Assembly: GCF_026191915.1 (NCBI RefSeq)
Contig: NZ_JAIMBY010000003.1
Coordinates: 124,001 to 188,000, forward strand
Source of the DNA: Acidiphilium sp. PA
GTDB lineage: Bacteria > Pseudomonadota > Alphaproteobacteria > Acetobacterales > Acetobacteraceae
DNA length: 64,000 nucleotides
Reading direction: 5' to 3'
In this document: positions 1 to 64,000 of the stretch, one piece after another
Numbering within the stretch: the first letter of the stretch is position 1
Layout of the letters: every line of letters begins with the position of its first letter
Made by a program: the position numbers and the translations under genes
Notes under the pieces: generated by a model
Database searches by the model: none
Told to the model about the DNA's origin: nothing
Seen by the model: only the letters and a program-made list of their open reading frames with translations

Positions 1-2
1 CC

Positions 3-329
3 GCGACCAGCCCGACCCGGGTGCACGCGGTCTTTTACTTTCATGCCCTCGCGAGCAATCCGCACGTGCCGCAGGGATGTTTCTCGATGCAGGGTCGTTT
101 CGACCCCGCCACCAGGCGCCTGCACCTGAGCCCGATCCGCTGGCTGTCGCAACCGCCGTTCTATGTGTGGACTGGCCTGTCCGGCACGGTGGGGGCGGGC
201 GGTACCGTCCTGACCGGCACGATCCAGGGGCCGGCCTGCACCGGTTTCGCACTCAAACCGAGCGCGACGCTGCCAGTGCCGCCCGCGCCGCCGGCCTGCC
301 GGATGGATCAGAACGGGCCGACGGTGTAG
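3..329 (+). CDS. C-terminal part of an unknown protein (5' end outside window)
   Basis: The reading frame is open from the first full codon and ends at TAG, so the start lies upstream of the window. The visible ~108 residues read as one folded tail, with aromatic and Gly/Thr-rich segments (PPFYVWTGLSG, then GAGGTVLTGTIQGP) and a Pro-rich stretch near the end. I recognise no family. It is followed 33 bp later by a cytochrome c gene on the same strand, so the two could be co-transcribed. The codon use matches its neighbours. That it is coding is likely; its function is unknown. Confidence 0.55.
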   Translation, partial: ATSPTRVHAVFYFHALASNPHVPQGCFSMQGRFDPATRRLHLSPIRWLSQPPFYVWTGLSGTVGAGGTVLTGTIQGPACTGFALKPSATLPVPPAPPACRMDQNGPTV

Positions 330-362
330 GGACACGCGTAATCGTTACAGGGGATAAATCGC

Positions 363-995
363 ATGAACGGTTTCAAGGCTGGGTTCGTCGCGCTGCTGGG
401 CATCGCTGCCGGCATCGGCATCGCACAGGCCGCACCGCCGCCGCAGGTGGCACAATGCGCCGGCTGCCATCAGGCGAACGGCATGGGCAATCCGGTGGCG
501 GGATTCCCCGCCCTGGCCGGCCAGCCGACCGCCTATCTGCAAGCCCAGTTGTACGCGTTCAAACACGGCACAAGGCACAACGGCATGATGAGCAGTTTCG
601 CAAACAGCCTGACCGCGGCCGACCGCAAGGCGATCGCCGCCTATTATCATAGCCTGCCGGTGGTCGCCCCTGCCGCGCTGCCCGCCGCCCCCACCGATAC
701 CATCGGCGCGAAGCTGGCCGTCCAGGGTGCGGACATCGGCACCACCCATGCAATTCCGGCCTGCGATTCATGCCACGGCGCGGGTGGCCTCGGCATCGCC
801 CCGGCGTTTCCGCGCCTTGCCGGCCAGCCGGCCCAATATCTCGAAAATCAGCTGACGGATTGGCAGAAAGGCTCGCGCAACGAGAGCAATCTGCACCTGA
901 TGCGCAATGTCGCGGTGCTGCTCAGCCCGGCCCAGATCAAGGCGGTCGCCGCCTATTTCGCGGCATTGCCGCCGGTCGCCAAACCCGGCTCATAG
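363..995 (+). CDS. diheme c-type cytochrome, cytochrome c4-like
   Basis: This 210-residue protein has a signal peptide (about residues 1-23, ending AQA) and two haem-attachment motifs, CAGCH at 32-36 and CDSCH at 134-138. The two halves are homologous: each has a CxxCH motif, an 'LAGQP.QYL..QL' block and a downstream Met that could be the distal ligand (NGMMSSF and HLMRN). This is the c4 architecture: a periplasmic electron carrier between quinol oxidation and a terminal oxidase or dehydrogenase. A purine-rich AGGGGATA sequence precedes the ATG. The gene ends inside the end of the convergent solute-binding protein gene (6-bp overlap). Its redox partner is not evident. Confidence 0.85.
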   Translation: MNGFKAGFVALLGIAAGIGIAQAAPPPQVAQCAGCHQANGMGNPVAGFPALAGQPTAYLQAQLYAFKHGTRHNGMMSSFANSLTAADRKAIAAYYHSLPVVAPAALPAAPTDTIGAKLAVQGADIGTTHAIPACDSCHGAGGLGIAPAFPRLAGQPAQYLENQLTDWQKGSRNESNLHLMRNVAVLLSPAQIKAVAAYFAALPPVAKPGS

Positions 996-2198
996 GCTGG
1001 TGATCGGCCGCGCGGCGCCGGCGATGGTCGGGTCGACCGTGATCAACCGCCCGCCGCGCCACTGCTGCAAGGTCGCGAAACTCGCCCGGTTCTGACCCTG
1101 GCCGTTGAACGCGCAGCCCCAACCGTTGGCGAGCGCGCCCCGCGGCCGGTCGGTCGCGAGCAGCGCGGCCATCACCGGCTTGTCCTGCCCGAGGGCAGCC
1201 GCCACCAGCTGCGCGCCCACATAGCCGGTCAGGCTCGCGCTGCCGCGCGGCGGGGCCGCATAGCGCGCCTGGTAGGCCCGGGCGATGGCCGCCGCCGGGC
1301 CTGACGTTGTATAAAGCGGCGTATCGACCACCATGGTGTTCTCGATCGCCCGGCCCAGCGCGAACCCGATCCCCGTCATCGCATAGCCGCCGCCCGCGCC
1401 GATGATCATGCGCGGCCGCCAGCCCGCCGTCGCCATCGCCGCATAGGCGAGCAGCACGTGCTCGGCGCGACCGGCATGGACCAGCAGGTCGATCTTGGCC
1501 CGCCGCATCCGGCCGATCTCGCTGGCCAGATCCATCGTGTCGGTCGCATAGCCGAGCGTCAGCACCACCGGCAGTCTGGTCGCGCGGGCCAGATCGAGCA
1601 TGGCCGCCGCGAAGGAGCCATTGGTCGCGCCGTCATCGAACAACAGCGCGATCCGCAGTTCGCCCGCGGCCTTGCGCCAGGATGGCGCGATCTGCCCGGC
1701 GATCGCCGTGGTCGCGGTCGCGGCCAGCGTCGCGCTGGTCAGGCCGGTGCGCGCGAGCATCTTGAAGCCGCGGGTGGTGATGGCATCGGCCGGCGCATCG
1801 ATCTCGACATACGGTATATTGGCGAGTTCCGCCGCCGCCGTGGCCACGAACGACAGGGTCGATGAGCTGGTGCCGATGAAGGCGGCCGGTGGATCGGTTT
1901 TGGCCAGTGACGCGATCGCGCGCGACGGATCGGCCGCATCGGCGCGGATCAGGCGGATCTTCTGGCTGCGGCCCCGGTTGGCATCGGCGATCGCGAGCGT
2001 CACGCCCCGCCACGCCTCATCGCCGGCCAGGGCCTCGGCGCCCTGATCGGGAAACAATGCCGCAAGCGTGGCTGACGATGCCGCCGCGCCCCGCACCGCC
2101 GCCGCACCCGGCCTCGATGCCGCCACCGCGAGGCCGCTGCCCAGCAGGGTGCGGCGGGAGAGGGGTGCGGCGCGCAGGGCGGGCGGTTGAGCGGTCAT
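990..2198 (-). CDS. ABC transporter solute-binding protein, branched-chain amino acid type (Peripla_BP_6)
   Basis: About 402 residues. I chose the ATG at 2198 because it is directly followed by an export signal with a twin-Arg pair ([15 protein letters not shown]). The longer frame upstream has no signal-like character. The body has the type I periplasmic binding fold: '[20 protein letters not shown]', '[22 protein letters not shown]' and '[22 protein letters not shown]'. Such proteins deliver amino acids, amides or urea to ABC permeases. No permease or ATPase gene is adjacent, so this is an orphan and the ligand cannot be assigned. Related proteins are annotated as 'penicillin-binding protein activator'-like, which remains an alternative. 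Confidence 0.72.
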
Positions 2199-2275
2199 GC
2201 ATCCCCTATATAGAGAGTGCGCGCGCCGGTGAACGCGGCCGCGCGACAAGCTCATACCCAAAAAGGACCCGAGCC

Positions 2276-3277
2276 ATGACAATCCCGACCCAGATGCGTC
2301 ACGTCACCTTCGATACCCCCGGCGCGCCCGAGGTGATGCAGTTCACCACCGGACCGGTGCCGCAGCCGCAGCCGGGCGAAGTTCTGGTCAAGGTCGCGGC
2401 GGCGGGCATCAACCGGCCGGACATCCAGCAGCGCAAAGGCGCCTACCCGCCGCCGCCCGGTGCCAGCCCGATTCTCGGGCTGGAAGCCGCCGGCGAGGTC
2501 GTGGCCCTGGGCGAGGGCGTCACCGCCTGGCGTATCGGCGATCACGTCACCGGATTGTGCAACGGCGGCGCCTATGCCGAATATGTCGCAATCCCCGCGG
2601 GCCAGTGCCTGCCCTGGCCCGCCGGATTCGATGCCATCCAGGCGGCCTCGCTGCCGGAAACGTTTTTTACCGTCTGGGCCAATCTGTTCGACCTCGGCCG
2701 GCTCACGCCCGGCGAATCGGTGCTGATCCACGGCGGTACCTCGGGCATCGGCGTCACCGCGATCCAGCTCGCCACCGCGTTCGGCGCCAAGGCCTACGCC
2801 ACGGCAGGCTCGGCAGCGAAATGCGCCGCCTGCCTCGACCTCGGCGCCGCCGGCGTGATCAATTACCGCGAGGCGGATTTTCTGGCGGATATCAAGGCAA
2901 TGACCGAAGGCGCCGGTGTCGATGTGGTGCTGGACATGGTCGGTGCCCCATACACCAACCGTAATCTGCAGGCGTTGAAGCGCGGCGGGCGGCTCATCCA
3001 GATCGCCTTCATGCAAGGCACCATCGCGTCGGATGTCGATCTCCTGCCCATCATGGTCAAGCGCCTGACCGTGACGGGCTCGACCATGCGGCCCCGCACC
3101 GCAGCCGAAAAAGCGGCAATCGCCACATCTCTTCACAATGTCGTGTGGTCGTGGCTGGAGGCTGGCACCGTTCGCCCGGTTATTGCAGCGACGCTGCCCT
3201 GGTCAGATGTCGCACAAGCGCATCAATTGATGGAAAACAGCACGCATGTCGGAAAAATAATACTAAATCTAGGTTAG
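2276..3277 (+). CDS. NAD(P)H-dependent quinone oxidoreductase, zinc-free MDR family (PIG3/QOR-like)
   Basis: A 333-residue medium-chain reductase. The start ATG at 2276 follows an AAAGGA ribosome site; the longer upstream frame is a shadow of the divergent gene. The N-terminal GroES-like domain has AAGINRPDI (residues 42-50) and a [18 protein letters not shown] block. The nucleotide-binding domain has GGTSGIG at 153-159. Zinc-ligand residues are absent, as in quinone and crotonyl-CoA reductase types. This family is expected to reduce quinones with NADPH in the cytoplasm. It is divergent from the solute-binding protein gene and appears monocistronic. Confidence 0.85.
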
Positions 3278-3576
3278 TAAGATTTTGTGTTACATTAGCA
3301 ACATACGCGCGTTTGCGTGGAGACTCATCCATCCGGCACTAACGCTGACAGCGATGTCAGGTATTTGCTGCGCTGCAACACAGGCGCAGCCCGGCCTCGG
3401 CCGGTCAAACATTAACCGGCGAGGTCGCCCGAAAATGAGGCAAATGTTGCCGTTTTATGTCGCTTGTTAGAATCCCTGCAAAGAAATTTTAACGAATGCC
3501 GCTGAAGTTTTTCTTGCTTTGCACCATCGGGTCAGTTATTTGGAAACCATAAATTAAGTTTTTTGGAGGCTTCCTG
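3278..3576. other. AT-richer intergenic leader before the RTX-like gene
   Basis: About 300 bp without a convincing gene. It is clearly less GC-rich than its surroundings, especially over the last 120 bp. One possible sigma-70-type promoter lies near its end (separate entry), followed by a good ribosome site (TTTTGGAGG) just before the ATG at 3577. I saw no sigma-54 site, FNR box or riboswitch here. Its length suggests extra regulation of the downstream secreted protein, but this is inference. Confidence 0.4.
3514..3542 (+). promoter_or_regulatory. possible sigma-70 promoter of the RTX-like gene
   Basis: TTGCTT (3514-3519) and TATTTG (3537-3542) are separated by 17 bp in an AT-rich stretch, 35 bp ahead of the start codon. 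The -10 match is weak, so this is a tentative call. Confidence 0.3.
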
Positions 3577-4818
3577 ATGAGTAGTTCCGTAACGGTTGTT
3601 GGCGGTGTCAACAACAGCACCATTTCAGGCCTGGTATCGGTCCCGGTTGCTGGCCTATCGACGTCTGCGCTTTCGAGCCTGCAGAGTTCATTGACCGCCC
3701 TGACGGCTTCGATCGTCGGCGGTTCGGTGGGGCTGGCGAATGACGATCTGCTCGTCGGCGGCGGTACGGTAAGCTTTTCGAACCCGCCCCCGACCAGCGC
3801 GAGCGCACCCTATGTCCTCGAATTGACCAATACGCTTGCCAACGGAACGACGACGGCTGGTTCTTACAGCGGCGCAGCGATCGGGATCGCCTCGGTTTAC
3901 GGAACCGTGATTGCTCAGGTTCCCGGTACATTGACCCTGACCGGCAGCGGCTTGAATACCGATTTCATCCTCGGCGCGGCAACCAACGTCGATCTGACGA
4001 CCACCGGCGGCAACAACACGATCCTCGGTGCAGGCGGTAACGACACGCTCAACCTGCAGGGTTCCAACGTCGCGACATTGAGCGGCGGCCTCGACATCGT
4101 TCACTCATATTCGGGCAGCAACACCATCGTGGCGACAGGCTCCGCCTCGGTGTTCGCCGGACCGCCGTCTGGCTACGCGGGCAAGATCGACTTCATCAAC
4201 AACAGCAGCGCCGCCGTATCGGTGTTCGCCGGCAGTGGCTCGGCGACGGTTGCGGCAGGTGCCGGCGGCGCCACCGTGCTCGGTGGTTCGGCCGGAAGCA
4301 ACTCGCTCATCGGCGGCAGCGGAGCGGTCTACTTCGTCGGCGGCGGTAACGGCGATACCCTGGCGGCAGGGTTCGGCGGCGCAACCACCGTCACCGCGCC
4401 AAACTACCTGTTCGCGGGCGTTGGTAACGAAACGCTGCTGGCAAGCTCCGTTACCGGTTCCAACCTGCTCCAGGCGGGCTCTGGCGCCGATGTCATGTCC
4501 GCTTCCGGTTCGGGCACGCAGTACTTCTTCGGCTCGACCGGTTCCGCAACGATGACCGGTTCGTCAATGACCGGTGCGAACAACGTCTTCTTCTTCGGCA
4601 ATGCAAGCAACTCCGGTGGCAACGACATTATCACCAACTTCGGCAAGAACAGCGAACTGATCGCCCTGAACGGGACCAATATCGAGTCGATCAGCAGCAC
4701 GACGCTGAACGGCACCCCTGGCGCGCTGGTTACCTTGTCGGATGGCACGCACGTCACCCTCCTCGGTGTCAATGCCGCCTCGATCAGCGGTGCGCAGGGC
4801 GGTAGCGTAATCGCCTGA
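3577..4818 (+). CDS. secreted RTX-like beta-repeat protein
   Basis: A 413-residue Gly/Ser/Thr/Asn-rich protein without an N-terminal signal peptide. Its middle carries degenerate hemolysin-type calcium-binding repeats (NNTILGAGGNDTLNLQGSN, GGSGAVYFVGGGNGDTLAAG, GSGADVMSASGSG). The C-terminal ~80 residues (GGNDIITNFGKNSELIALNG, then VTLSDGTHVTLLGV) resemble the uncleaved C-terminal signal of type I secreted proteins. It is probably exported to the surface or medium by an ABC-MFP-TolC system; none is encoded nearby. There is a strong TTTTGGAGG ribosome site and a perfect terminator follows, so this is a stand-alone, probably well-expressed gene. Its precise role is unknown. Confidence 0.72.
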   Translation: MSSSVTVVGGVNNSTISGLVSVPVAGLSTSALSSLQSSLTALTASIVGGSVGLANDDLLVGGGTVSFSNPPPTSASAPYVLELTNTLANGTTTAGSYSGAAIGIASVYGTVIAQVPGTLTLTGSGLNTDFILGAATNVDLTTTGGNNTILGAGGNDTLNLQGSNVATLSGGLDIVHSYSGSNTIVATGSASVFAGPPSGYAGKIDFINNSSAAVSVFAGSGSATVAAGAGGATVLGGSAGSNSLIGGSGAVYFVGGGNGDTLAAGFGGATTVTAPNYLFAGVGNETLLASSVTGSNLLQAGSGADVMSASGSGTQYFFGSTGSATMTGSSMTGANNVFFFGNASNSGGNDIITNFGKNSELIALNGTNIESISSTTLNGTPGALVTLSDGTHVTLLGVNAASISGAQGGSVIA

Positions 4819-4840
4819 CCATCATCTGAAGCCTCCACGG

Positions 4841-4875
4841 AAAACCCCCGGGAATCGATCCCGGGGGTTTTTTGT
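4841..4875 (+). terminator. rho-independent terminator of the RTX-like gene
   Basis: A perfect 13-bp stem (4841-4853 with 4859-4871) closes a 5-base loop; the right arm runs into a T tract. It lies 23 bp after the stop codon. The A-run on the left arm could let it work in both directions, which would also end the convergent mlaF transcript. Confidence 0.9.
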
Positions 4876-4966
4876 GCGCCGCGTAACGCTGTGGCCGGGG
4901 TATGAAAATCAACGAAACAACCGCCCACGGCGACCATGTCCCGGCCCGGCCGTCGCAGCCGTAAAC

Positions 4967-5746
4967 CTACCTGCGCAGCGCCATCTTGATCGGCCCCTCG
5001 CTGCGCCCATGCACGAACTGATCGACCATCGGGTTGCCGCTGTCCATCACCGAACCCGCGGCACCCTCCCAGATGATCCTGCCGTCCAGAAGCATGGCAA
5101 TCCGGTCGCCGATCCGCCCCGCGCTCGCCATGTCATGCGTGATCGCAATCGAGGTCGAGCCCAACCGCTTGACGCAGTCGATGATCAACCCGTCGATCAC
5201 CGCCCCCATGATCGGATCGAGCCCGGTGGTCGGCTCATCGAAAAACATGATCGACGGTTCCGCCGCAATCGCACGGGCCAGCGCCACGCGCTTCTGCATC
5301 CCGCCCGACAGCTCCGATGGCGACAGATCCCCCACGCTGGCATCGAGACCCACCTGCGCGAGCACGCGCGCCGCCACCGCCCGCGCCTCTGACCGGTTGA
5401 GGCGCCCGCGCGCCAGCAGGCCGAACGCCACGTTCTCCCACACCGAACGGCTGTCGAACAACGCGCCGTTCTGAAACAACATGCCGATCTGATCGCGCAA
5501 TTCGCGCGCCCGCCGCGGCTTGACCGTCAACAGGTTCTCGCCATCGATGAAAATCTCACCCGCATCCGGCGTGATCATGCCCAGAATGCATTTCAGCAAC
5601 ACCGATTTGCCGGTGCCCGAACCGCCGATCACCACCATCCCGGTCCCCGGCATCACGTCGAGGTCGACGCCATCGAGCACGCGCTTGGTGCCAAAGGATT
5701 TCTTCAACCCGCGCACCCGGATCTTCGGCTCCACAACGGCGCTCAT
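4967..5746 (-). CDS. mlaF: ABC transporter ATP-binding protein, MlaF type
   Basis: A 259-residue ATPase with Walker A GGSGTGKS at 41-48, the signature LSGGMQKRVALARAI, and Walker B with FFDEPTTGLDP. 'GMLFQNGALFDSRSVWENVAFGL' is typical of MlaF/Mkl ATPases, which energise inner-membrane retrograde phospholipid transport or related lipid import. Its ATG overlaps the stop of the mlaE permease by 4 bp. No MlaD, MlaC or MlaB gene follows, unlike the second Mla-like operon at 53.7-57.1 kb. The substrate-binding parts of this transporter must therefore be elsewhere or shared. Confidence 0.88.
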   Translation of the reverse strand: MSAVVEPKIRVRGLKKSFGTKRVLDGVDLDVMPGTGMVVIGGSGTGKSVLLKCILGMITPDAGEIFIDGENLLTVKPRRARELRDQIGMLFQNGALFDSRSVWENVAFGLLARGRLNRSEARAVAARVLAQVGLDASVGDLSPSELSGGMQKRVALARAIAAEPSIMFFDEPTTGLDPIMGAVIDGLIIDCVKRLGSTSIAITHDMASAGRIGDRIAMLLDGRIIWEGAAGSVMDSGNPMVDQFVHGRSEGPIKMALRR

Positions 5747-6528
5747 GGCGTGAAGAACGCCTGCGTCAGCACGTAATCGAGCGCCAGGATCAGGATCGAC
5801 GCCGACACCACCGCCGAAGTCGTAGCCCCCCCCACGCCCTGCGCGCCGCCGCGCGAGCGATAGCCATGAAAACAGCCCATCAACGCGATGATGAAGCCGA
5901 ACACCGCCGCCTTGACCAACCCCGAAATCACATCGATCCGGCTCAGGCTGGTCACCGTATCCTGCAGATACGCCGTGGGGTCGAACCCCAACCGCACGGT
6001 CGAGACCAGAAACCCGCCGGCCACGCCGAGCACATCCGCCACCGCCACCAGCAGCGGCAGCGCGATCAATCCCGCCAGCAGCCGGGGTGTCACCAGATAG
6101 CGCATCGGGTTGGTCGCGAGCGTCGAAAGCGCGTCGATCTGGTCGGTCACCCGCATCGTGCCGATCTCGGCGGCCATCGCCGAACCGGCACGCCCCGCCA
6201 CCATCAGCCCGGCCAGCACCGGCCCGAGCTCGCGCGTCAGGGACAGTACCACCACGCTCGCAATCACGTTCGAGCTGTCGAATTTGGAAAACCCGACATA
6301 GCTCTGCAACGCCAGCACCATGCCGGTGAACACCGCGGTCAGCGCGACCACCGGCAGGCTGAAAAACCCGATATCGAGCAGCGCCCGGCCGAAATTGCGC
6401 ACATAGAACGGCGGCCGCACCAGGCCGAGCAGCGCGCTCGCGGTAAAGCCCGCCAATTCGCCCACCAGCGCAAGACTATTGATCACAAGCCGGCCGATCG
6501 CGGCCACCGGGTCGAGGACTAAATTCAT
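5743..6528 (-). CDS. mlaE: ABC transporter permease, MlaE family
   Basis: A 261-residue integral membrane protein of the MlaE/YrbE family. Diagnostic blocks are 'FFSLPVVALTAVFTGMVLALQSY', 'LTRELGPVLAGLMVAGRAGSAMAAEIGTMRVTDQIDAL' (described here in parts) and 'LVKAAVFGFIIALMGC'. About five or six membrane segments are visible. With the overlapping downstream ATPase it forms the core of a lipid transporter. It lies 7 bp after alr in a run of minus-strand genes beginning with dnaB. No STAS domain is fused to it, in contrast to the second copy at 56-57 kb. Confidence 0.88.
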   Translation of the reverse strand: MNLVLDPVAAIGRLVINSLALVGELAGFTASALLGLVRPPFYVRNFGRALLDIGFFSLPVVALTAVFTGMVLALQSYVGFSKFDSSNVIASVVVLSLTRELGPVLAGLMVAGRAGSAMAAEIGTMRVTDQIDALSTLATNPMRYLVTPRLLAGLIALPLLVAVADVLGVAGGFLVSTVRLGFDPTAYLQDTVTSLSRIDVISGLVKAAVFGFIIALMGCFHGYRSRGGAQGVGGATTSAVVSASILILALDYVLTQAFFTP

Positions 6529-6535
6529 GAGCCGA

Positions 6536-7612
6536 TTATACCGATTTCGCGACGCGCCGATAGCGCCGCCCCAGGCTGGTCAGGATCTCGTAGGCGATCG
6601 TCCCCGCCTCCGCCGCCACATCATCCACCGCATGACCCGGCCCGATCAGCTCGAGCATGCTGCCCGGCACGATCTCGGGCAGGTCAGTGACATCGAACGT
6701 ACTCAGATCCATCGAAATCCTGCCGACCAGCGGGACGGGTCGCCCCTCGTGCCGCGCGGTCAAACGGTTCGAGAGCGTACGCGCCAGCCCATCCGCATAG
6801 CCCACCCCGATCGTTGCGATCCGCGAGCGCCGTGCCGCCCGCCACGTCCCGTTGTACCCCACCGTCTCGCCCGGTCCGATCACCCGGATCTGCAAAACCG
6901 GCGCCGCCAGCGTCACCACCGCCCGCATCGGATTGGGCTGGCCCGGCACCGGATTGCCGCCATACAGCGCCACCCCCGGCCGCGCGAGGTCGGACCGCGC
7001 CGCTTCCCTGAGAAACATCCCCGATGAATTGGCCAGGCTGGTCGCAACACCGGGCAGCGCCGCGGCAACCGCGGCAAACCGCGCCACCTGCGCCGCGGTT
7101 TCCGGTGCACCCGCCACCTCCGCCGACGCCAGATGCGACATGACGAACTGCAGCGCGATCCCGTCGAGGCATGATCGATCGCGCAGCACCGCCGCCCACT
7201 CCCCCGCATCCAGCCCCAGCCGGCTCATCCCGGTATCGACATGCAGCAGCGCCGGCAACGCTTGGCCCGCCGCGCGCGCCGCCTCCTGCCAGCGCGCGCA
7301 ATCGGCCAGCGAATTCAGCACCGGCACCAGCGCCCGGTCGATGAAATCGCCCTCGCACCCGGCCGGGCAGCCGTTCAACACCGCAATCCACGCCGCGCCC
7401 GCCACATCCCGCAACGCCATCGCCTCATCAGCGGTCGCCACGAAAAACCGCCGGCACCCCGCGCGCGCCAGCGCCGGCGCGATCAGCGCGGCCCCCAGCC
7501 CATAGGCATCCGCCTTGACCACCGCCGCGGTTTCGCCCCCGTGCGATGCGGCCAGACTGCGCCAATTCGCCACCACCGCTCCGACATCGACGCCCAGAAC
7601 CGGTGCGGTCAC
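6536..7612 (-). CDS. alr: alanine racemase
   Basis: A 358-residue fold-III PLP enzyme that interconverts L- and D-alanine for peptidoglycan. The PLP lysine is K33 in VVKADAYGLG, and the second catalytic base is the Tyr in GVGYADGLART. The 'MSRLGLDAGEWAAV' and 'GRISMDLSTFDVTD' blocks are also typical. I place the start at GTG 7612: it lies 4 bp after the ecsC stop and begins VTAPVLGVDVGAV, whereas the longer frame is shadow sequence. A dnaB-alr neighbourhood is common in alphaproteobacteria. Confidence 0.9.
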   Translation of the reverse strand: MTAPVLGVDVGAVVANWRSLAASHGGETAAVVKADAYGLGAALIAPALARAGCRRFFVATADEAMALRDVAGAAWIAVLNGCPAGCEGDFIDRALVPVLNSLADCARWQEAARAAGQALPALLHVDTGMSRLGLDAGEWAAVLRDRSCLDGIALQFVMSHLASAEVAGAPETAAQVARFAAVAAALPGVATSLANSSGMFLREAARSDLARPGVALYGGNPVPGQPNPMRAVVTLAAPVLQIRVIGPGETVGYNGTWRAARRSRIATIGVGYADGLARTLSNRLTARHEGRPVPLVGRISMDLSTFDVTDLPEIVPGSMLELIGPGHAVDDVAAEAGTIAYEILTSLGRRYRRVAKSV

Positions 7613-7616
7613 GGCA

Positions 7617-8432
7617 TCAGGCGGCGTTGCGGAACAGATGCTTGCGCTGGCGATAATCCTCCACGTACCGGTCGAAACACGCCCGCACCGCATCCGCATC
7701 GCCGTATTTGCGCTCGAGCGCGCGCAGCGTGAAATGAACCTGCGCCATGGTCTGAAAATAGCCCATGAAGAGATAATTCACCCCCGCACCCGCCATCGCA
7801 CCCACCACCGGCACCATCGATGCCAGGATCTGGTCGGACATCACCACCGAAAACCGCGCCGCCACCGTGCGCAGAAAAATCGACAGCGGCGCATGGGTCA
7901 ACGCGCCCCGCACCGCCCAGTACGACGCCTCGATATCCTCGTTCTCATCGCGAATCGTGCCGAACCCGAACACTTCCAGGCAGGCGCGCTTGGTCTCGAA
8001 ACTGTCCAGATCCTCGCCATGGCTGCGCGCGATCTCGGCGATCGCCCGGAACATCATGGTCATCGTGAACGGAATATCGGCAAGCCCCAGCACCCCGCCC
8101 GTCAGCCCGGACAGCGCACCGCTCGCCGCCACGGCGTTGCGATAGATCTGTTCGGGCGCCTTACCGGCGTGTTTGCCCGCCAGCCCGAAGCGCGAGGCGC
8201 TCAACAGCGACCACATCGCCTCGGAGGCATATTCCTCGACGGCCCGCCGCCCGTTCGGCGCAATCCAGGTGATCGCGCGTTCCACCGCGCTGCCCGCCGT
8301 CCGGCCGATCCGGTTGAGCGTGCGCGTAAACAGCCCGCGCGAGGCGACGAAGCGCGACGCCGCCTGGTCGATCAGGACCCGGTCAGCCTCGCTGAAGCCT
8401 GCGCACGCATTGTTGCCGATCATCGTCGCCAT
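7617..8432 (-). CDS. EcsC family protein
   Basis: About 271 residues. It begins MATMIGNNACAGFSEADRVL at the ATG at 8432, which has an AGAGGAAG ribosome site. The longer frame that overlaps dnaB is less likely. The hydrophobic central block 'GALSGLTGGVLGLADIPFTMTMMFRAIAEIA' and the later 'ASMVPVVGAMAGAGVNYLFMGYF' match the EcsC family. This family is named after a protein encoded with the B. subtilis Ecs ABC transporter; its molecular role is not established. It is probably membrane-associated. It sits between dnaB and alr with tight spacing and is likely co-transcribed with them. Confidence 0.78.
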   Translation of the reverse strand: MATMIGNNACAGFSEADRVLIDQAASRFVASRGLFTRTLNRIGRTAGSAVERAITWIAPNGRRAVEEYASEAMWSLLSASRFGLAGKHAGKAPEQIYRNAVAASGALSGLTGGVLGLADIPFTMTMMFRAIAEIARSHGEDLDSFETKRACLEVFGFGTIRDENEDIEASYWAVRGALTHAPLSIFLRTVAARFSVVMSDQILASMVPVVGAMAGAGVNYLFMGYFQTMAQVHFTLRALERKYGDADAVRACFDRYVEDYRQRKHLFRNAA

Positions 8433-8461
8433 GGGTGATCTTCCTCTGTCCCGGTCCGAAA

Positions 8462-9946
8462 TCACTCATGTTGGGTGTCCAGATCGGCAAATCGAGTGAA
8501 TTCCGCTTCAAAAAACAGCTGGATCGTACCGGTGGGCCCGTGGCGCTGCTTGGCGAGCAGCAGTTCGGCCTTGTTGTGCACCAGTTCCATCTTGCGCTGC
8601 CAGTCATCGAGCGCGGTCTGGAAATCGGAATCCTTCATGTCGGTGGGCTTGGGCATCCGCATCTGCAAATAATATTCGTCGCGATACACGAACATCACCG
8701 CATCCGCATCCTGCTCGATCGTGCCCGATTCGCGCAGATCCGACAGTTGCGGCCGCTTGTCCTCGCGCGATTCCACCGCGCGCGACAATTGCGACAAGGC
8801 CAGCACCGGCACCGCCAGCTCCTTGGCGATCGCCTTCAGACCCTGGGTGATCTGGCTGATCTCCAGCACGCGGTTATCCGGCTTGGTGCCCGCCGCCGGG
8901 CGCATCAACTGCAGATAATCCACCACCACCAGCGCAAGCCCGCGCGTGCGCTTCAGCCGCCGGCAGCGCGTCCGCAGGGCCGAGAGCGTAATCGCCGGCG
9001 TATCGTCGATCACCAGCGGCAGCCGCGAAATCCGGCGTGAGACGGTGACGAAATTGTCGAAATCCTTCTGCCCGATCTCGCCGCGCCGGATCCGGTCCGA
9101 TGATACCCGCGCCTCCTCGGCCAGCAGGCGGGTGGCCAATTGCTCGGCGCTCATTTCCAGCGAAAAAATCGCCACCGCCTGCTTGGCCTCGGCGTTCGGA
9201 TTATCAACCCGCGCCTCCGCCAGCAGCGCCTGCGCCGCGCCATAGGCAATCTTGGTCGCCAGCGCGGTCTTGCCCATGCCCGGCCGTCCCGCCAGGATCA
9301 ACAGATCGGACGGATGCAGCCCGCCGGTTTTGCTGTCCAGGTCGGCAAGCCCGGTGGTCAGGCCGGACACCTTGCCATCGCGCTCGAACGCGCGGGCGGC
9401 GGTATTGATCGCCATGGTCAGCGCGGCCTCGAAACTCATCGCGCTGCCCTCGGCGCCACCCTTGGTCGCGAGGTCGAACAACGCCTGCTCCGCCGCCTCG
9501 ATCTGCGAGGTACCGTCCAGTTCGGGTTCCGCGCCGAACGCCCGGTTCACCGTCACCTCGCCCAGATCGATCAGCTGGCGGCGGATCCACGCATCATAAA
9601 TGGTCCGCCCGTAATCGCCGGCATTGATGATCCCCACCATCGCCGAGAGCAGCTGCGCCAGATAGGCCGGCCCGCCCACCTCATCGAGCAGGCCGGAATG
9701 CTCGAACGTCGCGCGCAGCGTCACCGGATCGGCGAGCTGCCCGCCCTCGATCCGCCGCGCGATCGCCTCGAAAATCCGCCCATGCACCGCATCGGCGAAA
9801 TGCTCCGGCGCCAGAAATTCCGAAACGCGCTCATAGGCCTTGTTATTGGCGAGCAACGCGCCGAGCAGCGCCTGTTCCGCTTCAAGATTGGCAGGCGGTT
9901 GGCGTTGCGACAGGCCGAACAACGGAGGATCAATAGCGTTCATCAC
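8462..9946 (-). CDS. dnaB: replicative DNA helicase DnaB
   Basis: A 494-residue hexameric helicase. The N-terminal domain (LEAEQALLGALLANNKAYER) is followed by the RecA-type ATPase, with Walker A GRPGMGKT at 220-227, 'AIFSLEMSAEQLATRLL' and 'VVVDYLQLM'. The late motif 'LSQLSRAVESREDKRPQLSD' confirms the family, as does the C-terminal 'RHGPTGTIQLFFEAEFTRF'. It is full length with no intein. It heads the minus-strand run dnaB-ecsC-alr-mlaEF. The region upstream holds three tandem 9-mers that resemble DnaA boxes (see separate entry). Confidence 0.96.
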   Translation of the reverse strand: MMNAIDPPLFGLSQRQPPANLEAEQALLGALLANNKAYERVSEFLAPEHFADAVHGRIFEAIARRIEGGQLADPVTLRATFEHSGLLDEVGGPAYLAQLLSAMVGIINAGDYGRTIYDAWIRRQLIDLGEVTVNRAFGAEPELDGTSQIEAAEQALFDLATKGGAEGSAMSFEAALTMAINTAARAFERDGKVSGLTTGLADLDSKTGGLHPSDLLILAGRPGMGKTALATKIAYGAAQALLAEARVDNPNAEAKQAVAIFSLEMSAEQLATRLLAEEARVSSDRIRRGEIGQKDFDNFVTVSRRISRLPLVIDDTPAITLSALRTRCRRLKRTRGLALVVVDYLQLMRPAAGTKPDNRVLEISQITQGLKAIAKELAVPVLALSQLSRAVESREDKRPQLSDLRESGTIEQDADAVMFVYRDEYYLQMRMPKPTDMKDSDFQTALDDWQRKMELVHNKAELLLAKQRHGPTGTIQLFFEAEFTRFADLDTQHE

Positions 9947-10265
9947 CCCCTTCTAGCGCCGCGCCGCCCGCCATGACAGCGTCACCACCCTGTGGATTAG
10001 GTGGATAGGGTGGATAACCCCACCGCGCACCCTCCCGGCAAGGACACGCTCTCCGCGCGCGCGCCCGGAACCACAGCCCCTTTAAAGACCCGCACTTGTT
10101 AATAATTTTTTAATGATTCCGCTCTAGCATCATTGCGTTCGCTGGCGTCAGTCGGCAAACTGGCTGAGTCTCAATCATTTATCGCCTCAATCAGTCATCG
10201 CCTCAAACCACACCGAACCATAACAACTGCTCCCCTTGCCGGTCGAAAAGGTGCCCGCGCCCCGT
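9947..10265. other. divergent intergenic region between dnaB and a diguanylate cyclase gene
   Basis: About 320 bp. It holds DnaA-box-like tandem 9-mers near the dnaB start, then a GC-rich stretch. A short AT-rich block (10093-10120, TTAATAATTTTTTAATG) follows, then an imperfect repetition of ATCGCCTCAA at about 10177 and 10198. No gene or RNA was recognised. It must contain promoters for both flanking genes, but no clear -35/-10 pair stands out. Confidence 0.4.
9992..10018 (+). repeat. three tandem 9-bp DnaA-box-like repeats upstream of dnaB
   Basis: GTGGATTAG, GTGGATAGG and GTGGATAAC lie head to tail. Read with the preceding base, the first unit (TGTGGATTA) and the last (GGTGGATAA) each differ by one base from the DnaA-box form TGTGGATAA. 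They lie 45-72 bp upstream of the dnaB start. Confidence 0.45.
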
Positions 10266-11543
10266 ATGCCTCTCTCGCAGGTCAACCCAATCGACTCGAC
10301 ATTGCAGGTCGCGCGTGAACCGCCCCGCACCCGGCTGACCTGGTGGCCCCGCACCTGCGGCTGGATATCGCAGATCCTCCAAAGCGATGCCGACCGGTGC
10401 CAGATGTACGAAGTGCGGGAAGACCTGCTGCACGTGCTGTACGGCCGTCCGGCCACCGTGCTCCTGGTCGGCATCTCCGGCGCAACCTGCGGCGTCTATG
10501 CCACGTTCCGCGCCGGCGTCTGGTCCGCGATGCTGCTGGGCCTGATCGGACTTGCCCTCGTCCTCGTCCGCCACCGCTGCATCATCGTGTTCCGGCGCCG
10601 CTTTCTCAAGACCCGCTGCGGCGATCTCACACCCTGGTTCGCCGCCTTCGCCCTCACCGCGATCGGCTCATCGCTCGCCTGGGGCGCGCTCACCTTCGTG
10701 TGTCTCGCAACCACGCGCGATCCCATCCTCCACACAGCAGTGCTGGTCTGCGACGTCGTCACCGCCAGCGCCATCGCCGCGCGCAACGCCGCCGCACCAC
10801 GGATCGCGCGGCTGCAACTCCTGGTCATGCTGCTGCCGATCATGGCCGCCGTGCCGCTGACCGGCAGGGAATCATACGGATTTCTGCTGCTGCTGGTGCC
10901 GGTCATCCTCTATGGCCTGTCCGTCCTGATAACCGACATCAACCAGCAACTGGTGCAATCCTATCGCTCCCAGCTCAAACTATCGATCCTTTCCACCATC
11001 GATTACCTCACCCAGATCCCCAACCGGCGCTTTTTCGGGGAACGCGCGGCCGCCGCGCTCGATCATTGCAACCGCGCCCGCCAGCCGATGGCGATCCTGA
11101 TGATCGACGTCGATTTCTTCAAATCCTTCAACGACCATTACGGCCATCAGGCGGGCGATCGCTGCCTGCAGAATGTCGCGCTGATCCTGCGCGACAACCT
11201 CCGCCACGATGGCGATATCGTCTCGCGCTACGGCGGCGAGGAATTCGCCGTCTCGCTCCAGAACGCCAGCATGATCGAGGCCGAACGGGTCGCCCAGCGC
11301 CTGTGCGATGCCGTCGCGGCCGCCCGTCTCAGCCATGCCCACCGCCCGGATGGTGTCAGCGTCGTCACCATCAGCATCGGCGCCGTCACGACCGGCGACA
11401 CCCATGCCGAGGTCGATGCCACCGACCTCGATGCCCTGGTCCGCTCGGCCGATCAGGCTCTGTACGAAGCCAAGCGCACCGGCCGCAACCGCGTCTCCCT
11501 CGCGCCCGGATGCGAAGCGCGGCAGCACGAAGGCGTCGCCTGA
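10266..11543 (+). CDS. membrane-bound diguanylate cyclase (GGDEF)
   Basis: About 425 residues from the ATG at 10266; TTG or GTG starts 10-30 bp upstream are possible and no ribosome site decides. Five or six hydrophobic segments fill the N-terminal half (for example TVLLVGISGATCGVYATF and GFLLLLVPVILYGLSVLI). A complete GGDEF domain follows, with DYLTQIPNRRFF, the metal-binding 'ILMIDVDFFKSFNDHYGH' and the active-site RYGGEEF. It should make cyclic di-GMP in response to a membrane or periplasmic cue. There is no RxxD inhibitory site five residues before GGEEF. It ends 7 bp before the convergent aldo/keto reductase stop. Confidence 0.88.
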   Translation: MPLSQVNPIDSTLQVAREPPRTRLTWWPRTCGWISQILQSDADRCQMYEVREDLLHVLYGRPATVLLVGISGATCGVYATFRAGVWSAMLLGLIGLALVLVRHRCIIVFRRRFLKTRCGDLTPWFAAFALTAIGSSLAWGALTFVCLATTRDPILHTAVLVCDVVTASAIAARNAAAPRIARLQLLVMLLPIMAAVPLTGRESYGFLLLLVPVILYGLSVLITDINQQLVQSYRSQLKLSILSTIDYLTQIPNRRFFGERAAAALDHCNRARQPMAILMIDVDFFKSFNDHYGHQAGDRCLQNVALILRDNLRHDGDIVSRYGGEEFAVSLQNASMIEAERVAQRLCDAVAAARLSHAHRPDGVSVVTISIGAVTTGDTHAEVDATDLDALVRSADQALYEAKRTGRNRVSLAPGCEARQHEGVA

Positions 11544-11550
11544 CCCGGTC

Positions 11551-12555
11551 TCACGCCGTGACGCGCCCCTCCAGCGGATAGGCCGGATCGGTATAGCCCG
11601 GCGTCGAAGGATGGCCCGGCGGCACCAGCCGATCCACCAGCGCCTCGTCCTCCGCGGTGAACCGGTACGTCAGCCCGCCCTGATAATCGGCCCATTGCGC
11701 CTCGGTGCGCGGCCCGGCGATCGGTGACGTGACCAGCCTGTTGTTGAGCAGCCAGGCGATCGCGAACTGACCGGGCGTAATACCGCGCGCCTTGGCATGC
11801 GCCACGATGGTCTGCGCGATATCGAGGCTCTCCTTGCGGAACTCGGTCTCCATGATCCGCTTGTCACCCCGCCCGGCCCGGCTCTCGGCCTCGGGCTTCG
11901 CATCGGGCGCATATTTGCCGGTCAGCACGCCGCGCGCCAGCGGACTGTACGGTGCGACCCCAATGCCGAAATGGTGGCACGCCGGCAGAATCTCGACCTC
12001 CGGCATCCGGTTCAGCGCGTTGTAATAGGGCTGGCTGACCACCGGCCGATCGATCCCCATCGCGTCGCACAGCCGGCAGATCTCCGCGATCCGCCACGCC
12101 CGCACGTTCGACACCCCGAAATGCCGTATGTCCCCCGCCCGGATCATATCCGCAATCGCCCCGATCGTCTCGGCCAGCGGCGTTCCGGGGTCTTCCTTGT
12201 GGATGTAGAGAATATCGATCACATCGGTCTTCAACCGCTGCAGACTCTCATGCACCGCGCGGAACGCGTGCACGCGCGACAGGCCCCGATCGTTCGGCCC
12301 CGGCCCGGTCGGGTTGGCGAATTTGGTCGCCAGCACCCAATGGCTGCGGTTCGCCGCAATCGCCCGCCCGGTGATCTCCTCCGAGCGGCCTTCGTTGTAC
12401 ACATTCGCGGTATCGATGAAATTGATGCCCTGTCCGGCGGCGGTATCGACGATCCGGCGCGCCGTCGCCTCATCGGTCGCGCCGCCGAACATCATGGTGC
12501 CGAGGCAGAGCGGCGAGACTTTCAAGCCGGAGGTGCCGAGCGTGCGATACTGCAT
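11551..12555 (-). CDS. aldo/keto reductase
   Basis: A 334-residue (beta/alpha)8 NADPH-dependent oxidoreductase. The start ATG at 12555 has an AAAGGA ribosome site; a much longer open frame upstream is only the complement of the next gene. It begins MQYRTLGTSGLKVSPLCLG. Catalytic residues are visible: D48 and Y53 in FIDTANVYNEG, K78 in LATKFA, and the His in YIHKEDP. It belongs to the YajO/AKR group of broad carbonyl reductases; the substrate is unknown. It is divergent from a second aldo/keto reductase 129 bp away, so the two may share a promoter region. Confidence 0.87.
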   Translation of the reverse strand: MQYRTLGTSGLKVSPLCLGTMMFGGATDEATARRIVDTAAGQGINFIDTANVYNEGRSEEITGRAIAANRSHWVLATKFANPTGPGPNDRGLSRVHAFRAVHESLQRLKTDVIDILYIHKEDPGTPLAETIGAIADMIRAGDIRHFGVSNVRAWRIAEICRLCDAMGIDRPVVSQPYYNALNRMPEVEILPACHHFGIGVAPYSPLARGVLTGKYAPDAKPEAESRAGRGDKRIMETEFRKESLDIAQTIVAHAKARGITPGQFAIAWLLNNRLVTSPIAGPRTEAQWADYQGGLTYRFTAEDEALVDRLVPPGHPSTPGYTDPAYPLEGRVTA

Positions 12556-12684
12556 GGCGGTGTCCTTTCGCGTGGATCTGGTGCAAACTATGTCCGGGAT
12601 GCTGACGCGTCTGGCAAGGGGCTGGACCCGGCACGCGCCATGCTCATATGAAAAAATCGCATTCGAAAGAGGGATCTGCCAACG

Positions 12685-13665
12685 ATGGATTACGTAAAAC
12701 TCGGCCGCACCGGCCTCGACGTGTCGCGCATCTGCCTCGGCTGCATGAGCTACGGCGTGGCCGATCGCGGCCCGCACGCCTGGACGCTCGATGAAGCGAC
12801 CAGCCGCCCCTTCATCAAGGCCGCACTCGAAGCCGGGATCAATTTCTTCGACACCGCCAATGTCTATTCCGATGGCACCAGCGAGGAAATCGTCGGCCGC
12901 GCGCTCAAGGATTTCGCCAGCCGCCAGGATGTCGTGATCGCCACCAAGGTGAACGGGCGGATGCACAAGGGCCCGAACGGCGCCGGCCTGTCGCGCCGCG
13001 CCATCATGGCCGAAATCGACAACAGCCTCCGCCGCCTCGGCACCGACCATGTCGATCTCTACCAGATCCATCGGTGGGATTATCACACCCCGATCGAGGA
13101 AACCCTCGAAGCGCTGCACGATGTCGTCAAAGCCGGCAAGGCCCGCTACATCGGCGCCTCCTCGATGTACGCCTGGCAATTCGCCCAGGCGCTCGCGATC
13201 GCCGAGCGGCACAACTGGACCCGCTTCGTCAGCATGCAGAACTACGTCAACCTGCTCTACCGCGAGGAAGAGCGCGAGATGCTGCCGCTCTGCCGTGCCG
13301 AGGGCATCGGCGTCATCCCCTGGAGCCCGCTCGCCCGCGGCCGCCTGACGCGCGACTGGGATGAAGCGAGTGCGCGTTCCGAAACCGATGAATTCGGCAA
13401 GACCCTCTACGCCAAAACCGCGGATGCCGACCGCAAGGTGGTCGATGCGGTAGCCACCGTCGCCGCCGCCCGCGGCGTCTCCCGCGCGCAGATCGCCCTC
13501 GCCTGGGTCCTGGCCAAACCCGGCATCACCGCACCGATCATCGGTGCCACCAAGCTCGCCCACCTGCACGACGCGGTCGAAGCCACCAAACTTGTGCTTA
13601 CGGACGACGAAATCGCCAGACTGGAAGCCCCCTACGTCCCCCACGCCGTCGCCGGCTTCAGTTAA
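12685..13665 (+). CDS. aldo/keto reductase
   Basis: A 326-residue enzyme beginning MDYVKLGRTGLDVSRICLGC. The catalytic tetrad is present: D56 and Y61 in FFDTANVYSDG, K88 in IATKVN, and the His in YQIHRWD. NADPH-binding and C-terminal blocks ('ALAWVLAKPGITAPIIGATK') are complete. It is only distantly similar to the divergent reductase next door, so this is not a recent duplication. The substrate is unknown. A degenerate copy of the A/T-run palindromic repeat follows directly after the stop codon. Confidence 0.88.
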   Translation: MDYVKLGRTGLDVSRICLGCMSYGVADRGPHAWTLDEATSRPFIKAALEAGINFFDTANVYSDGTSEEIVGRALKDFASRQDVVIATKVNGRMHKGPNGAGLSRRAIMAEIDNSLRRLGTDHVDLYQIHRWDYHTPIEETLEALHDVVKAGKARYIGASSMYAWQFAQALAIAERHNWTRFVSMQNYVNLLYREEEREMLPLCRAEGIGVIPWSPLARGRLTRDWDEASARSETDEFGKTLYAKTADADRKVVDAVATVAAARGVSRAQIALAWVLAKPGITAPIIGATKLAHLHDAVEATKLVLTDDEIARLEAPYVPHAVAGFS

Positions 13666-13711
13666 AAAAAGTTCTCTGGCTCTTTCTTACAAGAAAGAAC
13701 TGCTTCCTTCC
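13664..13711 (+). repeat. A/T-run palindromic repeat, degenerate half copy
   Basis: AAAAAAAGTTCTCTGG is followed by the palindrome CTTTCTT-AC-AAGAAAG and then CTGCTTCC. This matches, with substitutions, the right half of the better copies at 34.5, 44.2 and 59.1 kb. It overlaps the stop codon of the reductase gene. Confidence 0.6.
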
Positions 13712-13726
13712 TGACTCGGAACCCGC

Positions 13727-14554
13727 ATGAAAGCCGCAGCCTTCGACTACATCCGCCCCGAAACCCTCGGGGCGGCCATCACCCTGCTCACCAGGCACGG
13801 GCCGGATGCGAAACTGATCGCCGGCGGCCAGAGCCTGCTGCCGGCGCTCAACCTGCGCCTCTCGGCACCCGGCCTGCTGATCGATATCGGCCGCCTCGCC
13901 GCATTGCGCGGCATCACCCTGGCCGATCGCACGCTCCACATCGGCGCCGGCTGCACCCATGCCCAGGTGATGACCCACCCCCTCATCCAGCGCCACGCCC
14001 CCCTGATCGCCCGCGCCCTCGCCGACGTCGCCCACCCCGCCATCCGCGCGCGCGGCACGTTCGGCGGCAGCCTCGCCAACGCCGACCCCGCGGCCGAACT
14101 GCCCGCCTGCGCCCTCGCGCTCGATGCCGTCATGCACGCCCAGGGCCCCGCAGGCCCGCGCCGCATCCCCGCCGCCGAATTCTTCACCGCCCTGTTCGAA
14201 ACCGCCCTCGCGCCGGATGAAGTGCTCACCGGCGTCGATATCCCGATCCAGGGCGACACCCAATGGGGCTTCGCCGAACTCGCGCGCCGCACCGGCGACT
14301 ACGCCATGGTCGGCCTCGCCGCCGTCGCCCGGCCCGGCACGATCCGCCTCGGCTGGTTCTCGGTCGGCCAGACCGCCATCCTCGCCCACCGCGCCGCCGC
14401 CACCCTGACCGAAGGCGGCCCGCTCGAAGCCGCCTGCACCGCGCTGGCGGATGATCTGCCCGCGCATGACGATCCGCAGGCCTCCGCGGCGATGCGATTG
14501 CATCTGGCGCGGGTGTTGTTGCGGCGGGTGGTCGGGGCTTGGGGGGGACGATGA
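13727..14554 (+). CDS. xanthine dehydrogenase family protein, FAD-binding subunit
   Basis: A 275-residue CoxM/CutM-type flavoprotein. It starts MKAAAFDYIRPETLGAAI and carries the FAD motifs AGGQSLLPALNLRL and 'RGTFGGSLANADPAAELPA'. It should pass electrons from the iron-sulfur subunit to the final acceptor in a molybdenum hydroxylase. The iron-sulfur and molybdenum subunits follow on the same strand in M-S-L order, but a 129-bp paired palindromic repeat lies in the 169-bp gap before the next gene. The substrate of the enzyme is not determined. Confidence 0.88.
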   Translation: MKAAAFDYIRPETLGAAITLLTRHGPDAKLIAGGQSLLPALNLRLSAPGLLIDIGRLAALRGITLADRTLHIGAGCTHAQVMTHPLIQRHAPLIARALADVAHPAIRARGTFGGSLANADPAAELPACALALDAVMHAQGPAGPRRIPAAEFFTALFETALAPDEVLTGVDIPIQGDTQWGFAELARRTGDYAMVGLAAVARPGTIRLGWFSVGQTAILAHRAAATLTEGGPLEAACTALADDLPAHDDPQASAAMRLHLARVLLRRVVGAWGGR

Positions 14555-14573
14555 AGGCAAGGGTAAGCAAGCA

Positions 14574-14702
14574 CTGCTTTTTTGTAAAAAAGCAGCAAAA
14601 AACTTTCTTTAATGGGGGCACGGGCGTTGTCACGGCCACGGGCCCGGATGAGCAAAGTTTTTTTTGCTTCTTTTTTGTTCACAAAAAAGAAGACCTTCCT
14701 TC
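14574..14702. repeat. A/T-run palindromic repeat, full pair (reverse orientation)
   Basis: Two A/T-run palindromes flank a GC-rich centre. The left arm has TTTTTTGTAAAAAAGCAGC and the right arm GCTTCTTTTTTGTTCACAAAAAAGAAG. The centre (GGGGGCACGGGCGTTG and on) is the reverse complement of the centre in the copies at 34.5, 44.2 and 59.1 kb, so this copy is inverted relative to them. It sits between the first and second genes of the molybdenum hydroxylase operon. Confidence 0.8.
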
Positions 14703-14723
14703 ACCCTCCAACAGCACAAACCC

Positions 14724-15197
14724 ATGACCAGCATCACCCTGACCGTCAACGGCGAACCCATCACCGCCACCATCCCCGCCCGCCTGCACCTCGCTGATTT
14801 CCTGCGCGACCACCTCGGCCTCACCGGCACCCATCTCGGCTGTGAACACGGCGTCTGCGGCGCCTGCACCGTCCGGCTCGATGGCGCGATTGTGCGCGGC
14901 TGCCTGGTGCTCGCGGTCCAGGCCGATGGCTGCACCGTCGAGACCATCGAAGGCGTGTCCGACAGCGGCGAGGTCGCGGACCTCCAGCACGCCTTCGCCG
15001 CCCGCAACGCCCTGCAATGCGGCTACTGCACCCCCGGCATGGTGCTGACCGCACAGGATTTCCTGCTGCATGCCCCCGCCGATGCCGATCGCGCCGCCAT
15101 CCGCGAACACCTCTCCGGCAATTACTGCCGCTGCACCGGCTACGAAGCGATCATCGATGCCGTCGAAACCACCCTGAACGCCCGGCGCACCCCATGA
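14724..15197 (+). CDS. xanthine dehydrogenase family protein, 2Fe-2S subunit
   Basis: A 157-residue CoxS-type protein beginning MTSITLTVNGEPITATIPAR at the ATG at 14724. The plant-type [2Fe-2S] cluster is bound by GCEHGVCGACTV plus a later Cys. The second cluster is bound by CGYCTPGM and NYCRCTGY. All eight cluster cysteines appear present. Its stop overlaps the start of the molybdenum subunit (ATGA), indicating translational coupling. The longer upstream frame lies in repeat sequence and is rejected. Confidence 0.93.
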   Translation: MTSITLTVNGEPITATIPARLHLADFLRDHLGLTGTHLGCEHGVCGACTVRLDGAIVRGCLVLAVQADGCTVETIEGVSDSGEVADLQHAFAARNALQCGYCTPGMVLTAQDFLLHAPADADRAAIREHLSGNYCRCTGYEAIIDAVETTLNARRTP

Positions 15198-17587
15198 AGT
15201 TTTCCGACCCCACCCGCCCCGACGCCCAGATCGGCCTCGCCCGCGCCCGCCCCCAGGCGCGCGCCCTCGCCCAGGGACGCGGCACCTTCACCAGCGACAT
15301 CACCCTGCCGCGCATGGTCCACGCGGCCTTCCTGCGCTCGCCCTACGCCCACGCCACCATCACCGCGATCGACCTCGCACCAGCCCGCACCATGCCAGGC
15401 GTCGTCGCCGTGCTCGATGGCGCCGCGATGGCCGATCTCTGCACGCCCTGGGTCGGCGTGCTCACCCATCTCAAGGGCCTGAAATCGGCACCGCAATACC
15501 CGCTCGCAGTCGGCCGCGTGCGCTGGCAGGGCGAACCCGTCGCCATGGTGCTCGCCACCACCCGCGCCCAGGCGGAAGATGCCGCCGAACACATCATGGT
15601 CAGCTACGACCCGCTGCCCCCGGTGGTCGATGCCGCCGCCGCCCTCGCGCCCGGCGCGCCGCTCATCCACCCCGAACTCGGCGACAACCTCGCCTTCGAA
15701 CGTCACATCGACACCGGCAACACCGATGCCGCCTTCGCCGCCGCCGATCACATCATCGAAGCCGATTTCACCTTCGCCCGCCACACCGGCGTCCCCCTCG
15801 AACCCCGCGCCGTGCTCGCCGACTGGAACGAGGGCGCACAACGCCTCACAATCCACCAGGGCACCCAGGTGCCGCACATGATGCAGACCATCTACGCCCG
15901 GCACCTCGGGCTCGATGAATCCCAGATCCGCGTCATCAGCCCGGATGTCGGCGGCTCGTTCGGCATCAAGATCCACGTCTACCCCGATGAAATGGCCGTC
16001 GTCGCCGCCAGCCGCCTGCTGCGCCGCCCGGTCCGCTTCGTGGCCGATCGCCTCGAAAGCTTCGTCTCGGACATCCACGCCCGCGACCACACCGTCCACG
16101 CCCGCCTCGCCATCATGAACGACGGCACGATCACCGGCTTCGACATCGACGATCTGACCGGCATCGGCCCCTATTCCGCCTATCCACGCACTTCGGCGGT
16201 CGAAGCCAACCAGGTCATCAACCTGATCGGCGGCCCCTATCGCTTCGCGCATTACCGCGCCCGCGCCCGCGTCGCCTTCCAGACCAAGGCGATGATGTCG
16301 CAATACCGCGCCGTCGGCCACCCGATCGCAACCTCCGTCACCGAAGGCCTGATCGACCGCGCCGCAAGCCACCTCGGCATCGACCCCGTCACCATCCGCC
16401 GCCGCAACCTGATCCCCGACGATGCCTATCCCTGCACCTCACCCAGCGGCATGCGCTTCGAAGCCCTTTCCCACCACGCCTGCCTCGACCGTCTGCTGAC
16501 CCTGATGGATTACGATGCCCTGCGCGCCGAACAGGCAAGTCTGCGCCAACGCGGCATCATGCGCGGCATCGGCATCGCCAGCTTCATCGAAATCACCAAC
16601 CCCGGCGCCGCTTTCTACGGCGTCGGCGGCGCCCGCATCTCCGCGCAGGACGGGGCCACTCTCCGCCTCGATGCAGCCGGCCGCCTGATCGTGCAGGCCA
16701 GCGTCACCGAACAGGGTCAGGGCACCACCACCATCCTCGCCCAGATCGCCGCGGAAGCCATGGGCGTCGCCTTCGACCATGTCCGCGTCATGCTCGGCGA
16801 TACCGATGTCACCCCCTACGGCGGCGGCACCTGGGCCTCGCGCGCCGCCGGCATCGGCGGCGAAGCCACCTGGCAGGCCGCCCGCGCACTGTGCGCGCAG
16901 ATCCTCACCCTCGCCGCCAGCATCCTGCAGGAAACCTCTGGCAATCTCGACATCTCAGGCGGCGCCGTCATCGATCGCGCCAGCCGCGCCGAACGCATCA
17001 CCCTCGCCGAACTCGCCCGCATCGCCTATTTCCGCCCCGACACGCTGCCCAAAGGCATCCAGGCCGAACTCATCGCCACCCGCCACTACGTGCCGCGCGA
17101 ATACCCGTTCGCCTTCACCAACGGCATCCAGGCCGCCTGGCTCGAGCTCGATACCGAAACCGGCTTCATCACCCTGCTCAAACACTGGGTCGTCGAGGAC
17201 TGCGGCACCGTCATCAACCCGATGCTGGTCGATGAACAAATCCGCGGCGGCGTCGTCCAGGGCATCGGCGCCGCCCTGTTCGAACAATGCGACTACGATG
17301 CCGAAGGCCAGATGCTCAACGCCAGCATGGCCGATTATCTCGTCCCCATGGCCGGTGAAATGCCGGATATCACCATCGCCCACATCACCACCCCCACCGC
17401 CGAAAGCACCATCGGCGCCAAAGGGGCAGGCGAAGCCGGCACCGCCGCCGCGTCCGCCGCCATCGCCAACGCCGTCAACGACGCGCTCAGCCCGCTCGCC
17501 ATCAGCCTCGCCACCATCCCCCTGACCCCGGCCCGCATCCTCGCGGCCCTGCAAACCGGCACCGGCCGCGCAGGGGGCCGGCCCTAA
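15194..17587 (+). CDS. xanthine dehydrogenase family protein, molybdopterin-binding subunit
   Basis: A 797-residue large subunit starting MKFSDPTRPDAQIGLARARP at the ATG at 15194. It has the molybdopterin-binding blocks 'DVGGSFGIKIHVYPDE', 'VTEQGQGTTTILAQIAAEAMG' and 'GGVVQGIGAALFEQ'. The substrate loop reads MSQYRAVGHPIA, not the AYxCSFR loop of true CO dehydrogenase, so it is an aerobic hydroxylase acting on another substrate such as a purine, an aldehyde or an N-heterocycle. The last Glu motif (KGAGEAGT) is conserved. It overlaps the convergent glycosyltransferase gene by 4 bp. No XdhC maturation gene is adjacent. Confidence 0.92.
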   Translation: MKFSDPTRPDAQIGLARARPQARALAQGRGTFTSDITLPRMVHAAFLRSPYAHATITAIDLAPARTMPGVVAVLDGAAMADLCTPWVGVLTHLKGLKSAPQYPLAVGRVRWQGEPVAMVLATTRAQAEDAAEHIMVSYDPLPPVVDAAAALAPGAPLIHPELGDNLAFERHIDTGNTDAAFAAADHIIEADFTFARHTGVPLEPRAVLADWNEGAQRLTIHQGTQVPHMMQTIYARHLGLDESQIRVISPDVGGSFGIKIHVYPDEMAVVAASRLLRRPVRFVADRLESFVSDIHARDHTVHARLAIMNDGTITGFDIDDLTGIGPYSAYPRTSAVEANQVINLIGGPYRFAHYRARARVAFQTKAMMSQYRAVGHPIATSVTEGLIDRAASHLGIDPVTIRRRNLIPDDAYPCTSPSGMRFEALSHHACLDRLLTLMDYDALRAEQASLRQRGIMRGIGIASFIEITNPGAAFYGVGGARISAQDGATLRLDAAGRLIVQASVTEQGQGTTTILAQIAAEAMGVAFDHVRVMLGDTDVTPYGGGTWASRAAGIGGEATWQAARALCAQILTLAASILQETSGNLDISGGAVIDRASRAERITLAELARIAYFRPDTLPKGIQAELIATRHYVPREYPFAFTNGIQAAWLELDTETGFITLLKHWVVEDCGTVINPMLVDEQIRGGVVQGIGAALFEQCDYDAEGQMLNASMADYLVPMAGEMPDITIAHITTPTAESTIGAKGAGEAGTAAASAAIANAVNDALSPLAISLATIPLTPARILAALQTGTGRAGGRP

Positions 17588-18792
17588 GCCACCAGCAGGT
17601 CGGTCAGCGGTGCAAAGACCTGCGCAGCGGCATAATGGCGGCTGATGAAGGCCAGCGCGTCGGCCTCGATCGGCTTTTGCGCCAGCGCCGCCAGAATCGT
17701 GGCGCCGAACGTCGCGGGCTGATCCGCCACGAAAATCGGCGGCCGGCTGTCGCTGGCCAGCCCCGTGCGGGCTTCGTTGGTGGCCACCGTCCAAAGCCCG
17801 TGCCGCGCATAGTCGAGCAGTTTGACCTTCAACCCGGACCCGGTGCGCAGCGGCGCGATGGCCAGGGCCGCGCCATGCAGCGCCGGCGCAAGATCCACAA
17901 CCCGGCCCAGCCGCCGCACCCCGGGCGGCACCCGCCCGATCGCATGGCCGCAATCGCCCGCGAGATCGAGCGCGATCTGCGGCCGCGCGGCCCGCAATCC
18001 CGGCCAGATCGCCTCGAAGAACCAGCGCAGCCCATCGAGGTTCGGCAGCGTATCACTCCCCACGAACACCAACCGATCGGGATCGCGCCGCACCCCCTGC
18101 GGGCGCGGGTGCGCGGCGGCGGGCATCGGCACGGTGACCACCGGCCGCTCCGGGCACATGTCACGCAGAAACGCCGCCTCTTCGGACTGAATCGCAACGA
18201 TCGTCCCGGCCCGGTCCAGCAGCGCCGCCTCATCCAGCCGCGTCAGCACACGCGGTTCGACCCGATAGCCCGCCATTTTCAGCGCGGCGTGCCGGCGATG
18301 AAACAAATCATGGGTCAGCACGACCGAAGGCAGACCGCGCAGCGCCGGCTGGTCGAGCAGGCCCGCGCGAAAAATCGTGTCGATCAGGATAAAATCCGGC
18401 GGTGCGGCGGCAATCCGCGCGCCGATCCAGGCGGCCTCGTCGTCCGATATGAACGCGCCGAGCACCACATCATGGCCTGGCGCCTGCCGCCGGCCGCGCC
18501 ACAGCCCGCCCGGCAGCATCGCGCGGGCGAGGGCGGCGGCTGCGGCGCGCGGTTCCGTCGCGGTCAGAAATCGCCCGGCCTGCATCAGCCGCGGGCCCGA
18601 AACGCTGGCGAACGGCCCTCCCTTCGCCAGCCGCATCACCGGCAGCGGCAGGCGCGGCCGGGTCAGATACACATCCACCCGATGACCGCGCGCGCTCAGA
18701 TGGCTGATCAGCGCATGATTATAGGCAAGATGCCCAGCCGCCCCCGGCCGCGGCAGTTCATCGGTGACGAAGCTGAAGCGTTTAGGCTGCAG
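17584..18792 (-). CDS. glycosyltransferase family 4-like protein (non-ATG start likely)
   Basis: The safe start is GTG 18678 (364 residues). The frame upstream stays open and reads like the true N-terminus of a GT-B enzyme ([35 protein letters not shown]). That points to a start near 18792, with CTG as the only plausible initiator and a short overlap with the grxD stop. Later blocks fit group 1 glycosyltransferases: '[14 protein letters not shown]', '[23 protein letters not shown]' and '[18 protein letters not shown]'. It likely transfers a sugar in surface polysaccharide synthesis. Donor and acceptor are unknown. Confidence 0.72.
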
Positions 18793-19132
18793 TGGTCTTC
18801 GCGATCCCGTTCTGCTCGAACAGCGTCTGCAATTCGCCGGACTGGAACATCTCGGTCACGATGTCGCAGCCGCCGACGAACTCGCCCTTGACATAAAGCT
18901 GCGGAATCGTCGGCCAGTTCGAAAACGCCTTGATCCCGTCGCGCAATTCCGGATCTTCCAGCACATTGGCGGTCTTGAACGGCACGCCGCTATGCGTCAG
19001 AATCTGCACCACCCGCGCGGAGAACCCGCATTGCGGAAACATCGCCGTCCCCTTCATGAACAGCATGACCGGATTTTCCGTGATGCTGGCCCTGATCGCG
19101 GCGAAGGCGGGGTTGTCGGTCGTCTGGCTCAT
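18782..19132 (-). CDS. grxD: monothiol glutaredoxin, Grx4 family
   Basis: A 116-residue CGFS glutaredoxin. The active site is CGFS at 35-38 within [17 protein letters not shown]. The '[19 protein letters not shown]' segment that binds glutathione and the [2Fe-2S] cluster is also present. These proteins carry Fe-S clusters and act with BolA in iron sensing and cluster delivery. Here bolA lies 29 bp upstream and purL and purQ precede it. This gene order is conserved in alphaproteobacteria. The Thr-Ala-Ala tail ends at TAA, which the next gene probably overlaps. Confidence 0.95.
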
Positions 19133-19161
19133 CGAAACTCTCCTGAAACGCGTTGTATCGG

Positions 19162-19395
19162 CTATTCGGGTGCCGAGGTCTGCAGCGCCAGCGCGTGCAG
19201 CGCGCCACCCATCCGGCCCTGCAGGGCGGCATACACCATCTGATGCTGGCGAACCCGCGGAATGCCCCGGAACTGCTCACTGGTCACGGTCGCGGCGTAA
19301 TGATCGCCATCCCCCGCCAGATCCTCGACCGTGATTTTCGCGTCCGGCAGGGCGGATTTGATCAATTGTTCAATTTCAGCGACCGACATGGCCAT
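19162..19395 (-). CDS. BolA family protein
   Basis: 77 residues from the ATG at 19395, which has an AAGGAT ribosome site. An upstream start at 19446 would overlap purL and lacks family character. The sequence [20 protein letters not shown], then '[22 protein letters not shown]' and '[21 protein letters not shown]', covers the whole class II BolA fold with its conserved C-terminal His. It is probably the partner of the adjacent Grx4 in [2Fe-2S] cluster handling. Confidence 0.92.
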
Positions 19396-19414
19396 GATAC
19401 GATCCTTGGTGGCG

Positions 19415-21610
19415 TCAGGCGAACCAGCGCGCAAAGAAGTGTTCATGCGCTGTTCGCATTTCCGTCACAGATATGGCGGTGCCGTCATGCAGTGTCAATC
19501 GATCGCCGCCGCTCCGTCCCAGCATGGCGGCGGCCACACCTTCCGCCTGCGCCGCCCGCAGCACCGCCGCGCCATCCGCCACCGCGAGCACGTAGCGCGC
19601 CTGATCCTCACCGAACCAGAACCCATGTGCTCCAACCTTGGGCGCCGCACTCTCAGGCGCCAGGCTCAACGCCGCGCCGACATCGCCGGCCAGCGCCATT
19701 TCCGCCACCGCCACCAGCAACCCGCCGTCCGAAACATCATGGCAGGCTTGCACCGCGCCGCTCAGAATCAACCCGCGCACGAAATCGCCGTTGCGCCGCT
19801 CCACCGCGAAATCGATCGCCGGCGGCGCGCCATCCTCGCGCCCCAGCATCTCGCGCAGCCACAGCGACTGGCCAAGCTCGCCCCGCGTCGCGCCCACCAC
19901 CACCAGATCCAGCCCCGGCGCCAGCGCAATCCCCACCGCCTGTGCCGCATCCGCGATCACGCCCAACCCGCCGATCGCAGGCGTCGGCAGAATCCCCGAC
20001 CCTTCCGTCTCATTATACAACGACACATTGCCCGAAACGATCGGAAAATCGAGCGCGCTGCACGCCGCCCCCATGCCCCGGATCGCCCCGACGATCTGCC
20101 CCATGATCGCCGGCTTCTCCGGATTGCCGAAATTCAGATTATCCGTCACCGCCAGCGGCCGCGCCCCGGTCGCGGTGATGTTCCGCCACGCCTCCACCAC
20201 CGCCTGCGCGCCGCCCGCCTCGGGGTCAGCCGCGCAATAACGCGGCGTGCAATCGGTGGTCAGCGCCAGCGCCCGCGCGCTCCCGGGAATCTTCACGATC
20301 GCCGCATCCGCCTGGCCTGGCCGCTTCACCGTCTGCCCGCCCACCGTTCCGTCATACTGATCCCAAATCCACCTGCGCGAAGCGAGATCAGGGCACCCGA
20401 TCAACCGCAGCAGGGCAGGGGCCACGCCCACCGGATCGTCCACATCCCCCAGCGCCGCCGGCTTCGCCGCCTCGGTATAGGGCCGCTCGTACAACGGCGC
20501 CTGTTCCGCCAGCGGACCCAGCGCGATATCCGCCTCCACCACACCCCGGTGCTTCACGATGATCCGCCCGGTGTCGGTAATATGCCCGATCACCGCGAAA
20601 TCCAGCTCCCATTTCTCGAAAATCGCCCGCGCCATCGCCTCCCGCGCCGGATCGATCACGATCAGCATCCGCTCCTGGCTTTCCGACAGCATCATCTCAT
20701 ACGCCGTCATCCCCGCCTCGCGCTGCGGCACCGCATCGAGGTCGAGTTCGATCCCCACCCCGCCCTTGCCCGCCATCTCCACCGAAGACGAGGTCAACCC
20801 CGCCGCCCCCATGTCTTGAATCGCAACGATCGCATCCGTCGCCATCAATTCCAGACACGCCTCGATCAGCAGTTTCTCGATGAACGGATCACCCACCTGC
20901 ACCGTCGGCCGCTTCTCCTCGGAATCCGCAGCAAACTCGGTCGAGGCCATGGTCGCGCCATGTATCCCGTCCCGCCCGGTCTTCGAGCCCACGTACACCA
21001 CCGGATTCCCAACCCCGGCCGCGGCCGACAGAAAAATCCGGTCCTGCGCCGCAATCCCCACCGTCATCGCATTCACCAGCGGATTGCCGTTGTACGAGCG
21101 ATGAAAATTGGTCTCGCCCCCCACCGTCGGCACGCCCACGCAATTGCCATACCCGCCGATGCCGCGCACCACGCCATCCACCACCCGCCTGGTCACCGCG
21201 AGCGACGGGTCCCCAAACCGCAGCGCGTTCAAATTCGCGATCGGCCGCGCCCCCATGGTGAACACATCGCGCAAAATCCCGCCCACCCCGGTCGCAGCAC
21301 CCTGGAATGGCTCGATGAAACTCGGATGGTTATGGCTCTCCATCTTGAAAATCGCCGCCAACCCCTCGCCGATATCCACCACACCGGCGTTCTCGCCCGG
21401 CCCGTGGATCACCCAGGGTGCCTTGGTCGGCAGCGTCTTCAGCCACACCCGCGATGATTTGTACGAGCAATGCTCGGACCACATCACCGAAAATATCCCC
21501 AACTCCGTCAGGCTCGGCGTGCGCCCCATGATGGCGAGCACCCGCTCATACTCCTCCGCCGACAGCCCGAAACGCCGCGCCAGCGCCGCATCGATCACCT
21601 GATCCATCAC
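19415..21610 (-). CDS. purL: phosphoribosylformylglycinamidine synthase, large subunit
   Basis: A 731-residue short-form PurL that makes FGAM from FGAR, ATP and ammonia. Diagnostic blocks are '[20 protein letters not shown]', '[18 protein letters not shown]', '[19 protein letters not shown]', '[15 protein letters not shown]' and 'CHDVSDGGL'. It overlaps purQ by 4 bp. The short form needs PurQ (glutaminase) and PurS; no purS is present in this window, so it should be encoded elsewhere. The gene is full length. Confidence 0.97.
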
Positions 21611-22299
21611 GCCACTCCAATCGCCGCCAGACTATCGAACAACGGCTTGCCATCCACCCCGCCCATCAGCGGATCGACCAGATTTTCCGGATGCGGCATC
21701 AACCCCAGCACCCGCAAATTCGCCGACAACACCCCGGCGATATGCCGCGCCGACCCGTTCAAATTCGCCGCCGCCGAGGCCGCTCCCGCCGCATCGACAT
21801 ACCGGAACGCCACCAGCCCCTCGCCCTCCAGCCGATCCAGCGTCGCCGCATCCGCGAAATAATTGCCATCGCCATGCGCCATCGGCGCGCGAAACACCTG
21901 CCCGTGCCGATACGCCCGGGTAAACACCGTATCCGCCCGCTCCACCCGCAAATGGCAATCCATCGATAAAAACCGCAGCCCCGCATTGCGCAGCAACGCC
22001 CCCGGCAGCATCTGCGCCTCGGTCAGAATCTGAAACCCGTTGCACACGCCCAGCACATACCCGCCCCGCGCCGCATGATCAGCCACCGCCCGCATCACCG
22101 GCGAATGCGCCGCCATCGCCCCGCAGCGCAGATAATCGCCATAGGAAAACCCGCCCGGTATCACCACCAGATCAACCCCGGCCAAATCCGTCTCCCGATG
22201 CCAGATCATCCGCGGCCTGCGCCCCAAACTCCCCTCCAATGCCATCGCAATGTCGCGCTCGCGATTGATGCCGGGAAAAACAATGATGCCTGCTTGCAT
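21607..22299 (-). CDS. purQ: phosphoribosylformylglycinamidine synthase, glutaminase subunit
   Basis: A 230-residue class I glutamine amidotransferase starting [20 protein letters not shown] at the ATG at 22299. The nucleophile is C86 in GVCNGFQIL. The His-Pro/Glu part is '[13 protein letters not shown]', and '[21 protein letters not shown]' is the oxyanion-side block. It supplies ammonia to PurL, and its stop overlaps the purL start (ATGA-type coupling). The upstream part of the longer open frame runs through a palindromic repeat and is not coding. Confidence 0.96.
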
Positions 22300-22367
22300 G
22301 AATAGGGGCCTCCGTCCCGCGCGTCTTGCCCTGCCGTGGGGCTGAGGGCAAGCGAAGGGAGGCAAGC

Positions 22368-22412
22368 CGTCCTTTTTTGCAAAAAAGAACCAAAAAACTC
22401 TTGGTAATCACG
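22368..22412 (+). repeat. A/T-run palindromic repeat, half copy
   Basis: CCTTTTTTGCAAAAAAGAAC is followed by CAAAAAACTCTTGGTAATC, the left-half unit of the family. It sits between the divergent purQ and hicA genes, that is, in a promoter region and not at a gene end. Confidence 0.75.
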
Positions 22413-22468
22413 GCCGCCGCCTTGGCAACGCCTTGGAACCGCGCGCACAAATGTGTATGATGCGCATT

Positions 22469-22648
22469 ATGAAGAGCGGCGATCTCATCCGCGAATTGGA
22501 AAGCGTTGGGTGGGTGCTCGATCGCGTGCGCGGCTCCCACCATGTCTTCAAACACCCCACGCGTCCCGGTCACATCGTGGTGCCACACCCGAAAAAAGAC
22601 CTCGGCACTGGCCTGGTCGCCGCCATCCGCAAACAGGCCGGCCTATAG
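22469..22648 (+). CDS. hicA: HicA-type mRNA interferase toxin
   Basis: 59 residues from the ATG at 22469, beginning MKSGDLIRELESVGWVLDRV. In-frame ATGs at 22451, 22457 and 22460 are also possible, because no ribosome site decides the start. The dsRBD-like fold and the catalytic-His motif RGSHHVFKHPTRPGHIVVPH are intact, with the usual C-terminal LVAAIRKQAGL. HicA cleaves mRNA when free of HicB. hicB follows 9 bp downstream with a good ribosome site. Confidence 0.9.
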   Translation: MKSGDLIRELESVGWVLDRVRGSHHVFKHPTRPGHIVVPHPKKDLGTGLVAAIRKQAGL

Positions 22649-22657
22649 GAGATCACC

Positions 22658-23050
22658 ATGCGCTACCCCATCGCCATCGAACCCGGCACCGATCAAACCG
22701 CTTTCGGCGTCGCCATCCCCGATCTCCCCGGCTGCTTCTCCGCCGGCGACACGTTGGACGAAGCCCTGACCGCGGCCGAGCAAGCCGCCGCCGCCTGGAT
22801 CGACGCCACACTCGACGCGGGCGGACCCATCCCGAAACCCACCAGCCTGGATGCGATCCGCACCAACCCCGATTACGCCGGCTGGACCTTCGGGATCATC
22901 ACGATCGACCCCGCCCTGCTCGATGACACGATCGCCCGCGTCAACATCACATTACCCCGCCGCATCCTGAAACGCCTCGACGCCCTGGCCGCCGCCGCCG
23001 GAGAAACCCGCTCCGGCTTCATCGCCCACCTGACCCTGGAAAATCACTAA
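22658..23050 (+). CDS. hicB: HicB-type antitoxin
   Basis: A 130-residue antitoxin preceded by AGGAGA. The N-terminal partial RNase H-like domain has AFGVAIPDLPGCFSAGDTLD. The C-terminal part (NITLPRRILKRLDALAAAAG, then TRSGFIAHL) is a ribbon-helix-helix DNA-binding segment, so it should both neutralise HicA and repress its own operon. Both domains look intact. With hicA it forms a complete type II toxin-antitoxin pair in an accessory stretch between purQ and gyrB. Confidence 0.92.
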   Translation: MRYPIAIEPGTDQTAFGVAIPDLPGCFSAGDTLDEALTAAEQAAAAWIDATLDAGGPIPKPTSLDAIRTNPDYAGWTFGIITIDPALLDDTIARVNITLPRRILKRLDALAAAAGETRSGFIAHLTLENH

Positions 23051-23161
23051 CCCCGTCGAATCGGGTCTCTCTGGCAACCCATCCCCGCCCTCAACGTCCG
23101 CAACCTCCCCGAAGCCGTCCCCCACGCGCGCCGCCTTCCGCAACGCCACTTGACCAATTCT

Positions 23162-23206
23162 GTACCAATCGGTACGATCAATACCAATCGGTACAAACCC
23201 AATCGG
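23162..23206 (+). promoter_or_regulatory. tandem palindromic operators ahead of the NTF2-like/TetR operon
   Basis: Two pseudo-palindromes share the form TACC-AATC-GGTA: 23162-23175 (GTACCAATCGGTAC) and 23181-23194, with centres 19 bp apart. A third partial core CCAATCGG lies at 23199-23206, just before the ATG at 23216. This is typical for TetR-family binding. The TetR gene is second in the operon, so autoregulation is likely. Confidence 0.75.
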
Positions 23207-23215
23207 AGCCCGTCG

Positions 23216-23689
23216 ATGTCTGAAACCCGCCCCCCGCTGCCGCCCTTCACCACCGCAACCGCCATCCAGAAAATCCGCGCCGCCGAAGATGGCTGGAACA
23301 CCCGCAACCCCGCCCGCGTCGCCCTTGCCTACACGCCGGACAGCATCTGGCGAAACCGCAGCGAATTCCTCAAAGGCCGCCCGGCGATCGTCGAGTTCCT
23401 GACCCGGAAATGGGCGCGCGAACACGACTACCGCCTGATCAAGGAACTCTGGGCCTGCACGGAAAACCGCATCGCCGTCCGCTTCGCCTACGAGTTTCAC
23501 GACGATGCCGGCCAATGGTTCCGCGCCTACGGCAACGAAAACTGGCTGTTCGACCCGTCCGGCCTGATGGCGCAGCGCCACGCCTCGATCAACGACGTCC
23601 CGATCGCCCCGGAAGATCGCCTGTTTCACTGGAACAACACAGCCCCCCGGCCGCTCGACCACCCCGGCCTCGCCGCCCTCGGACTCTGA
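23216..23689 (+). CDS. NTF2-like protein, DUF1348 family
   Basis: 157 residues from the ATG at 23216, beginning [20 protein letters not shown]. The highly conserved blocks [20 protein letters not shown], '[20 protein letters not shown]', '[22 protein letters not shown]' and 'ASINDVPI' identify the DUF1348 branch of the SnoaL/NTF2 fold. Members have a small cone-shaped cavity; no catalytic role is established. It is co-transcribed with the TetR gene 3 bp downstream, under visible palindromic operators, which suggests induction by a small molecule that the protein may bind or modify. Confidence 0.88.
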
Positions 23690-23692
23690 CCC

Positions 23693-24313
23693 ATGCCGCG
23701 CATGCTGGCCGAAAAATCGGACGCCGTCGCGGCAATCGCGGAAGTATTTCGCGAGCACGGCTACGAAGGCGCCAGCCTGTCCCAGATCACCGCCGCCACC
23801 GGTTTCGGCAAAGGCAGCCTCTATCATTTCTTCCCCGGCGGCAAGGAAGACATGGCAGCCCACATCCTCGCCCATATCGATCACTGGTTCGAAACCGAAC
23901 TATTCGCCCCGCTCCGCACCGGCGACCCCGCCACCGCGATCGCGCGGATGATGCAGTCCGTCACCACCTATTTCCAATCCGGCCACCGCATCTGCCTCGT
24001 CGGCGCCTTCGCCCTGACCGGCACGCGCGACCGCTTCGCAACCCCCATCGCCCACTACTTCCGCCGCTGGATCAACGCACTCGAAACCGCGCTCCACCGC
24101 ACCGGACTCGATCAGACCCAGGCCAGCCAACAGGCCGAAACCGCCGTGCTCGCCATCCAGGGCGCCCTCGTCCTGGCCCGCGCCCTGAACGACGAAACAG
24201 TCTTCACCCGCGCCCTGCACCGGATCGAGGCCGACCTCCTGCGCCCCGCTCGGCCCGCATCGCAGCCACCAACGGGTCAGGGCTCGGGCGGATTGGATGG
24301 GGGAGCGGCGTAA
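23693..24313 (+). CDS. TetR/AcrR family transcriptional regulator
   Basis: A 206-residue regulator. The N-terminal helix-turn-helix reads EVFREHGYEGASLSQITAAT, then GFGKGSLYHFFPGGKEDMA. The C-terminal ligand domain resembles LmrA/YxaF-type members (FAPLRTGDPATAIARMMQSV). It starts 3 bp after the DUF1348 gene. It probably represses this two-gene operon by binding the palindromes at 23162-23206. The inducer is unknown. A half copy of the palindromic repeat follows the stop codon at once. Confidence 0.88.
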   Translation: MPRMLAEKSDAVAAIAEVFREHGYEGASLSQITAATGFGKGSLYHFFPGGKEDMAAHILAHIDHWFETELFAPLRTGDPATAIARMMQSVTTYFQSGHRICLVGAFALTGTRDRFATPIAHYFRRWINALETALHRTGLDQTQASQQAETAVLAIQGALVLARALNDETVFTRALHRIEADLLRPARPASQPPTGQGSGGLDGGAA

Positions 24314-24356
24314 GGCTTCTTTTTTGTAAAAAAGAAGCAAAAAACTTTTTTAATCC
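24312..24356 (+). repeat. A/T-run palindromic repeat, half copy
   Basis: GGCTTCTTTTTTGTAAAAAAGAAGC forms a near-perfect 11-bp hairpin. CAAAAAACTTTTTTAATCC follows. It starts on the stop codon of the TetR gene and could end its transcript. Confidence 0.8.
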
Positions 24357-24405
24357 GGGACTGGGGGTGGGGCGGCTGGTTGCCTCGCTGAAAACTAACG
24401 GATGC

Positions 24406-25072
24406 CCTAACAAAACGCTTTCTCACCCCCCGGCCTGCCGCCTATCATGCCTGCGTGCGCGCAACCCCAACCAATCCCCCCTTCGTCATCCGCTGCTTCA
24501 TCGTCATGATGAACGCGCTGTGCGACGCCGTGGCCGAACACGGACCCGCCGGCTACGTCCCCATCCCCATGGTCAACCGGATCTGGACCCGCCTGCAAAA
24601 CCTCACCACCCGCTTCCTCGCCGCCCTCGCCCGCGGCCCCATCCAACCCCGCGCCAAACCAGCCGCCAAACCAACCCCCGAACCCAACCCCGAAGCCCAA
24701 CCCACTGAGCCACCCCGCGCCCGCCGCAAACGCCTCACCCTGCCGTGCCGCGAAGCCTGGCTCTACCGCCTCATCCCCGAAACCGGCTTCACCCGCTTCG
24801 CGCTGCAAACCATCCTCACCGACCCCGAATTCGCCGGCCTCCTCGAAGCCAACCCCCGCCTCATCCGCATCCTCGCCCCGCTCTACCACGCCATGGGCAT
24901 CGACCTGCCCGCACAACCCCCCGTCACCCCCACCCCACCGCCAGACTCCCGCCGCCACATCCTCTTCGGCACGCCAGACCCCACCCCACTCGACACCCCA
25001 CCCCCAAACCAGGATTTCAAAATTCAACCCGCCTGAACCCAGCATCTTCGCACGCCCATATCATTACGATAT
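24406..25072 (+). repeat. long direct repeat, copy 1
   Basis: This stretch matches 63334-64000 at a constant offset of 38928 bp, nearly base for base, through both the coding part and the 3' tail (CATATCATTACGATAT). Differences are scattered substitutions, densest in the last 60 codons. The second copy is cut by the window edge, so the true right end may lie further on. The left end follows an AACTAAC-type AT-rich sequence in both copies. No terminal inverted repeat or target duplication was recognised. Confidence 0.9.
24455..25036 (+). CDS. uncharacterised duplicated protein, copy 1
   Basis: 193 residues from GTG 24455; ATG at 24506 or 24509 (MMNALCDAVAEHGPAGYVPI) is the more likely start. 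There are three parts: a helical N-terminus with RIWTRLQNLTTRFLAAL; a Pro/Lys/Glu-rich linker; and a conserved-looking domain, LTLPCREAWLYRLIPETGF, then 'LTDPEFAGLLEANPRLIRILAPLYHAMGIDLPA'. I recall similar multi-copy small proteins in Acetobacteraceae genomes (memory, not a search). It has no signal peptide and no enzyme motif. A second copy lies at 63293-63964. Function unknown. Confidence 0.65.
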   Translation: MRATPTNPPFVIRCFIVMMNALCDAVAEHGPAGYVPIPMVNRIWTRLQNLTTRFLAALARGPIQPRAKPAAKPTPEPNPEAQPTEPPRARRKRLTLPCREAWLYRLIPETGFTRFALQTILTDPEFAGLLEANPRLIRILAPLYHAMGIDLPAQPPVTPTPPPDSRRHILFGTPDPTPLDTPPPNQDFKIQPA

Positions 25073-25232
25073 CATAACGAATAGTGAAAAGCGCCGCACC
25101 GCAGCCGGCGCCACACCCATCCCCCCGCGGTCAGGCGCCGAAAAGCCTTCCGCCCCGCGCGCCGCCGCCCGGCCATTAGGCGAATCGGCGGATTTCTGCT
25201 AGAAACACCGCAAATCCCACCCTTCGGAGTAA

Positions 25233-27674
<2,442 letters not shown>

Positions 27675-27699
27675 GGCCGGGGCCAGGGCGTGTAAGCAA

Positions 27700-27893
27700 G
27701 CAAGGCCAGGGGCTCTGCCCCTGGACCCCGTTAAAGGCGGAGCCTTTAAAATCCATTAGTTTTAGGCAAGGGGAGGGCGCTGCCTCGGTGGCGCCGCTGA
27801 TCTGGCCTGGACAGCCCTCCCCTTGCCTAAAACTAGCAGGTTCTAAGGGCTAAGCCCTTAGTGGGGGTCGAGGGGGCAAAGCCCCCCGCCTTC
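27700..27893. repeat. composite inverted-repeat element with nested hairpins after gyrB
   Basis: Two related ~60-bp units face each other. The left unit has GGGGCTCTGCCCC, GGACCCC and AAAGGCGGAGCCTTT. The right unit, read in reverse, has GGGGCTTTGCCCC, GACCCCC and TAAGGGCTTAGCCCTTA. Each contains two small GC hairpins. Between them a perfect 22-bp inverted repeat (27757-27778 with 27814-27835) encloses a 35-base loop. This resembles a palindromic-unit or BIME-like element. It could end gyrB and the convergent glycosyltransferase transcripts. Confidence 0.85.
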
Positions 27894-27920
27894 CTTTCTT
27901 ACTCACCCCCAGCCCCAACC

Positions 27921-28469
27921 TCACGTATCGAGGTCGGCGTGTTCGCGGAGGGTGCAGGTGCGGCGGGTGGCGAAGGTGCGTTTGGTATCGGCGAGGGCGT
28001 GGGGGGTGGACCAGCGGACGTCGGGGAAGATCGGGTCGGGTCGTTTCCCCGCGAGGCCGATGAGCCAGTAGCCGCCGTCTGTTGCGGGGCCGAACACGGC
28101 GTCGGCGCCGCGCAGGCGGCGGCAGGCGGTGCGCAGGTCATCGGCGGTGAGGGTGGGGATATCGCTGCCGATGATCAGCACGGGCCGGCGTTGGTAGTGC
28201 CGGAACAGGGCTTGCATGCGCGCACCGAGATCGCCGCGGCTTTGGCCGACGATGGTGAAGCCTCGTGCCGGCAGGCGTGCGTGGTGTGCGGGTTCGACCG
28301 CGATGACGCGTTCGATCGTCCGCATGGAGCGCAGCACCCGCATGGTGCGGTCCAGCATGGCGCGGGCGAGCCGCAGGGCCGCGCGCTCGCCGCGGGTGGC
28401 GGCGAGCCGCCGTTTCCCGACGCCGAGGCGCGGGATGCGGGTGAACAGCACGATTACGGGCCGGCTCAT
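27921..28469 (-). CDS. glycosyltransferase A family protein, TIGR04282 type (CofC-like)
   Basis: A 182-residue nucleotidyl/glycosyltransferase-fold protein (DUF2064): MSRPVIVLFTRIPRLGVGKRR, 'VLIIGSDIPTLTADDL' and 'FGPATDGGYWLIGLA'. This family was defined by linkage to radical SAM and selenodomain proteins; some members are now named arsenosugar biosynthesis transferases. It is the last gene of a five-gene operon and overlaps the upstream transferase by 4 bp. The role is probably transfer or activation of a sugar nucleotide. The real substrate is unknown, and no arsenite methyltransferase gene is in the window. Confidence 0.85.
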   Translation of the reverse strand: MSRPVIVLFTRIPRLGVGKRRLAATRGERAALRLARAMLDRTMRVLRSMRTIERVIAVEPAHHARLPARGFTIVGQSRGDLGARMQALFRHYQRRPVLIIGSDIPTLTADDLRTACRRLRGADAVFGPATDGGYWLIGLAGKRPDPIFPDVRWSTPHALADTKRTFATRRTCTLREHADLDT

Positions 28470-29146
28470 CGCCGGTACTGCGCCGCCAGAAGCACGGCGT
28501 CGGCGCCGGCGAGAAACCGTGCCAGCCGCGCGAGATTTCGCAGGCTGCGCCGCAGCCAGCCGTCGCGCGCATAGGCAGCGGCGTCGGTCAGGACGATCAT
28601 GTCGCAGGGTGCGAGCCGCGCGCGGCCGAGCCGGCGCGCGAGCGCGACGTCTTCCATCAGCGGCAGGGTCGGCATCCCGCCGATCGCGGTCAGCGTATCG
28701 CGGTGGATAAGCAGCGCCTGGTCGCCATAGGGCAGCCGGAGCAGCGCGCAGCGCAGCGCCGCACCGTATTCGATCAGCCGGGCGCGCGGATCGGCGCTCG
28801 CCAGGCGCAACCGCCCGTACCATGCCAGACTGGGCCGATTGCTGGCGATGCAACGGGACATCACGTCGTCCCAGCCGGGTTGCGGCAGCGCATCCGCATG
28901 CAGCAGCAGCAGCCACGCCGAGGGTGCGGCGGCGATGCCGCGGGAAACCTGCGCGCCCCGCCCGGCACCGCCGCTCACCACGATCGCGCCGTGCGATGCG
29001 GCGATCGCCACGGTGCCATCGGTGCTGCCGCCGTCGCTGATCACCACCGCGCCGACCAGGGCGGATCGTGCGAGCAGGGCCAGCAGCCCGGGCAGGGCAG
29101 GGGCCTCGTTCAGCGTCGGGATCACCACGGTCAGCGTCCCGCTCAT
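28466..29146 (-). CDS. glycosyltransferase family 2, TIGR04283 type
   Basis: 226 residues from the ATG at 29146, beginning MSGTLTVVIPTLNEAPALPG. GT2 motifs are 'VVISDGGSTDGTVAIAASHG', the 'LLLHADALPQPGW' DxD-like block and 'YGDQALLIHRDTLTAIGGMP'. It belongs to the MftF-like group linked to radical SAM/selenodomain gene sets. Its start overlaps the stop of the FAD oxidoreductase and its stop overlaps the TIGR04282 gene (4 bp each). Two small transferases together suggest successive glycosylation steps on one product. Confidence 0.87.
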   Translation of the reverse strand: MSGTLTVVIPTLNEAPALPGLLALLARSALVGAVVISDGGSTDGTVAIAASHGAIVVSGGAGRGAQVSRGIAAAPSAWLLLLHADALPQPGWDDVMSRCIASNRPSLAWYGRLRLASADPRARLIEYGAALRCALLRLPYGDQALLIHRDTLTAIGGMPTLPLMEDVALARRLGRARLAPCDMIVLTDAAAYARDGWLRRSLRNLARLARFLAGADAVLLAAQYRR

Positions 29147-31248
29147 CCGCGTCGCCAGGCGTGAAACCGTGCCAGCATCGCGAGCCCCCGCGCCGAGGCA
29201 TGGCGTTGCCGCCACATCCCCGCCACGGCGCGGATCGCTTCGGACCGGGTCGGGTAGGGGTAGATCACCCCGAGCAGTTTTTTCAGCCCGAGCTTGTGTT
29301 GCATCGCGATGGTAAAACCGGTCAGCATTTCGCCGGCCTGGGTACCCACGATGGTCGCACCCAGAATGCGGTCCGATCCTGGTTTGGTCAGCACCGTCAC
29401 GAAGCCGTCGGTATCGCCTTCGGCGATCGCGCGGTCGAGTTCGCTGAAGGCGTAGCGCGTCGTTTCGAACGCGATGCCGGCCGCGCGCGCCGCGCGCTGG
29501 TTCAGCCCGACCCGCGCGATTTCCGGGCTGGTATAGGTCACCGCCGGCACCGCCCGATAATCCGGCCGGAACCGCCAGAGCGGCGCGAACAACCCGTTCA
29601 GCGCGGCGAACCCGGCCTGGAATCCGGCGACATGGGTGAATTGATACGGCCCGGCGACATCGCCGCAGGCGAACACATTGGGCAGGATCGTCTGCAGCCA
29701 GGCGTCGGTCTCGATGGTTTTGGCCGGCGTCAGCGCGATGCCCAGCGCCTCCAGCCCGAACCCGGCGGTGCGCGGCACGCGACCCAGGGCGACCAGGATG
29801 CGGTCGAACCCGAGCCGCACCGGCGCATCGCCGTGCCTGGCTTCGAGCGAAAACCCCGCATCGTCGCGATGCACCGCGACGGCACGATGCCCGGTAAGCA
29901 CCGCGATACCATCCCGCCGCAGCGCAGCCGCCATCGCTGCTGAAACCTCATCATCCTCGCGCCCCAGCAGCCGGTCCGCCAGTTCCACCAGGGTCACCGT
30001 GCTGCCGAGCCGTGCGAAAGCCTGCGCCATTTCGCAGCCGATCGGCCCGCCGCCGAGCACCACCAGCCGCGCCGGCAACGTCTCGATATCCCACAGCGTT
30101 TCCGACGTCGCGAAGGGGCAATCCGCCAGTCCCGGCAGGTCGGGCAGCAGCGGTGCGGCACCGGTCGCGATCACGATCGCCCGCGTCGTCAGCGTTTCGC
30201 CATCAACCGAGACCGACCAGGGCGTTTCGATCGTCGCGTGGCCGCGTCGCACATCGACCCCCAGGGCCTGATAACGCGCCACCGAATCATGCGGCGCGAT
30301 CGCCGCGATCGCCGCGCGCACCGCACTGCGCGCCTCGTGGTAATCCATGCCGCTGCGCGCCGCGTGCAGCAGCGCTTTCGAGGGGACGCAGCCGGTATTC
30401 AGGCAATCGCCACCCATCGCCGCCTGTTCGATCAGCGTGACGCTCGCCTTCAGCGCGCTGGCGACATAGGCGGTGACCAACCCGGCCGAACCCGCGCCGA
30501 TCACCACCAGATTCCGATCGAACCGGCGCGGCCGCCGCCAGCCGGCATAGCGCTGGCGTGCCGCGAGCGCGTTGCGCAGCAGCGGGGCGGCAACCGGCAG
30601 CGCGGCCAGCAGCAGCAGCCCCGCGATCAGCCGTGGCGTCAGGATCGCCTGATGCGGCCCGAGGGTTGCGAGGCTGGCCCCCGCGTTGACGAAAATCACC
30701 GTCGCCGGCAGCATGCCGATCTGGCTCGCACCATAGAACCGCCGCAGGGGCAGGCTCGTCAGCCCGGCCAGCAGATTGATCGCGACGAATGGCACCGCCG
30801 GCACCAGCCGCAGCGAGATCAGGTAGAGCGCGCCATCCCGTGCGATCCCCCGTTCGATCCGCGCGAACAGGCCAGGAAACCACGCCAGCGCTGCATCGCG
30901 CAGCAGGAACCGCGCGCTCAGAAACGCGAGCGACGCGCCGATCGAGGCGGCGAACGAGACCAGAAGACTGCCCGCCACCACGCCGAACAGCGCCCCGGCC
31001 GCCAGCGTCAGCACGACCGCACCGGGCAGCGAGACCGCCGTCGCCACGACATAAAGGATGAAATAGAGCGCGAACGCCGCAACGCGGTGATGCGCCACCA
31101 CGTCTCCCAGTGCTGCGGCGTGCGCCTCCAGCCCCGCCAGTGTCAGCCGATGCCGCCCGAGCGCGATGACCGCCGCCACCAGCACGACCACCGAACCGAA
31201 TGCCGCCGGCCGCACCCAGAGAGCGCGCGGCGCCGCCGTGCCGCTCAT
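29143..31248 (-). CDS. fusion: VTT (SNARE-associated/DedA-like) membrane domain plus mercuric reductase-like FAD oxidoreductase
   Basis: 701 residues from the ATG at 31248. Residues ~15-230 are a multi-helix VTT domain (SLPGAVVLTLAAGALFGVVA, 'RLVPAVPFVAINLLAGLTSL'). Residues ~245-701 form a pyridine nucleotide-disulfide oxidoreductase: VVIGAGSAGLVTAYVAS, the redox pair GGDCLNTGCVPSK, NAD site 'VVLGGGPIGCEMAQAFARLG' and FAD site 'VFACGDVAGPYQFTH'. There is no N-terminal HMA domain and no C-terminal Cys pair as in MerA. The enzyme would be anchored in the inner membrane with the flavin domain in the cytoplasm. It overlaps both neighbours by 4 bp. Confidence 0.88.
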   Translation of the reverse strand: MSGTAAPRALWVRPAAFGSVVVLVAAVIALGRHRLTLAGLEAHAAALGDVVAHHRVAAFALYFILYVVATAVSLPGAVVLTLAAGALFGVVAGSLLVSFAASIGASLAFLSARFLLRDAALAWFPGLFARIERGIARDGALYLISLRLVPAVPFVAINLLAGLTSLPLRRFYGASQIGMLPATVIFVNAGASLATLGPHQAILTPRLIAGLLLLAALPVAAPLLRNALAARQRYAGWRRPRRFDRNLVVIGAGSAGLVTAYVASALKASVTLIEQAAMGGDCLNTGCVPSKALLHAARSGMDYHEARSAVRAAIAAIAPHDSVARYQALGVDVRRGHATIETPWSVSVDGETLTTRAIVIATGAAPLLPDLPGLADCPFATSETLWDIETLPARLVVLGGGPIGCEMAQAFARLGSTVTLVELADRLLGREDDEVSAAMAAALRRDGIAVLTGHRAVAVHRDDAGFSLEARHGDAPVRLGFDRILVALGRVPRTAGFGLEALGIALTPAKTIETDAWLQTILPNVFACGDVAGPYQFTHVAGFQAGFAALNGLFAPLWRFRPDYRAVPAVTYTSPEIARVGLNQRAARAAGIAFETTRYAFSELDRAIAEGDTDGFVTVLTKPGSDRILGATIVGTQAGEMLTGFTIAMQHKLGLKKLLGVIYPYPTRSEAIRAVAGMWRQRHASARGLAMLARFHAWRRG

Positions 31249-33008
31249 CGCGCGCCCATGCAGGAGGAGGCGCCGAACACGCAGAATTGCGCGCAATACG
31301 GATGATCGAGCGCAACCGGCCGCGCCGAAGCCGCCAGCGTCGATCCGAGATCGAACCGCGCCTCATAGGGCAGCAACGTGCATGCCACGATCGAGGCGCG
31401 AGACTCCCCCTTGCGCTGCACCACCATCCGCGCGGTCCGGCACATCGCATCCGCCCCGCGCGACCGCAGCGCCTGCCACGCCGCCGCCGCCACGCCGGCC
31501 ACGCCTGGCTCGGTCGTCAATTCCGCAAACAGCACCAGCGCCGCCGGATCGGTCGCATCGATCGCAAGTCCTTCGTCCGCGAACAGCCCGGCAAATCCCG
31601 CCCGAACCTCGGCCTCGCTCGCCAGCGCAGGATCGAACCGCGCCGCGACCGAGGGGGCGAATCCCGCCGCATCCAGCGCGCGCAGCCCGGCCAGCGCGGG
31701 CTGCCAGCTATCGGCGCCGCGCAACGCCTCATGACCGGACGGGGTGAAATGATCGAGCGAAACCCGCACCGCGAGCTTTGCCCCATGCGCCGCGCGCAGC
31801 GCCCGCAGCGCATCGAAATGCCGCTGCATCGGCCGCATCGCATTGGTCAGCACCAGCACGCGATACCCGCGGTCGAGCGCATCGCCCAGCATCGGCAGGA
31901 TCGCCGGGTTCATGAACGGTTCACCGCCGGTGAAGCCGATTTCGCGCAGGTCAGGCTGGAGCTCCCGCGCCTCGTCCAGCAAAGACGCCACGATTTCGGG
32001 CGCGATATAGGCGAGCCGGTCGTTGCGGGGGCTGCTCTCGATATAGCAGCCCCCGCATGCCAGATTGCACAGCGTGCCGGTGTTCACCCACAGCGTTTCC
32101 AGCCGCTCCAGCGCGACCACCGCATCGGCCGGCGGTGCGGCGGCTGCCGGCGCATCGCCGGGCACCGCGACCGTTGCGGGCGCCAGCGGCATCGCGGTCG
32201 CCGCCCGTTCCGCGAGCGGCAGGATATCGAAATTGGGCCACACCCCGGTCTCGATCGCGCCGGCGTAGTCCTCGGCCAGCCCCGCCGCGCGCATCGCGAA
32301 CGCCGCCGCACCGTGATCGAACGCGAGCGGCATCGGCGTAATACTGAACCCGTCGCCATGCGGCGTCAGCACCGAAAACCAGCCACGCGGGGTGCCATCG
32401 TTCGCCGGCAGCCCGACCGCACCGGCGTTGTGCCAGAGCTTGCCGCCCACCATCCGGGTGAAACCGAGGCCGCAATGCCCGGCGATCACGCCATCCACAC
32501 CGGTCAGCGCGATTTCATCGGCGAGCATCGCCTCAGGGTCCGAGCCGAACACGAAGCGGTTGATCCGGCTCGGTGCGCCATGCACGATCGCGAGACGCCG
32601 GCCGCCGATCGCAAGGTCGATCCGGCGCGGCAGCCCCGCCATCCAGCGTTTCGCGGCGGCATCGACGCGCGCATTGGCATAGCCGAACCAGCCGGCCGAA
32701 AGCCGATCGCACGCCGATCCGGCCGCGAAGCCGCAGCCGCAATCGGGCGCGTTCCGGGCGAGTTGCTCCTCGCAATTGCCCATCACGGTCGCGACCCGAT
32801 GGCCGCGGATCAGATCGACGCAGGCCTGCGGATCGGCGCCATAGGCCGCGATATCGCCGGTGCAGATCATCTGGTCCGGCGCGATGCCGAGCCGCCGCGC
32901 CTGATCGAACAGCGCCTCGGTCGCCTGAATATTGCTGTACGGGCCGCCGAAAATCAGCACCGGCCCGGTCGCTGTGATCAAGGGCACCGCCGCCTCGCCA
33001 TCAAACAT
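31245..33008 (-). CDS. fusion: degenerate metallophosphatase domain plus radical SAM domain
   Basis: 587 residues. Residues ~15-230 are calcineurin-like (GDIAAYGADP at 51-60, MGNCEE at 76-81, GHCGLG near 177, then LWHNAGAVG), but the first metal motif reads GGPYSN at 21-26 where active members have DxHSN. From ~305 a radical SAM domain follows, with CNLACGGC at 314-321 binding the [4Fe-4S] cluster and the SAM-contact block GFTGGEPFMNP at 358-368. The tail carries further Cys residues (YCAQFCVFGASSCMG). A linker rich in Ala/Pro joins the domains. It is the second gene of the operon. Substrate unknown. Confidence 0.85.
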   Translation of the reverse strand: MFDGEAAVPLITATGPVLIFGGPYSNIQATEALFDQARRLGIAPDQMICTGDIAAYGADPQACVDLIRGHRVATVMGNCEEQLARNAPDCGCGFAAGSACDRLSAGWFGYANARVDAAAKRWMAGLPRRIDLAIGGRRLAIVHGAPSRINRFVFGSDPEAMLADEIALTGVDGVIAGHCGLGFTRMVGGKLWHNAGAVGLPANDGTPRGWFSVLTPHGDGFSITPMPLAFDHGAAAFAMRAAGLAEDYAGAIETGVWPNFDILPLAERAATAMPLAPATVAVPGDAPAAAAPPADAVVALERLETLWVNTGTLCNLACGGCYIESSPRNDRLAYIAPEIVASLLDEARELQPDLREIGFTGGEPFMNPAILPMLGDALDRGYRVLVLTNAMRPMQRHFDALRALRAAHGAKLAVRVSLDHFTPSGHEALRGADSWQPALAGLRALDAAGFAPSVAARFDPALASEAEVRAGFAGLFADEGLAIDATDPAALVLFAELTTEPGVAGVAAAAWQALRSRGADAMCRTARMVVQRKGESRASIVACTLLPYEARFDLGSTLAASARPVALDHPYCAQFCVFGASSCMGAR

Positions 33009-34395
33009 AGCGCGCGGGCTCCGCCGCCAGTTGTTCGAGCGCGAGCCCCCGCGCCTCGATGCCGCCGCGCCGCCGCCACACCAGAATCGCCACCGCCCCC
33101 AGCGCCCAGAACCCCGCCAGCATCACCAGCGCGGCCGGCATGCTGCGCGCACCGACATAGCCGACCAGAAACGGCGACAGCGCAGCCCCGATCCGCCCGA
33201 CCGCGACCGACGCGCCGATGCCGGTCGCGCGCAGGCTGGTCGGGAACAATTCGGCAAAGGTCGGATAGGCGGCGATCCAACTGCCGGTCGCGAGCAGATT
33301 GACCAGTGCGAACCCCAGCATGATCGCGCCGGCACCCATGCCGGTGACGGCGGCAAAGCCGATCAGTGCCAGCGCGGTCGCCAGATAGAACCCGGCCACC
33401 GTCACGCCGCGGCCGAGCCGGTCGAGCAGCGATGCAGCGGCGAACCCGCCGATCAGCGCGCCCACGCTGCCTGCCAGGTAAAACACCGGCAGGCGCGCCG
33501 GCGGCAGATGCAGCGCCGGCAGCACCACGATCGGCAGAAACGCGAACAGCCCGTAGTAACCGGAAGCCTCGGCGAAATCGAGCACGGCGCCGAGCGCGAG
33601 CCGGCCGGGATAATGCCGCAGCAGCACGCGCAAGCCGTTCACCTCGCGCCGGACCCGTTGCACCACCGGCGCGGGCGCCAGGGGGGTCGAATCGGTCAGC
33701 CCCGCCGCGATCCGGGCGATGATCACCCGCGCATCTTCACGCCGCCCCGCCTCGATCAGCCAGCGCGGGCTTTCCGGCAGATGCCGGCGAAACCACGCCG
33801 CCGATAACGCAATGACGCCACCGAGCGCGAACACCACCCGCCAGCCGAGATCGGCCGGCAGCGCCGCCAGCACCAGCCAGGCCAGCAGGGCGGCGACGAA
33901 ACTGCCGACCGGCCAGAAATTCAGCACGATCGCCGAGGCCCGGCCGCGTGAACGGCTTGGCACCAGCTCCGCGATCGCCGCATTGATCGCCGCATACTCC
34001 GCAACGACCCCGATGCCCGCAATCAGCCGCAGCACCATCAACGCCGCCAGATCGGGCGCAAACGCGGTCGCCAGCGTCGCTGCGCCGTACAGCACCAGGC
34101 TGGCCAGAAACACCCGCCGCCGGCCGTACCGGTCCGACAGAATGCCGAACCCCGAAGCGCCAAGCATCAGCCCGGCGAACCAGGCCGCGAGGATGAAGGA
34201 CATGGCGTTGCTGCCGAGGTGGAAATGCTGGCGCAGCGCGCCCAGCACATTGCCGATCAACGTCACCTCGAACGCATCGAGCGCCCAGCCGAGGCCGAAC
34301 AGCAGGACGACGATGGTATGAAACCGGTTCCAGCGCAGATTGGCCAGAGTCTCGAGCAGGGTGGCATCGGTCGCGGCGGTGTCTGGTTCAGTCAT
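33001..34395 (-). CDS. MFS transporter
   Basis: A 464-residue, 12-helix major facilitator of the metabolite:H+ symporter or sugar-porter branch. It has 'LFGLGWALDAFEVTLIGNVLG', the loop motif SDRYGRRRVFLASLV and 'IGVVAEYAAINAAIAELVPSRSRGRA' (in parts). It heads the operon with the radical SAM fusion, overlapping it by 8 bp. It probably imports a precursor or exports the product of the pathway. The cytoplasmic N-terminus is short (about 25 residues). Confidence 0.87.
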   Translation of the reverse strand: MTEPDTAATDATLLETLANLRWNRFHTIVVLLFGLGWALDAFEVTLIGNVLGALRQHFHLGSNAMSFILAAWFAGLMLGASGFGILSDRYGRRRVFLASLVLYGAATLATAFAPDLAALMVLRLIAGIGVVAEYAAINAAIAELVPSRSRGRASAIVLNFWPVGSFVAALLAWLVLAALPADLGWRVVFALGGVIALSAAWFRRHLPESPRWLIEAGRREDARVIIARIAAGLTDSTPLAPAPVVQRVRREVNGLRVLLRHYPGRLALGAVLDFAEASGYYGLFAFLPIVVLPALHLPPARLPVFYLAGSVGALIGGFAAASLLDRLGRGVTVAGFYLATALALIGFAAVTGMGAGAIMLGFALVNLLATGSWIAAYPTFAELFPTSLRATGIGASVAVGRIGAALSPFLVGYVGARSMPAALVMLAGFWALGAVAILVWRRRGGIEARGLALEQLAAEPARYV

Positions 34396-34475
34396 TGGGG
34401 TCCATGGGTGATCGATATGGGGGAATACGGGCCAAGCGGGTCAATGGTTACAGCTGAGAGATCAGGGGAAGGGAA

Positions 34476-34605
34476 AGTCTTCTTTTTTGTGAACAAAAAA
34501 GAAGCAAAAAAACTTCGTTAATCTGGGCCCGTGGTGGTCCAAACGCCCGTGCCCCAGTGTAGGAAAGTTTTTTGCTTCTTTTTTTCAAAAAAGGAGCGCT
34601 TCTCT
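34476..34605. repeat. A/T-run palindromic repeat, full pair
   Basis: The left unit TCTTCTTTTTTGTGAACAAAAAAGAAG and the right unit GTTTTTTGCTTCTTTTTTTCAAAAAAGG flank a GC-rich centre (CTGGGCCCGTGGTGG, then AACGCCCGTGCCCC). It lies between the divergent MFS and FAD oxidoreductase genes, in the region that should hold their promoters. Confidence 0.85.
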
Positions 34606-34640
34606 TGCCTTGTCCCGAAACCCCGCCGAAACAACCCATC

Positions 34641-35798
34641 ATGCCCTCCGCCGCCCGCACCCTCGTCCTGATCGGCGGCGGCCACGCTCATGTGGCAGTG
34701 ATCCGCGCGTTTGCCATCAATCCGTTACCCGGCACCGCACTCACGGTGATCAGTCGCGAGACCGAAACGCCCTATTCGGGCATGCTGCCGGGCCTGATCG
34801 CCGGGTATTACACCCATGCCGAAGCGCATATCGATGTCGCAGCACTTTGCCGCCGTGCCGGCGCGCGTTTCATTCACGACGAAGCGGCCGGGCTCGATCT
34901 CGGGGGGCGGCGCGTGCTGTGCCGTGCGGGCCCGCCGGTGCCGTACGATTGCCTGTCGATCGATATCGGCTCCATCCCGTCGCCGCAGGCAGCGGGCATC
35001 GGGGTCAAGCCGATCCCAGCGTTTCTTGTCCATTGGCAGGCGCTGTGCGCCCGCGCGCTGGCCACGCCGGGGCGATTGCGCATCGGCGTCGTCGGCGCGG
35101 GGGCCGGCGGGGTCGAACTGGTGCTCGCGCTGCAAGTCCGGCTCGGAGACTTGCTGCGCGCCGCCGGCCGGCCGCACGATGCGCCGTGTTTCAGCCTGTT
35201 CGGCCAGGCCACCACCATACTGCCCGGTTTTGCCGGGTCGGCGCGCCGCCGGCTGGAACGTATCCTGCGCCGGCGCGGCATCGGCGTGTTCACCGGCCAG
35301 GCAATCGGCGCCACGGCGGACGGCGCGCTGCAAGGCGCGGACGGCACGCGGTTCGATCTCGATGATGTGATCTGGGCAACCGGCGGTGCACCCGCGCCCT
35401 GGCTGGTCCAAACGGGGCTTGCGCTCGATTCACGGGGCTTCATCGCGGTGCACGACACGCTGCAATCGATCTCGCATCCGGCCGTGTTCGCGGCGGGTGA
35501 CATTGCCAGCATCATCGGGCGCGCGGTGCCGAAATCCGGTGTCCATGCGGTCCGGCAGGGCAAGCCGCTCGCGGCCAATCTGCGCCGCGCGCTGTGCGGC
35601 GAGGCGCTGGCGCCGTTCCAGCCGCAGCGCCACGCCCTTGCGCTGATCGGCACCGGCGATGGCCAGGCGGTCGCCGTGAAAGGCGCCTGGAGTGCCGAAG
35701 GGCGCTGGGTCTGGCTCTGGAAAGACCGGATCGACCGGCGTTTCATGCGCCGCTACACCAATGTGCCGGAGCATGCCCGCCCCGATCATCAACGCTGA
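34641..35798 (+). CDS. FAD-dependent oxidoreductase, SelD N-terminal-like (TIGR03169)
   Basis: 385 residues from the ATG at 34641. It starts RTLVLIGGGHAHVAVIRAFA, a dinucleotide-binding motif. It continues with SRETETPYSGMLPGLIAGYY and 'GVVGAGAGGVELVLALQ', and ends its FAD domain with 'HPAVFAAGDIASI'. This matches the NADH dehydrogenase-like flavoprotein that elsewhere is fused to the N-terminus of selenophosphate synthase SelD. Here it stands alone, divergent from the radical SAM operon, which supports a shared function. It overlaps the convergent fliM gene by 10 bp. Confidence 0.85.
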   Translation: MPSAARTLVLIGGGHAHVAVIRAFAINPLPGTALTVISRETETPYSGMLPGLIAGYYTHAEAHIDVAALCRRAGARFIHDEAAGLDLGGRRVLCRAGPPVPYDCLSIDIGSIPSPQAAGIGVKPIPAFLVHWQALCARALATPGRLRIGVVGAGAGGVELVLALQVRLGDLLRAAGRPHDAPCFSLFGQATTILPGFAGSARRRLERILRRRGIGVFTGQAIGATADGALQGADGTRFDLDDVIWATGGAPAPWLVQTGLALDSRGFIAVHDTLQSISHPAVFAAGDIASIIGRAVPKSGVHAVRQGKPLAANLRRALCGEALAPFQPQRHALALIGTGDGQAVAVKGAWSAEGRWVWLWKDRIDRRFMRRYTNVPEHARPDHQR

Positions 35799-36805
35799 TC
35801 CACCGGCGTTACCTTGCGGTCGATCGCGGCGGCGATCCGGCCGTTGCGCACGCCAAGCTGCGCGTCGAACAGGCTGATTTCGCCGCAGCGCAACGTGATC
35901 GGCGCGCCCCTCGGCGTGCCGAGCGGCATGATGTCGCCCTCTTTCAGCGCCATCAACGCGCTGAGCTTCATGGTTTGCTGATCGAGCACGGCTTCGAGTT
36001 CGATGTCGGTGTGCCAAAGCTCCTCGGCCAGATGCGCCTCCCAGATCGAATCCCGGCCGAATTTTTCACCCATGAACTGCTGGAGCAGCAACTCGCGCAC
36101 CGGTTCGATCGTGGCATAGGGCAGGATGATGCCGACCGAGCCCTGCCGGCTCGCCGTCGTCATCCCGATCCGCGCGGTCAGCGCCGCGCCGGAATTGCGG
36201 CCCACCGCGGCGAAGCGCGGATCGGTCTCGGTGCGCTCCAGTTCGAACGTCACCGCACAGATCGGCGCGAAACTCACCGTCAGATCCTGCAGCACGATGC
36301 GGATCAGCCGTTCGGTCAGGTTGCGCTCGATCGAGGTGAGCGGGCGGATCGCATGCTGCTGGCTCGCGGGCACGCTGCGGCCGCCGAGCAGGATTTCGGT
36401 CAGGTTGTAAATCGTGTCGTAATCGATCACCAGAATGCCGAGATTATCCCACTCCAGCGCGCGAAACACCGCCAGCAGCGAGGTTTGCCCGCTGCCCGGC
36501 GCGCTGACCCCGGCGATGCTCTCGGTCAGCCGCTGCGAGGCGAGGGCGGCGAGCCTGACATCGACATTGTCCTGAAACAGATTGCGCAGGCTGCCGCCAA
36601 GGATGCGGGCCAGCCGCTCGAACACGATTTCCGCCATCGGCAGGCGTTCGTAGCGCACCGCGTTGCCATGGATCAGCCGGTTGAGCGGCGGCGTGGCCGG
36701 TTCGGGCGCGGCGGACTCGCCCTGCGTGCCGAGGATCATGTCGATTTCAGCCTGCGCGAGCAGGGACTCAGCCGCCTCACCCCCGGAACCCATCATCGCC
36801 ATCAA
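35789..36805 (-). CDS. fliM: flagellar motor switch protein FliM
   Basis: A 338-residue C-ring protein. The N-terminal CheY-binding peptide is present (LLAQAEIDMILG, compare LSQxEIDALL). A CheC-like middle domain follows (VRYERLPMAEIVFERLARIL, 'LLGGRSVPASQQHAIRPLTSIE'), then the C-terminal SpoA domain ('LKEGDIMPLGTPRGAPITL'). It controls switching of flagellar rotation. No other flagellar gene lies in the window, so this is an orphan location. Full length; it should be functional if the rest of the flagellum is present. Confidence 0.93.
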   Translation of the reverse strand: MMAMMGSGGEAAESLLAQAEIDMILGTQGESAAPEPATPPLNRLIHGNAVRYERLPMAEIVFERLARILGGSLRNLFQDNVDVRLAALASQRLTESIAGVSAPGSGQTSLLAVFRALEWDNLGILVIDYDTIYNLTEILLGGRSVPASQQHAIRPLTSIERNLTERLIRIVLQDLTVSFAPICAVTFELERTETDPRFAAVGRNSGAALTARIGMTTASRQGSVGIILPYATIEPVRELLLQQFMGEKFGRDSIWEAHLAEELWHTDIELEAVLDQQTMKLSALMALKEGDIMPLGTPRGAPITLRCGEISLFDAQLGVRNGRIAAAIDRKVTPVDQR

Positions 36806-36896
36806 ACCTCATCTGCACGAAACGATCGGCCCGGTCAGCTCCGGGCCCGCTCAGTATCGGTCGCAGAGGTTAATATTTCGTTGCGCGGCGACGATT

Positions 36897-37142
36897 TCAG
36901 AGCCCATGACCAAGATTGATCGCGCGTGCGCTGGTCACGGCACCGCCGATCGCACCGATCGCGCCGCCGATCAAGGCGCCGCCCGCGGGTCCGGTGCCGG
37001 TCGCCGCGCCGATGATCGCACCCGTGCCGGCACCGATCGCGCCCCCGGAAAGCGCACGGCTGCCCGGCGTGTAGCCGCAGCCGGCCAAGCCGAGCGTCGC
37101 ACCCAGGAGGCTGATGACAAGACCGAAAGCGCGTAATTTCAT
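36897..37142 (-). CDS. small glycine-zipper lipoprotein
   Basis: 81 residues from the ATG at 37142. A lipoprotein signal (MKLRAFGLVISLLGATLGLAGC) has the lipobox LAGC. A glycine-zipper region follows (GGAIGAGTGAIIGAATGTGP, then GGALIGGAIGAIGGAV). It is probably anchored in the outer membrane, like SlyB/OmpA-zipper proteins. It is divergent from the GbsR-like regulator gene, and the intergenic region (142 bp) carries that regulator's palindrome and promoter. The longer open frame upstream is rejected. Confidence 0.8.
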   Translation of the reverse strand: MKLRAFGLVISLLGATLGLAGCGYTPGSRALSGGAIGAGTGAIIGAATGTGPAGGALIGGAIGAIGGAVTSARAINLGHGL

Positions 37143-37228
37143 GATCGTAATTCCCGTGATTGATGAGAGGCGCGGATCTGGGGCCGATAACGCCCGATCA
37201 TGTCCATTGCATGGCAGGGACGGGGCGG

Positions 37229-37256
37229 TTGACAGGCGGGTTTTCGACATTATTGC
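37229..37256 (+). promoter_or_regulatory. sigma-70-type promoter of the GbsR-like regulator gene
   Basis: TTGACA (37229-37234) is a perfect -35. TATTGC (37251-37256) is a fair -10 with a 16-bp spacer. The palindrome at 37258-37277 begins 2 bp downstream, over the expected transcription start. Confidence 0.55.
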
Positions 37257-37257
37257 T

Positions 37258-37277
37258 ATTCCAGTAATTTCTGGAAT
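37258..37277 (+). promoter_or_regulatory. palindromic operator in front of the regulator gene
   Basis: ATTCCAG-TAATTT-CTGGAAT: two perfect 7-bp arms with a 6-bp spacer, ending 7 bp before the ATG at 37285. Its position over the start of transcription suggests repression by the GbsR/MarR-like protein encoded directly downstream. Confidence 0.7.
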
Positions 37278-37284
37278 TTCAAAA

Positions 37285-37914
37285 ATGCAGCTCACGCCCC
37301 TGACCGAAGCCTTCATCCTGCATTTCGGCGAAATGGGCAGCCGCTGGGGCATCAACCGCACGGTCGGGCAGATCTACGCGCTGCTCTATGTCGCCGAACG
37401 CGCGCTGCCGGCCGATGAAATCGCCGAGATTCTCGGCTTTTCGCGCTCCAACGTCTCGCTCGGGCTGAAGGAGCTGCAATCCTGGCGCCTGGTGCGGCTG
37501 CAACACCTGCCCGGCGACCGGCGTGAACATTTCTCGACCTTGGGGGATATCTGGCAGATCGTGCGTGTCCTCGCCGAGGAACGGCGGCGGCGCGAGATCG
37601 ACCCGACCCTGTCCGTTCTGCGCGAACTCATCATGGAGACCCCCGGCAGCGAGGCCGATCGCTACGCCCAGACCCGCCTGCGCGAAATGCATGATCTGAT
37701 CGAGCTGATCATGCGCTGGTCGGAAGACGTCCAGAAGCTCGACACTGCCGATCTGGTCCAGTTGCTCAAGCTCGGCGGCCGCGTCGTCGCGCTGCTCGAG
37801 TTGAAAAACCGCCTGCCGCTGATCGGCCGCGCCCGCGCGCAGCGCGAGGCGCCACCCGTGGCCGACCCACAGAGCGGGCCTGCAGACATGCACGAACAGG
37901 AACTGGAAACATGA
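37285..37914 (+). CDS. GbsR/MarR family transcriptional regulator
   Basis: 209 residues from the ATG at 37285, beginning MQLTPLTEAFILHFGEMGSR. The winged helix-turn-helix (RTVGQIYALLYVAERALPAD, 'EILGFSRSNVSLGLKELQSW', 'HLPGDRREHFS') is typical of the GbsR branch. A helical C-terminal domain follows. The gene lies 96 bp upstream of cydA on the same strand and a strong palindrome covers its own start. It probably regulates itself and the cyd operon, perhaps in response to respiratory conditions. That second role is inference from position only. Confidence 0.85.
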   Translation: MQLTPLTEAFILHFGEMGSRWGINRTVGQIYALLYVAERALPADEIAEILGFSRSNVSLGLKELQSWRLVRLQHLPGDRREHFSTLGDIWQIVRVLAEERRRREIDPTLSVLRELIMETPGSEADRYAQTRLREMHDLIELIMRWSEDVQKLDTADLVQLLKLGGRVVALLELKNRLPLIGRARAQREAPPVADPQSGPADMHEQELET

Positions 37915-38010
37915 GCGACCCGACACACCTGAACGAGCGATCAACGCGCAGCCCCACCGGCGCGGGCCGCTGCATCATCCGCCTCCCGCACGAACCCGAA
38001 AGAGCAAGCC

Positions 38011-39453
38011 ATGTCGGATAATTCACTCTCGGTCTTCCTGTCGCGCATCGATTTCGCCTGGATCACCAGTTTCCATATCCTGTATCCGCCGCTCACCATC
38101 GGGCTTGCGGTCATTCTGTTCTTTTTCGAATGGCGCTGGGTCGCGACCGATGACGAGCGGTGGTACCGCCTGTCGCGTTTCTTCGAGAAATTGTTCATCG
38201 TCAATTTCGGCGCCGGGGTCGCCACCGGCATCACCATGGAAATGGCGTTCGGCATTCTCTATGGCCCGTTCTCGCAGGCGGCCGGCCCGTTCTTCGGCCA
38301 GGTGCTCGGCTATGAGACCATCACCGCCTTCATGTACGAGGCCGGTTTCATCGGGTTGATGATCTTCGGCTGGGGCAAGATCAGCAAAAGAATGCATCTG
38401 TTCGCGACCTTCAACGTCGCGCTCTCGTCCTCGTTCTCGGCGATGTGGATTCTGGTCGCGAATTCCTGGATGCAGACCCCCACCGGCATCGTGTTCAAGC
38501 ACGGCGTGTTCCAGGTGACCGACTGGGTCGCCGCCCTGTTCAACCCCGATGTCATGTATGGCTTCCCGCACATGCTGGTGGCCACTTTCGAGCTCGCGCT
38601 GTTCTTCGTCGCCGGCGTCTGCGCCTGGTTCGTGCTCAAGCGCCGCCACATCACGCTGTTCGCCCGGCCGCTGCGCTTCGCCTTGCTCGCCCTGGTCGTG
38701 GTCGCCCCGCTGCAGGTCTATCTGGGTGACGGCCTGGGCGAAACCGTCGCGCACGACCAGCCCGCCGCGCTCGCCGCCATGGAAGGCCATTACAACACCT
38801 ATAACAAGGATGGCTCGGTCAATACCGGCTGGCACATCCTCGCCTGGCCGAACGCCAAGGGCGACGGCAATGCCTTTGCGATCACCATTCCGCATGTGCT
38901 CAGCCTGCTCGAAACCCATAGCTGGAACGGCAAGGTCGAAGGGCTGAACAGCATCAAGCCGCAGGACCGTCCGCCGGTGGTGGTGCCGTTCTATTCGTTC
39001 CGGGTCATGGTCGCGGCCGGCATGGCGATGATGCTGGTCGCCTTCTGGGGCGGCTGGCTCGCACTGCGCCGGCGCCTGTCGGCCGATACCATCGCGGCCA
39101 ACCCCTGGTTCCTGCGCGCCGTCATGGCCAGCGCCTTCCTGCCCTATCTCGCGGTCTGGACCGGCTGGTGGACCCGCGAAGTCGCCCGCCAGCCCTGGGT
39201 CGTCTATGGCATGATGCGCACATCGGCCGGCGTCAGCCATATGTCGGTGCCGCTCGAAATCTTCTGGCTGATCGGCTACATGACATTCGAACTGACGGTG
39301 TTCGGCGGCACCTGGTATTTCCTGGCCAAGATCATCCGCAAGGGCCCCGATCTGGTCAGCCCGGTCGCGCAGGACGGGCATCAGACGCTCGGCCATATCG
39401 AGGATAGCGGCGACCACGAGCCCGGCAAGCCCGAATATCTGCGGCCCGCCTGA
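38011..39453 (+). CDS. cydA: cytochrome bd-type ubiquinol oxidase subunit I (CioA-like)
   Basis: A 480-residue membrane protein that oxidises ubiquinol and reduces O2. The haem b595 ligand region is FAWITSFHILYPP (His22). 'GFPHMLVATFELALFF' carries the low-spin haem His, and 'VARQPWVVYGMMRTSAGVSH' is typical of the cyanide-insensitive (Cio) branch. The quinol loop is short (HILAWPNAKGDGNAFAITIP, then DRPPVVVPFYSFRVMVAAGM), unlike the long loop of E. coli CydA. First gene of the oxidase operon, with cydB 30 bp downstream. Confidence 0.93.
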   Translation: MSDNSLSVFLSRIDFAWITSFHILYPPLTIGLAVILFFFEWRWVATDDERWYRLSRFFEKLFIVNFGAGVATGITMEMAFGILYGPFSQAAGPFFGQVLGYETITAFMYEAGFIGLMIFGWGKISKRMHLFATFNVALSSSFSAMWILVANSWMQTPTGIVFKHGVFQVTDWVAALFNPDVMYGFPHMLVATFELALFFVAGVCAWFVLKRRHITLFARPLRFALLALVVVAPLQVYLGDGLGETVAHDQPAALAAMEGHYNTYNKDGSVNTGWHILAWPNAKGDGNAFAITIPHVLSLLETHSWNGKVEGLNSIKPQDRPPVVVPFYSFRVMVAAGMAMMLVAFWGGWLALRRRLSADTIAANPWFLRAVMASAFLPYLAVWTGWWTREVARQPWVVYGMMRTSAGVSHMSVPLEIFWLIGYMTFELTVFGGTWYFLAKIIRKGPDLVSPVAQDGHQTLGHIEDSGDHEPGKPEYLRPA

Positions 39454-39483
39454 GCCGATCCGCCTTAGGAAAGACCAGTTCCG

Positions 39484-40539
39484 ATGCAAACAATGAACGC
39501 CCTGACCCAGACCCAGCACCTCCTCACCATCGTGTGGTGGATGTCGCTGGGGCTGAGCATCCTGCTCTACATCATTCTCGACGGGGCCGATCTCGGCGCC
39601 GGTGTGTTCTCCCTGTTCGTATCCGACGAGGATGAGCGCGGAGCCATCATGTCCGCCATGGCCGGCACCTGGGATGCCAATGAAACCTGGCTGATCGTGG
39701 CCGGCGGCGTGCTGTTCGGCACGTTTCCCTTCGTCTACGGCTCGCTGTTCAGCTATCTGATGGTGCCGCTCGCCCTCGCCCTCTGGGGCATCATCACCCG
39801 CGCCGTCTCGCTCGAATTCCGCCATCTCGCCGAAAAGCGCTATCAGCGGTTCAGCGACTACGCCTTCGGCATCTCCAGCCTCGCCACCACCTTTTTCGGC
39901 GGCATGGCGGTGGGTGCCACGCTGCACGGGTTTCCGCTCACCCATGTGCCCAACCAGGTGCCGACCTATGTCGGCGGCGCGCTGCGCTTCATCAGCCCGT
40001 TCAGCATCTGGACCGGCATTGCCGCGGTCATCGCGGTCTCGCTCGCCGGCGGCCTGTTCATCCGCGCCCGGTTCGAGCCCGAGGAAGATATCCGCAAGCA
40101 CGCGGCCCGCTGGACCAATTACGCGTTCTACGCGGCGATCGGCGCGGTCGCGATCACCATCGGCTGGAGCGTGATCATCTTCCCCTGGGTCTCGGGCAAA
40201 TGGTTCGGCCCGTATTTCTGGGTCTATGGCATCGGCTTCCTGGCGGTGCTGTTCGCCATCGTGAAAATGCGCGCCGCCTCCAACGCCGAGCGCGACATCG
40301 CGGCCATCCTCTGGCTCAACGCCGCCATCGCGCTGATGGCGACCGGCATGATGTGGACGATGTACCCCTGGATGGTGCCCGACACCTGGACCATCTACGC
40401 CGGTGCCACCCCGCAGGTCTCGATCATCACCTTCACCCTGGCGATGGCCGGGTTTTTCCCGGTGATGCTGATGTACAACTGGTACCAGATCTGGGTGTTC
40501 CGCGCCCGCGTCTCCAAACTCGCCGCCTACGGGCATTGA
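39484..40539 (+). CDS. cydB: cytochrome bd-type ubiquinol oxidase subunit II (CioB-like)
   Basis: A 351-residue subunit with eight to nine membrane helices. It has 'ILYIILDGADLGAGVFSLF', 'GTWDANETWLIVAGGVLFG' and 'FPLALWGIITRAVSLEFRH'-type blocks (the last reads VPLALALWGIITRAVSLEFR). The C-terminal 'MLMYNWYQIWVFRARV' is typical. It pairs with CydA. A small membrane protein gene follows 10 bp later, then cydDC. Confidence 0.93.
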   Translation: MQTMNALTQTQHLLTIVWWMSLGLSILLYIILDGADLGAGVFSLFVSDEDERGAIMSAMAGTWDANETWLIVAGGVLFGTFPFVYGSLFSYLMVPLALALWGIITRAVSLEFRHLAEKRYQRFSDYAFGISSLATTFFGGMAVGATLHGFPLTHVPNQVPTYVGGALRFISPFSIWTGIAAVIAVSLAGGLFIRARFEPEEDIRKHAARWTNYAFYAAIGAVAITIGWSVIIFPWVSGKWFGPYFWVYGIGFLAVLFAIVKMRAASNAERDIAAILWLNAAIALMATGMMWTMYPWMVPDTWTIYAGATPQVSIITFTLAMAGFFPVMLMYNWYQIWVFRARVSKLAAYGH

Positions 40540-40549
40540 TCGCCTCCCC

Positions 40550-40783
40550 ATGACCCCGGCAGCACGCAAGGATCGGCCGCTGCTCCAGGCGCTGCGCAAC
40601 CAGCGCCTCGCCGCCCTGTGCCTCGCTGGTCCCGCGCTCGGTGTGCTGCTCGTCGAGGCGATTTTCGGCCTGCCGCGCGCCCTGCTGTTGATGGCGCTCG
40701 GCATGGCCGGCTTCACCGCCATCCTGTTCGGCATTCTGCTCCAGGGCGAATACCGCGCAGTCCGCCGCGCGCCGCGGCGCTGA
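40550..40783 (+). CDS. small two-helix membrane protein of the cyd operon
   Basis: 77 residues with a basic N-terminus and two hydrophobic stretches (LAALCLAGPALGVLLVEAIF and ALLLMALGMAGFTAILFGIL), then a basic tail. It lies 10 bp after cydB and 3 bp before cydD, so it is certainly in the operon. It is not recognisably CydX or YbgE; it is longer than CydX and has two helices. It could be an oxidase accessory subunit. Function unknown. Confidence 0.75.
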   Translation: MTPAARKDRPLLQALRNQRLAALCLAGPALGVLLVEAIFGLPRALLLMALGMAGFTAILFGILLQGEYRAVRRAPRR

Positions 40784-40786
40784 GCG

Positions 40787-42547
40787 ATGGCCAACGCCCC
40801 GCGCTCGCGCGCCGAGGCGAAAAGCCTGGAAGCCTGGCTGCGCGGCTTTACGCGCACCGTGCGCCTTCCGCTCACCGCCACGATCATCACCGGCGCGATC
40901 GGCGGCGTGCTCCTGGTCCTGCAGGCCTGGCTGCTCGCCCGCATCATCGATGGCGTGATCATCGAACATCAGGCGCTGCAACAAGTCTGGCCGCTGCTGA
41001 TCGACCTGCTGGCCACCTTCATCGCCCGCGCGATCATCACCGCGCTCACCGACATCATCGGCTTCGAGGCCGCCGCCCGCGTCAAGCGTGCCATCCGCCG
41101 CCAGGCCTACGCCCATCTCACCGCCCTGGGCCCGGCCTGGAGCCGCCATGAGCGCAGCGGCGACCTCGCCACCACCCTGATCGACGGCATCGAGGCGCTC
41201 GATCAATACTATGCGCGCTATCTGCCGCAGATGGCGCTCGCCGTCTTCATTCCGCTCGCCATTCTGGTGTTCGTGTTCCCTGCCTACTGGATCGCCGGGA
41301 TCATCATGGTGATCACCGCCCCGCTGATCCCGCTGTTCATGATCATCGTCGGCAAGGGTGCCGAGCGGCTCAACCAGCGCCAATGGCGCAAGCTCGCCCG
41401 CATGAGCGCTTATTTTTTCGACGCGATCGAAGGGCTGACCACGCTCAAGCTGTTCGGCGCCAGCCGTGCCGAAGCACAGATGATCGCCGACGTGTCGGAC
41501 GACTACCGCATCACCACCATGGCGGTCCTTCGCGTCGCCTTTCTGTCCTCGCTGGTGCTGGAGTTCTTCGCGACCATCAGCATCGCGATGGTCGCGGTCT
41601 ATATCGGCTTCGCACTCTACTACCGCGAATTGCACTTTCTGCCCGGGTTCTTCGTCCTGCTGCTCGCCCCCGAGTTCTACCGCCCGCTGCGCAACATGGG
41701 CAGCTCCTACCATGCACGGATGGAAGCGATCGGCGCCGCCGAACAGATCGTCCGCCTCCTCGCCACCGAAGCGCCCACCCCGGACGCACCCAAAACCGAA
41801 GCCGCGCCCGAGCCGGCGCTCACCCTCCGCTTCGAACAGGTCGATTTCGCCTATCAACCCGGCGAACCCATCCTCACCGGCATCGATTTCACCCTCGCCC
41901 CCGGCGAACGCCTCGCGCTGGTCGGGCCGAGCGGTGCCGGCAAGACCACGATCAGCCAGTTGCTGCTCGGCTTTCTTGAGCCCAGCCGCGGCATCATCCG
42001 CATCGGCGGCACCGATCTGCGCGATCTGCCGCCCGCCGCCTGGCTCGCGCGCATCGCCTGGCTGCCGCAACGCCCGACGCTGTTCCACGGCAGCGTGATC
42101 GACAACATCAGGCTCGGCCTCACCGCCGATGCCGCCGCCGTGCGCGCCGCCGCCGCCCAGGCCGGCGCCGATCATTTCATCACCAACCTGCCGCAGGGCT
42201 ACGACACAATCGTGGGCGAACGCGGCCAGGGCCTGTCGGGCGGTGAAATCCAGCGCATCGCACTCGCCCGCGCCTTTCTGAAAAACGCCGAACTGATCGT
42301 GCTCGACGAACCCGACGCCAGCCTCGATCCCGCCACCGCCGCGCTGATCGGCGCATCGATCGAACGCCTCGCGCGCGATCGCACCATGCTGATCATCGCC
42401 CACCGGCTGGAATCGGTCCGCCATGCCGACCGGATCCTGGTCATCGACCACGGCCGCATCGTCGAATTTGGCGACCACGCCAGCCTGATCGCCCGCCGCG
42501 GCCTCTACGCCACCATGAGCGCGCTGCGGCAGGATGTCCCGGCATGA
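40787..42547 (+). CDS. cydD: heterodimeric thiol/haem ABC exporter subunit CydD
   Basis: 586 residues: a six-helix ABC exporter domain, then an ATPase with Walker A LVGPSGAGKTTISQLL, signature LSGGEIQRIALARAFL, and a Walker B region reading LIVLDEPDASLDP. CydDC is needed for assembly of cytochrome bd oxidases (cysteine, glutathione and possibly haem handling). It overlaps cydC by 4 bp. Its location behind cydAB leaves little doubt about the assignment. Confidence 0.93.
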   Translation: MANAPRSRAEAKSLEAWLRGFTRTVRLPLTATIITGAIGGVLLVLQAWLLARIIDGVIIEHQALQQVWPLLIDLLATFIARAIITALTDIIGFEAAARVKRAIRRQAYAHLTALGPAWSRHERSGDLATTLIDGIEALDQYYARYLPQMALAVFIPLAILVFVFPAYWIAGIIMVITAPLIPLFMIIVGKGAERLNQRQWRKLARMSAYFFDAIEGLTTLKLFGASRAEAQMIADVSDDYRITTMAVLRVAFLSSLVLEFFATISIAMVAVYIGFALYYRELHFLPGFFVLLLAPEFYRPLRNMGSSYHARMEAIGAAEQIVRLLATEAPTPDAPKTEAAPEPALTLRFEQVDFAYQPGEPILTGIDFTLAPGERLALVGPSGAGKTTISQLLLGFLEPSRGIIRIGGTDLRDLPPAAWLARIAWLPQRPTLFHGSVIDNIRLGLTADAAAVRAAAAQAGADHFITNLPQGYDTIVGERGQGLSGGEIQRIALARAFLKNAELIVLDEPDASLDPATAALIGASIERLARDRTMLIIAHRLESVRHADRILVIDHGRIVEFGDHASLIARRGLYATMSALRQDVPA

Positions 42548-44214
42548 CCGATCTGCTGCGCCTGCTCCGCCTGTTCCGGCCCTACGCGTTATGGCTGCTC
42601 GCCGGCATCGGCCTGTCGGTCGTGGTCATTCTCGCCAATGTCGGTCTGGTCGCACTCGCCGGCTGGTTCATCGCCGCCATGGCGCTGTCCGGCCTCAGCG
42701 GCCAGTTGATCGAGTATTTCACGCCCGCTGCCGGCATCCGCGCCCTCGCCATTCTGCGCACCGGCGGCCGCTACGCCGAACGCCTGGTCACGCACGAGGC
42801 CACGCTGCGCCTGCTCGCCGCGTTACGGGTGTGGTTCTACCAGCATCTCGAACCACTGGCGCCGGCCCGGCTGCAATATTACCGCGGCGGCGACCTACTC
42901 AGCCGCATCCGCGCCGATATCGACAGTCTCGATAATCTCTATCTTCGCGTCCTCGCCCCCACCATCGCCGCCGCCGTCACCATCATCCTGCTCGTCGCCT
43001 TCATGGCGGCCTTCAGCGTTAAAATCGCGCTGATCGACCTCGGCTTCCTGGGGCTCGCCGGCGTCGCCCTGCCGCTCGTCACCCAGCGCCTCGCCCGCTG
43101 GTCCGGCCGCCGCGCGGTCGCCATCCGCGCCGATCTGCGCGCCGGCGTCACCGATACCGCGCGCGGCCTGGGTGAATTGCTGGTCTATCAGGCCGCCGCC
43201 CGCCAGACCGAAACCATCACCGCGCTGAGCGATCGGCTGATCGCCGGCCAGCGCCGCCAGGCGTGGATCGCCGGCCCCGCCGCCGGCCTCGCCGGTCTTG
43301 CCGCCAATCTCGCCATGGGGCTCGCCCTCATCATCGCCATCCCGCTGGTCCGCCGCGGCGATCTCACCGGCCCCGATCTGCCGATGATCGCGCTGTTCGT
43401 GCTCGGCAGTTTCGAAGCCGTCGCCCCGCTGCCCGCGGCGTTCCAGGCGCTCGGCGAAACCCTCGCCGCAGCGCGCCGCATCTTCGCTATCATCGATACC
43501 GAACCCACCATCGCCGAACCCGCGCACCCGGCCGACCCGCCCACCCGGTTCGACCTGCGGATCACGAACCTGTCGATGCGCTACACGCCGGATAGCCCCT
43601 GGGCGTTGCGACACATCGATCTCGCCATCCCCGAGGGCGGGCGCATCGGCATCATCGGCGAAACCGGCTCGGGCAAGACCAGCCTGCTCAACGTGATCCT
43701 CCGCTTCTGGGCGTTTCAGGAGGGCAGCATCACCCTCGGCGGCGTTTCGCTGCGCGATCTGCGCGGCGAGACCACGCGCGGCGTCTGCGCCGTGCTCGCC
43801 CAGCAGACCTATCTGTTCAACACCACCATCCGCGCCAATCTGCACCTCGCCCGCCCCGGCGCGACCGAGGCCGAACTGCACGACGCCCTCCGCCAGGCGC
43901 AGATCCTCGATGAAGTCCGAAGCTTTCCCGCCGGGCTCGATACCATCGTCGGTGAAACCGGCATGCGCCTGTCCGGCGGTCAGGCCCGCCGCATCGCCAT
44001 CGCCCGCGCCTTCCTGAAAGACGCGCCGATCCTGATCCTCGATGAACCGACCGAAGGGCTGGACGCCGTGTCGGAACGCGATGTCCTCGCCGCCCTCGAA
44101 AGGCTGATGCAGGGGCGTACCACGATCATGATCACGCATCGGCCGCAGAGCTTGCGGCTGGTGGAGCGGGTGTTTGTCATGGAGCGTGGTCGGCTGAAGC
44201 AAAGTAAAGGGTAG
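42544..44214 (+). CDS. cydC: heterodimeric thiol/haem ABC exporter subunit CydC
   Basis: 556 residues starting MTDLLRLLRLFRPYALWLLA. An exporter transmembrane domain ('LVTHEATLRLLAALRVWFYQ', 'GGDLLSRIRADIDSLDNLYLR') is followed by an ATPase with IIGETGSGKTSLLN, LSGGQARRIAIARAF and ILDEPTEGLDAVSER. It forms a heterodimer with CydD. It is the last gene of the oxidase operon; a full pair of the A/T-run repeat separates it from the convergent emrB gene. Confidence 0.93.
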   Translation: MTDLLRLLRLFRPYALWLLAGIGLSVVVILANVGLVALAGWFIAAMALSGLSGQLIEYFTPAAGIRALAILRTGGRYAERLVTHEATLRLLAALRVWFYQHLEPLAPARLQYYRGGDLLSRIRADIDSLDNLYLRVLAPTIAAAVTIILLVAFMAAFSVKIALIDLGFLGLAGVALPLVTQRLARWSGRRAVAIRADLRAGVTDTARGLGELLVYQAAARQTETITALSDRLIAGQRRQAWIAGPAAGLAGLAANLAMGLALIIAIPLVRRGDLTGPDLPMIALFVLGSFEAVAPLPAAFQALGETLAAARRIFAIIDTEPTIAEPAHPADPPTRFDLRITNLSMRYTPDSPWALRHIDLAIPEGGRIGIIGETGSGKTSLLNVILRFWAFQEGSITLGGVSLRDLRGETTRGVCAVLAQQTYLFNTTIRANLHLARPGATEAELHDALRQAQILDEVRSFPAGLDTIVGETGMRLSGGQARRIAIARAFLKDAPILILDEPTEGLDAVSERDVLAALERLMQGRTTIMITHRPQSLRLVERVFVMERGRLKQSKG

Positions 44215-44215
44215 G

Positions 44216-44343
44216 GAAGCACTTCTTTTTTTGCAAAAAAAGAAGCAAAAAAACTCCTTTTAATTTGGGCCTGTGCCGGTTTCAGCGCCCGTGCCTCAGA
44301 GTCAAAAAGTTTTTTGCTTCTTTTTTACAAAAAAGAAGCCTTC
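44216..44343. repeat. A/T-run palindromic repeat, full pair between convergent genes
   Basis: Left unit CTTCTTTTTTTGCAAAAAAAGAAG, centre TTGGGCCTGTGCCGG then CAGCGCCCGTGCCTC, right unit GCTTCTTTTTTACAAAAAAGAAGC. It fills the whole gap between the ends of cydC and emrB, where it could terminate both transcripts. Confidence 0.88.
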
Positions 44344-44354
44344 TTCCCCTACCC

Positions 44355-45947
44355 TTACTCCATCACCGCCATCTCATGCTTCTCCGCCTTAACCCCCGCC
44401 TGCGCCGGCGGCTTGCGCATCAGCAGCAGCGTAAAGATCGCCGGAATACTAACCATCAGCATGAATTTGAACGCATCGAGATACGAAATGATATCCGATT
44501 GCTGCACGACCATGGTGTTCAGCATCGCCGCACCCCGCGTGGTCATCGGGTTGAGGTAGTGGCTCACCGCCCCGCCCACCTGCAGCGCCCGGTTGAACGG
44601 CGTGATCGCGTTCGAGACGGATTCATGATCCACCTGCGACATCTGCACCTGCACCGCCTCGGTAATCGAAATCCCGACCGCCATGCCGACATTGCGCATC
44701 AGGCTGAGCAGCGAGGTGCCCTGCGTCCGCAGCGCGGGATCGAGCGTGTAGAACGCGACCACCTGCAACGGCGTGAACACGAAGCCAAGCCCCGCCCCCT
44801 GCACGACGATGCTCTCGATCAGATACGATTGCGGCGACGAGGGCAGCCACTGCATCATCATCCAGAACGACACGATCAGCAGCAGGAAGCCGGCGAACAT
44901 CAGATAACGCGGATCGACCTTGTTGGTCAGCCGCCCGGCAATCATCATCGCCCCCATCGTGCCCAGCCCGCGCGGCGCCATCACCAGCCCCGCCAACTCG
45001 ACCGGATAATTGCCGAGTTTTTCCAGAAACGGCGGCATCAGCGTCGATGACGAGAGCAGCACCGAACCCACCGCGAACATCGCGATCAGGGCGGCGTTCA
45101 AATTGCGGTCCCGGAACACGCCGCGCGGAATGAACGGCTGCTTGGCCGTGAACATATGCACGATGAACAGATAGAGTCCGATCGCCGCGAGCACGCCATA
45201 GGTCACGATCTCGGTCGAGCTGAACCAGTCCTTCTCCTCGCCCCGATCCAGCAGGATCTGCAACGCCGCCAGAAACAGCGAGAGCACGGCAAAGCCGATC
45301 CAGTCGAAATGGCCGGATGAGCGGTTGGCCGCCCCGCGCTTGGGCATGAAAAACCCGAGCGCCAGCACCGCCGCGATGCCGAACGGCAGGTTGACGAAAA
45401 ACACGTAACGCCAGTCGTAAAAATACGTCAGATACCCGCCCAGCGTCGGCCCCAGGATCGGCCCGACCATGACGCCGATGCCCCAGATCGCCATCGCCTG
45501 GCCGCGCTTTTCCGGCGGATAGATATCGAGCATGGTCGACTGGCTGAGTGGCACCAGCGCCGCGCCGAACATGCCCTGAAACAGCCGGTCCACCACCATT
45601 TCGCCCAGCGATGTCGCGATGCCGCACATCATCGAGGTCACGGTGAACCCGATGATCGACACCATGAACACGTTCTTGCGGCCGAACCGCCCGGCCAGCC
45701 AGCCCACCGGCGCCGTCATGATCGCGGCGGCCACCACATACGAGGTCAAAACCCAGGTGATCTCGTCATACGAGGCCGAGAGCGAGCCCTGCATGTACGG
45801 CAGCGACACGTTGGCAATCGTCGCATCGAGCGCCTGCATCAGCGTGCCGATCATGCACCCGACGGTCACGATCAGCCGCGGCGTGCCGGAAACCTGCATC
45901 ACCTCGTTCTTGCCCGGCCCGCCCTTGGCCTGATCGTTCGCGGCCAT
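44355..45947 (-). CDS. emrB: DHA2 family multidrug efflux MFS transporter, EmrB-like
   Basis: A 530-residue, 14-helix transporter. It has MQALDATIANVSLPYMQGSL, the loop motif GWLAGRFGRKNVFM, 'STMLDIYPPEKRGQAMAIWG' and 'GVMVGPILGPTLGGYLTYFY'. With the EmrA-like adaptor encoded 14 bp upstream it should form a tripartite pump exporting hydrophobic toxins. The repressor gene marR starts the operon. The order is marR-emrA-emrB as in E. coli mprA-emrAB. Confidence 0.92.
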   Translation of the reverse strand: MAANDQAKGGPGKNEVMQVSGTPRLIVTVGCMIGTLMQALDATIANVSLPYMQGSLSASYDEITWVLTSYVVAAAIMTAPVGWLAGRFGRKNVFMVSIIGFTVTSMMCGIATSLGEMVVDRLFQGMFGAALVPLSQSTMLDIYPPEKRGQAMAIWGIGVMVGPILGPTLGGYLTYFYDWRYVFFVNLPFGIAAVLALGFFMPKRGAANRSSGHFDWIGFAVLSLFLAALQILLDRGEEKDWFSSTEIVTYGVLAAIGLYLFIVHMFTAKQPFIPRGVFRDRNLNAALIAMFAVGSVLLSSSTLMPPFLEKLGNYPVELAGLVMAPRGLGTMGAMMIAGRLTNKVDPRYLMFAGFLLLIVSFWMMMQWLPSSPQSYLIESIVVQGAGLGFVFTPLQVVAFYTLDPALRTQGTSLLSLMRNVGMAVGISITEAVQVQMSQVDHESVSNAITPFNRALQVGGAVSHYLNPMTTRGAAMLNTMVVQQSDIISYLDAFKFMLMVSIPAIFTLLLMRKPPAQAGVKAEKHEMAVME

Positions 45948-45961
45948 CGGAATTCAGCCGA

Positions 45962-47092
45962 TCAGAACAGGTTCGATAATTTGTGCTGATGACCGGTGAT
46001 GATATCCACCTCCGCCGTCATGCCGTTGCGCAGCACCAGATGCTTCGGCCCGTCGGTGATGTTCACCCGCAGCGGAATCCGCTGCACCACCTTCACCCAG
46101 TTGCCCGAGGAATTCTGCGCGGGCAGGATCGAAAAACTCGAGCCGCTGGCCGGTGAAATGCTCGCCACCACGCCGTGCCACAGCTTGCCCGGATAGGTAT
46201 CGACGTGGATCTTCACCTTGTCGCCCGGCTTCACCCAGGTGAGCGCGGTTTCCTTCGGCTGGGCGCGCACCCATACATCCCTGTTCGACACCAGCCCGAA
46301 CGCCGCCGTGCCCGCCGGCAGATACATGCCCGGCTGCAATTTCTCGGTCTCGGTCACCACGCCGTCGAACGGCGCGCGCACGATCGAGTGCCGGTAGTTC
46401 AGTTGCGCCGCCGCGAGCGCCGCCGCCGCCGCCTTGTATTGGGGCGTATCGGCCAGATGAATTTTCGGATCGCCCGACAGTTTCGCGAGATCCACCCCGG
46501 CCTGCGCCTTCATCGCCGCCAGATTGGCCTCAGCACCCTGGTACTTGTACTTCGCATTGTCATAATCGGACTGCGTCACGCCGCCGCCATGCACCAGCGA
46601 GGCGTAGCGCTGATAATTCAACCGGTCATTCTCGACCACCGCCTCCTGCACCTTGATCTTGGCGATCTGCGCCTGATAGCTGTGCCGCGCGCCCTCGATC
46701 TGCTGCTTCACCTCGGCGAGCTTCGCCTGGGCCTGGTCCTCGGCCACCACGAACCGGGTCGGCTGCAGGCGGAACAGGATCTGCCCCTTGGTCACCGTCT
46801 GATGGTCCTTCACATCGACCTGATCGACCAGGCCGGACACATCGGTCGACAAATTGACCCGCGCCGCCTTGATATAGGTATCGGTCACCGAAACCGAGCC
46901 GCCGCTGAACAGCCAGTAGAGCAGCACCGCAAGCAAGATCAGCAGCACCCCGCCGACCATCAACACCGGCCGCAGCAGCTTCGAGCTGCCCCGGCTGCGC
47001 CCGTCGGAGCGTTGCTTGGCGTCGCGGCCCGTGGTCTCGCGGCCCTCGGCATCGCGCGTCACCACACCGGCGGTTGAACTCGTCTGCGACAT
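45962..47092 (-). CDS. emrA: HlyD family periplasmic adaptor, EmrA-like
   Basis: 376 residues from the ATG at 47092. The cytoplasmic N-terminus is hydrophilic and charged. One membrane anchor follows (VLMVGGVLLILLAVLLYWLF), then a lipoyl/barrel-sandwich part (VDVKDHQTVTKGQILFRLQP) and a coiled-coil hairpin (~150-250). The 'ALTWVKPGDKVKIHVDTYPG' block is typical of EmrA. Its ATG overlaps the marR stop as TGATG, so translation is coupled. It links EmrB to an outer-membrane TolC-like channel. Confidence 0.92.
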   Translation of the reverse strand: MSQTSSTAGVVTRDAEGRETTGRDAKQRSDGRSRGSSKLLRPVLMVGGVLLILLAVLLYWLFSGGSVSVTDTYIKAARVNLSTDVSGLVDQVDVKDHQTVTKGQILFRLQPTRFVVAEDQAQAKLAEVKQQIEGARHSYQAQIAKIKVQEAVVENDRLNYQRYASLVHGGGVTQSDYDNAKYKYQGAEANLAAMKAQAGVDLAKLSGDPKIHLADTPQYKAAAAALAAAQLNYRHSIVRAPFDGVVTETEKLQPGMYLPAGTAAFGLVSNRDVWVRAQPKETALTWVKPGDKVKIHVDTYPGKLWHGVVASISPASGSSFSILPAQNSSGNWVKVVQRIPLRVNITDGPKHLVLRNGMTAEVDIITGHQHKLSNLF

Positions 47093-47607
47093 CAAGCCAT
47101 CTCCTGTTCGGCCTTGGCGGCACTGATCATATAGGTATCGGCCGCCCGATCGGCGGCGAGTAAAATTGTTTTCATCCGCATCAATCCATCGATCGTCGCC
47201 TCGATCACGGCGGGCGCCACATTCCTCGTCACGAATGCCGAAATGATGCCGCGCTGTTCCTCGATATCGCGCAGCAACGGGTCCGCCAGCGGGGTCAAAT
47301 GCAGCCGCCAGATCCGCCGGTCCCGCGGGTCCGCCCGCCGCTCCACCAGCCCGCGCGCCTCCAGCCGATCGGTCAGCCGCGCCACCGTCATCGGCTCGAC
47401 CTCGATGATTTCGGCCAGATCCTTCTGCGACAGGCCGGGATTGTGCGCGAGGCGGATCATCATCACCCATTGCGCCCGGTTCATGTCGTGCATGCGCGCC
47501 CGCCGGTCGATCTCACGCCGCAGCAACCGCGCGACATCATGCAGCAGATACAGAATATCGGGTTCGGTCGCGGCGCCCGGCGGCGCGCAGGAAGTGTTCG
47601 TATCCAT
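47092..47607 (-). CDS. MarR family transcriptional regulator
   Basis: 171 residues from the ATG at 47607. The winged helix reads RAQWVMMIRLAHNPGLSQKD, 'LAEIIEVEPMTVARLTDRLE', 'ERRADPRDRRIWRLHLT'. It probably represses itself and emrAB and responds to pump substrates. The sequence just upstream has an imperfect dyad around TGATAATAGCGATTGATA (47617-47634) that could be its operator. The longer frame to 47742 lacks family similarity. Confidence 0.88.
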   Translation of the reverse strand: MDTNTSCAPPGAATEPDILYLLHDVARLLRREIDRRARMHDMNRAQWVMMIRLAHNPGLSQKDLAEIIEVEPMTVARLTDRLEARGLVERRADPRDRRIWRLHLTPLADPLLRDIEEQRGIISAFVTRNVAPAVIEATIDGLMRMKTILLAADRAADTYMISAAKAEQEMA

Positions 47608-47785
47608 GACACGTGTGATAATAGCGATTGATACGAGTAAGCGCCACTGTCCCAGTTCTGCGTTTTTCGCAGGGGGCTCTGCGGCTGGCAGAACGCTGAA
47701 ACGCCACGGCCGCGCGCGCCACGCGTCCACGCCCGGTGTCACACGCCCGGTGTCAGGGCAGCGCAGGCCCGTTTCGCCCGCGCGC

Positions 47786-48493
47786 CTAGCCGTGGATCGC
47801 CTGATGCAGGACCGGCACCGCCCCGGAAACCATGATCTGCACCCCGATGCCCAGCAGAATGAACGCGGCGAGGCGCGATAAGACCCGCCGCCCGGTCGCG
47901 CCGAGCAACGCCCCGAGCCGGTCGGCCGTCGCGTAGGACAGCCAGATCAACAGCGCCATGACGATCGCGGCAAGCGAGAGCCCGGCAAAGAACATCGCGA
48001 GCGTCGCCCCCGAGGCCGGGTGCTGGGTGCCGAGCGCCACGGCAACCGCGATGGTCCCCGGCCCGGTGGTGAATGGCAGCGTGAGTGGAAAGAACGCAAA
48101 CCCCGATATGTCTTCCGCGGTCTCCTCGGTCTCGGCCCCGGCGCTCACCTGCGCCGTCGCCTGCGCGGCCTGTGCCTGCTTGCGCTCCTCATGCTCCTCC
48201 GGGGCATTCAGCATCTGAAACGCCCGCGCGGCCACCACCGCACCGCCCGCCAGGCGCAGCGCATTCAGCGAAATGCCAAAAAAACTCAGGATATAACTGC
48301 CCGCCCACAGCGAAATCAGCATCACCAGCGCGCTGTTCAGCCCGACCCGCCGCGCCAGATTGAGCCGCACCCCGTGGCTGCGGCTCGCCGTGATCTCATT
48401 GAAAATAATCGCCCCGCCCAGTGGATTGACGATCGAGAGCAGGGCAGGGAACGCAAGCAGAAACGCGTCCGCCGCCTCGGCCAGCAGGGTCAT
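47786..48493 (-). CDS. MarC family integral membrane protein
   Basis: A 235-residue, six-helix protein with the MarC signatures AFPALLSIVNPLGGAIIF and 'FAFFPLTLPFTTGPGTIAVAVALG'. A Glu/Ala-rich cytoplasmic loop lies between (EEHEERKQAQAAQATAQV). The name comes from the E. coli mar region, but drug resistance by MarC itself is not supported and the substrate is unknown. Its ATG overlaps the stop of the M20 hydrolase by one base (TGATG). Nothing links it to the MarR gene 179 bp away. Confidence 0.88.
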   Translation of the reverse strand: MTLLAEAADAFLLAFPALLSIVNPLGGAIIFNEITASRSHGVRLNLARRVGLNSALVMLISLWAGSYILSFFGISLNALRLAGGAVVAARAFQMLNAPEEHEERKQAQAAQATAQVSAGAETEETAEDISGFAFFPLTLPFTTGPGTIAVAVALGTQHPASGATLAMFFAGLSLAAIVMALLIWLSYATADRLGALLGATGRRVLSRLAAFILLGIGVQIMVSGAVPVLHQAIHG

Positions 48494-49674
48494 CAGCCCG
48501 GCAATTCGCTGGCCGCGATGGATGCAAACACCGCCGCCCCGACCGGCAGGATCGCATCATTGAAATCATAGCGCGGATGATGCAGCGGCATCGCGCCTTT
48601 TTCGCCATCCGCCTGGCCGATCCGGAAAAAACACCCCGGCCGCTGCAGCGCGTAATAGGCGAAATCCTCGCCCCCCAGCGTCGGCGGCAGCGTGGTATGG
48701 ACATTCGCCGCCCCTACCACCGCCCCGGCGGCCCGCGCGACCACCCCCGCCATCGCGCCGTCATTCACCACCGGCGGATAGCCGGTCTGGTAATCCACCG
48801 CCGCCTCAACCCCCGCCGCGCGGGCCAGATGCCGGATCAGCTCGGGAATCTCGCGCGCCAGCCGTACCTGGTTGGCCGGCGTCAGATTGCGCACGGTGCC
48901 GCTCAGCGTGGCACTTTCCGGGATCACATTGGTCGCGCTGCCCGCATGGAACGTGCAGATGGATACGACGGTGGATTCCAGCGGATCGACCCGGCGCGAC
49001 ACGATCGACTGCAACCCGAGCACGATCTGCGCCCCCGCCACGATCGGATCGATCGTTGCATGCGGCCGCGCCGCGTGGCCGCCGCGCCCGGTCAGGCGGA
49101 TCACGATGTCATCGGTCGCACCATGCACCGTTCCGGTCGAGGCCGAAATCGCACCGACGGGCAGCGTCGGGTCGTTATGCGCGCCGAACACCGCATCGAA
49201 GGGAAACCGCTCCAGCAACCCGTCCTCGATCATGCGCAGCGCGCCGGCCCCACCCTCTTCGGCGGGTTGGAAAATGAAATGGATCGTCCCGGCAAAATCC
49301 CGCGTCGCCGCCAGATAACGCGCGGCGGCCAGCAGCATGGTGGTGTGGCCGTCATGACCGCAGGCATGCATCCGCCCTGGATTCTGCGATTTATACGGCA
49401 GATCGTTCGCCTCATCCATCGGCAGCGCGTCCATATCCGCGCGCAGCGCAATCGCCCGGTTGCCCCCGGCGGACGACCGCCCGCCCCGCAGCGTGCCGAC
49501 CACGCCGGTGCCGCCGACCCCGGTCGTCACCGCGATCCCGAACGAGGCGAGCCGCTCGGCCACCAGGGCCGCGGTGCGGTGCTCCTGATACGCGATTTCA
49601 GGGTGAGCATGAAAATCCTGCCGCCAGGCGGCGAATTCGGGCGTCCAGTCGTGCAATCGCGGGTCGATGTTCAT
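48493..49674 (-). CDS. M20 family amidohydrolase (hippurate hydrolase/aminoacylase type)
   Basis: 393 residues from ATG 49674 (NIDPRLHDWTPEFAAWRQDF); ATG 49686 is also possible. Metal ligands are visible in HACGHDGHTTMLL, and 'IFQPAEEGGAGALRMIEDG' contains the catalytic Glu pair. The dimerisation domain 'GRGGHAARPHATIDPIVAGA' and the final 'GGEDFAYYALQRPGCFFRIG' complete the M20D type. It should remove N-acyl groups from amino acids in the cytoplasm. It is translationally coupled to marC, with no obvious functional link. Confidence 0.9.
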   Translation of the reverse strand: MNIDPRLHDWTPEFAAWRQDFHAHPEIAYQEHRTAALVAERLASFGIAVTTGVGGTGVVGTLRGGRSSAGGNRAIALRADMDALPMDEANDLPYKSQNPGRMHACGHDGHTTMLLAAARYLAATRDFAGTIHFIFQPAEEGGAGALRMIEDGLLERFPFDAVFGAHNDPTLPVGAISASTGTVHGATDDIVIRLTGRGGHAARPHATIDPIVAGAQIVLGLQSIVSRRVDPLESTVVSICTFHAGSATNVIPESATLSGTVRNLTPANQVRLAREIPELIRHLARAAGVEAAVDYQTGYPPVVNDGAMAGVVARAAGAVVGAANVHTTLPPTLGGEDFAYYALQRPGCFFRIGQADGEKGAMPLHHPRYDFNDAILPVGAAVFASIAASELPG

Positions 49675-49861
49675 GCGCGCGAGCATAACCGCAGCCGTTC
49701 GATCACGCCAAGTCTTTCCGCGCCGCGCCGTCTGGTTTCATACGCCGGCCGAATAGGTCTTACGCCGCAACTGCGGGTTATTGCAGCGCAGCATAACTCC
49801 CAATTCTGGCAGCGAGCAGGACGTCACCTGCACCAATGTTTCGTTTTTAGGAGTTTCTATC

Positions 49862-50065
49862 ATGCGTAAAATGACCCGTTTGCTCACCATCCTGGCCGTT
49901 GCCGGCGCCTTCGCGCCGCTCGCCGCCAATGCCAGCTCGGTCGGCACCTCGATGTACGCGCCCAGCCCGCTGATCGTGCATGCCCAGCCGCAGCACAAGG
50001 CGGTCAACGCCAATGGCCGCACCGCCCATGCTCAGCAGATGCAGGCGATCGCGCGCAACGGCTGA
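49862..50065 (+). CDS. small exported protein of unknown function
   Basis: 67 residues from the ATG at 49862, with an AGGAG ribosome site. A clear Sec signal peptide (MRKMTRLLTILAVAGAFAPL, cleaved near ANA-SS) leaves a mature peptide of ~42 residues rich in Ala, Gln, His and Asn (APSPLIVHAQPQHKAVNANG, then TAHAQQMQAIARNG). It has no cysteine. It is likely periplasmic. I recognise no family. The good ribosome site and signal make it more credible than most small frames. Confidence 0.65.
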   Translation: MRKMTRLLTILAVAGAFAPLAANASSVGTSMYAPSPLIVHAQPQHKAVNANGRTAHAQQMQAIARNG

Positions 50066-50112
50066 TCACGGCTTCACGGCGGGGTAACCCGCTGTAACAG
50101 CGCTACGAGGCA

Positions 50113-50160
50113 AGGGCGGTACGGCCCGGGTTGTTGAAAAACACCCCGGCCGGCCGCCCT
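50113..50160 (+). other. strong GC hairpin in the queC leader
   Basis: AGGGCGG (50113-50119) pairs with CCGCCCT (50154-50160), and inner GGCCCGGG/CCCCGGCC segments extend the stem around a loop with GAAAAA. No T tract follows, so it is not a standard terminator. It lies 41 bp before queC. It does not match the preQ1 riboswitch consensus as I know it. Confidence 0.4.
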
Positions 50161-50201
50161 TCGCCTTGATTGCCTGCCGCTGAGCGGGCAAAAGCCGGCG
50201 T

Positions 50202-50933
50202 ATGACAAGCCAAGCGGCACTCGTGCTGTTCTCCGGCGGCCAGGACAGCGCCACCTGCCTCGCCTATGCGCTCGACCGGTTCGACCGGGTCGAGACGATC
50301 GGCTTTTTCTACGGCCAGCGTCACGCCGTCGAGCTTGAATGCCGCGCACCGCTCCGCCACGCCATCGCGGCGCTGCAACCGTGGCGCGCTACCCTCGGCC
50401 CCGACCAACTGCTCGACATCGCCGGCGCGCTCGCCGCGATCGGTGAGACCGCGATGACGGCGGATATCGAAATCGCCACCACCGCCGCCGGTCTGCCCAA
50501 CACCTTCGTGCCCGGGCGCAACCTGCTGTTCCTCACCTACGCCGCCGCACTCGCCTACCGGCGCGACCTCGGCGTGCTGGTCGGCGGCATGTGCGAGACC
50601 GATTATTCCGGCTACCCCGACTGCCGCAACGACACGATGCGCGCGATGCAGGCCGCCCTCGGCCTCGGGCTCGATCGGCCGATCATCATCGACACACCCC
50701 TGATGGTCCGCGACAAGGCCGCCACCTGGCGCCTCGCCGAGACGCTCGGCGGGGCGGCCCTGGTCGAGACGATCCGTACCGAAAGCCATAGTTGCTACAA
50801 GGGCGACCGGTCGGTGCTGCACGAATGGGGTTACGGCTGTGGCGCCTGCCCGGCGTGCGCGCTGCGCGCCGCCGGCTGGGCGCGTTACCGCGACGCGGCG
50901 CGGGACGCAGGCCATTTGATGGACGAAACATGA
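50202..50933 (+). CDS. queC: 7-cyano-7-deazaguanine synthase
   Basis: A 243-residue enzyme that makes preQ0 from CDG, ammonia and ATP in queuosine biosynthesis. The PP-loop is SGGQDS at 11-16. '[15 protein letters not shown]' and '[16 protein letters not shown]' are typical. The C-terminal zinc site is intact ([14 protein letters not shown], with the earlier Cys of GYGC). No other que gene is adjacent. Full length. Confidence 0.96.
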
Positions 50934-51149
50934 CAATTTTGTTCGACAGGCCGGCTGCGGGCGCTGTTTGGCGCATCCGATCCGTGCTACGCATGCGTAT
51001 AACGATATGGATACCCGGCCGACGTTCCAACCCGCGGCCGCCGCCCTATATCTGACAACAGGGATGAATACGCCACCGATCGACCGTTCAAGCCAGGGCG
51101 GTCTGAATTTCAGGAACAATCGCAGCGCGATGAACAGGTTGCCGACACG

Positions 51150-52562
51150 ATGAAAACGATCAACGCGATCCGCATGGGCGGGGCCGATGTGCTGCCCCTG
51201 GTCGAGGGCGGCAAAGGCGTCGCGATTTCGAACGGGCGCTCGGCCGGCCAATGGGCCGCGGCGGGCGGCGTCGGCACGTTCAGCGCGGTCAATGCCGATT
51301 CCTACGATGCGGACGGCAAGCCGATCCCGCAACTCTACCACGGCACCACCAGGCGCGCCCGCCACGAGGAACTGGTCGCCTACGCGATCGACGGCGGCAT
51401 CGCCCAGGCACGCCGCGCGCACGAGGAATCGAACGGCCAGGGCCGCATCCACGCCAATATCCTGTGGGAAATGGGCGCTGCCGAGCGGGTCATCACCGGG
51501 ATTCTCGAAGGGGCCAAGGGGCTGATCAGCGGCATCACCTGCGGTGCCGGCATGCCCTACAAACTGTCCGAAATCGCCTCGAAATTCAACGTCCACTACT
51601 ATCCCATCGTCTCCTCCGCCCGCGCCTTCAACGCGCTGTGGCGCCGCGCCTATCACAAGGCGGCCGATCTGATGGGCGGCGTCGTCTACGAAGATCCGTG
51701 GCTCGCCGGCGGTCACAACGGCCTGTCGAATTCCGAAGATCCCACCAAACCCGAAAACCCGCTGCCGCGCGTCATCGCGCTGCGCAAACAGATGCGCGAA
51801 TTCGGCCTCGATGCCACGCCGATCATCATGGCCGGCGGCGTCTGGTGGCTCGAGGAATGGGAGGACTGGCTCGATAACCCGGACGTCGGCCCGATCGCCT
51901 TCCAATTCGGCACGCGCCCGCTGCTGACCCAGGAAAGCCCGATCAGCGATGTCTGGAAACAGCGCCTGCTCACCCTCAAGAAGGGCGACATTTTCCTCAA
52001 CCGCTTCTCGCCCACCGGGTTCTATTCCAGCGCGGTGAACAACGACTTCATCCAGGGGCTGCGCGCCCGCTCCGAACGCCAGGTCGCCTACACCGGCGAG
52101 CCGGTCGGCGCCCACACCGCCGAATACGGCGTCGGCCCGCGCAAACGCCCCGTCTGGCTCACCAAGGCCGATCTCGAGCGTGTGCGCGGCTGGGAACGCG
52201 AAGGCTTCGTCGAGGCCCTGCGCACCCCCGATTCGACGCTGGTGTTCGAAACCCAGGCCGCACTCGAAGACATCCAGCGCGATCAGGTCAATTGCATGGG
52301 CTGCCTGTCGCATTGCCGGTTTTCCAACTGGTCGCAGGAAGGCCCGGATTTCTCCACCGGCAAGAAAGCCGACCCGCGCAGCTTCTGCATCCAGAAAACC
52401 CTCCAGGACATCGCCCATGACGGCGAAAACCCGGAATCGGTCGAACGCAACCTGATGTTCAGCGGCCACAACGGCTACCGCTTCGCCACCGACCCGTTCT
52501 ATTCCAACGGCTTCATCCCCACCGTGAAGCAATTGTTCGAACGGATCATGACCGGCCGCTAA
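51150..52562 (+). CDS. nitronate monooxygenase-like FMN protein with Cys-rich C-terminal extension
   Basis: 470 residues. The (beta/alpha)8 FMN-binding core has GITCGAGMPYKLSEIASKFN, 'WLAGGHNGLSNSEDP' and 'PIIMAGGVWWLEEWEDWLDN'. It is longer than typical nitronate monooxygenases (~320-360). The last ~130 residues contain NCMGCLSHCRFSNWSQEGPD and FCIQKTL, with Cys spacing that might bind metal or an Fe-S cluster. It could oxidise alkyl nitronates, or it could have another flavin role such as in PfaD-like proteins. It is monocistronic and ends 20 bp before the convergent accA. Confidence 0.78.
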   Translation: MKTINAIRMGGADVLPLVEGGKGVAISNGRSAGQWAAAGGVGTFSAVNADSYDADGKPIPQLYHGTTRRARHEELVAYAIDGGIAQARRAHEESNGQGRIHANILWEMGAAERVITGILEGAKGLISGITCGAGMPYKLSEIASKFNVHYYPIVSSARAFNALWRRAYHKAADLMGGVVYEDPWLAGGHNGLSNSEDPTKPENPLPRVIALRKQMREFGLDATPIIMAGGVWWLEEWEDWLDNPDVGPIAFQFGTRPLLTQESPISDVWKQRLLTLKKGDIFLNRFSPTGFYSSAVNNDFIQGLRARSERQVAYTGEPVGAHTAEYGVGPRKRPVWLTKADLERVRGWEREGFVEALRTPDSTLVFETQAALEDIQRDQVNCMGCLSHCRFSNWSQEGPDFSTGKKADPRSFCIQKTLQDIAHDGENPESVERNLMFSGHNGYRFATDPFYSNGFIPTVKQLFERIMTGR

Positions 52563-52582
52563 ACCCGGCCGCTGGGGCGGCG

Positions 52583-53539
52583 CTACAGCCCGGCGCTCTG
52601 CCCCATCGCCAGGAATTTCTCCCGGCGCTTGGCGCGCAGCGCTTCCGGCGCCACCGTTTTGAGTGGCGCGAGCGCGGCGGCAATCGCCTCGCCCAGCTGC
52701 GCCACCGCCGCATCCGGCGAACGATGCGCGCCGCCCAGCGGTTCCGGCACGATCCGGTCGATAATGCCCAGCCGCTTCAAATCCTGCGCCGTCACCTTCA
52801 TCGCCTCGGCCGCCTGCGCGGCCATGGCCCGGTCCTCCCACAGAATCGCCGCACAGCCTTCGGGTGAAATGACCGAATAGATCGCGTGCTCATACATCAG
52901 CACGACATCGGCGGCGGCGATCGCAATGGCACCGCCCGATCCGCCTTCGCCGATGATCGTCGCAATGAACGGCACCGGGGCGGCAAGGCACGCATCGATG
53001 CCGCGCGCAATCGCCTCCGCCTGGCCGCGCGCCTCGGCATCGATGCCGGGATATGCGCCCGAGGTGTCGACGAACGACAGGATCGGCAGGCCGAACCGCC
53101 CCGCCAGCTCGATCATCCGCCGCGCCTTGCGATACCCCTCCGGCCGCGGCGAGCCGAAATTATGCTTCAGCCGGCTATCGAGATCGGACCCTTTCTCGAT
53201 CGCGACGACCATGACCGGCTCATCGCGAAACCGCCCCGGTCCCGCGATGATCGCGGCATCCTCGGCAAACGCCCGATCCCCGGCGAGCGGGGTGAACTGG
53301 GTGATCAGCCCGGCGATCATGTCCTTCGCCTTGGGCCGCTCCGGGTGGCGGGCCACCTGGGTCTTCTGCCAGGGCGTGAGCCTGCCGTACAAATTGCGCA
53401 ACTGCCGTTCGGCCTTGTCGGAAAGCTGCGAGACCTCTTCGGCGATGTTCAGCTCGCCCGGATCGGTCATCCGGCGCAGCTCTTCAATCTTGGCCTCCAG
53501 TTCGGCGACCGGTTTTTCGAAATCGAGAAAATGACGCAT
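52583..53539 (-). CDS. accA: acetyl-CoA carboxylase carboxyltransferase subunit alpha
   Basis: A 318-residue subunit beginning MRHFLDFEKPVAELEAKIEE. Diagnostic blocks are 'LTPWQKTQVARHPERPKAKD', 'NFGSPRPEGYRKARRMIELA', 'DTSGAYPGIDAEARGQAEAI' and 'GEGGSGGAIAIAAADVVLMY'. With AccD it transfers the carboxyl group from biotin to acetyl-CoA, the first step of fatty acid synthesis. No zinc site is expected in this subunit. Full length; a degenerate palindromic repeat lies upstream of it. Confidence 0.97.
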   Translation of the reverse strand: MRHFLDFEKPVAELEAKIEELRRMTDPGELNIAEEVSQLSDKAERQLRNLYGRLTPWQKTQVARHPERPKAKDMIAGLITQFTPLAGDRAFAEDAAIIAGPGRFRDEPVMVVAIEKGSDLDSRLKHNFGSPRPEGYRKARRMIELAGRFGLPILSFVDTSGAYPGIDAEARGQAEAIARGIDACLAAPVPFIATIIGEGGSGGAIAIAAADVVLMYEHAIYSVISPEGCAAILWEDRAMAAQAAEAMKVTAQDLKRLGIIDRIVPEPLGGAHRSPDAAVAQLGEAIAAALAPLKTVAPEALRAKRREKFLAMGQSAGL

Positions 53540-53612
53540 GGGTGTCGGGTGTCGCAGAACGGCGGTGATGTCAAATCATCCGGTCGTTCAGGGCCGCGCG
53601 AAAGGCAAGTAC

Positions 53613-53660
53613 GAACGTCTTTTTTGTGAATAAAAGAAGAAGCAGAAAGACTTTGCTAGT
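53613..53660 (+). repeat. A/T-run palindromic repeat, degenerate half copy
   Basis: GTCTTTTTTGTGAATAAAAGAAGAAGCAG is followed by AAAGACTTTGCTAGTTTGGG. It matches the left-half unit with several substitutions. It lies between accA and the end of the lipoprotein gene. Confidence 0.6.
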
Positions 53661-54285
53661 TTGGGTTGATGCCTCGTACCAGCGCCACCGCCTGCCCCAG
53701 CACCCCCGCCAGCGCCGCCCTTTGCGCCGCGACCAGATCGGGCGCCGTCACCCCCGCCAGCGGTGCCGTCGCCCGCAGCCGCCGCTGTGCGAGGGGCCGC
53801 TCGCCGATCCCCACCGGCTTGGCCACCACCAGCGTCAACGCCGCCCGCGCGACATGCGCCGCCGGATCAGCCAGCAGCGTATCAAGCGTGCCCTCCACGA
53901 TCAGATCGGGGGTCAGCGAACTCCCGTCGCCCACCACGGCGGCAAACGCGCCCGTCGCCTGCAGCCACGCCATCAGCGCCGCGGTACAGGCCTGCGCCGG
54001 CGGCGTCGCCCAGCGATTGTAATACCCCTGATGAATACTGCCATCGGCCAGCAGCGTGATCAGCCCGCGTTGGCTCAGCGTCGGCCCGGCGGCCAGGCTC
54101 TGCACTTGCACCACGCCGCGTCCCCCGGCACCGCCACCCGCGGGCGGCGGCGGTGCCAAGGGCCAGTCGCTCCGCGCGACATAGGGCTGCTTGGCCAGAA
54201 TGCCGCCGCACCCGGCGAGTGCCAGCGGTGTCAGAAGCAGAAAATGGCGGCGATCCAGGCTCATCATGCGTCGGTTCCCAAACAT
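53656..54285 (-). CDS. ABC-type transport auxiliary lipoprotein (PqiC-like)
   Basis: 209 residues. A lipoprotein signal (RRHFLLLTPLALAGC) has lipobox LAGC. The body (VVQVQSLAAGPTLSQRGLIT, 'HQGYYNRWATPPAQACTAAL', 'PDLIVEGTLDTLLADPAAHV') fits the auxiliary lipoprotein family found with MCE/Mla and Pqi transporters. The ATG at 54285 overlaps the mlaD stop (TGATG); internal ATGs at 54267 and 54264 are alternatives. Likely an outer-membrane partner that receives or donates lipid. Last gene of the five-gene operon. Confidence 0.83.
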   Translation of the reverse strand: MFGNRRMMSLDRRHFLLLTPLALAGCGGILAKQPYVARSDWPLAPPPPAGGGAGGRGVVQVQSLAAGPTLSQRGLITLLADGSIHQGYYNRWATPPAQACTAALMAWLQATGAFAAVVGDGSSLTPDLIVEGTLDTLLADPAAHVARAALTLVVAKPVGIGERPLAQRRLRATAPLAGVTAPDLVAAQRAALAGVLGQAVALVRGINPN

Positions 54286-55277
54286 CAGCGCGGCGTCAAC
54301 GGCGGCGGCGGCGCGCCCCGCAGCACCACGGCCGGATTATTCTTCAAGGTCTCTGACAATTCCTCAAGGTTAGACGATGCCCGATCCAGGTTCCGCAAAA
54401 TCGGCGTCATCTGCCGCGTCAGCGTCCCGGTCGTCCGATCGGCCGTCGCGACCGTCGCCCTGGTCTGGGCCAGCAGCGCCGGCATCGCGGCGGTCGCCGT
54501 CGCCAGGGCGCGGCTGGTCCGGTACAGTTGATCCAGGATCGCGTTGGTCTTCGCCCCATCCGCCAGATTACGGATCGAAGCCGTCGTCGCCGGCAGATCC
54601 GCCTGGGCCACCTGCGATTTCAGTTCCGCCAGCAACCCGTTGGCATTCGCAATCGCCTGGTGCGCATCCCCGCTGGTGATCTCCTGGTTCAGCGTATCGA
54701 TCATCGAGGTCAGCACCTTCACCGTGTGATCGAACTTCACCCCGTTCATATTGGTCAGAAAATTCTGCAGCGCATCCTGCACCTGCGTCAGCGTGCTCGG
54801 AATCGACGGGATCACCACGCTGCGCGGTTGCCACGCGATCGGCTTGACCGGATGCAGCGTCGGCGAGACGAAACTGAGCTCCAGATACGCAAGCCCGGTA
54901 ATCCCTTGCGGCGCCACCTGCACCCGCAACCCATGATCGATCGCCCCGCCGAAATTCGCATCCGGCCCGATCTTCTTGGGATCGACCCGAAACCGCACCA
55001 CCACCTGATGATACACCGGTTTGACCAGATCGGCCGGATTGGCGGGCGGATACTCCGCCGAAACCAGCCCGATATCGGTCACCTTGCCGATCGTCACACC
55101 CCGGAACTTCACCGCCGAGCCGACATCGAGCCCCTGCACCGATTCCGCGAAATACGATTCATAATTCAGCCCGGCGCGGAACGCATTGCCCGACAGAATG
55201 AAAATCGCGCCAATCAGCACGACAATGCCGCCCAGCACGAACAGCCCGGTCCGCAGCGCCGCCCCCTTACCCTCCAT
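54285..55277 (-). CDS. mlaD: MlaD family (MCE) substrate-binding protein
   Basis: 330 residues: one N-terminal membrane helix (TGLFVLGGIVVLIGAIFILS), an MCE domain ('SVQGLDVGSAVKFRGVTIGKV' in part), then a long helical tail with 'MTPILRNLDRASSNLEELSE' that probably forms a periplasm-spanning tube. It is longer than E. coli MlaD (~183) and closer to LetB/PqiB-tail or Mce-type proteins with one MCE domain. It is expected to form a hexameric lipid channel on the MlaFE core. 24 bp separate it from the ATPase gene. Confidence 0.88.
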   Translation of the reverse strand: MEGKGAALRTGLFVLGGIVVLIGAIFILSGNAFRAGLNYESYFAESVQGLDVGSAVKFRGVTIGKVTDIGLVSAEYPPANPADLVKPVYHQVVVRFRVDPKKIGPDANFGGAIDHGLRVQVAPQGITGLAYLELSFVSPTLHPVKPIAWQPRSVVIPSIPSTLTQVQDALQNFLTNMNGVKFDHTVKVLTSMIDTLNQEITSGDAHQAIANANGLLAELKSQVAQADLPATTASIRNLADGAKTNAILDQLYRTSRALATATAAMPALLAQTRATVATADRTTGTLTRQMTPILRNLDRASSNLEELSETLKNNPAVVLRGAPPPPLTPR

Positions 55278-55301
55278 CGCCGCCGTTCCTCTCGCAATCC
55301 A

Positions 55302-56048
55302 TCATTGGGCATCCCGGTTGAAAAACGCGCGCACCGTCGGGTGCGTGCTCGATTGCTGCAAATCGCGCGGTTCCCCGAGCGCGATCATGCCGCGCGCCGC
55401 GCGATCGAGCATGACACACCGGTCCGCGATCGCGAAAATCGACTGCAACTCATGCGTGACCACCACGAACGTGCAATCCAGCGTCGCCCGCAAATCCAAA
55501 ATCAACCGATCGAGCCCCGCCCCGGTGATCGGATCGAGCCCGGCCGAAGGCTCATCGAGAAACAAAATCGGCGGGTCCAGCGCCAGCGCGCGGGCAATCG
55601 CCGCCCGCTTCGCCATGCCGCCCGAAATCTCGGAGGGCAGCAAATTCACCGCCTCGGCCAGCCCGACCATCGCGAGCTTGATGCGCGCAATCTCCGCCCG
55701 CGCGCGGGCCGGCAAATCCGTGAACATCACCAGCGGCAACATCACGTTCTCCAGCAGCGTCATCGAACCGAACAGCGCGCCCGACTGAAACATCACGCCA
55801 ATCTCGCGCCGCACCGCCGCCACCCGCGCCACCACATCATGGCCGCCCACGGTGATCCGCCCCTTGGTCGGCGTCAGCAGCCCGATCATCTGGTTGAGCA
55901 GCGTCGATTTCCCACACCCCGACCCGCCGAGCACCACGAACACCTCGCCGGTCGCGACCGTAAAACTCACATCCTCGAAAATCACCCGCCCGCCGAAACT
56001 CTGCCCGGCGTGATCCACCACGATCGCCGGCGCCCCCGCGCCGCTCAC
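55302..56048 (-). CDS. mlaF: ABC transporter ATP-binding protein, MlaF type (second system)
   Basis: 248 residues from GTG 56048, which overlaps the permease stop as GTGA. The longer frame upstream is shadow. Walker A is LGGSGCGKSTLLN, the signature ISGGMAKRAAIARAL, and Walker B ends FLDEPSAGLDP. 'GVMFQSGALFGSMTLLENVMLP' is typical of the MlaF group. It powers the second Mla-like lipid transporter. Clearly different in sequence from the ATPase at 4967-5746, so not a recent copy. Confidence 0.9.
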   Translation of the reverse strand: MSGAGAPAIVVDHAGQSFGGRVIFEDVSFTVATGEVFVVLGGSGCGKSTLLNQMIGLLTPTKGRITVGGHDVVARVAAVRREIGVMFQSGALFGSMTLLENVMLPLVMFTDLPARARAEIARIKLAMVGLAEAVNLLPSEISGGMAKRAAIARALALDPPILFLDEPSAGLDPITGAGLDRLILDLRATLDCTFVVVTHELQSIFAIADRCVMLDRAARGMIALGEPRDLQQSSTHPTVRAFFNRDAQ

Positions 56049-57133
56049 AGGCCCAGCCGATAAAAAATCACGGCGAACAACCCATCGAGCAGAATCGTCA
56101 CCACGATGCCACCCACCACCGCCGATGTCGCCGCCTCGCCCACCGCGCGCGGCCCGCCCCCCGCGGTCAACCCCGCCCGGCACCCGATCAACCCGATCGC
56201 CGCGCCAAACACCACCGCCTTGAACAGACCGAGCAACAGATCATACGGCCCGGTCGCCATCTGGATCTGATTGAGAATCGCCGACGGCGGAAACCCCAGG
56301 ATCATCATCACCAGCCCCATGCCCAGCACCCCGGCAATGTCCACCCCCAGCGCCAGGGCCGGCATCACCACCATCGCCGCCGCCATCCGGGGGATCACCA
56401 GCATCGTCTCGGCGTCGATCCCCATGGTCGTCAGCGCCGCCACCTCTTCGTTGACCACCATGGTGCCCAATTCGGCCGCGAAGGCCGACCCGGTCCGCCC
56501 CGCCAGAATAACCGCTCCCAGCAGCGGCCCCAGCTCGCGAAACAACGACAGCGACACCAGCGCCGCCACATAAATATCCGCCCCGAACTGGCGCATGGGA
56601 ATCGCCGACTGGAACGCGAGGATCATCCCGATCAGAAATCCCATCATCCCCACCAGCGGCATCGCCTGCGTTCCCGCCCGCTCCACCAGCCGGAAAAAAT
56701 TACCCCCGCGCAAAAACCGCAGCTTGCCCGGCAGGCTCAGCGTCGCCAGAATCGTCTCGCCGAAAAAAGTCACCCGGATCAGGAACGTCTGCCACACGCT
56801 GGTGCGCGTCACCGTCCGCGCCGGCACTTTCGCCGTCACCCCGTTCGGCACCGCCGCGCGCAACCGCGCCATCAGCTGCGTCGGCTTCTCGCCCAGCCCG
56901 CGCCACTCGATCCGCCCCGGATGATCCCGCTCCAGCGCCAGCAGCAGCGCGGCCCCCGATGTATCGACCAGCTCAGCCCCGGCAACATCGATCGCAAGCC
57001 CATCCCCCGCGCGCCGCGCCGCATCCACCGCGCGCGTCCACACCGGGGCCAACGCCGTCGCAGTCAGCGGCCCGGCCAGGCTGATCACCGTGCCGCCGCC
57101 CTCGTTGGAAACCTCAAGCCGAACCGCCGTCAT
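56045..57133 (-). CDS. mlaE: MlaE family permease with N-terminal STAS domain (second system)
   Basis: 362 residues from ATG 57133, which overlaps the terC stop by 4 bp; ATG 57142 is an alternative. Residues ~1-95 are a STAS domain like MlaB (VISLAGPLTATALAPVWTRA, 'IDVAGAELVDTSGAALLLAL'). The permease follows ('FLIGMILAFQSAIPMRQFGA', 'LFRELGPLLGAVILAGRTGSA'). The MlaB function is therefore fused in cis, as in several alphaproteobacteria. It forms the core transporter with the overlapping mlaF and downstream mlaD. Confidence 0.9.
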   Translation of the reverse strand: MTAVRLEVSNEGGGTVISLAGPLTATALAPVWTRAVDAARRAGDGLAIDVAGAELVDTSGAALLLALERDHPGRIEWRGLGEKPTQLMARLRAAVPNGVTAKVPARTVTRTSVWQTFLIRVTFFGETILATLSLPGKLRFLRGGNFFRLVERAGTQAMPLVGMMGFLIGMILAFQSAIPMRQFGADIYVAALVSLSLFRELGPLLGAVILAGRTGSAFAAELGTMVVNEEVAALTTMGIDAETMLVIPRMAAAMVVMPALALGVDIAGVLGMGLVMMILGFPPSAILNQIQMATGPYDLLLGLFKAVVFGAAIGLIGCRAGLTAGGGPRAVGEAATSAVVGGIVVTILLDGLFAVIFYRLGL

Positions 57134-57741
57134 CCGAGCCATGCAGGCAGGTGCAATCCCATATGATGGGCGACCTGCAGGCCGCCGGCGTGAATCATCG
57201 TCATTGCCACATATAGCACGATGGCGAGCCCAACCCAGACCAGCCAGCGATGCCGCGTCAACAAGCGCGCGACGATATTCGCCGCCAGCCCCATCAAGGC
57301 GACCGAAAACACCAGCCCGCCCGCCAGCAGCCACGGATGATCGCGCGCCGCCCCGGCCACCGCCAGCACATTGTCCAGACTCATCGACAGATCGGCAATC
57401 ACGATCCGGATCGCCGCATCCCGCAACCGCGACGGCGCCGCCTCATGCAAAGCGAGCGGCTGGCGCCGAAACTCCCGCCACGATTTCCACGCGACGTACA
57501 AAAGCAAAATCCCGCCCGCCAACGTCAGCCCGATCACCGCCAGCAGCCGCAACGCCACCAGCGCCAACCCGATCCGAATGACCGTCGCCGCCCCCACCCC
57601 GATCAAAATCGCCTGCCGCTGCTGCGCCTTCGGCAACCGCGCGACCGCCAACCCGATCACGATCGCATTGTCCCCGGCCAACACCAGATCGATCAGCAAA
57701 ACCTGGGCCAGAACGGCGAGATCGGCGAGAGCCATGTTCAT
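57130..57741 (-). CDS. TerC family membrane protein
   Basis: A 203-residue, seven-helix protein of the YjbE/TerC type. The paired acidic motifs DLVLAGDNAIVIGLA and 'ADLSMSLDNVLAVAGAARDH' are intact. Members are linked to metal ion (manganese) export or tellurite resistance. Its stop overlaps the start of the second mlaE, so it appears to be the first gene of that operon. This pairing with lipid transport is unusual and worth noting. ATG 57735 is an alternative start. Confidence 0.88.
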   Translation of the reverse strand: MNMALADLAVLAQVLLIDLVLAGDNAIVIGLAVARLPKAQQRQAILIGVGAATVIRIGLALVALRLLAVIGLTLAGGILLLYVAWKSWREFRRQPLALHEAAPSRLRDAAIRIVIADLSMSLDNVLAVAGAARDHPWLLAGGLVFSVALMGLAANIVARLLTRHRWLVWVGLAIVLYVAMTMIHAGGLQVAHHMGLHLPAWLG

Positions 57742-57996
57742 GCCGCGTCGTTCGCGGTTGCGCCGCTGGTTGTCAACCGGAATGCCAGGGCAGGGACAGG
57801 GGCGGAAACAGGGGCACGGACAGGGACAAGGGCGGGAAAATCGTCTCTCTCGTGAACAACAAAGCAGGAAAACACCGTGTGCCTTCGCGCCCGTGCCGGC
57901 AGGCCGCCCCCAACACCAATTCGTTTACCGGTTCTTGAGACCTTCATGATAGCAGACCGAAATCTCCGATGAGTCCGAACCCGAGGGGCGCGACCG
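57742..57996. other. divergent intergenic region between terC and a diguanylate cyclase gene
   Basis: 255 bp. It contains short tandem GGGACAGGG-like purine repeats at about 57786-57835. A very degenerate resemblance to the A/T-run repeat follows (57841-57880). No gene or clear promoter was recognised. Confidence 0.3.
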
Positions 57997-59118
57997 ATGA
58001 AGACCGCTTCCGCAACGGCGGACCAGTCGAGCCAGGCGGACGCGCCAGACCCCGCGCGCGGGTCCGCGATCGCGAAAAACAACTGGCTCGTACTCGCCCG
58101 CATCATTATCGTCGCGGGGCTCGACGATCTGCTGTTCGTGCCGTTCTTCCTCCTCGAGCATTCACGCGCCCAGGCCGCGATGAACCTGTGCAGCGCCGGT
58201 CTCTACGCCCTCAGCTACAATCTGCTCAAACGCAGGCACAACCGCCCCGCGATCATGCTCATCTGGGCCGAGGTGTTCGGCCACGCCACCATCGGCACCC
58301 TGCTCAGCGGCTGGGAAAGCGGCTATTACTATTATTTCCTGATGTTCGTGCCGACGGTTGCAATCAGTCTGCCGCGCCAACGCGCCATCATCCTGATCGG
58401 CTGTCTATGGGCCTATTTCATCGCCCTGATGATCCTCGGCGCCACCCTGCACCCGCTCGCACCGATCAACCACACCGCGCTCCTGTTCCTCCAGGGCTAC
58501 AACGTCACGGTCCTGATCGGCATGGTCACCTATTTCACCCTGATGTACCGCCGCCTCGCGATCAGCGCCGAACAGAAACTCAAACGCCTCGCCACCACCG
58601 ATCCGCTGACCGGCTTGTTCAACCGCCGCTCCACCGTCGAAATGGCCGCAAACTGCGTCGCCGCGGTCACGCGCGGCGGCGGCGATCTGTCGTTCATCCT
58701 GGCCGATATCGATCATTTCAAGAGCATCAACGACAAATTCGGCCACAGCGCGGGCGATGCCATCCTGACCGCCGTGGCGGCAAAGCTGCGCGAGCTGGTC
58801 CGCGCCCAGGATGTCCTGGCCCGCTGGGGCGGCGAAGAGTTTCTCGTCATCCTGCCCGATACGCCGATCGAAGGCGCCGCCGAACTCGCCACCCGGTTTC
58901 AGGAAAGCCTGACCGCCTTCAACCTGCAAATCGGCGAACACCGCGTCAGCATCAGCCTGACCATGGGCGTCAGCACACGCGCCCCCGGCGAATCCTTCGA
59001 TGCCGCCGTCGCCCGCGCCGATCAGGCCCTCTACCGCGGCAAAGAGCTGGGACGAAACCGTATCATCCTCGATACCGGCAACACCGCGCCACGCCAGGAC
59101 AAGGACACGGCGGCGTAG
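57997..59118 (+). CDS. membrane-bound diguanylate cyclase (GGDEF)
   Basis: 373 residues. Six hydrophobic segments (from WLVLARIIIVAGLDDLLFVP to YNVTVLIGMVTYFTLMYRRL) resemble a MASE-type sensor. The GGDEF domain follows: TTDPLTGLFNRRSTVEMAAN, metal site 'FILADIDHFKSINDKFGHSAGD', active site RWGGEEFLVILPD. It should produce cyclic di-GMP. It differs from the cyclase at 10-11.5 kb. Full pair of the palindromic repeat directly downstream. Confidence 0.88.
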   Translation: MKTASATADQSSQADAPDPARGSAIAKNNWLVLARIIIVAGLDDLLFVPFFLLEHSRAQAAMNLCSAGLYALSYNLLKRRHNRPAIMLIWAEVFGHATIGTLLSGWESGYYYYFLMFVPTVAISLPRQRAIILIGCLWAYFIALMILGATLHPLAPINHTALLFLQGYNVTVLIGMVTYFTLMYRRLAISAEQKLKRLATTDPLTGLFNRRSTVEMAANCVAAVTRGGGDLSFILADIDHFKSINDKFGHSAGDAILTAVAAKLRELVRAQDVLARWGGEEFLVILPDTPIEGAAELATRFQESLTAFNLQIGEHRVSISLTMGVSTRAPGESFDAAVARADQALYRGKELGRNRIILDTGNTAPRQDKDTAA

Positions 59119-59126
59119 CTCGTCTT

Positions 59127-59244
59127 TCTTGCGAACAAAAAAGAACCAGAAAAACTTCACCAATCCGAGCCCGTGCCGCCTCAAACACCCGTGCCCCCGA
59201 GTCAAAAAGTTTTTTGCTTCTTTTTTCCAAAAAAGAAGCCTTCC
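59127..59244. repeat. A/T-run palindromic repeat, full pair
   Basis: Left unit CTTTCTTGCGAACAAAAAAGAAC, centre CCGAGCCCGTGCCGC then ACACCCGTGCCCCCGAG, right unit GTTTTTTGCTTCTTTTTTCC then AAAAAAGAAGC. It lies between the diguanylate cyclase gene and purB on the same strand. Confidence 0.87.
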
Positions 59245-59319
59245 CTTTTCCCGCAGGCCCACCCCCTTGCCAACCCAGGCGCCCCCGCCCAAAACCGCCG
59301 CGCGAGCAAGGAGACCCCG

Positions 59320-60654
59320 ATGGTACCGCGTTATTCCCGCCCCCTCATGGTGGCAATCTGGCAGGATCTGAACCGCTACCGCATCTGGTTCGAAATCGAG
59401 GCGCTGGCCGCCGAAGCCATGGTCGCCACCGGCGATGTCCCCGCCGCCGCCGCCGCCGCCATCCGCACCCGCGGCGGCGCCGCGATCGCCGCGATGTCCG
59501 AGGCCGATGTCGCCAAAATCGCCGACATCGAAGCCGTCACCCGCCACGACGTCATCGCCTTCCTCACCTGGCTCGCCGAGCCGATCGGGCCGGACAGCCG
59601 GTTCGTCCACCTCGGCATGACCAGCTCCGATGTGCTGGACACCTGCCTCGCCGTCCAGCTCACCCAGGCGACCGACCTCCTCCTCCAGGGCATCGATGCC
59701 GTCATGGCGGCGCTGAAAAAACGCGCGCTCGAACACAAACTCACACCCACCATCGGCCGTAGCCACGGCATCCACGCCGAACCCACCAGCTTCGGCCTCA
59801 AACTCGCCGGCCACTACGCCGAATTCGCCCGCAACCGCGCTCGCCTGCGCACCGCACGCACCGAAATCGCCACCTGCGCCATCTCCGGCGCCGTCGGCAC
59901 CTTCGCTCATCTCGACCCGCGCATCGAAGCCCACGTCGCCACCCATCTCGGCCTCGCGGTCGAACCGGTCTCGACCCAGATCATCCCGCGCGACCGCCAC
60001 GCCGCCTATTTCTGCACCCTCGCGGTCATCGCCTCCGGCATCGAACGCCTCGCCACCGAAATCCGCCACCTCCAGCGCTCGGAAGTCCGCGAAGCCGAAG
60101 AGTTCTTCCACCCCGGCCAGAAAGGCTCGTCGGCCATGCCGCACAAGCGCAACCCGGTCCTGTCGGAAAACCTCACCGGCCTCGCCCGCATCGTGCGCGG
60201 CTACGCACTCCCCGCCCTAGAAAACGTCACCCTCTGGCACGAGCGCGACATCAGCCACTCCTCGGTCGAACGCGTCATCGCCCCCGACGCCACCATCACA
60301 CTCGACTTCGCCCTGCATCGCCTCGCGGGCATGATCGACAAACTGACCATCTACCCCGACCGTATGACCGAAAACCTCGAAAGCCTCGGCGGCGTCGTCC
60401 ACTCCGGCGAAATTCTCCTCCTGCTCGCCCGCTCCGGCATCTCGCGCGAAGATTCCTATAAAATCATCCAGCGCAACGCCATGGCCACCTGGACCACCCT
60501 CGGCCACCCCGACGCCAAACGCTTCCGCGACCACCTCCTCGCCGACCCCGAGGTCGCCGGCCGCATCACCCCCGAAGCCATCGACACCGCCATGAACCCG
60601 AACCTGCACCTCGCCCGGATCGACACGATTTTCGAGCGGGTGTTTCAGGAATAG
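59320..60654 (+). CDS. purB: adenylosuccinate lyase
   Basis: 444 residues from the ATG at 59320, with an AAGGAG ribosome site; the longer frame runs through the repeat and is rejected. Family blocks are MTSSDVLDTCLAVQL, 'TIGRSHGIHAEPTSFGLKLA' and the signature loop GSSAMPHKRNPVLSENL. It acts twice in purine synthesis, splitting SAICAR and adenylosuccinate. It is separate from purQL, which lie 37 kb away. Full length. Confidence 0.96.
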   Translation: MVPRYSRPLMVAIWQDLNRYRIWFEIEALAAEAMVATGDVPAAAAAAIRTRGGAAIAAMSEADVAKIADIEAVTRHDVIAFLTWLAEPIGPDSRFVHLGMTSSDVLDTCLAVQLTQATDLLLQGIDAVMAALKKRALEHKLTPTIGRSHGIHAEPTSFGLKLAGHYAEFARNRARLRTARTEIATCAISGAVGTFAHLDPRIEAHVATHLGLAVEPVSTQIIPRDRHAAYFCTLAVIASGIERLATEIRHLQRSEVREAEEFFHPGQKGSSAMPHKRNPVLSENLTGLARIVRGYALPALENVTLWHERDISHSSVERVIAPDATITLDFALHRLAGMIDKLTIYPDRMTENLESLGGVVHSGEILLLLARSGISREDSYKIIQRNAMATWTTLGHPDAKRFRDHLLADPEVAGRITPEAIDTAMNPNLHLARIDTIFERVFQE

Positions 60655-60660
60655 GGAAAG

Positions 60661-60699
60661 TAAGGCTTCTTTTTTGGTAAAAAGAAGCAAAAAACTTTG
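60661..60699 (+). repeat. A/T-run palindromic repeat, half copy after purB
   Basis: GGCTTCTTTTTTGGTAAAAAGAAGC followed by AAAAAACTTTGGG. It starts 6 bp after the purB stop codon and could serve as its terminator. Confidence 0.78.
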
Positions 60700-60840
60700 G
60701 GTGATCAGGAACCGGGGTGGAGGCACAAACAGCTTCATCCGGTCGTCCGCGCATGGCGCCGCCCACCATCACCGCCACCCTCGCCGCGAGCCTGTATAAC
60801 GCCCGGCGCGGCCTCGGCAGCGAAACCAGTCTGCACCTCA

Positions 60841-60860
60841 TTGTCGTTGGTCGACGACAA
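60841..60860 (+). promoter_or_regulatory. dyad, possible activator site for the sigma-54 promoter
   Basis: TTGTCGT-TGGTCG-ACGACAA, perfect 7-bp arms with a 6-bp spacer. Its centre is about 125 bp upstream of the expected transcription start of the sigma-54 promoter, in the range where enhancer-binding proteins act. Confidence 0.5.
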
Positions 60861-60948
60861 CGGCCCCCGATACGCCCTCGAGTGTCGGAATCTTTTACAT
60901 CTAAATTATTGTACGCGCTTATGTCATTGTTTTTACTGAAATGAAAAA

Positions 60949-60966
60949 TTGGCACGTAAATTGCAA
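60949..60966 (+). promoter_or_regulatory. sigma-54 (RpoN) -24/-12 promoter
   Basis: TTGGCACG-TAAA-TTGCAA: the GG and GC dinucleotides are separated by exactly 10 bp and all consensus positions match. Transcription should start near 60975-60977, about 47 bp before the PEP-CTERM gene start. PEP-CTERM genes in other bacteria are known to be under the RpoN-dependent PrsK/PrsR system. Confidence 0.88.
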
Positions 60967-61022
60967 TATTCCGATTACGGTTGTGCATAATTGCATGCTC
61001 GATACAACGGAAGGTTAATTGA

Positions 61023-61703
61023 ATGCGAAATTTGAAAAAACTGCTTCTCCTGACGGCCACGTCAATGTCGATGGCCATCGTCAGCCTCGGCGCCGCTCAG
61101 GCCGGAACGATCGATGTGGTCTGGAACTTTGTCGGTAGCAACCGCAGCCTTGGACACACTTATACCTACGCAAGCACCCCCGTCCTCAACCCGCCGATCG
61201 ACATCACCGCGACCGGCTATACCAAGGCCGACGGCAACCGCTATAAGTTCCAGGATCTCTACGGCAAAGACCAGGGGTCGGGCGAACAAGGCGTCGGCCT
61301 GACCAACGATCCCTCCGGTGATCACGAAATCACGCCCGGCAGCTTCATCCAGCTAGACCTGATCAATCTGGCCAGTTCCTCACAGATCACCAGCATGGCG
61401 CTCAGCTTCCAGGCCGGCAGCACGAGCGGCAACGACGAATGGGCGGTCTACGGCTCCAACGTCGCCGGAAAACTGAGCACGCACCAACTCGCCACCGGCA
61501 CCAACGACAACCTGATCGGCAATCTCGCCGGCAACATCATCGGCACCTACCGCTATCTCGACGTCACCGCCCTCAGCGGCAACATCCTGCTGGCCGAAGT
61601 GGACAACAAGGTGAACGTCCCGGAACCCGGCTCGCTCGCCTTGCTTGGCACAGGCCTGATCGGTCTCGGCGTGGTGCTCCGCCGCCGCCGCAAAACCGCC
61701 TGA
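61023..61703 (+). CDS. PEP-CTERM sorting domain-containing protein
   Basis: A 226-residue exported protein with a signal peptide (MRNLKKLLLLTATSMSMAIV, cleaved after AQA near residue 27). The C-terminal sorting signal is NVPEPGSLALLGTGLIGLG, then a helix and RRRRK. Exosortase should process it at the membrane for surface or biofilm matrix delivery. The body is low in Cys and rich in Gly/Ser/Thr/Asn, with no recognised domain. It is preceded by a sigma-54 promoter. No exosortase gene is present in the window. Confidence 0.9.
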   Translation: MRNLKKLLLLTATSMSMAIVSLGAAQAGTIDVVWNFVGSNRSLGHTYTYASTPVLNPPIDITATGYTKADGNRYKFQDLYGKDQGSGEQGVGLTNDPSGDHEITPGSFIQLDLINLASSSQITSMALSFQAGSTSGNDEWAVYGSNVAGKLSTHQLATGTNDNLIGNLAGNIIGTYRYLDVTALSGNILLAEVDNKVNVPEPGSLALLGTGLIGLGVVLRRRRKTA

Positions 61704-62012
61704 TCCGCCCCTCCGCGCGCGGTGCGTCCCAATCATCGGGCCGCACCGCCTGCCTGCATTGCAGCGACCAACGGGTCATGACGCGGGCGGGCGGGGTAAG
61801 CGGGCGGCGCAAGGCTCATTTTTGAAAAAAAGAACCAAAAAACTTTTTTGAATTTGGGCGTCCGGCGTGGGGGAAGGCTACCGTGACCTAACCAACGTGC
61901 TCGGCGTAAACAGCCGGCCGGATTTCACCATGAACGAACGTTCGGACGCCACGGCACCACCATGGCTGGCCGACAAGTTACATCACCAACGAGCCGCCCG
62001 GCCGGTGATTGC
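61704..62012. other. intergenic region between two convergent PEP-CTERM genes
   Basis: About 309 bp with no supported gene. It holds a half copy of the A/T-run repeat (separate entry). The rest is mixed composition with no hairpin of note. Confidence 0.4.
61811..61856 (+). repeat. A/T-run palindromic repeat, half copy
   Basis: GGCTCATTTTTGAAAAAAAGAACC then AAAAAACTTTTTTGAATTTGGG. It matches the left-half unit with a damaged first arm and lies between the convergent PEP-CTERM genes. Confidence 0.7.
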
Positions 62013-62981
62013 TCAGGTTTGTGTCCGGCGGCGGCGGACCAGACCCAGCGCCACCACACCGGCACCCAGCAAGGTCAGCGAAGCCGGCTCAGGAACGTCG
62101 CTGGGCGGCTGCGTCGGCACCAACATGAAAGTGACGAGCCCATCACCGCCTGTGAATTCATTGAACACGCTCGATAAGGACAGCGTCGTCACATCCGCAG
62201 CCAGAAACGAGACGCCGCCATGGCCGAGGTCGCCACTTCCACCGGCACCGCCGATGTAACCGCCACCGCCGCCGGCACCCCAGCCACCGCCACCGCCACC
62301 GCCATAACCTCCATTGCCACCATGACCGCCAGGACTGCCATTGGACGCTGCGAACACTGCGCCCGCACCGCCGGTGCCGGTTCCACTCACCGTCCCGGAC
62401 CCTCCGTTCTGACCGTAGTTCCCGCCGGCACCGCCATTACCGAACGGGTTCGTAGACCCTGTGCCAAAACCACCACCGCCACCGCCATGGTTGTATCCAC
62501 CTGCACCGCCTGCACCAGCAACGCCCGATGCCGCAGCACCGCTACCATTCTGGCCATTCAAACCGGTGCCCGCGCCACCACCACCGCCGCCGCCTGCAAT
62601 GACGAGCGGTGTCAACGCTGTTTGCCCGGCCAGGACCACGAAACTCCCACCGCCGCCGCCGCCAAGCCCATTAATGCCGATACCGCCGGCCCCGCCGACC
62701 AGAATATCCAGAATTGTCCCCGCGCTGAGTTCGACCTGCCCCCCAATCGCGGCACCAAGGCCACCCAGCCCGCCGCCCTGAGTAGAGCCACCATCGGCGC
62801 CATACGCCGCGATGTCGTACAAACCCGTCTGGCCCACGGTCTCAGTAGCAATCTGCCCGGAATACGAAATATTCGTCGTCCCGGTACCAATCACGCCCGC
62901 CAGGGCGGCCGAGGCAAACATCACGGAGGCCACCACCCCTGGAAGAACCACAGCGACGAGACGCCGACACTTTAACTTCAT
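62013..62981 (-). CDS. glycine-rich PEP-CTERM sorting domain-containing protein
   Basis: 322 residues. The signal peptide ends near ALA (residue ~28). A long Gly-rich region covers roughly residues 65-260 (GGAGGIGINGLGGGGGGSFV, 'GAGGAGGYNHGGGGGGFGTG'), resembling glycine-rich surface proteins. The sorting signal DVPEPASLTLLGAGVVALGL, then VRRRRTQT, ends the protein. Likely a surface or matrix protein delivered by the same exosortase as its neighbour. It is convergent to the first PEP-CTERM gene, so they are not one operon. I saw no sigma-54 site upstream of it. Confidence 0.88.
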   Translation of the reverse strand: MKLKCRRLVAVVLPGVVASVMFASAALAGVIGTGTTNISYSGQIATETVGQTGLYDIAAYGADGGSTQGGGLGGLGAAIGGQVELSAGTILDILVGGAGGIGINGLGGGGGGSFVVLAGQTALTPLVIAGGGGGGGAGTGLNGQNGSGAAASGVAGAGGAGGYNHGGGGGGFGTGSTNPFGNGGAGGNYGQNGGSGTVSGTGTGGAGAVFAASNGSPGGHGGNGGYGGGGGGGWGAGGGGGYIGGAGGSGDLGHGGVSFLAADVTTLSLSSVFNEFTGGDGLVTFMLVPTQPPSDVPEPASLTLLGAGVVALGLVRRRRTQT

Positions 62982-63292
62982 GATAATTCCCCTTCTTATC
63001 TTTGGTGGCCTGCATCGAGACGGTATCGATCACAAGTTCGACGGCTTAATCGGACGCGTAACGATCTCTAAATTCCACGCGGTCAATGGTCAATGGCAAT
63101 CGGTCACGACGGGCACCGATCGGCAGAATAATAATCGGCCAACGACCAAGAAAAAATAAGCATAAGATCAATATGTGAGACGTCTAGAGAAATGATCCGG
63201 CTTGTTCGACCAGACGCACGGACGAATGCCTGCTCCAACAAGCCAACGCCGACCTCTGCGCGTCAGAACGACATATAGTTGCAAAAAACCCC
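62982..63292. other. AT-richer intergenic region, no gene recognised
   Basis: About 310 bp. It should hold the promoter of the Gly-rich PEP-CTERM gene (minus strand). It has a short tandem GGTCAATGGTCAATGG (about 63081-63096). Composition is clearly lower in GC than the genes around it. I found no perfect sigma-54 site on either strand here. Confidence 0.4.
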
Positions 63293-63964
63293 GTGCGCCT
63301 TGTCACGACAAAACGATTGAAACTAACAAAAATCCTAACAAAACGCTTTCTCACCCCCCGGCCTGCCGCCTATCATGCTTGCGTGCGCGCAACTCCAACC
63401 AATCCCCCCTTCGTCATCCGCTGCTTCATCGTCATGATGAACGCGCTGTGCGACGCCGTGGCCGAACACGGACCCGCCGGCTACGTCCCCATCCCCATGG
63501 TCAACCGGATCTGGACCCGCCTGCAAAACCTCACCACCCGCTTCCTCGCCGCCCTCGCCCGCGGCCCCATCCAACCGCGCGCCAAACCAGCCGCCAAACC
63601 AACCCCCGAACCCAACCCCGAAGCCCAACCCACTGAGCCACCCCGCGCCCGCCGCAAACGCCTCACCCTGCCGTGCCGCGAAGCCTGGCTCTACCGCCTC
63701 ATCCCCGAAACCGGCTTCACCCGCTTCGCCCTGCAAACCATCCTCACCGACCCCGAATTCGCCGGCCTCCTCGAAGCCAACCCCCGCCTCATCCGCATCC
63801 TCGCCCCGCTCTACCACGCCATGGGCATCGACCTGCCCGCACAACCCCCCGTCACCACATCCCCACCACCAGACTCCCGCCGCCACATCCTCTTCGGCAC
63901 GTCAGACCCCACCCCACCCGACACCCAAACCCCAACCCCCCATTTCAAAATTCAACCCGCCTGA
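63293..63964 (+). CDS. uncharacterised duplicated protein, copy 2
   Basis: 223 residues from GTG 63293; ATG 63434 gives the 176-residue form aligned with copy 1. From there to the stop it has exactly the same length as the copy at 24506-25036. The proteins are identical up to DLPAQPPVT; after that a handful of substitutions appear in the Pro-rich tail (for example TSDPTPPDTQTPTPH against TPDPTPLDTPPPNQD). Domain layout as in copy 1. Retention of an intact frame in both copies suggests selection or very recent duplication. Confidence 0.65.
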   Translation: MRLVTTKRLKLTKILTKRFLTPRPAAYHACVRATPTNPPFVIRCFIVMMNALCDAVAEHGPAGYVPIPMVNRIWTRLQNLTTRFLAALARGPIQPRAKPAAKPTPEPNPEAQPTEPPRARRKRLTLPCREAWLYRLIPETGFTRFALQTILTDPEFAGLLEANPRLIRILAPLYHAMGIDLPAQPPVTTSPPPDSRRHILFGTSDPTPPDTQTPTPHFKIQPA

Positions 63965-64000
63965 ACCCAGCATCTTCGCACGCCCATATCATTACGATAT
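63334..64000 (+). repeat. long direct repeat, copy 2 (cut by window end)
   Basis: Matches 24406-25072 at an offset of 38928 bp, including the non-coding tail after the stop codon up to the last base of the window. The left boundary is at CCTAACAAAACGC in both copies. The right boundary is not visible. Confidence 0.9.

Follow-up and report, generated by a model that had tools for sequence, protein, structure and literature searches.

A candidate arsenosugar-type operon with a fused Car1-like and ArsS-like radical SAM protein in Acidiphilium sp. PA

Acidiphilium sp. PA harbors an operon that can be read as a variant arsenosugar-type pathway: the partner enzymes are those found around ArsS, and the radical SAM enzyme is a different, fused one. 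The probability of this reading is put at roughly two in three. Arsenic as the substrate element is the best-supported choice, and gene context supports it well. Among bacteria, arsenosugars are reported from cyanobacteria, with ArsS as the linked enzyme (PMC12159101). If the chemistry is the same, ~30% of the sampled alphaproteobacterial genomes would hold an overlooked organoarsenic enzyme, from a family (here the rSAM family) that is annotated just as "radical SAM protein". By joining a reductase-type domain to a radical SAM domain, the fused protein suggests that reduction of As(V) is coupled to the radical formation of a C-As bond. The operon also supplies candidate enzymes for the as yet unassigned steps that follow ArsS, namely phosphorolysis, activation and transfer.

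Organization of the operon and its host genome

The window, i.e., the whole stretch of 64,000 nucleotides that was analysed, contains five minus-strand genes and a divergent TIGR03169 flavoprotein gene. The original prediction gave the five minus-strand genes overlaps of 4-8 bp; the ORF list and domain searches confirm all six frames as open at the positions claimed and with the domains stated. With starts refined manually on the ORF list and the sequence upstream, the overlap is 8 bp between the MFS and fusion genes and 4 bp at each of the fusion/VTT-FAD, VTT-FAD/TIGR04283-like and TIGR04283-like/TIGR04282 junctions. In ~10 other genomes from this genus or family the gene order is kept and identity over whole proteins is 65-95%, so that a fortuitous run of frames can be dismissed. 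Searches of the operon region for Rfam elements and for sigma-70-like promoters were both negative.

The first gene (33001..34395, minus strand) encodes an MFS transporter resembling aromatic acid/H+ symporters (Pfam MFS_1; NCBIfam TIGR00895, 199 bits, under that model's cut-off). It is followed by the fusion (31245..33008, minus strand), a 587 aa protein that joins a Car1-like metallophosphatase-fold domain to an ArsS-like radical SAM domain. Full-length versions of the fusion occur in ~11 relatives and at loci L196, L198, L201 and L214, and its AlphaFold model has a mean pLDDT of 87.8. In the third protein (29143..31248, minus strand) a VTT membrane domain is fused to a MerA/lipoamide-dehydrogenase-like FAD disulfide reductase; GGDCLNTGCVPSK is present, the C-terminal vicinal Cys are missing, and identity to the VTT-FAD protein adjoining arsS in Acinetobacter portensis reaches 46%. 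The GT2 glycosyltransferase encoded next (28466..29146, minus strand) scores 167.8 bits against a TIGR04283 cut-off of 182, which places it close to that family but outside its curated membership. The last gene (27921..28469, minus strand) encodes a TIGR04282 protein with a CofC/MobA-like nucleotidyltransferase fold (146.9 bits, cut-off 134), whose single solved relative is 3cgx. The divergent flavoprotein (34641..35798, plus strand) is well inside TIGR03169 (412.6 bits, cut-off 310). Members of this family adjoin TIGR04282/TIGR04283 genes in L102, L038 and L064, and an rSAM gene in Methylobacterium crusticola (L191).

ArsM, ArsS and SelD, noted earlier as missing from the window, are missing from the whole genome as well according to profile searches. 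SelD is considered missing because all four AIRS-domain matches in the genome are PurL (two copies), PurM and ThiL. The best genome-wide match to ArsS is the fusion itself, far under the cut-off. For ArsM, NF008823 finds nothing above 47.7 bits in the genome, and a query with a close ArsM homologue is also empty. These absences are probable rather than certain because the assembly, scored 100% complete, is a draft. An MTA phosphorylase (TIGR01694, 308.6 bits) is encoded outside the operon, ~100 kb off on the same contig.

Two domains of the fusion and their known relatives

The N-terminal domain (residues ~14-257; 32238..32969, minus strand) is supported by alignment and by a fold match to the Ap4A hydrolase SapH (3qfm, Z 26.5, 244 residues, 2.8 Å). 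When 16 family members are aligned with four canonical homologues, the DxH motif and the last His of GHxH are gone in all 16, GD and GN are retained, and HG and GH (the first His of GHxH) persist in nearly all. Every one of the 16 has Cys-Gly-Cys, and most have further conserved Cys. In the fusion this motif is Cys90-Gly-Cys92 (32733..32741, minus strand), which aligns with Cys74/Cys76 of an ars-operon homologue, the positions of the Car1 catalytic pair. A 2025 paper describes an ars-operon metallophosphoesterase as resembling Car1, an arsenate reductase with essential Cys74 and Cys76 (PMC12124457). Among the four nearest canonical plasmid homologues examined, those of Hymenobacter and Rubrobacter lie inside ars operons; those of Pannonibacter and Haloarcula lie outside such operons and also lack Cys-x-Cys. 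The Hymenobacter homologue, through which the fusion was compared with Car1 of Rufibacter tibetensis in place of the Car1 sequence, has its CxC exactly at 74/76, aligned with Cys90/92. The likeness to Car1 therefore comprises the fold, the arsenic-operon homologues and the aligned Cys-x-Cys, whereas the fusion domain lacks DxH and the final metal His, has acquired extra Cys and is joined to a radical SAM domain. Because the phosphatase ligands are lost, the CxC at Car1 positions 74/76 is kept and homologues occur in ars operons, a reductase-type reading of this domain is preferable to a phosphatase reading, and the label "metallophosphatase" used in the original prediction is misleading.

The radical SAM domain (residues ~300-587; 31245..32111, minus strand) carries a CxxxCxxC [4Fe-4S]/SAM motif recognized from sequence (Cys314/318/321; 32046..32069, minus strand), invariant in 17 relatives, and five C-terminal Cys (Cys523, 543, 572, 576 and 583). 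Against the ArsS model TIGR04167 the fusion scores 62.8 bits (64.5 in the genome search), under the cut-off of 300, and BLAST identity to ArsS is ~21-27% over the core only. A DUF3641 domain is recognized in two ArsS proteins (192 and 185 bits) but in none of four members of the rSAM family. By family score and domain content, then, the fusion is neither a known ArsS nor a known selenodomain enzyme, yet in profile comparison it is a remote full-length homologue of ArsS: the profiles of the two families align across 262 columns, the C-terminal Cys region among them (98.1% probability, E 1e-13). A Cys constellation MC..C..HC..C..SC occurs in both families and is spanned by hhalign, its C-terminal part at low confidence and with some Cys shifted in sequence alignment. 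The two proteins share the CxxxCxxC core, a similar length and the remote profile match, weak where it reaches the C-terminal Cys; the fusion in contrast lacks DUF3641, carries the Car1-like domain and resides in a genome without ArsM. ArsS is missing among the solved-structure matches, which carries no weight. A small tree gave no resolved order of the families, having few supported branches and very long ends.

The top NCBIfam score of the fusion's radical SAM core belongs to the Rv1681 family (NF049973, 93.8 bits, above ArsS), whose genes neighbor a PhnD-like protein and an MFS protein akin to that of the operon. However, the cut-off of 380 is missed, the match stops past the core, and the C-terminal Cys constellation is absent; Rv1681 was rejected as a full-length model because only the core is covered. 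A literature search for the function of Rv1681 found none. In the adenosylhopane pathway, HpnH carries out radical adenosylation and HpnG the subsequent nucleoside phosphorolysis, on a hydrocarbon substrate. The likeness to the present operon is one of pathway logic, HpnH being only a weak family match to the fusion (20.7 bits). The ArsL/ArsM arsinothricin pathway shares the formation of a C-As bond by a radical SAM enzyme encoded in an arsenic operon; in contrast, it is described as a three-gene arsQML cluster, with no glycosyl transfer genes in that description, on which the comparison with ArsL is likewise based.

Distribution, gene neighborhoods and alternative substrates

In a sample of 385 alphaproteobacterial genomes spread evenly over the class, the rSAM family occurs in 115 (~30%). 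Carriers include Roseomonas, Belnapia, Reyranella, Hyphomicrobium, Methylobacterium, Roseovarius, Phaeobacter and Roseobacter. TIGR04283 is present in 109 of these 115 genomes vs. 37 of the 270 without rSAM, an odds ratio of 114 if shared ancestry is ignored; co-occurrence beyond close relatives, a point raised in the original prediction, therefore holds. Strong TIGR04283 matches were likewise found in 24/24 rSAM genomes in a panel of 60 relatives. At least 17 pairs of rSAM and TIGR04283 genes lie within ~7 kb of each other, and the two often sit at unrelated places; because they are often unlinked, the association appears to be functional rather than positional. TIGR04282 usually adjoins TIGR04283. 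ArsM was found in 34 of the 115 rSAM genomes vs. 9 of the 270 others (p = 1.6e-12, shared ancestry ignored) and detected in none of the remaining 81 rSAM genomes. ArsS is restricted to 2/385 genomes, both without rSAM.

Several further associations were set aside. A second Roseomonas radical SAM protein (TrsS/Tes-like) was rejected as an obligate partner, with 1/60 relatives; the neighbors at many TIGR04283 loci (another radical SAM protein, MoaB-like, SLT, ETF-QO, RNase HII) look unrelated to the pathway; and a Marinobacter plasmid match was dropped, lacking pathway context.

The rSAM gene adjoins an arsM-type gene at six loci from unrelated families (G202, G151, G279, G354, L224 and Hyphomicrobium L207). 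The order is rSAM-ArsM-VTT-FAD followed by TIGR04282-TIGR04283 in G202, and rSAM-TIGR04282-TIGR04283-MTAP-ArsM in G354. Two further arrangements favor arsenic: in L207, rSAM, Pst-type transporter genes, ArsM and ArsC stand in a single run, and in L225 rSAM adjoins an ACR3-ArsJ-GAPDH-ArsR/ArsC-ArsM operon. The ArsM proteins of Acinetobacter and L207 match a solved algal ArsM (E 1e-99 and 3e-108), and the conserved Cys are retained in the aligned ArsM set. MTA phosphorylase (MTAP) adjoins rSAM, or lies ~1 gene off, in G005, G221, G364, L166 and L187; in G005, rSAM sits between VTT-FAD and MTAP. The clusters of genuine arsS are built from the same parts. The plasmid of Acinetobacter portensis has the order arsS-VTT/FAD-DUF547-TIGR04283-TIGR04282-ArsM-Pit-MTAP, and in G049 and G182 arsS is accompanied by TIGR04282, VTT-FAD, MTAP, the same degenerate metallophosphatase and PhnDEC. 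MTAP, TIGR04282, TIGR04283, VTT-FAD and ArsM are thus partners common to ArsS and the rSAM family, and the exchange of ArsS for rSAM among them is, at the level of gene order, a pattern of enzyme replacement. ArsS adenosylates arsenic (Cheng et al. 2021, as cited in PMC12159101); homology together with this exchange of place supports the same type of reaction for the fusion. Kin of the operon's MFS protein recur in the Burkholderia glumae cluster TIGR03169-TIGR04282-TIGR04283-MTAP (L102, 50% identity) and in the Mycolicibacterium Rv1680/Rv1681-type cluster (40% identity), an argument for the transport of a substrate or product common to these clusters.

The arsenic genes could also belong to detoxification without a sugar, in which the fusion would reduce arsenicals, its radical SAM domain would make some other organoarsenical and the MFS protein would export it. 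ArsL is described as placing a 3-amino-3-carboxypropyl group on arsenic, an example of a radical SAM enzyme that attaches a SAM-derived group of another kind. ArsJ, ACR3 and ArsC genes also occur close by: rSAM adjoins ACR3-ArsJ-GAPDH-ArsR/ArsC-like-ArsM in L225 (ACR3, ArsJ, its GAPDH and ArsM all above cut-offs), and ArsC is present in L207. This alternative is nevertheless unlikely, since TIGR04283 accompanies the rSAM family almost everywhere, usually with TIGR04282 beside it, and the adjacency of MTA phosphorylase suits a 5'-deoxyadenosyl product.

Phosphorus is quite improbable as the element handled. A phosphonate, phosphite or phosphate-stress pathway, its substrate imported by PhnDEC-like and Pst transporters, would fit the PhnD-PhnE-PhnC-MPE genes that adjoin rSAM in the Roseomonas group and Rhabdaerophilum. 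However, that transporter and MPE set also stands beside genuine arsS in G049 and G182, the Pst genes of Hyphomicrobium L207 form one run with arsenic genes (rSAM-PstS-Pst permeases-PstB-ArsM-ArsC), and phosphate transporters are stated in a review to admit arsenate.

A selenium pathway, with a selenium species processed by the flavoprotein and transferases and a selenosugar made by the radical SAM enzyme, is highly improbable. TIGR03169 owes its name to its fusion to SelD, and the model of a putative selenate binding protein gives a weak score (82.7 bits, cut-off 250) to a PhnD-like neighbor found in relatives. Against this, SelD is absent from the genome, by which SelD-dependent selenium use was rejected; the rSAM gene is adjoined by arsenic rather than selenium genes; and the metallophosphatase relatives lie in ars operons. 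The term "selenodomain" in the original prediction hence misdirects, the rSAM relatives having arsM, arsC, ACR3, arsJ and Pst genes as neighbors. The least credible alternative is peptide (RiPP) maturation or a copper/thiol-stress role tied to bufferin cassettes: peptide maturases are among the best solved radical SAM relatives of the fusion, and MNIO-DUF2063-DoxX and sigma/NrsF (bufferin) cassettes flank the clusters of L049, L050 and Burkholderia glumae L102, but these cassettes have their own enzymes and are missing from most rSAM loci as viewed, the longer frames of the operon include no apparent gene for a precursor peptide, and one would not expect glycosyl and nucleotidyl transferases here as RiPP partners.

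Proposed pathway

In the arsenosugar-type pathway favored here, the Cys-x-Cys domain of the fusion would draw electrons from the FAD proteins to bring a pentavalent arsenical, either arsenate or a dimethyl- or monomethylarsenate taken up from outside, to the trivalent state. Its radical SAM partner domain would then attach the 5'-deoxyadenosyl group of SAM to arsenic, as ArsS does, and MTA phosphorylase may strip the adenine to give arsenoribose-1-phosphate. This compound would be activated to a nucleotide sugar by the TIGR04282 protein and passed by the TIGR04283-like protein to an acceptor, for which a lipid or glycerol would be examples. Either arsenical import or product export could fall to the MFS protein. 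Because it lacks ArsM, ArsS and SelD, the host has to take up methylated arsenic, or else the product must be unlike known arsenosugars. A precedent for import is the free-living alphaproteobacterium Pelagibacter HTCC7211, which processes DMA from the medium (PMC6426599). Several points weigh against the arsenosugar-type reading: ArsM is missing from the host and from most rSAM genomes, the fusion falls short of the ArsS score and has no DUF3641, its core scores better with the Rv1681 family, and the PhnD-like transporters and bufferin cassettes near some relatives could indicate phosphonate or metal stress. The earlier interpretation, that the genes make and move a modified, probably glycosylated small molecule, is partly supported as a whole, the molecule itself being the best reading; that its product may be new is possible, an arsenosugar-type product being likelier.

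A broader and tentative extension, possible but favored less than the pathway itself, is that the rSAM family is a second, so far overlooked arsenic-adenosylating radical SAM family. It would, in this operon, have a built-in arsenical reductase, act independently of ArsM on imported methylarsenicals or directly on inorganic As(III), and make a new organoarsenical glycoside in a sizable fraction of Alphaproteobacteria. The lineages covered by this extension include members of the Roseobacter group and small-genome lineages (~1.2-1.3 Mb).

Dispersed hairpins in the window

A dispersed element, consisting of a pair of opposed TTTTTGCTTCTTTTT hairpins spaced about 74 bp apart, occurs in the window at 14587-14675, 34496-34583, 44237-44325 and 59138-59225, the second of these copies lying in the intergenic stretch between the MFS gene and the divergent TIGR03169 flavoprotein gene. 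Single hairpins are found at 22382, 24329, 60679 and 61827. There are 13 matches to the TTTTTGCTTCTTTTT hairpin element, against 0.02 expected; the pairs are candidates for a REP-like element or paired terminators.

Interrupted ArsM-like frames

ArsM (arsenic methyltransferase)-like frames of seven alphaproteobacterial genomes (G128, G229, G231, G243, G316, G322, G348) contain a single in-frame stop, TGA in most; G231 carries two copies, one with TAG and one with TGA. Such frames hint that some alphaproteobacterial ArsM proteins may be selenoproteins.

Related loci elsewhere

In two relatives (L049, L050) and on Burkholderia glumae plasmids (L102), the same transferase and VTT-FAD genes are flanked by bufferin-type cassettes, comprising MNIO, DUF2063 and DoxX together with sigma factor/NrsF and CcdA/thioredoxin genes. 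On a Mycolicibacterium vanbaalenii plasmid (L105), Rv1680/Rv1681-type genes are accompanied by a related MFS, and also by deiodinase-like, acyl-CoA dehydrogenase, TrsS-like radical SAM and ArsM-like/DVU1556 methyltransferase genes, possibly forming a related actinobacterial element pathway. Metallophosphatase-radical SAM fusions also occur in MAGs labeled Rhodospirillales and Hyphomicrobiales (L196, L198, L201, L214).

Follow-up and report, generated by a model that had tools for sequence, protein, structure and literature searches.

We propose that the interval 60883-60966 is a sigma-54 promoter activated by PrsR, that it serves the PEP-CTERM gene at 61023-61703, and that the genome contains about 14 promoters of this kind, this one included; we put the probability of this reading at roughly 0.93. 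The window, i.e., the whole stretch of DNA analysed, comprises 64 kb (contig C23, positions 124001-188000) of a genome of 4,544,981 bases in 86 contigs (G000). The DNA elements recur in this genome, they are co-located with PEP-CTERM genes, and each protein part of the system is present. Binding of PrsR to the box, dependence on RpoN, the phosphorelay, and exosortase processing would be expected from the named protein families and from other bacteria. The PrsR-activated sigma-54 promoter is a known type, to which the window adds one more member, and the assignment would place the gene in a defined regulon consisting mostly of surface-protein genes. The coordinates are listed in Table 1.

Table 1. 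Features of the predicted PrsR-dependent promoter region and the neighbouring genes (positions in the window).
Feature	Position	Strand	Basis
Proposed PrsR-binding box TGTCGGAATCTTTTACA, imperfect palindrome, Haft motif 1	60883..60899	+	Pattern scans
IHF-like element TATGTCATTGTTT, weak (differs from YAANNNNTTGATW at 2 positions)	60920..60932	+	Position shared with sibling promoters
Sigma-54 -24/-12 promoter TTGGCACGTAAATTGCAA	60949..60966	+	Sequence and pattern scans
Candidate ribosome-binding site GAAGG, 8 nt before ATG	61010..61014	+	Sequence inspection
PEP-CTERM protein gene, 226 aa	61023..61703	+	TIGR02595 31.9 bits; PF07589 30.0 bits
Convergent gene for a second, glycine-rich PEP-CTERM protein of 322 aa	62013..62981	-	PF07589 27.2 bits

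The promoter matches TGGCACG-N4-TTGC with 0 mismatches, with the -24 GG and the -12 GC at the standard spacing and a GG-to-GC distance of 10 nt, as in sigma-54 promoters. It is the single exact copy of TGGCACN5TTGCW in the window, where 0.05 are expected from base composition. The first-pass annotation was therefore right to read this site as a full -24/-12 consensus with correct spacing; its distance of 57 bp to the start codon is corrected to 56 nt, the number of positions separating 60966 from the ATG that begins at 61023. Looser -24/-12 matches (up to two mismatches) are not enriched in the window, with 26 found against a shuffle mean of 34.7, and they were dropped as evidence, so it is the exact match that carries the weight. 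The exact pattern occurs 14 times in the genome, compared with one match for the reversed-pattern control and about 3.3 expected from the base composition of the window, and PEP-CTERM genes lie directly downstream of six of the 14 sites. A consensus scan of 60650-61100 returned no sigma-70-like promoter; since only 0.4 are expected there, this absence says little.

A putative activator box, which is absent from the first-pass annotation, also lies within the window. It is 17 nt long, ends in TTTACA, and lies upstream of the -24 T at a distance of 50 nt. The exact motif TGTCNGNANNNTTTACA is found in the window only at this position. In the genome it has 12 exact and three one-mismatch copies (15 in total, against two for the reversed-pattern control), whereas 0.08 exact copies are expected. 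PEP-CTERM genes are located downstream of 14 of the 15 boxes (all 12 exact copies and two of the three one-mismatch copies), and each of these 14 boxes is followed, after 42-63 nt, by a -24/-12 site. Their spacers are 42 nt (1), 50 (3), 51 (5), 52 (2), 62 (2), and 63 (1). TIGR02595 gives 24 rows in the genome, 22 of them over the cut-off, one of which is counted only with its in-frame neighbours. Scanning upstream of the other PEP-CTERM genes, as the first-pass annotation had advised, revealed the same -24/-12 motif together with the PrsR-type box at 14 of these 22 matches; the box is absent from the remaining eight, including the second gene in the window. No box occurs in the 150 nt upstream of the eight exact sigma-54 sites that lie apart from PEP-CTERM genes. 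The ORFs following the three of these sites that were scanned encode a phenol-hydroxylase-type protein, a purine permease, and an OsmC-like protein. The fifteenth box (C45:32622-32638, minus strand, TGTCGGCACTGTTTCCA) has one mismatch and is not assigned to any PEP-CTERM gene; given its lack of PEP-CTERM and -24/-12 context, it looks like a chance match. A terminator-like hairpin at 60867-60888 (plus strand) overlaps the start of the window's box, and two terminator-like sites were found compared with 0.6 expected in shuffles.

The composite of box and promoter was searched for in a family set of 299 genomes using the pattern box-N{37-67}-TGGCN7TTGC and a reversed-pattern control. It was present in 48 of the 299 genomes, with 0 control matches. 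Longer spacers (N{68-98}) added three places in two genomes, one of which was new to the count, and shorter ones (N{6-36}) were found in none of the 299. The total is 119 places in 49 genomes, representing 118 distinct sequences. A PEP-CTERM-like ORF follows the composite in 81 of the 118 under a strict pattern and in 101 under a relaxed pattern, the latter being positive in 17 of the 118 stretches on the opposite strand used as a control. Beyond the family, the composite occurs in five of 382 non-family genomes (388 genomes searched), with spacers of 44, 60, 61, 62, and 62 nt; the strict pattern was tuned on the family, and phasing cannot be assessed from as few as five matches. Box, 42-63 nt, and promoter form a compact signature with few false positives (no control matches in the 299 genomes) for identifying PrsR targets, which could include cargo missed by the PEP-CTERM models.

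The spacers of the family composites are not spread evenly. Among the 119, lengths of 42 nt (8), 50-53 nt (39), and 61-64 nt (66) predominate, accompanied by single spacers of 57, 59, and 60 nt, two of 72 nt, and one of 83 nt, and the lengths 43-49, 54-56, and 65-71 nt are absent. The steps between the clusters at 42, 50-53, and 61-64 nt, and the few at 72 and 83 nt, correspond to one helical turn. The best period is 10.6 nt with a vector length of 0.857, whereas none of 5000 draws from the spacer distribution after blurring by 5 nt gave a value above 0.31. The phasing persists in the 113 spacers left after removal of those at least 65% identical, and some composite sites are still linked by shared descent.

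Across the relatives, the segment between box and promoter repeatedly contains an IHF-like element, YAANNNNTTGAWW, at a fixed position. When the spacers are aligned on the -24 T, the conserved letters T-A-A-N4-T-T-G-A-W-W-T appear at -31 to -18 and correspond to the IHF consensus WATCARNNNNTTR, as given in PMC7962754, read in reverse. With at most one mismatch, the element is found in 46 of 118 spacers, compared with a dinucleotide-shuffle mean of 6.6 and a maximum of 14; exact matches number nine of 118, compared with a mean of 0.43 and a maximum of 2. Flanks of the same length contain it in 0 of 118 cases upstream of the box and in three of 118 downstream of the promoter, but the flanks are less A+T-rich than the spacers, and the shuffles are therefore the fairer control. 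In the 37 spacers with the shorter form AAN4YTGAWW, the TGA precedes the -24 by 22-24 nt in 24 of 25 spacers of the 61-64 class and in seven of eight of the 50-53 class, and by 13 nt in all six of the 42 class. Counted from the end of the box, the TGA comes after 29 nt in the 42 class; the 50-53 class has 27-29 nt, with one case of 39, and the 61-64 class has mostly 38-40 nt. Therefore, the link from box to element and the link from element to promoter each shift by one turn.

In the genome under study, the best IHF-like match at the 14 sites has 0 mismatches at one site (contig C45, locus L030, a strong site), one mismatch at four, and two at nine. The element lies at -30/-31 in 11 of the 14 sites, and in 12 of 14 when the place expected for the 42 class (-21) is included. 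The match in the window has two mismatches, a level that is also reached in 35% of shuffled spacers and is not significant by itself; its position, common to the sibling promoters, speaks for it. Six Bac_DNA_binding matches are present in the genome, with IHF and HU pooled, and the letters of the spacer element suggest that IHF may bind there.

As an alternative, the spacer element AANNNNTTGAWWWTCAANNNNTT may not be an IHF site at all, being formed instead by phased A/T tracts with intrinsic curvature or by the palindrome of another regulator. We regard this as a serious possibility, though clearly below an even chance. A/T steps recur about every 10 nt in the spacers, near -30, -20, and -9, and many of the elements are near-palindromic (AAN4TTGAWWWTCAAN4TT), so that another binder or plain curvature is possible. 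The symmetry is also seen when the IHF consensus is searched in the opposite orientation: 22 of 118 spacers match with at most one mismatch, 16 of them at -19/-18. In Geobacter sulfurreducens, expression of the PEP-CTERM gene GSU1943 rose 2.8-3.0-fold in each of the two ihf mutants, and GSU1945 was down (PMC7962754); by analogy, these data would argue against an activating role of IHF. On the other side, the letters of the element fit the IHF consensus far more often than the shuffles do (see above), and sigma-54 systems usually have IHF sites between the activator site and the promoter, as stated in the same paper.

Taken with the phasing, the IHF reading of the spacer leads to a tentative model, whose chance we place slightly short of even. 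PrsR promoters would be phased three-part switches composed of a PrsR box, an IHF-bend element, and a sigma-54 promoter, whose links change only by whole helical turns, so that the PrsR hexamer would always meet the polymerase on the same face of strongly bent DNA. Genes without a PEP motif would belong to the regulon as well, namely those for response regulators and for small proteins whose C-terminus combines a membrane helix with a basic tail; among these products may be regulators acting in a cascade and exosortase-type cargo that has escaped recognition. With the helical-turn spacing and the IHF-like element, the regulation of PEP-CTERM genes by PrsR gains a testable geometry.

The machinery required for a PrsR-activated sigma-54 promoter is encoded elsewhere in the genome. 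The first-pass annotation had predicted a PEP-CTERM/exosortase/PrsKR system outside the window and had treated a genome lacking rpoN as grounds for abandoning the idea. There is one RpoN match (TIGR02395, 384 bits; cut-off 277), and this protein has all three sigma-54 Pfam domains (AID, CBD, and DBD). Contig C17 carries PrsK, PrsR, PrsT, and exosortase A, all over their cut-offs. PrsR is encoded at C17:20480-21799 (TIGR02915, 635 bits; cut-off 503), and the other 29 rows of the PrsR model search score under the cut-off. The prsK, prsR, and prsT genes are adjacent: the PrsK ORF (TIGR02916, 449.5 bits; cut-off 300) overlaps the start of prsR by 4 nt, and prsT (TIGR02917, 375 bits; cut-off 312) begins within the end of prsR. 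Exosortase A (XrtA; TIGR03109, 278 bits; cut-off 208) is the sole PF09721 match in the genome and is located near exopolysaccharide genes. The TIGR03007 chain-length protein (371 bits) and the O-ligase of the exosortase A system (TIGR03097) are also over their cut-offs, and TIGR03013, TIGR03015, and TIGR03018 have matches below theirs. The earlier interpretation, a sigma-54 promoter in the window served by RpoN and a PEP-CTERM/exosortase/PrsKR system elsewhere in the genome, is supported, and the box strengthens it.

We propose the following pathway for this promoter. PrsK would sense a signal and phosphorylate PrsR, a dimer of which would bind the 17-bp palindromic box. As an AAA+ hexamer, PrsR would then remodel the closed complex of sigma-54 RNA polymerase at the -24/-12 site. 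The PEP-CTERM protein would be exported via its signal peptide, and its tail would be processed by exosortase A.

The co-occurrence of the composite with PrsR in the relatives supports this choice of activator. PrsR is over the cut-off in 80 of the 299 genomes, namely in 41 of the 49 with the composite and in 39 of the 250 without it (odds ratio 27.7, p 2.4e-20, with genomes taken as independent of phylogeny); 39 of the 80 PrsR genomes thus show no composite under the strict pattern. Eight of the 49 composite genomes (G263, G004, G103, G137, G165, G082, G045, and G050) have no PrsR match at E <= 1e-145, a limit at which split or broken genes can be missed. A split gene, a divergent PrsR, or relic sites are possible explanations for these eight.

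A sigma-54 promoter activated by another enhancer-binding protein (NtrC-, NtrX-, or AtoC-like) instead of PrsR is improbable. The genome does contain other activators of the sigma-54 type, with 10 further matches to the PrsR model at 204-369 bits, but all of these are under the cut-off, the box is confined to PEP-CTERM promoters (14 of 15), and the eight other exact sigma-54 sites lack it. The composite accompanies PrsR in the relatives as described above, and a Desulfovibrio PrsR bound PEP-CTERM promoters (PMC3333781). More improbable still is a fortuitous -24/-12 match combined with transcription of the gene from a housekeeping promoter: about three exact matches are expected by chance in a genome of this size, and some of the eight non-PEP-CTERM sites may be such, but the window promoter and the exact box, with expectations of 0.05 per window and 0.08 per genome, co-occur at a preferred spacing, the pair is repeated at 13 other PEP-CTERM genes, and the region has no sigma-70-like site (0.4 expected).

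The 226-aa protein encoded downstream has a signal-peptide-like N-terminal segment and the C-terminal sequence VPEPGSLALLGTGLIGLGVVLRRRRKTA. It has the highest score of the 24 TIGR02595 rows in the genome and exceeds the PF07589 cut-off of 20.7 bits, and the family-specific PEP-CTERM models match it only below their cut-offs. The sole relative found with back-translated patterns is one locus in Acidiphilium rubrum ATCC 35905 (99% identical), which makes the host an Acidiphilium (Acetobacteraceae) close to A. rubrum. The 82-bp composite has an identical copy in genome G096, taken to be A. rubrum. As no wider family was found, footprinting was based on paralogous promoters and those of relatives. 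The convergent 322-aa gene has a sub-cut-off match to the VPLPA-CTERM model. A sigma-54/PrsR promoter for this gene was rejected because the 500 nt upstream contain neither TTTACA nor a good -24/-12 site, and the gene falls outside the proposed PrsR regulon.

The layout closely resembles that described by Haft et al. in 2006 (PMC1569441), who report a motif 1 of 17 nt with TTTACA at its end, a sigma-54 motif 2, and PrsK, PrsR, and PrsT. There, motifs 1 and 2 precede 99 of 167 proteobacterial PEP-CTERM genes, PrsR is proposed as the binder, and an Acidiphilium cryptum genome (printed as 'Acidophilum cryptum JF-5') is listed with 14 PEP-CTERM proteins. We equate the box with motif 1 on the basis of that text (17 nt, TTTACA end, and position). 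The two systems share the box, the -24/-12 motif, the PEP-CTERM gene that follows, and PrsK, PrsR, PrsT, and exosortase in the genome. The spacer of 50 nt lies within the published range of 32-92 nt (mean 62.8), and the gap of 56 nt to the start codon compares with a published mean of 71 nt from motif 2. The one-turn spacer steps and the recurring IHF-like element are added here; the searched text of Haft et al. mentions no IHF, palindrome, or helical spacing. Neither helical-turn spacing of PrsR promoters nor PEP-CTERM together with IHF was found in the literature searched, whose coverage excludes most subscription papers, and within it we did not find these additions to the PrsR promoter layout described.

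Other experimental systems are comparable in part. The pepA gene of Aquincola tertiaricarbonis RN12 is an RpoN-dependent PEP-CTERM gene whose -24/-12 elements are TGGCAC and CTGCTT, and a sequence resembling an enhancer was noted upstream of them; primer extension and rpoN1 dependence support this promoter (PMC9850573). Aquincola is a betaproteobacterium with a mapped transcription start, whereas the start in the window is predicted, about 12 nt past the -12 GC and thus near 60976. In Desulfovibrio vulgaris, five predicted PEP-CTERM targets of the PrsR-type regulator DVUA0057 were enriched in DAP-chip, and PMC3333781 reports no validated binding motif for Desulfovibrio regulators including DVUA0057; that system is plasmid-borne and belongs to another lineage. 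As in the IHF-assisted sigma-54 promoters described in PMC7962754, the IHF-like element lies between the activator site and the promoter, with binding of IHF here being predicted. Activator and polymerase are usually separated by 100-140 bp in that account, whereas the distance from the box to the -24 is mostly 42-63 nt here.

The 17 composites missed by the relaxed PEP-CTERM pattern comprise eight whose ORFs run off the stretch or contig (L108, L129, L131, L146, L160, L168, L171, and L184; L131 ends in VPEPASM) and nine that are not PEP-CTERM-like (L093, L094, L095, L098, L107, L111, L139, L162, and L175). In L093, L094, L095, and L111, PrsR-type promoters with 42-nt spacers precede small proteins without the PEP motif, which are hydrophobic near the N-terminus and carry a membrane helix plus a basic tail at the C-terminus; that of L111 ends in SVPNVAVVTLGLTWVVLMRRRRR. 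These small proteins may be cargo with an unrecognised sorting signal. Response-regulator-like genes with Trans_reg_C and LuxR-type GerE outputs lie behind the composites at L139:461-1201 and L162:1690-2436, which would place other regulators under PrsR.
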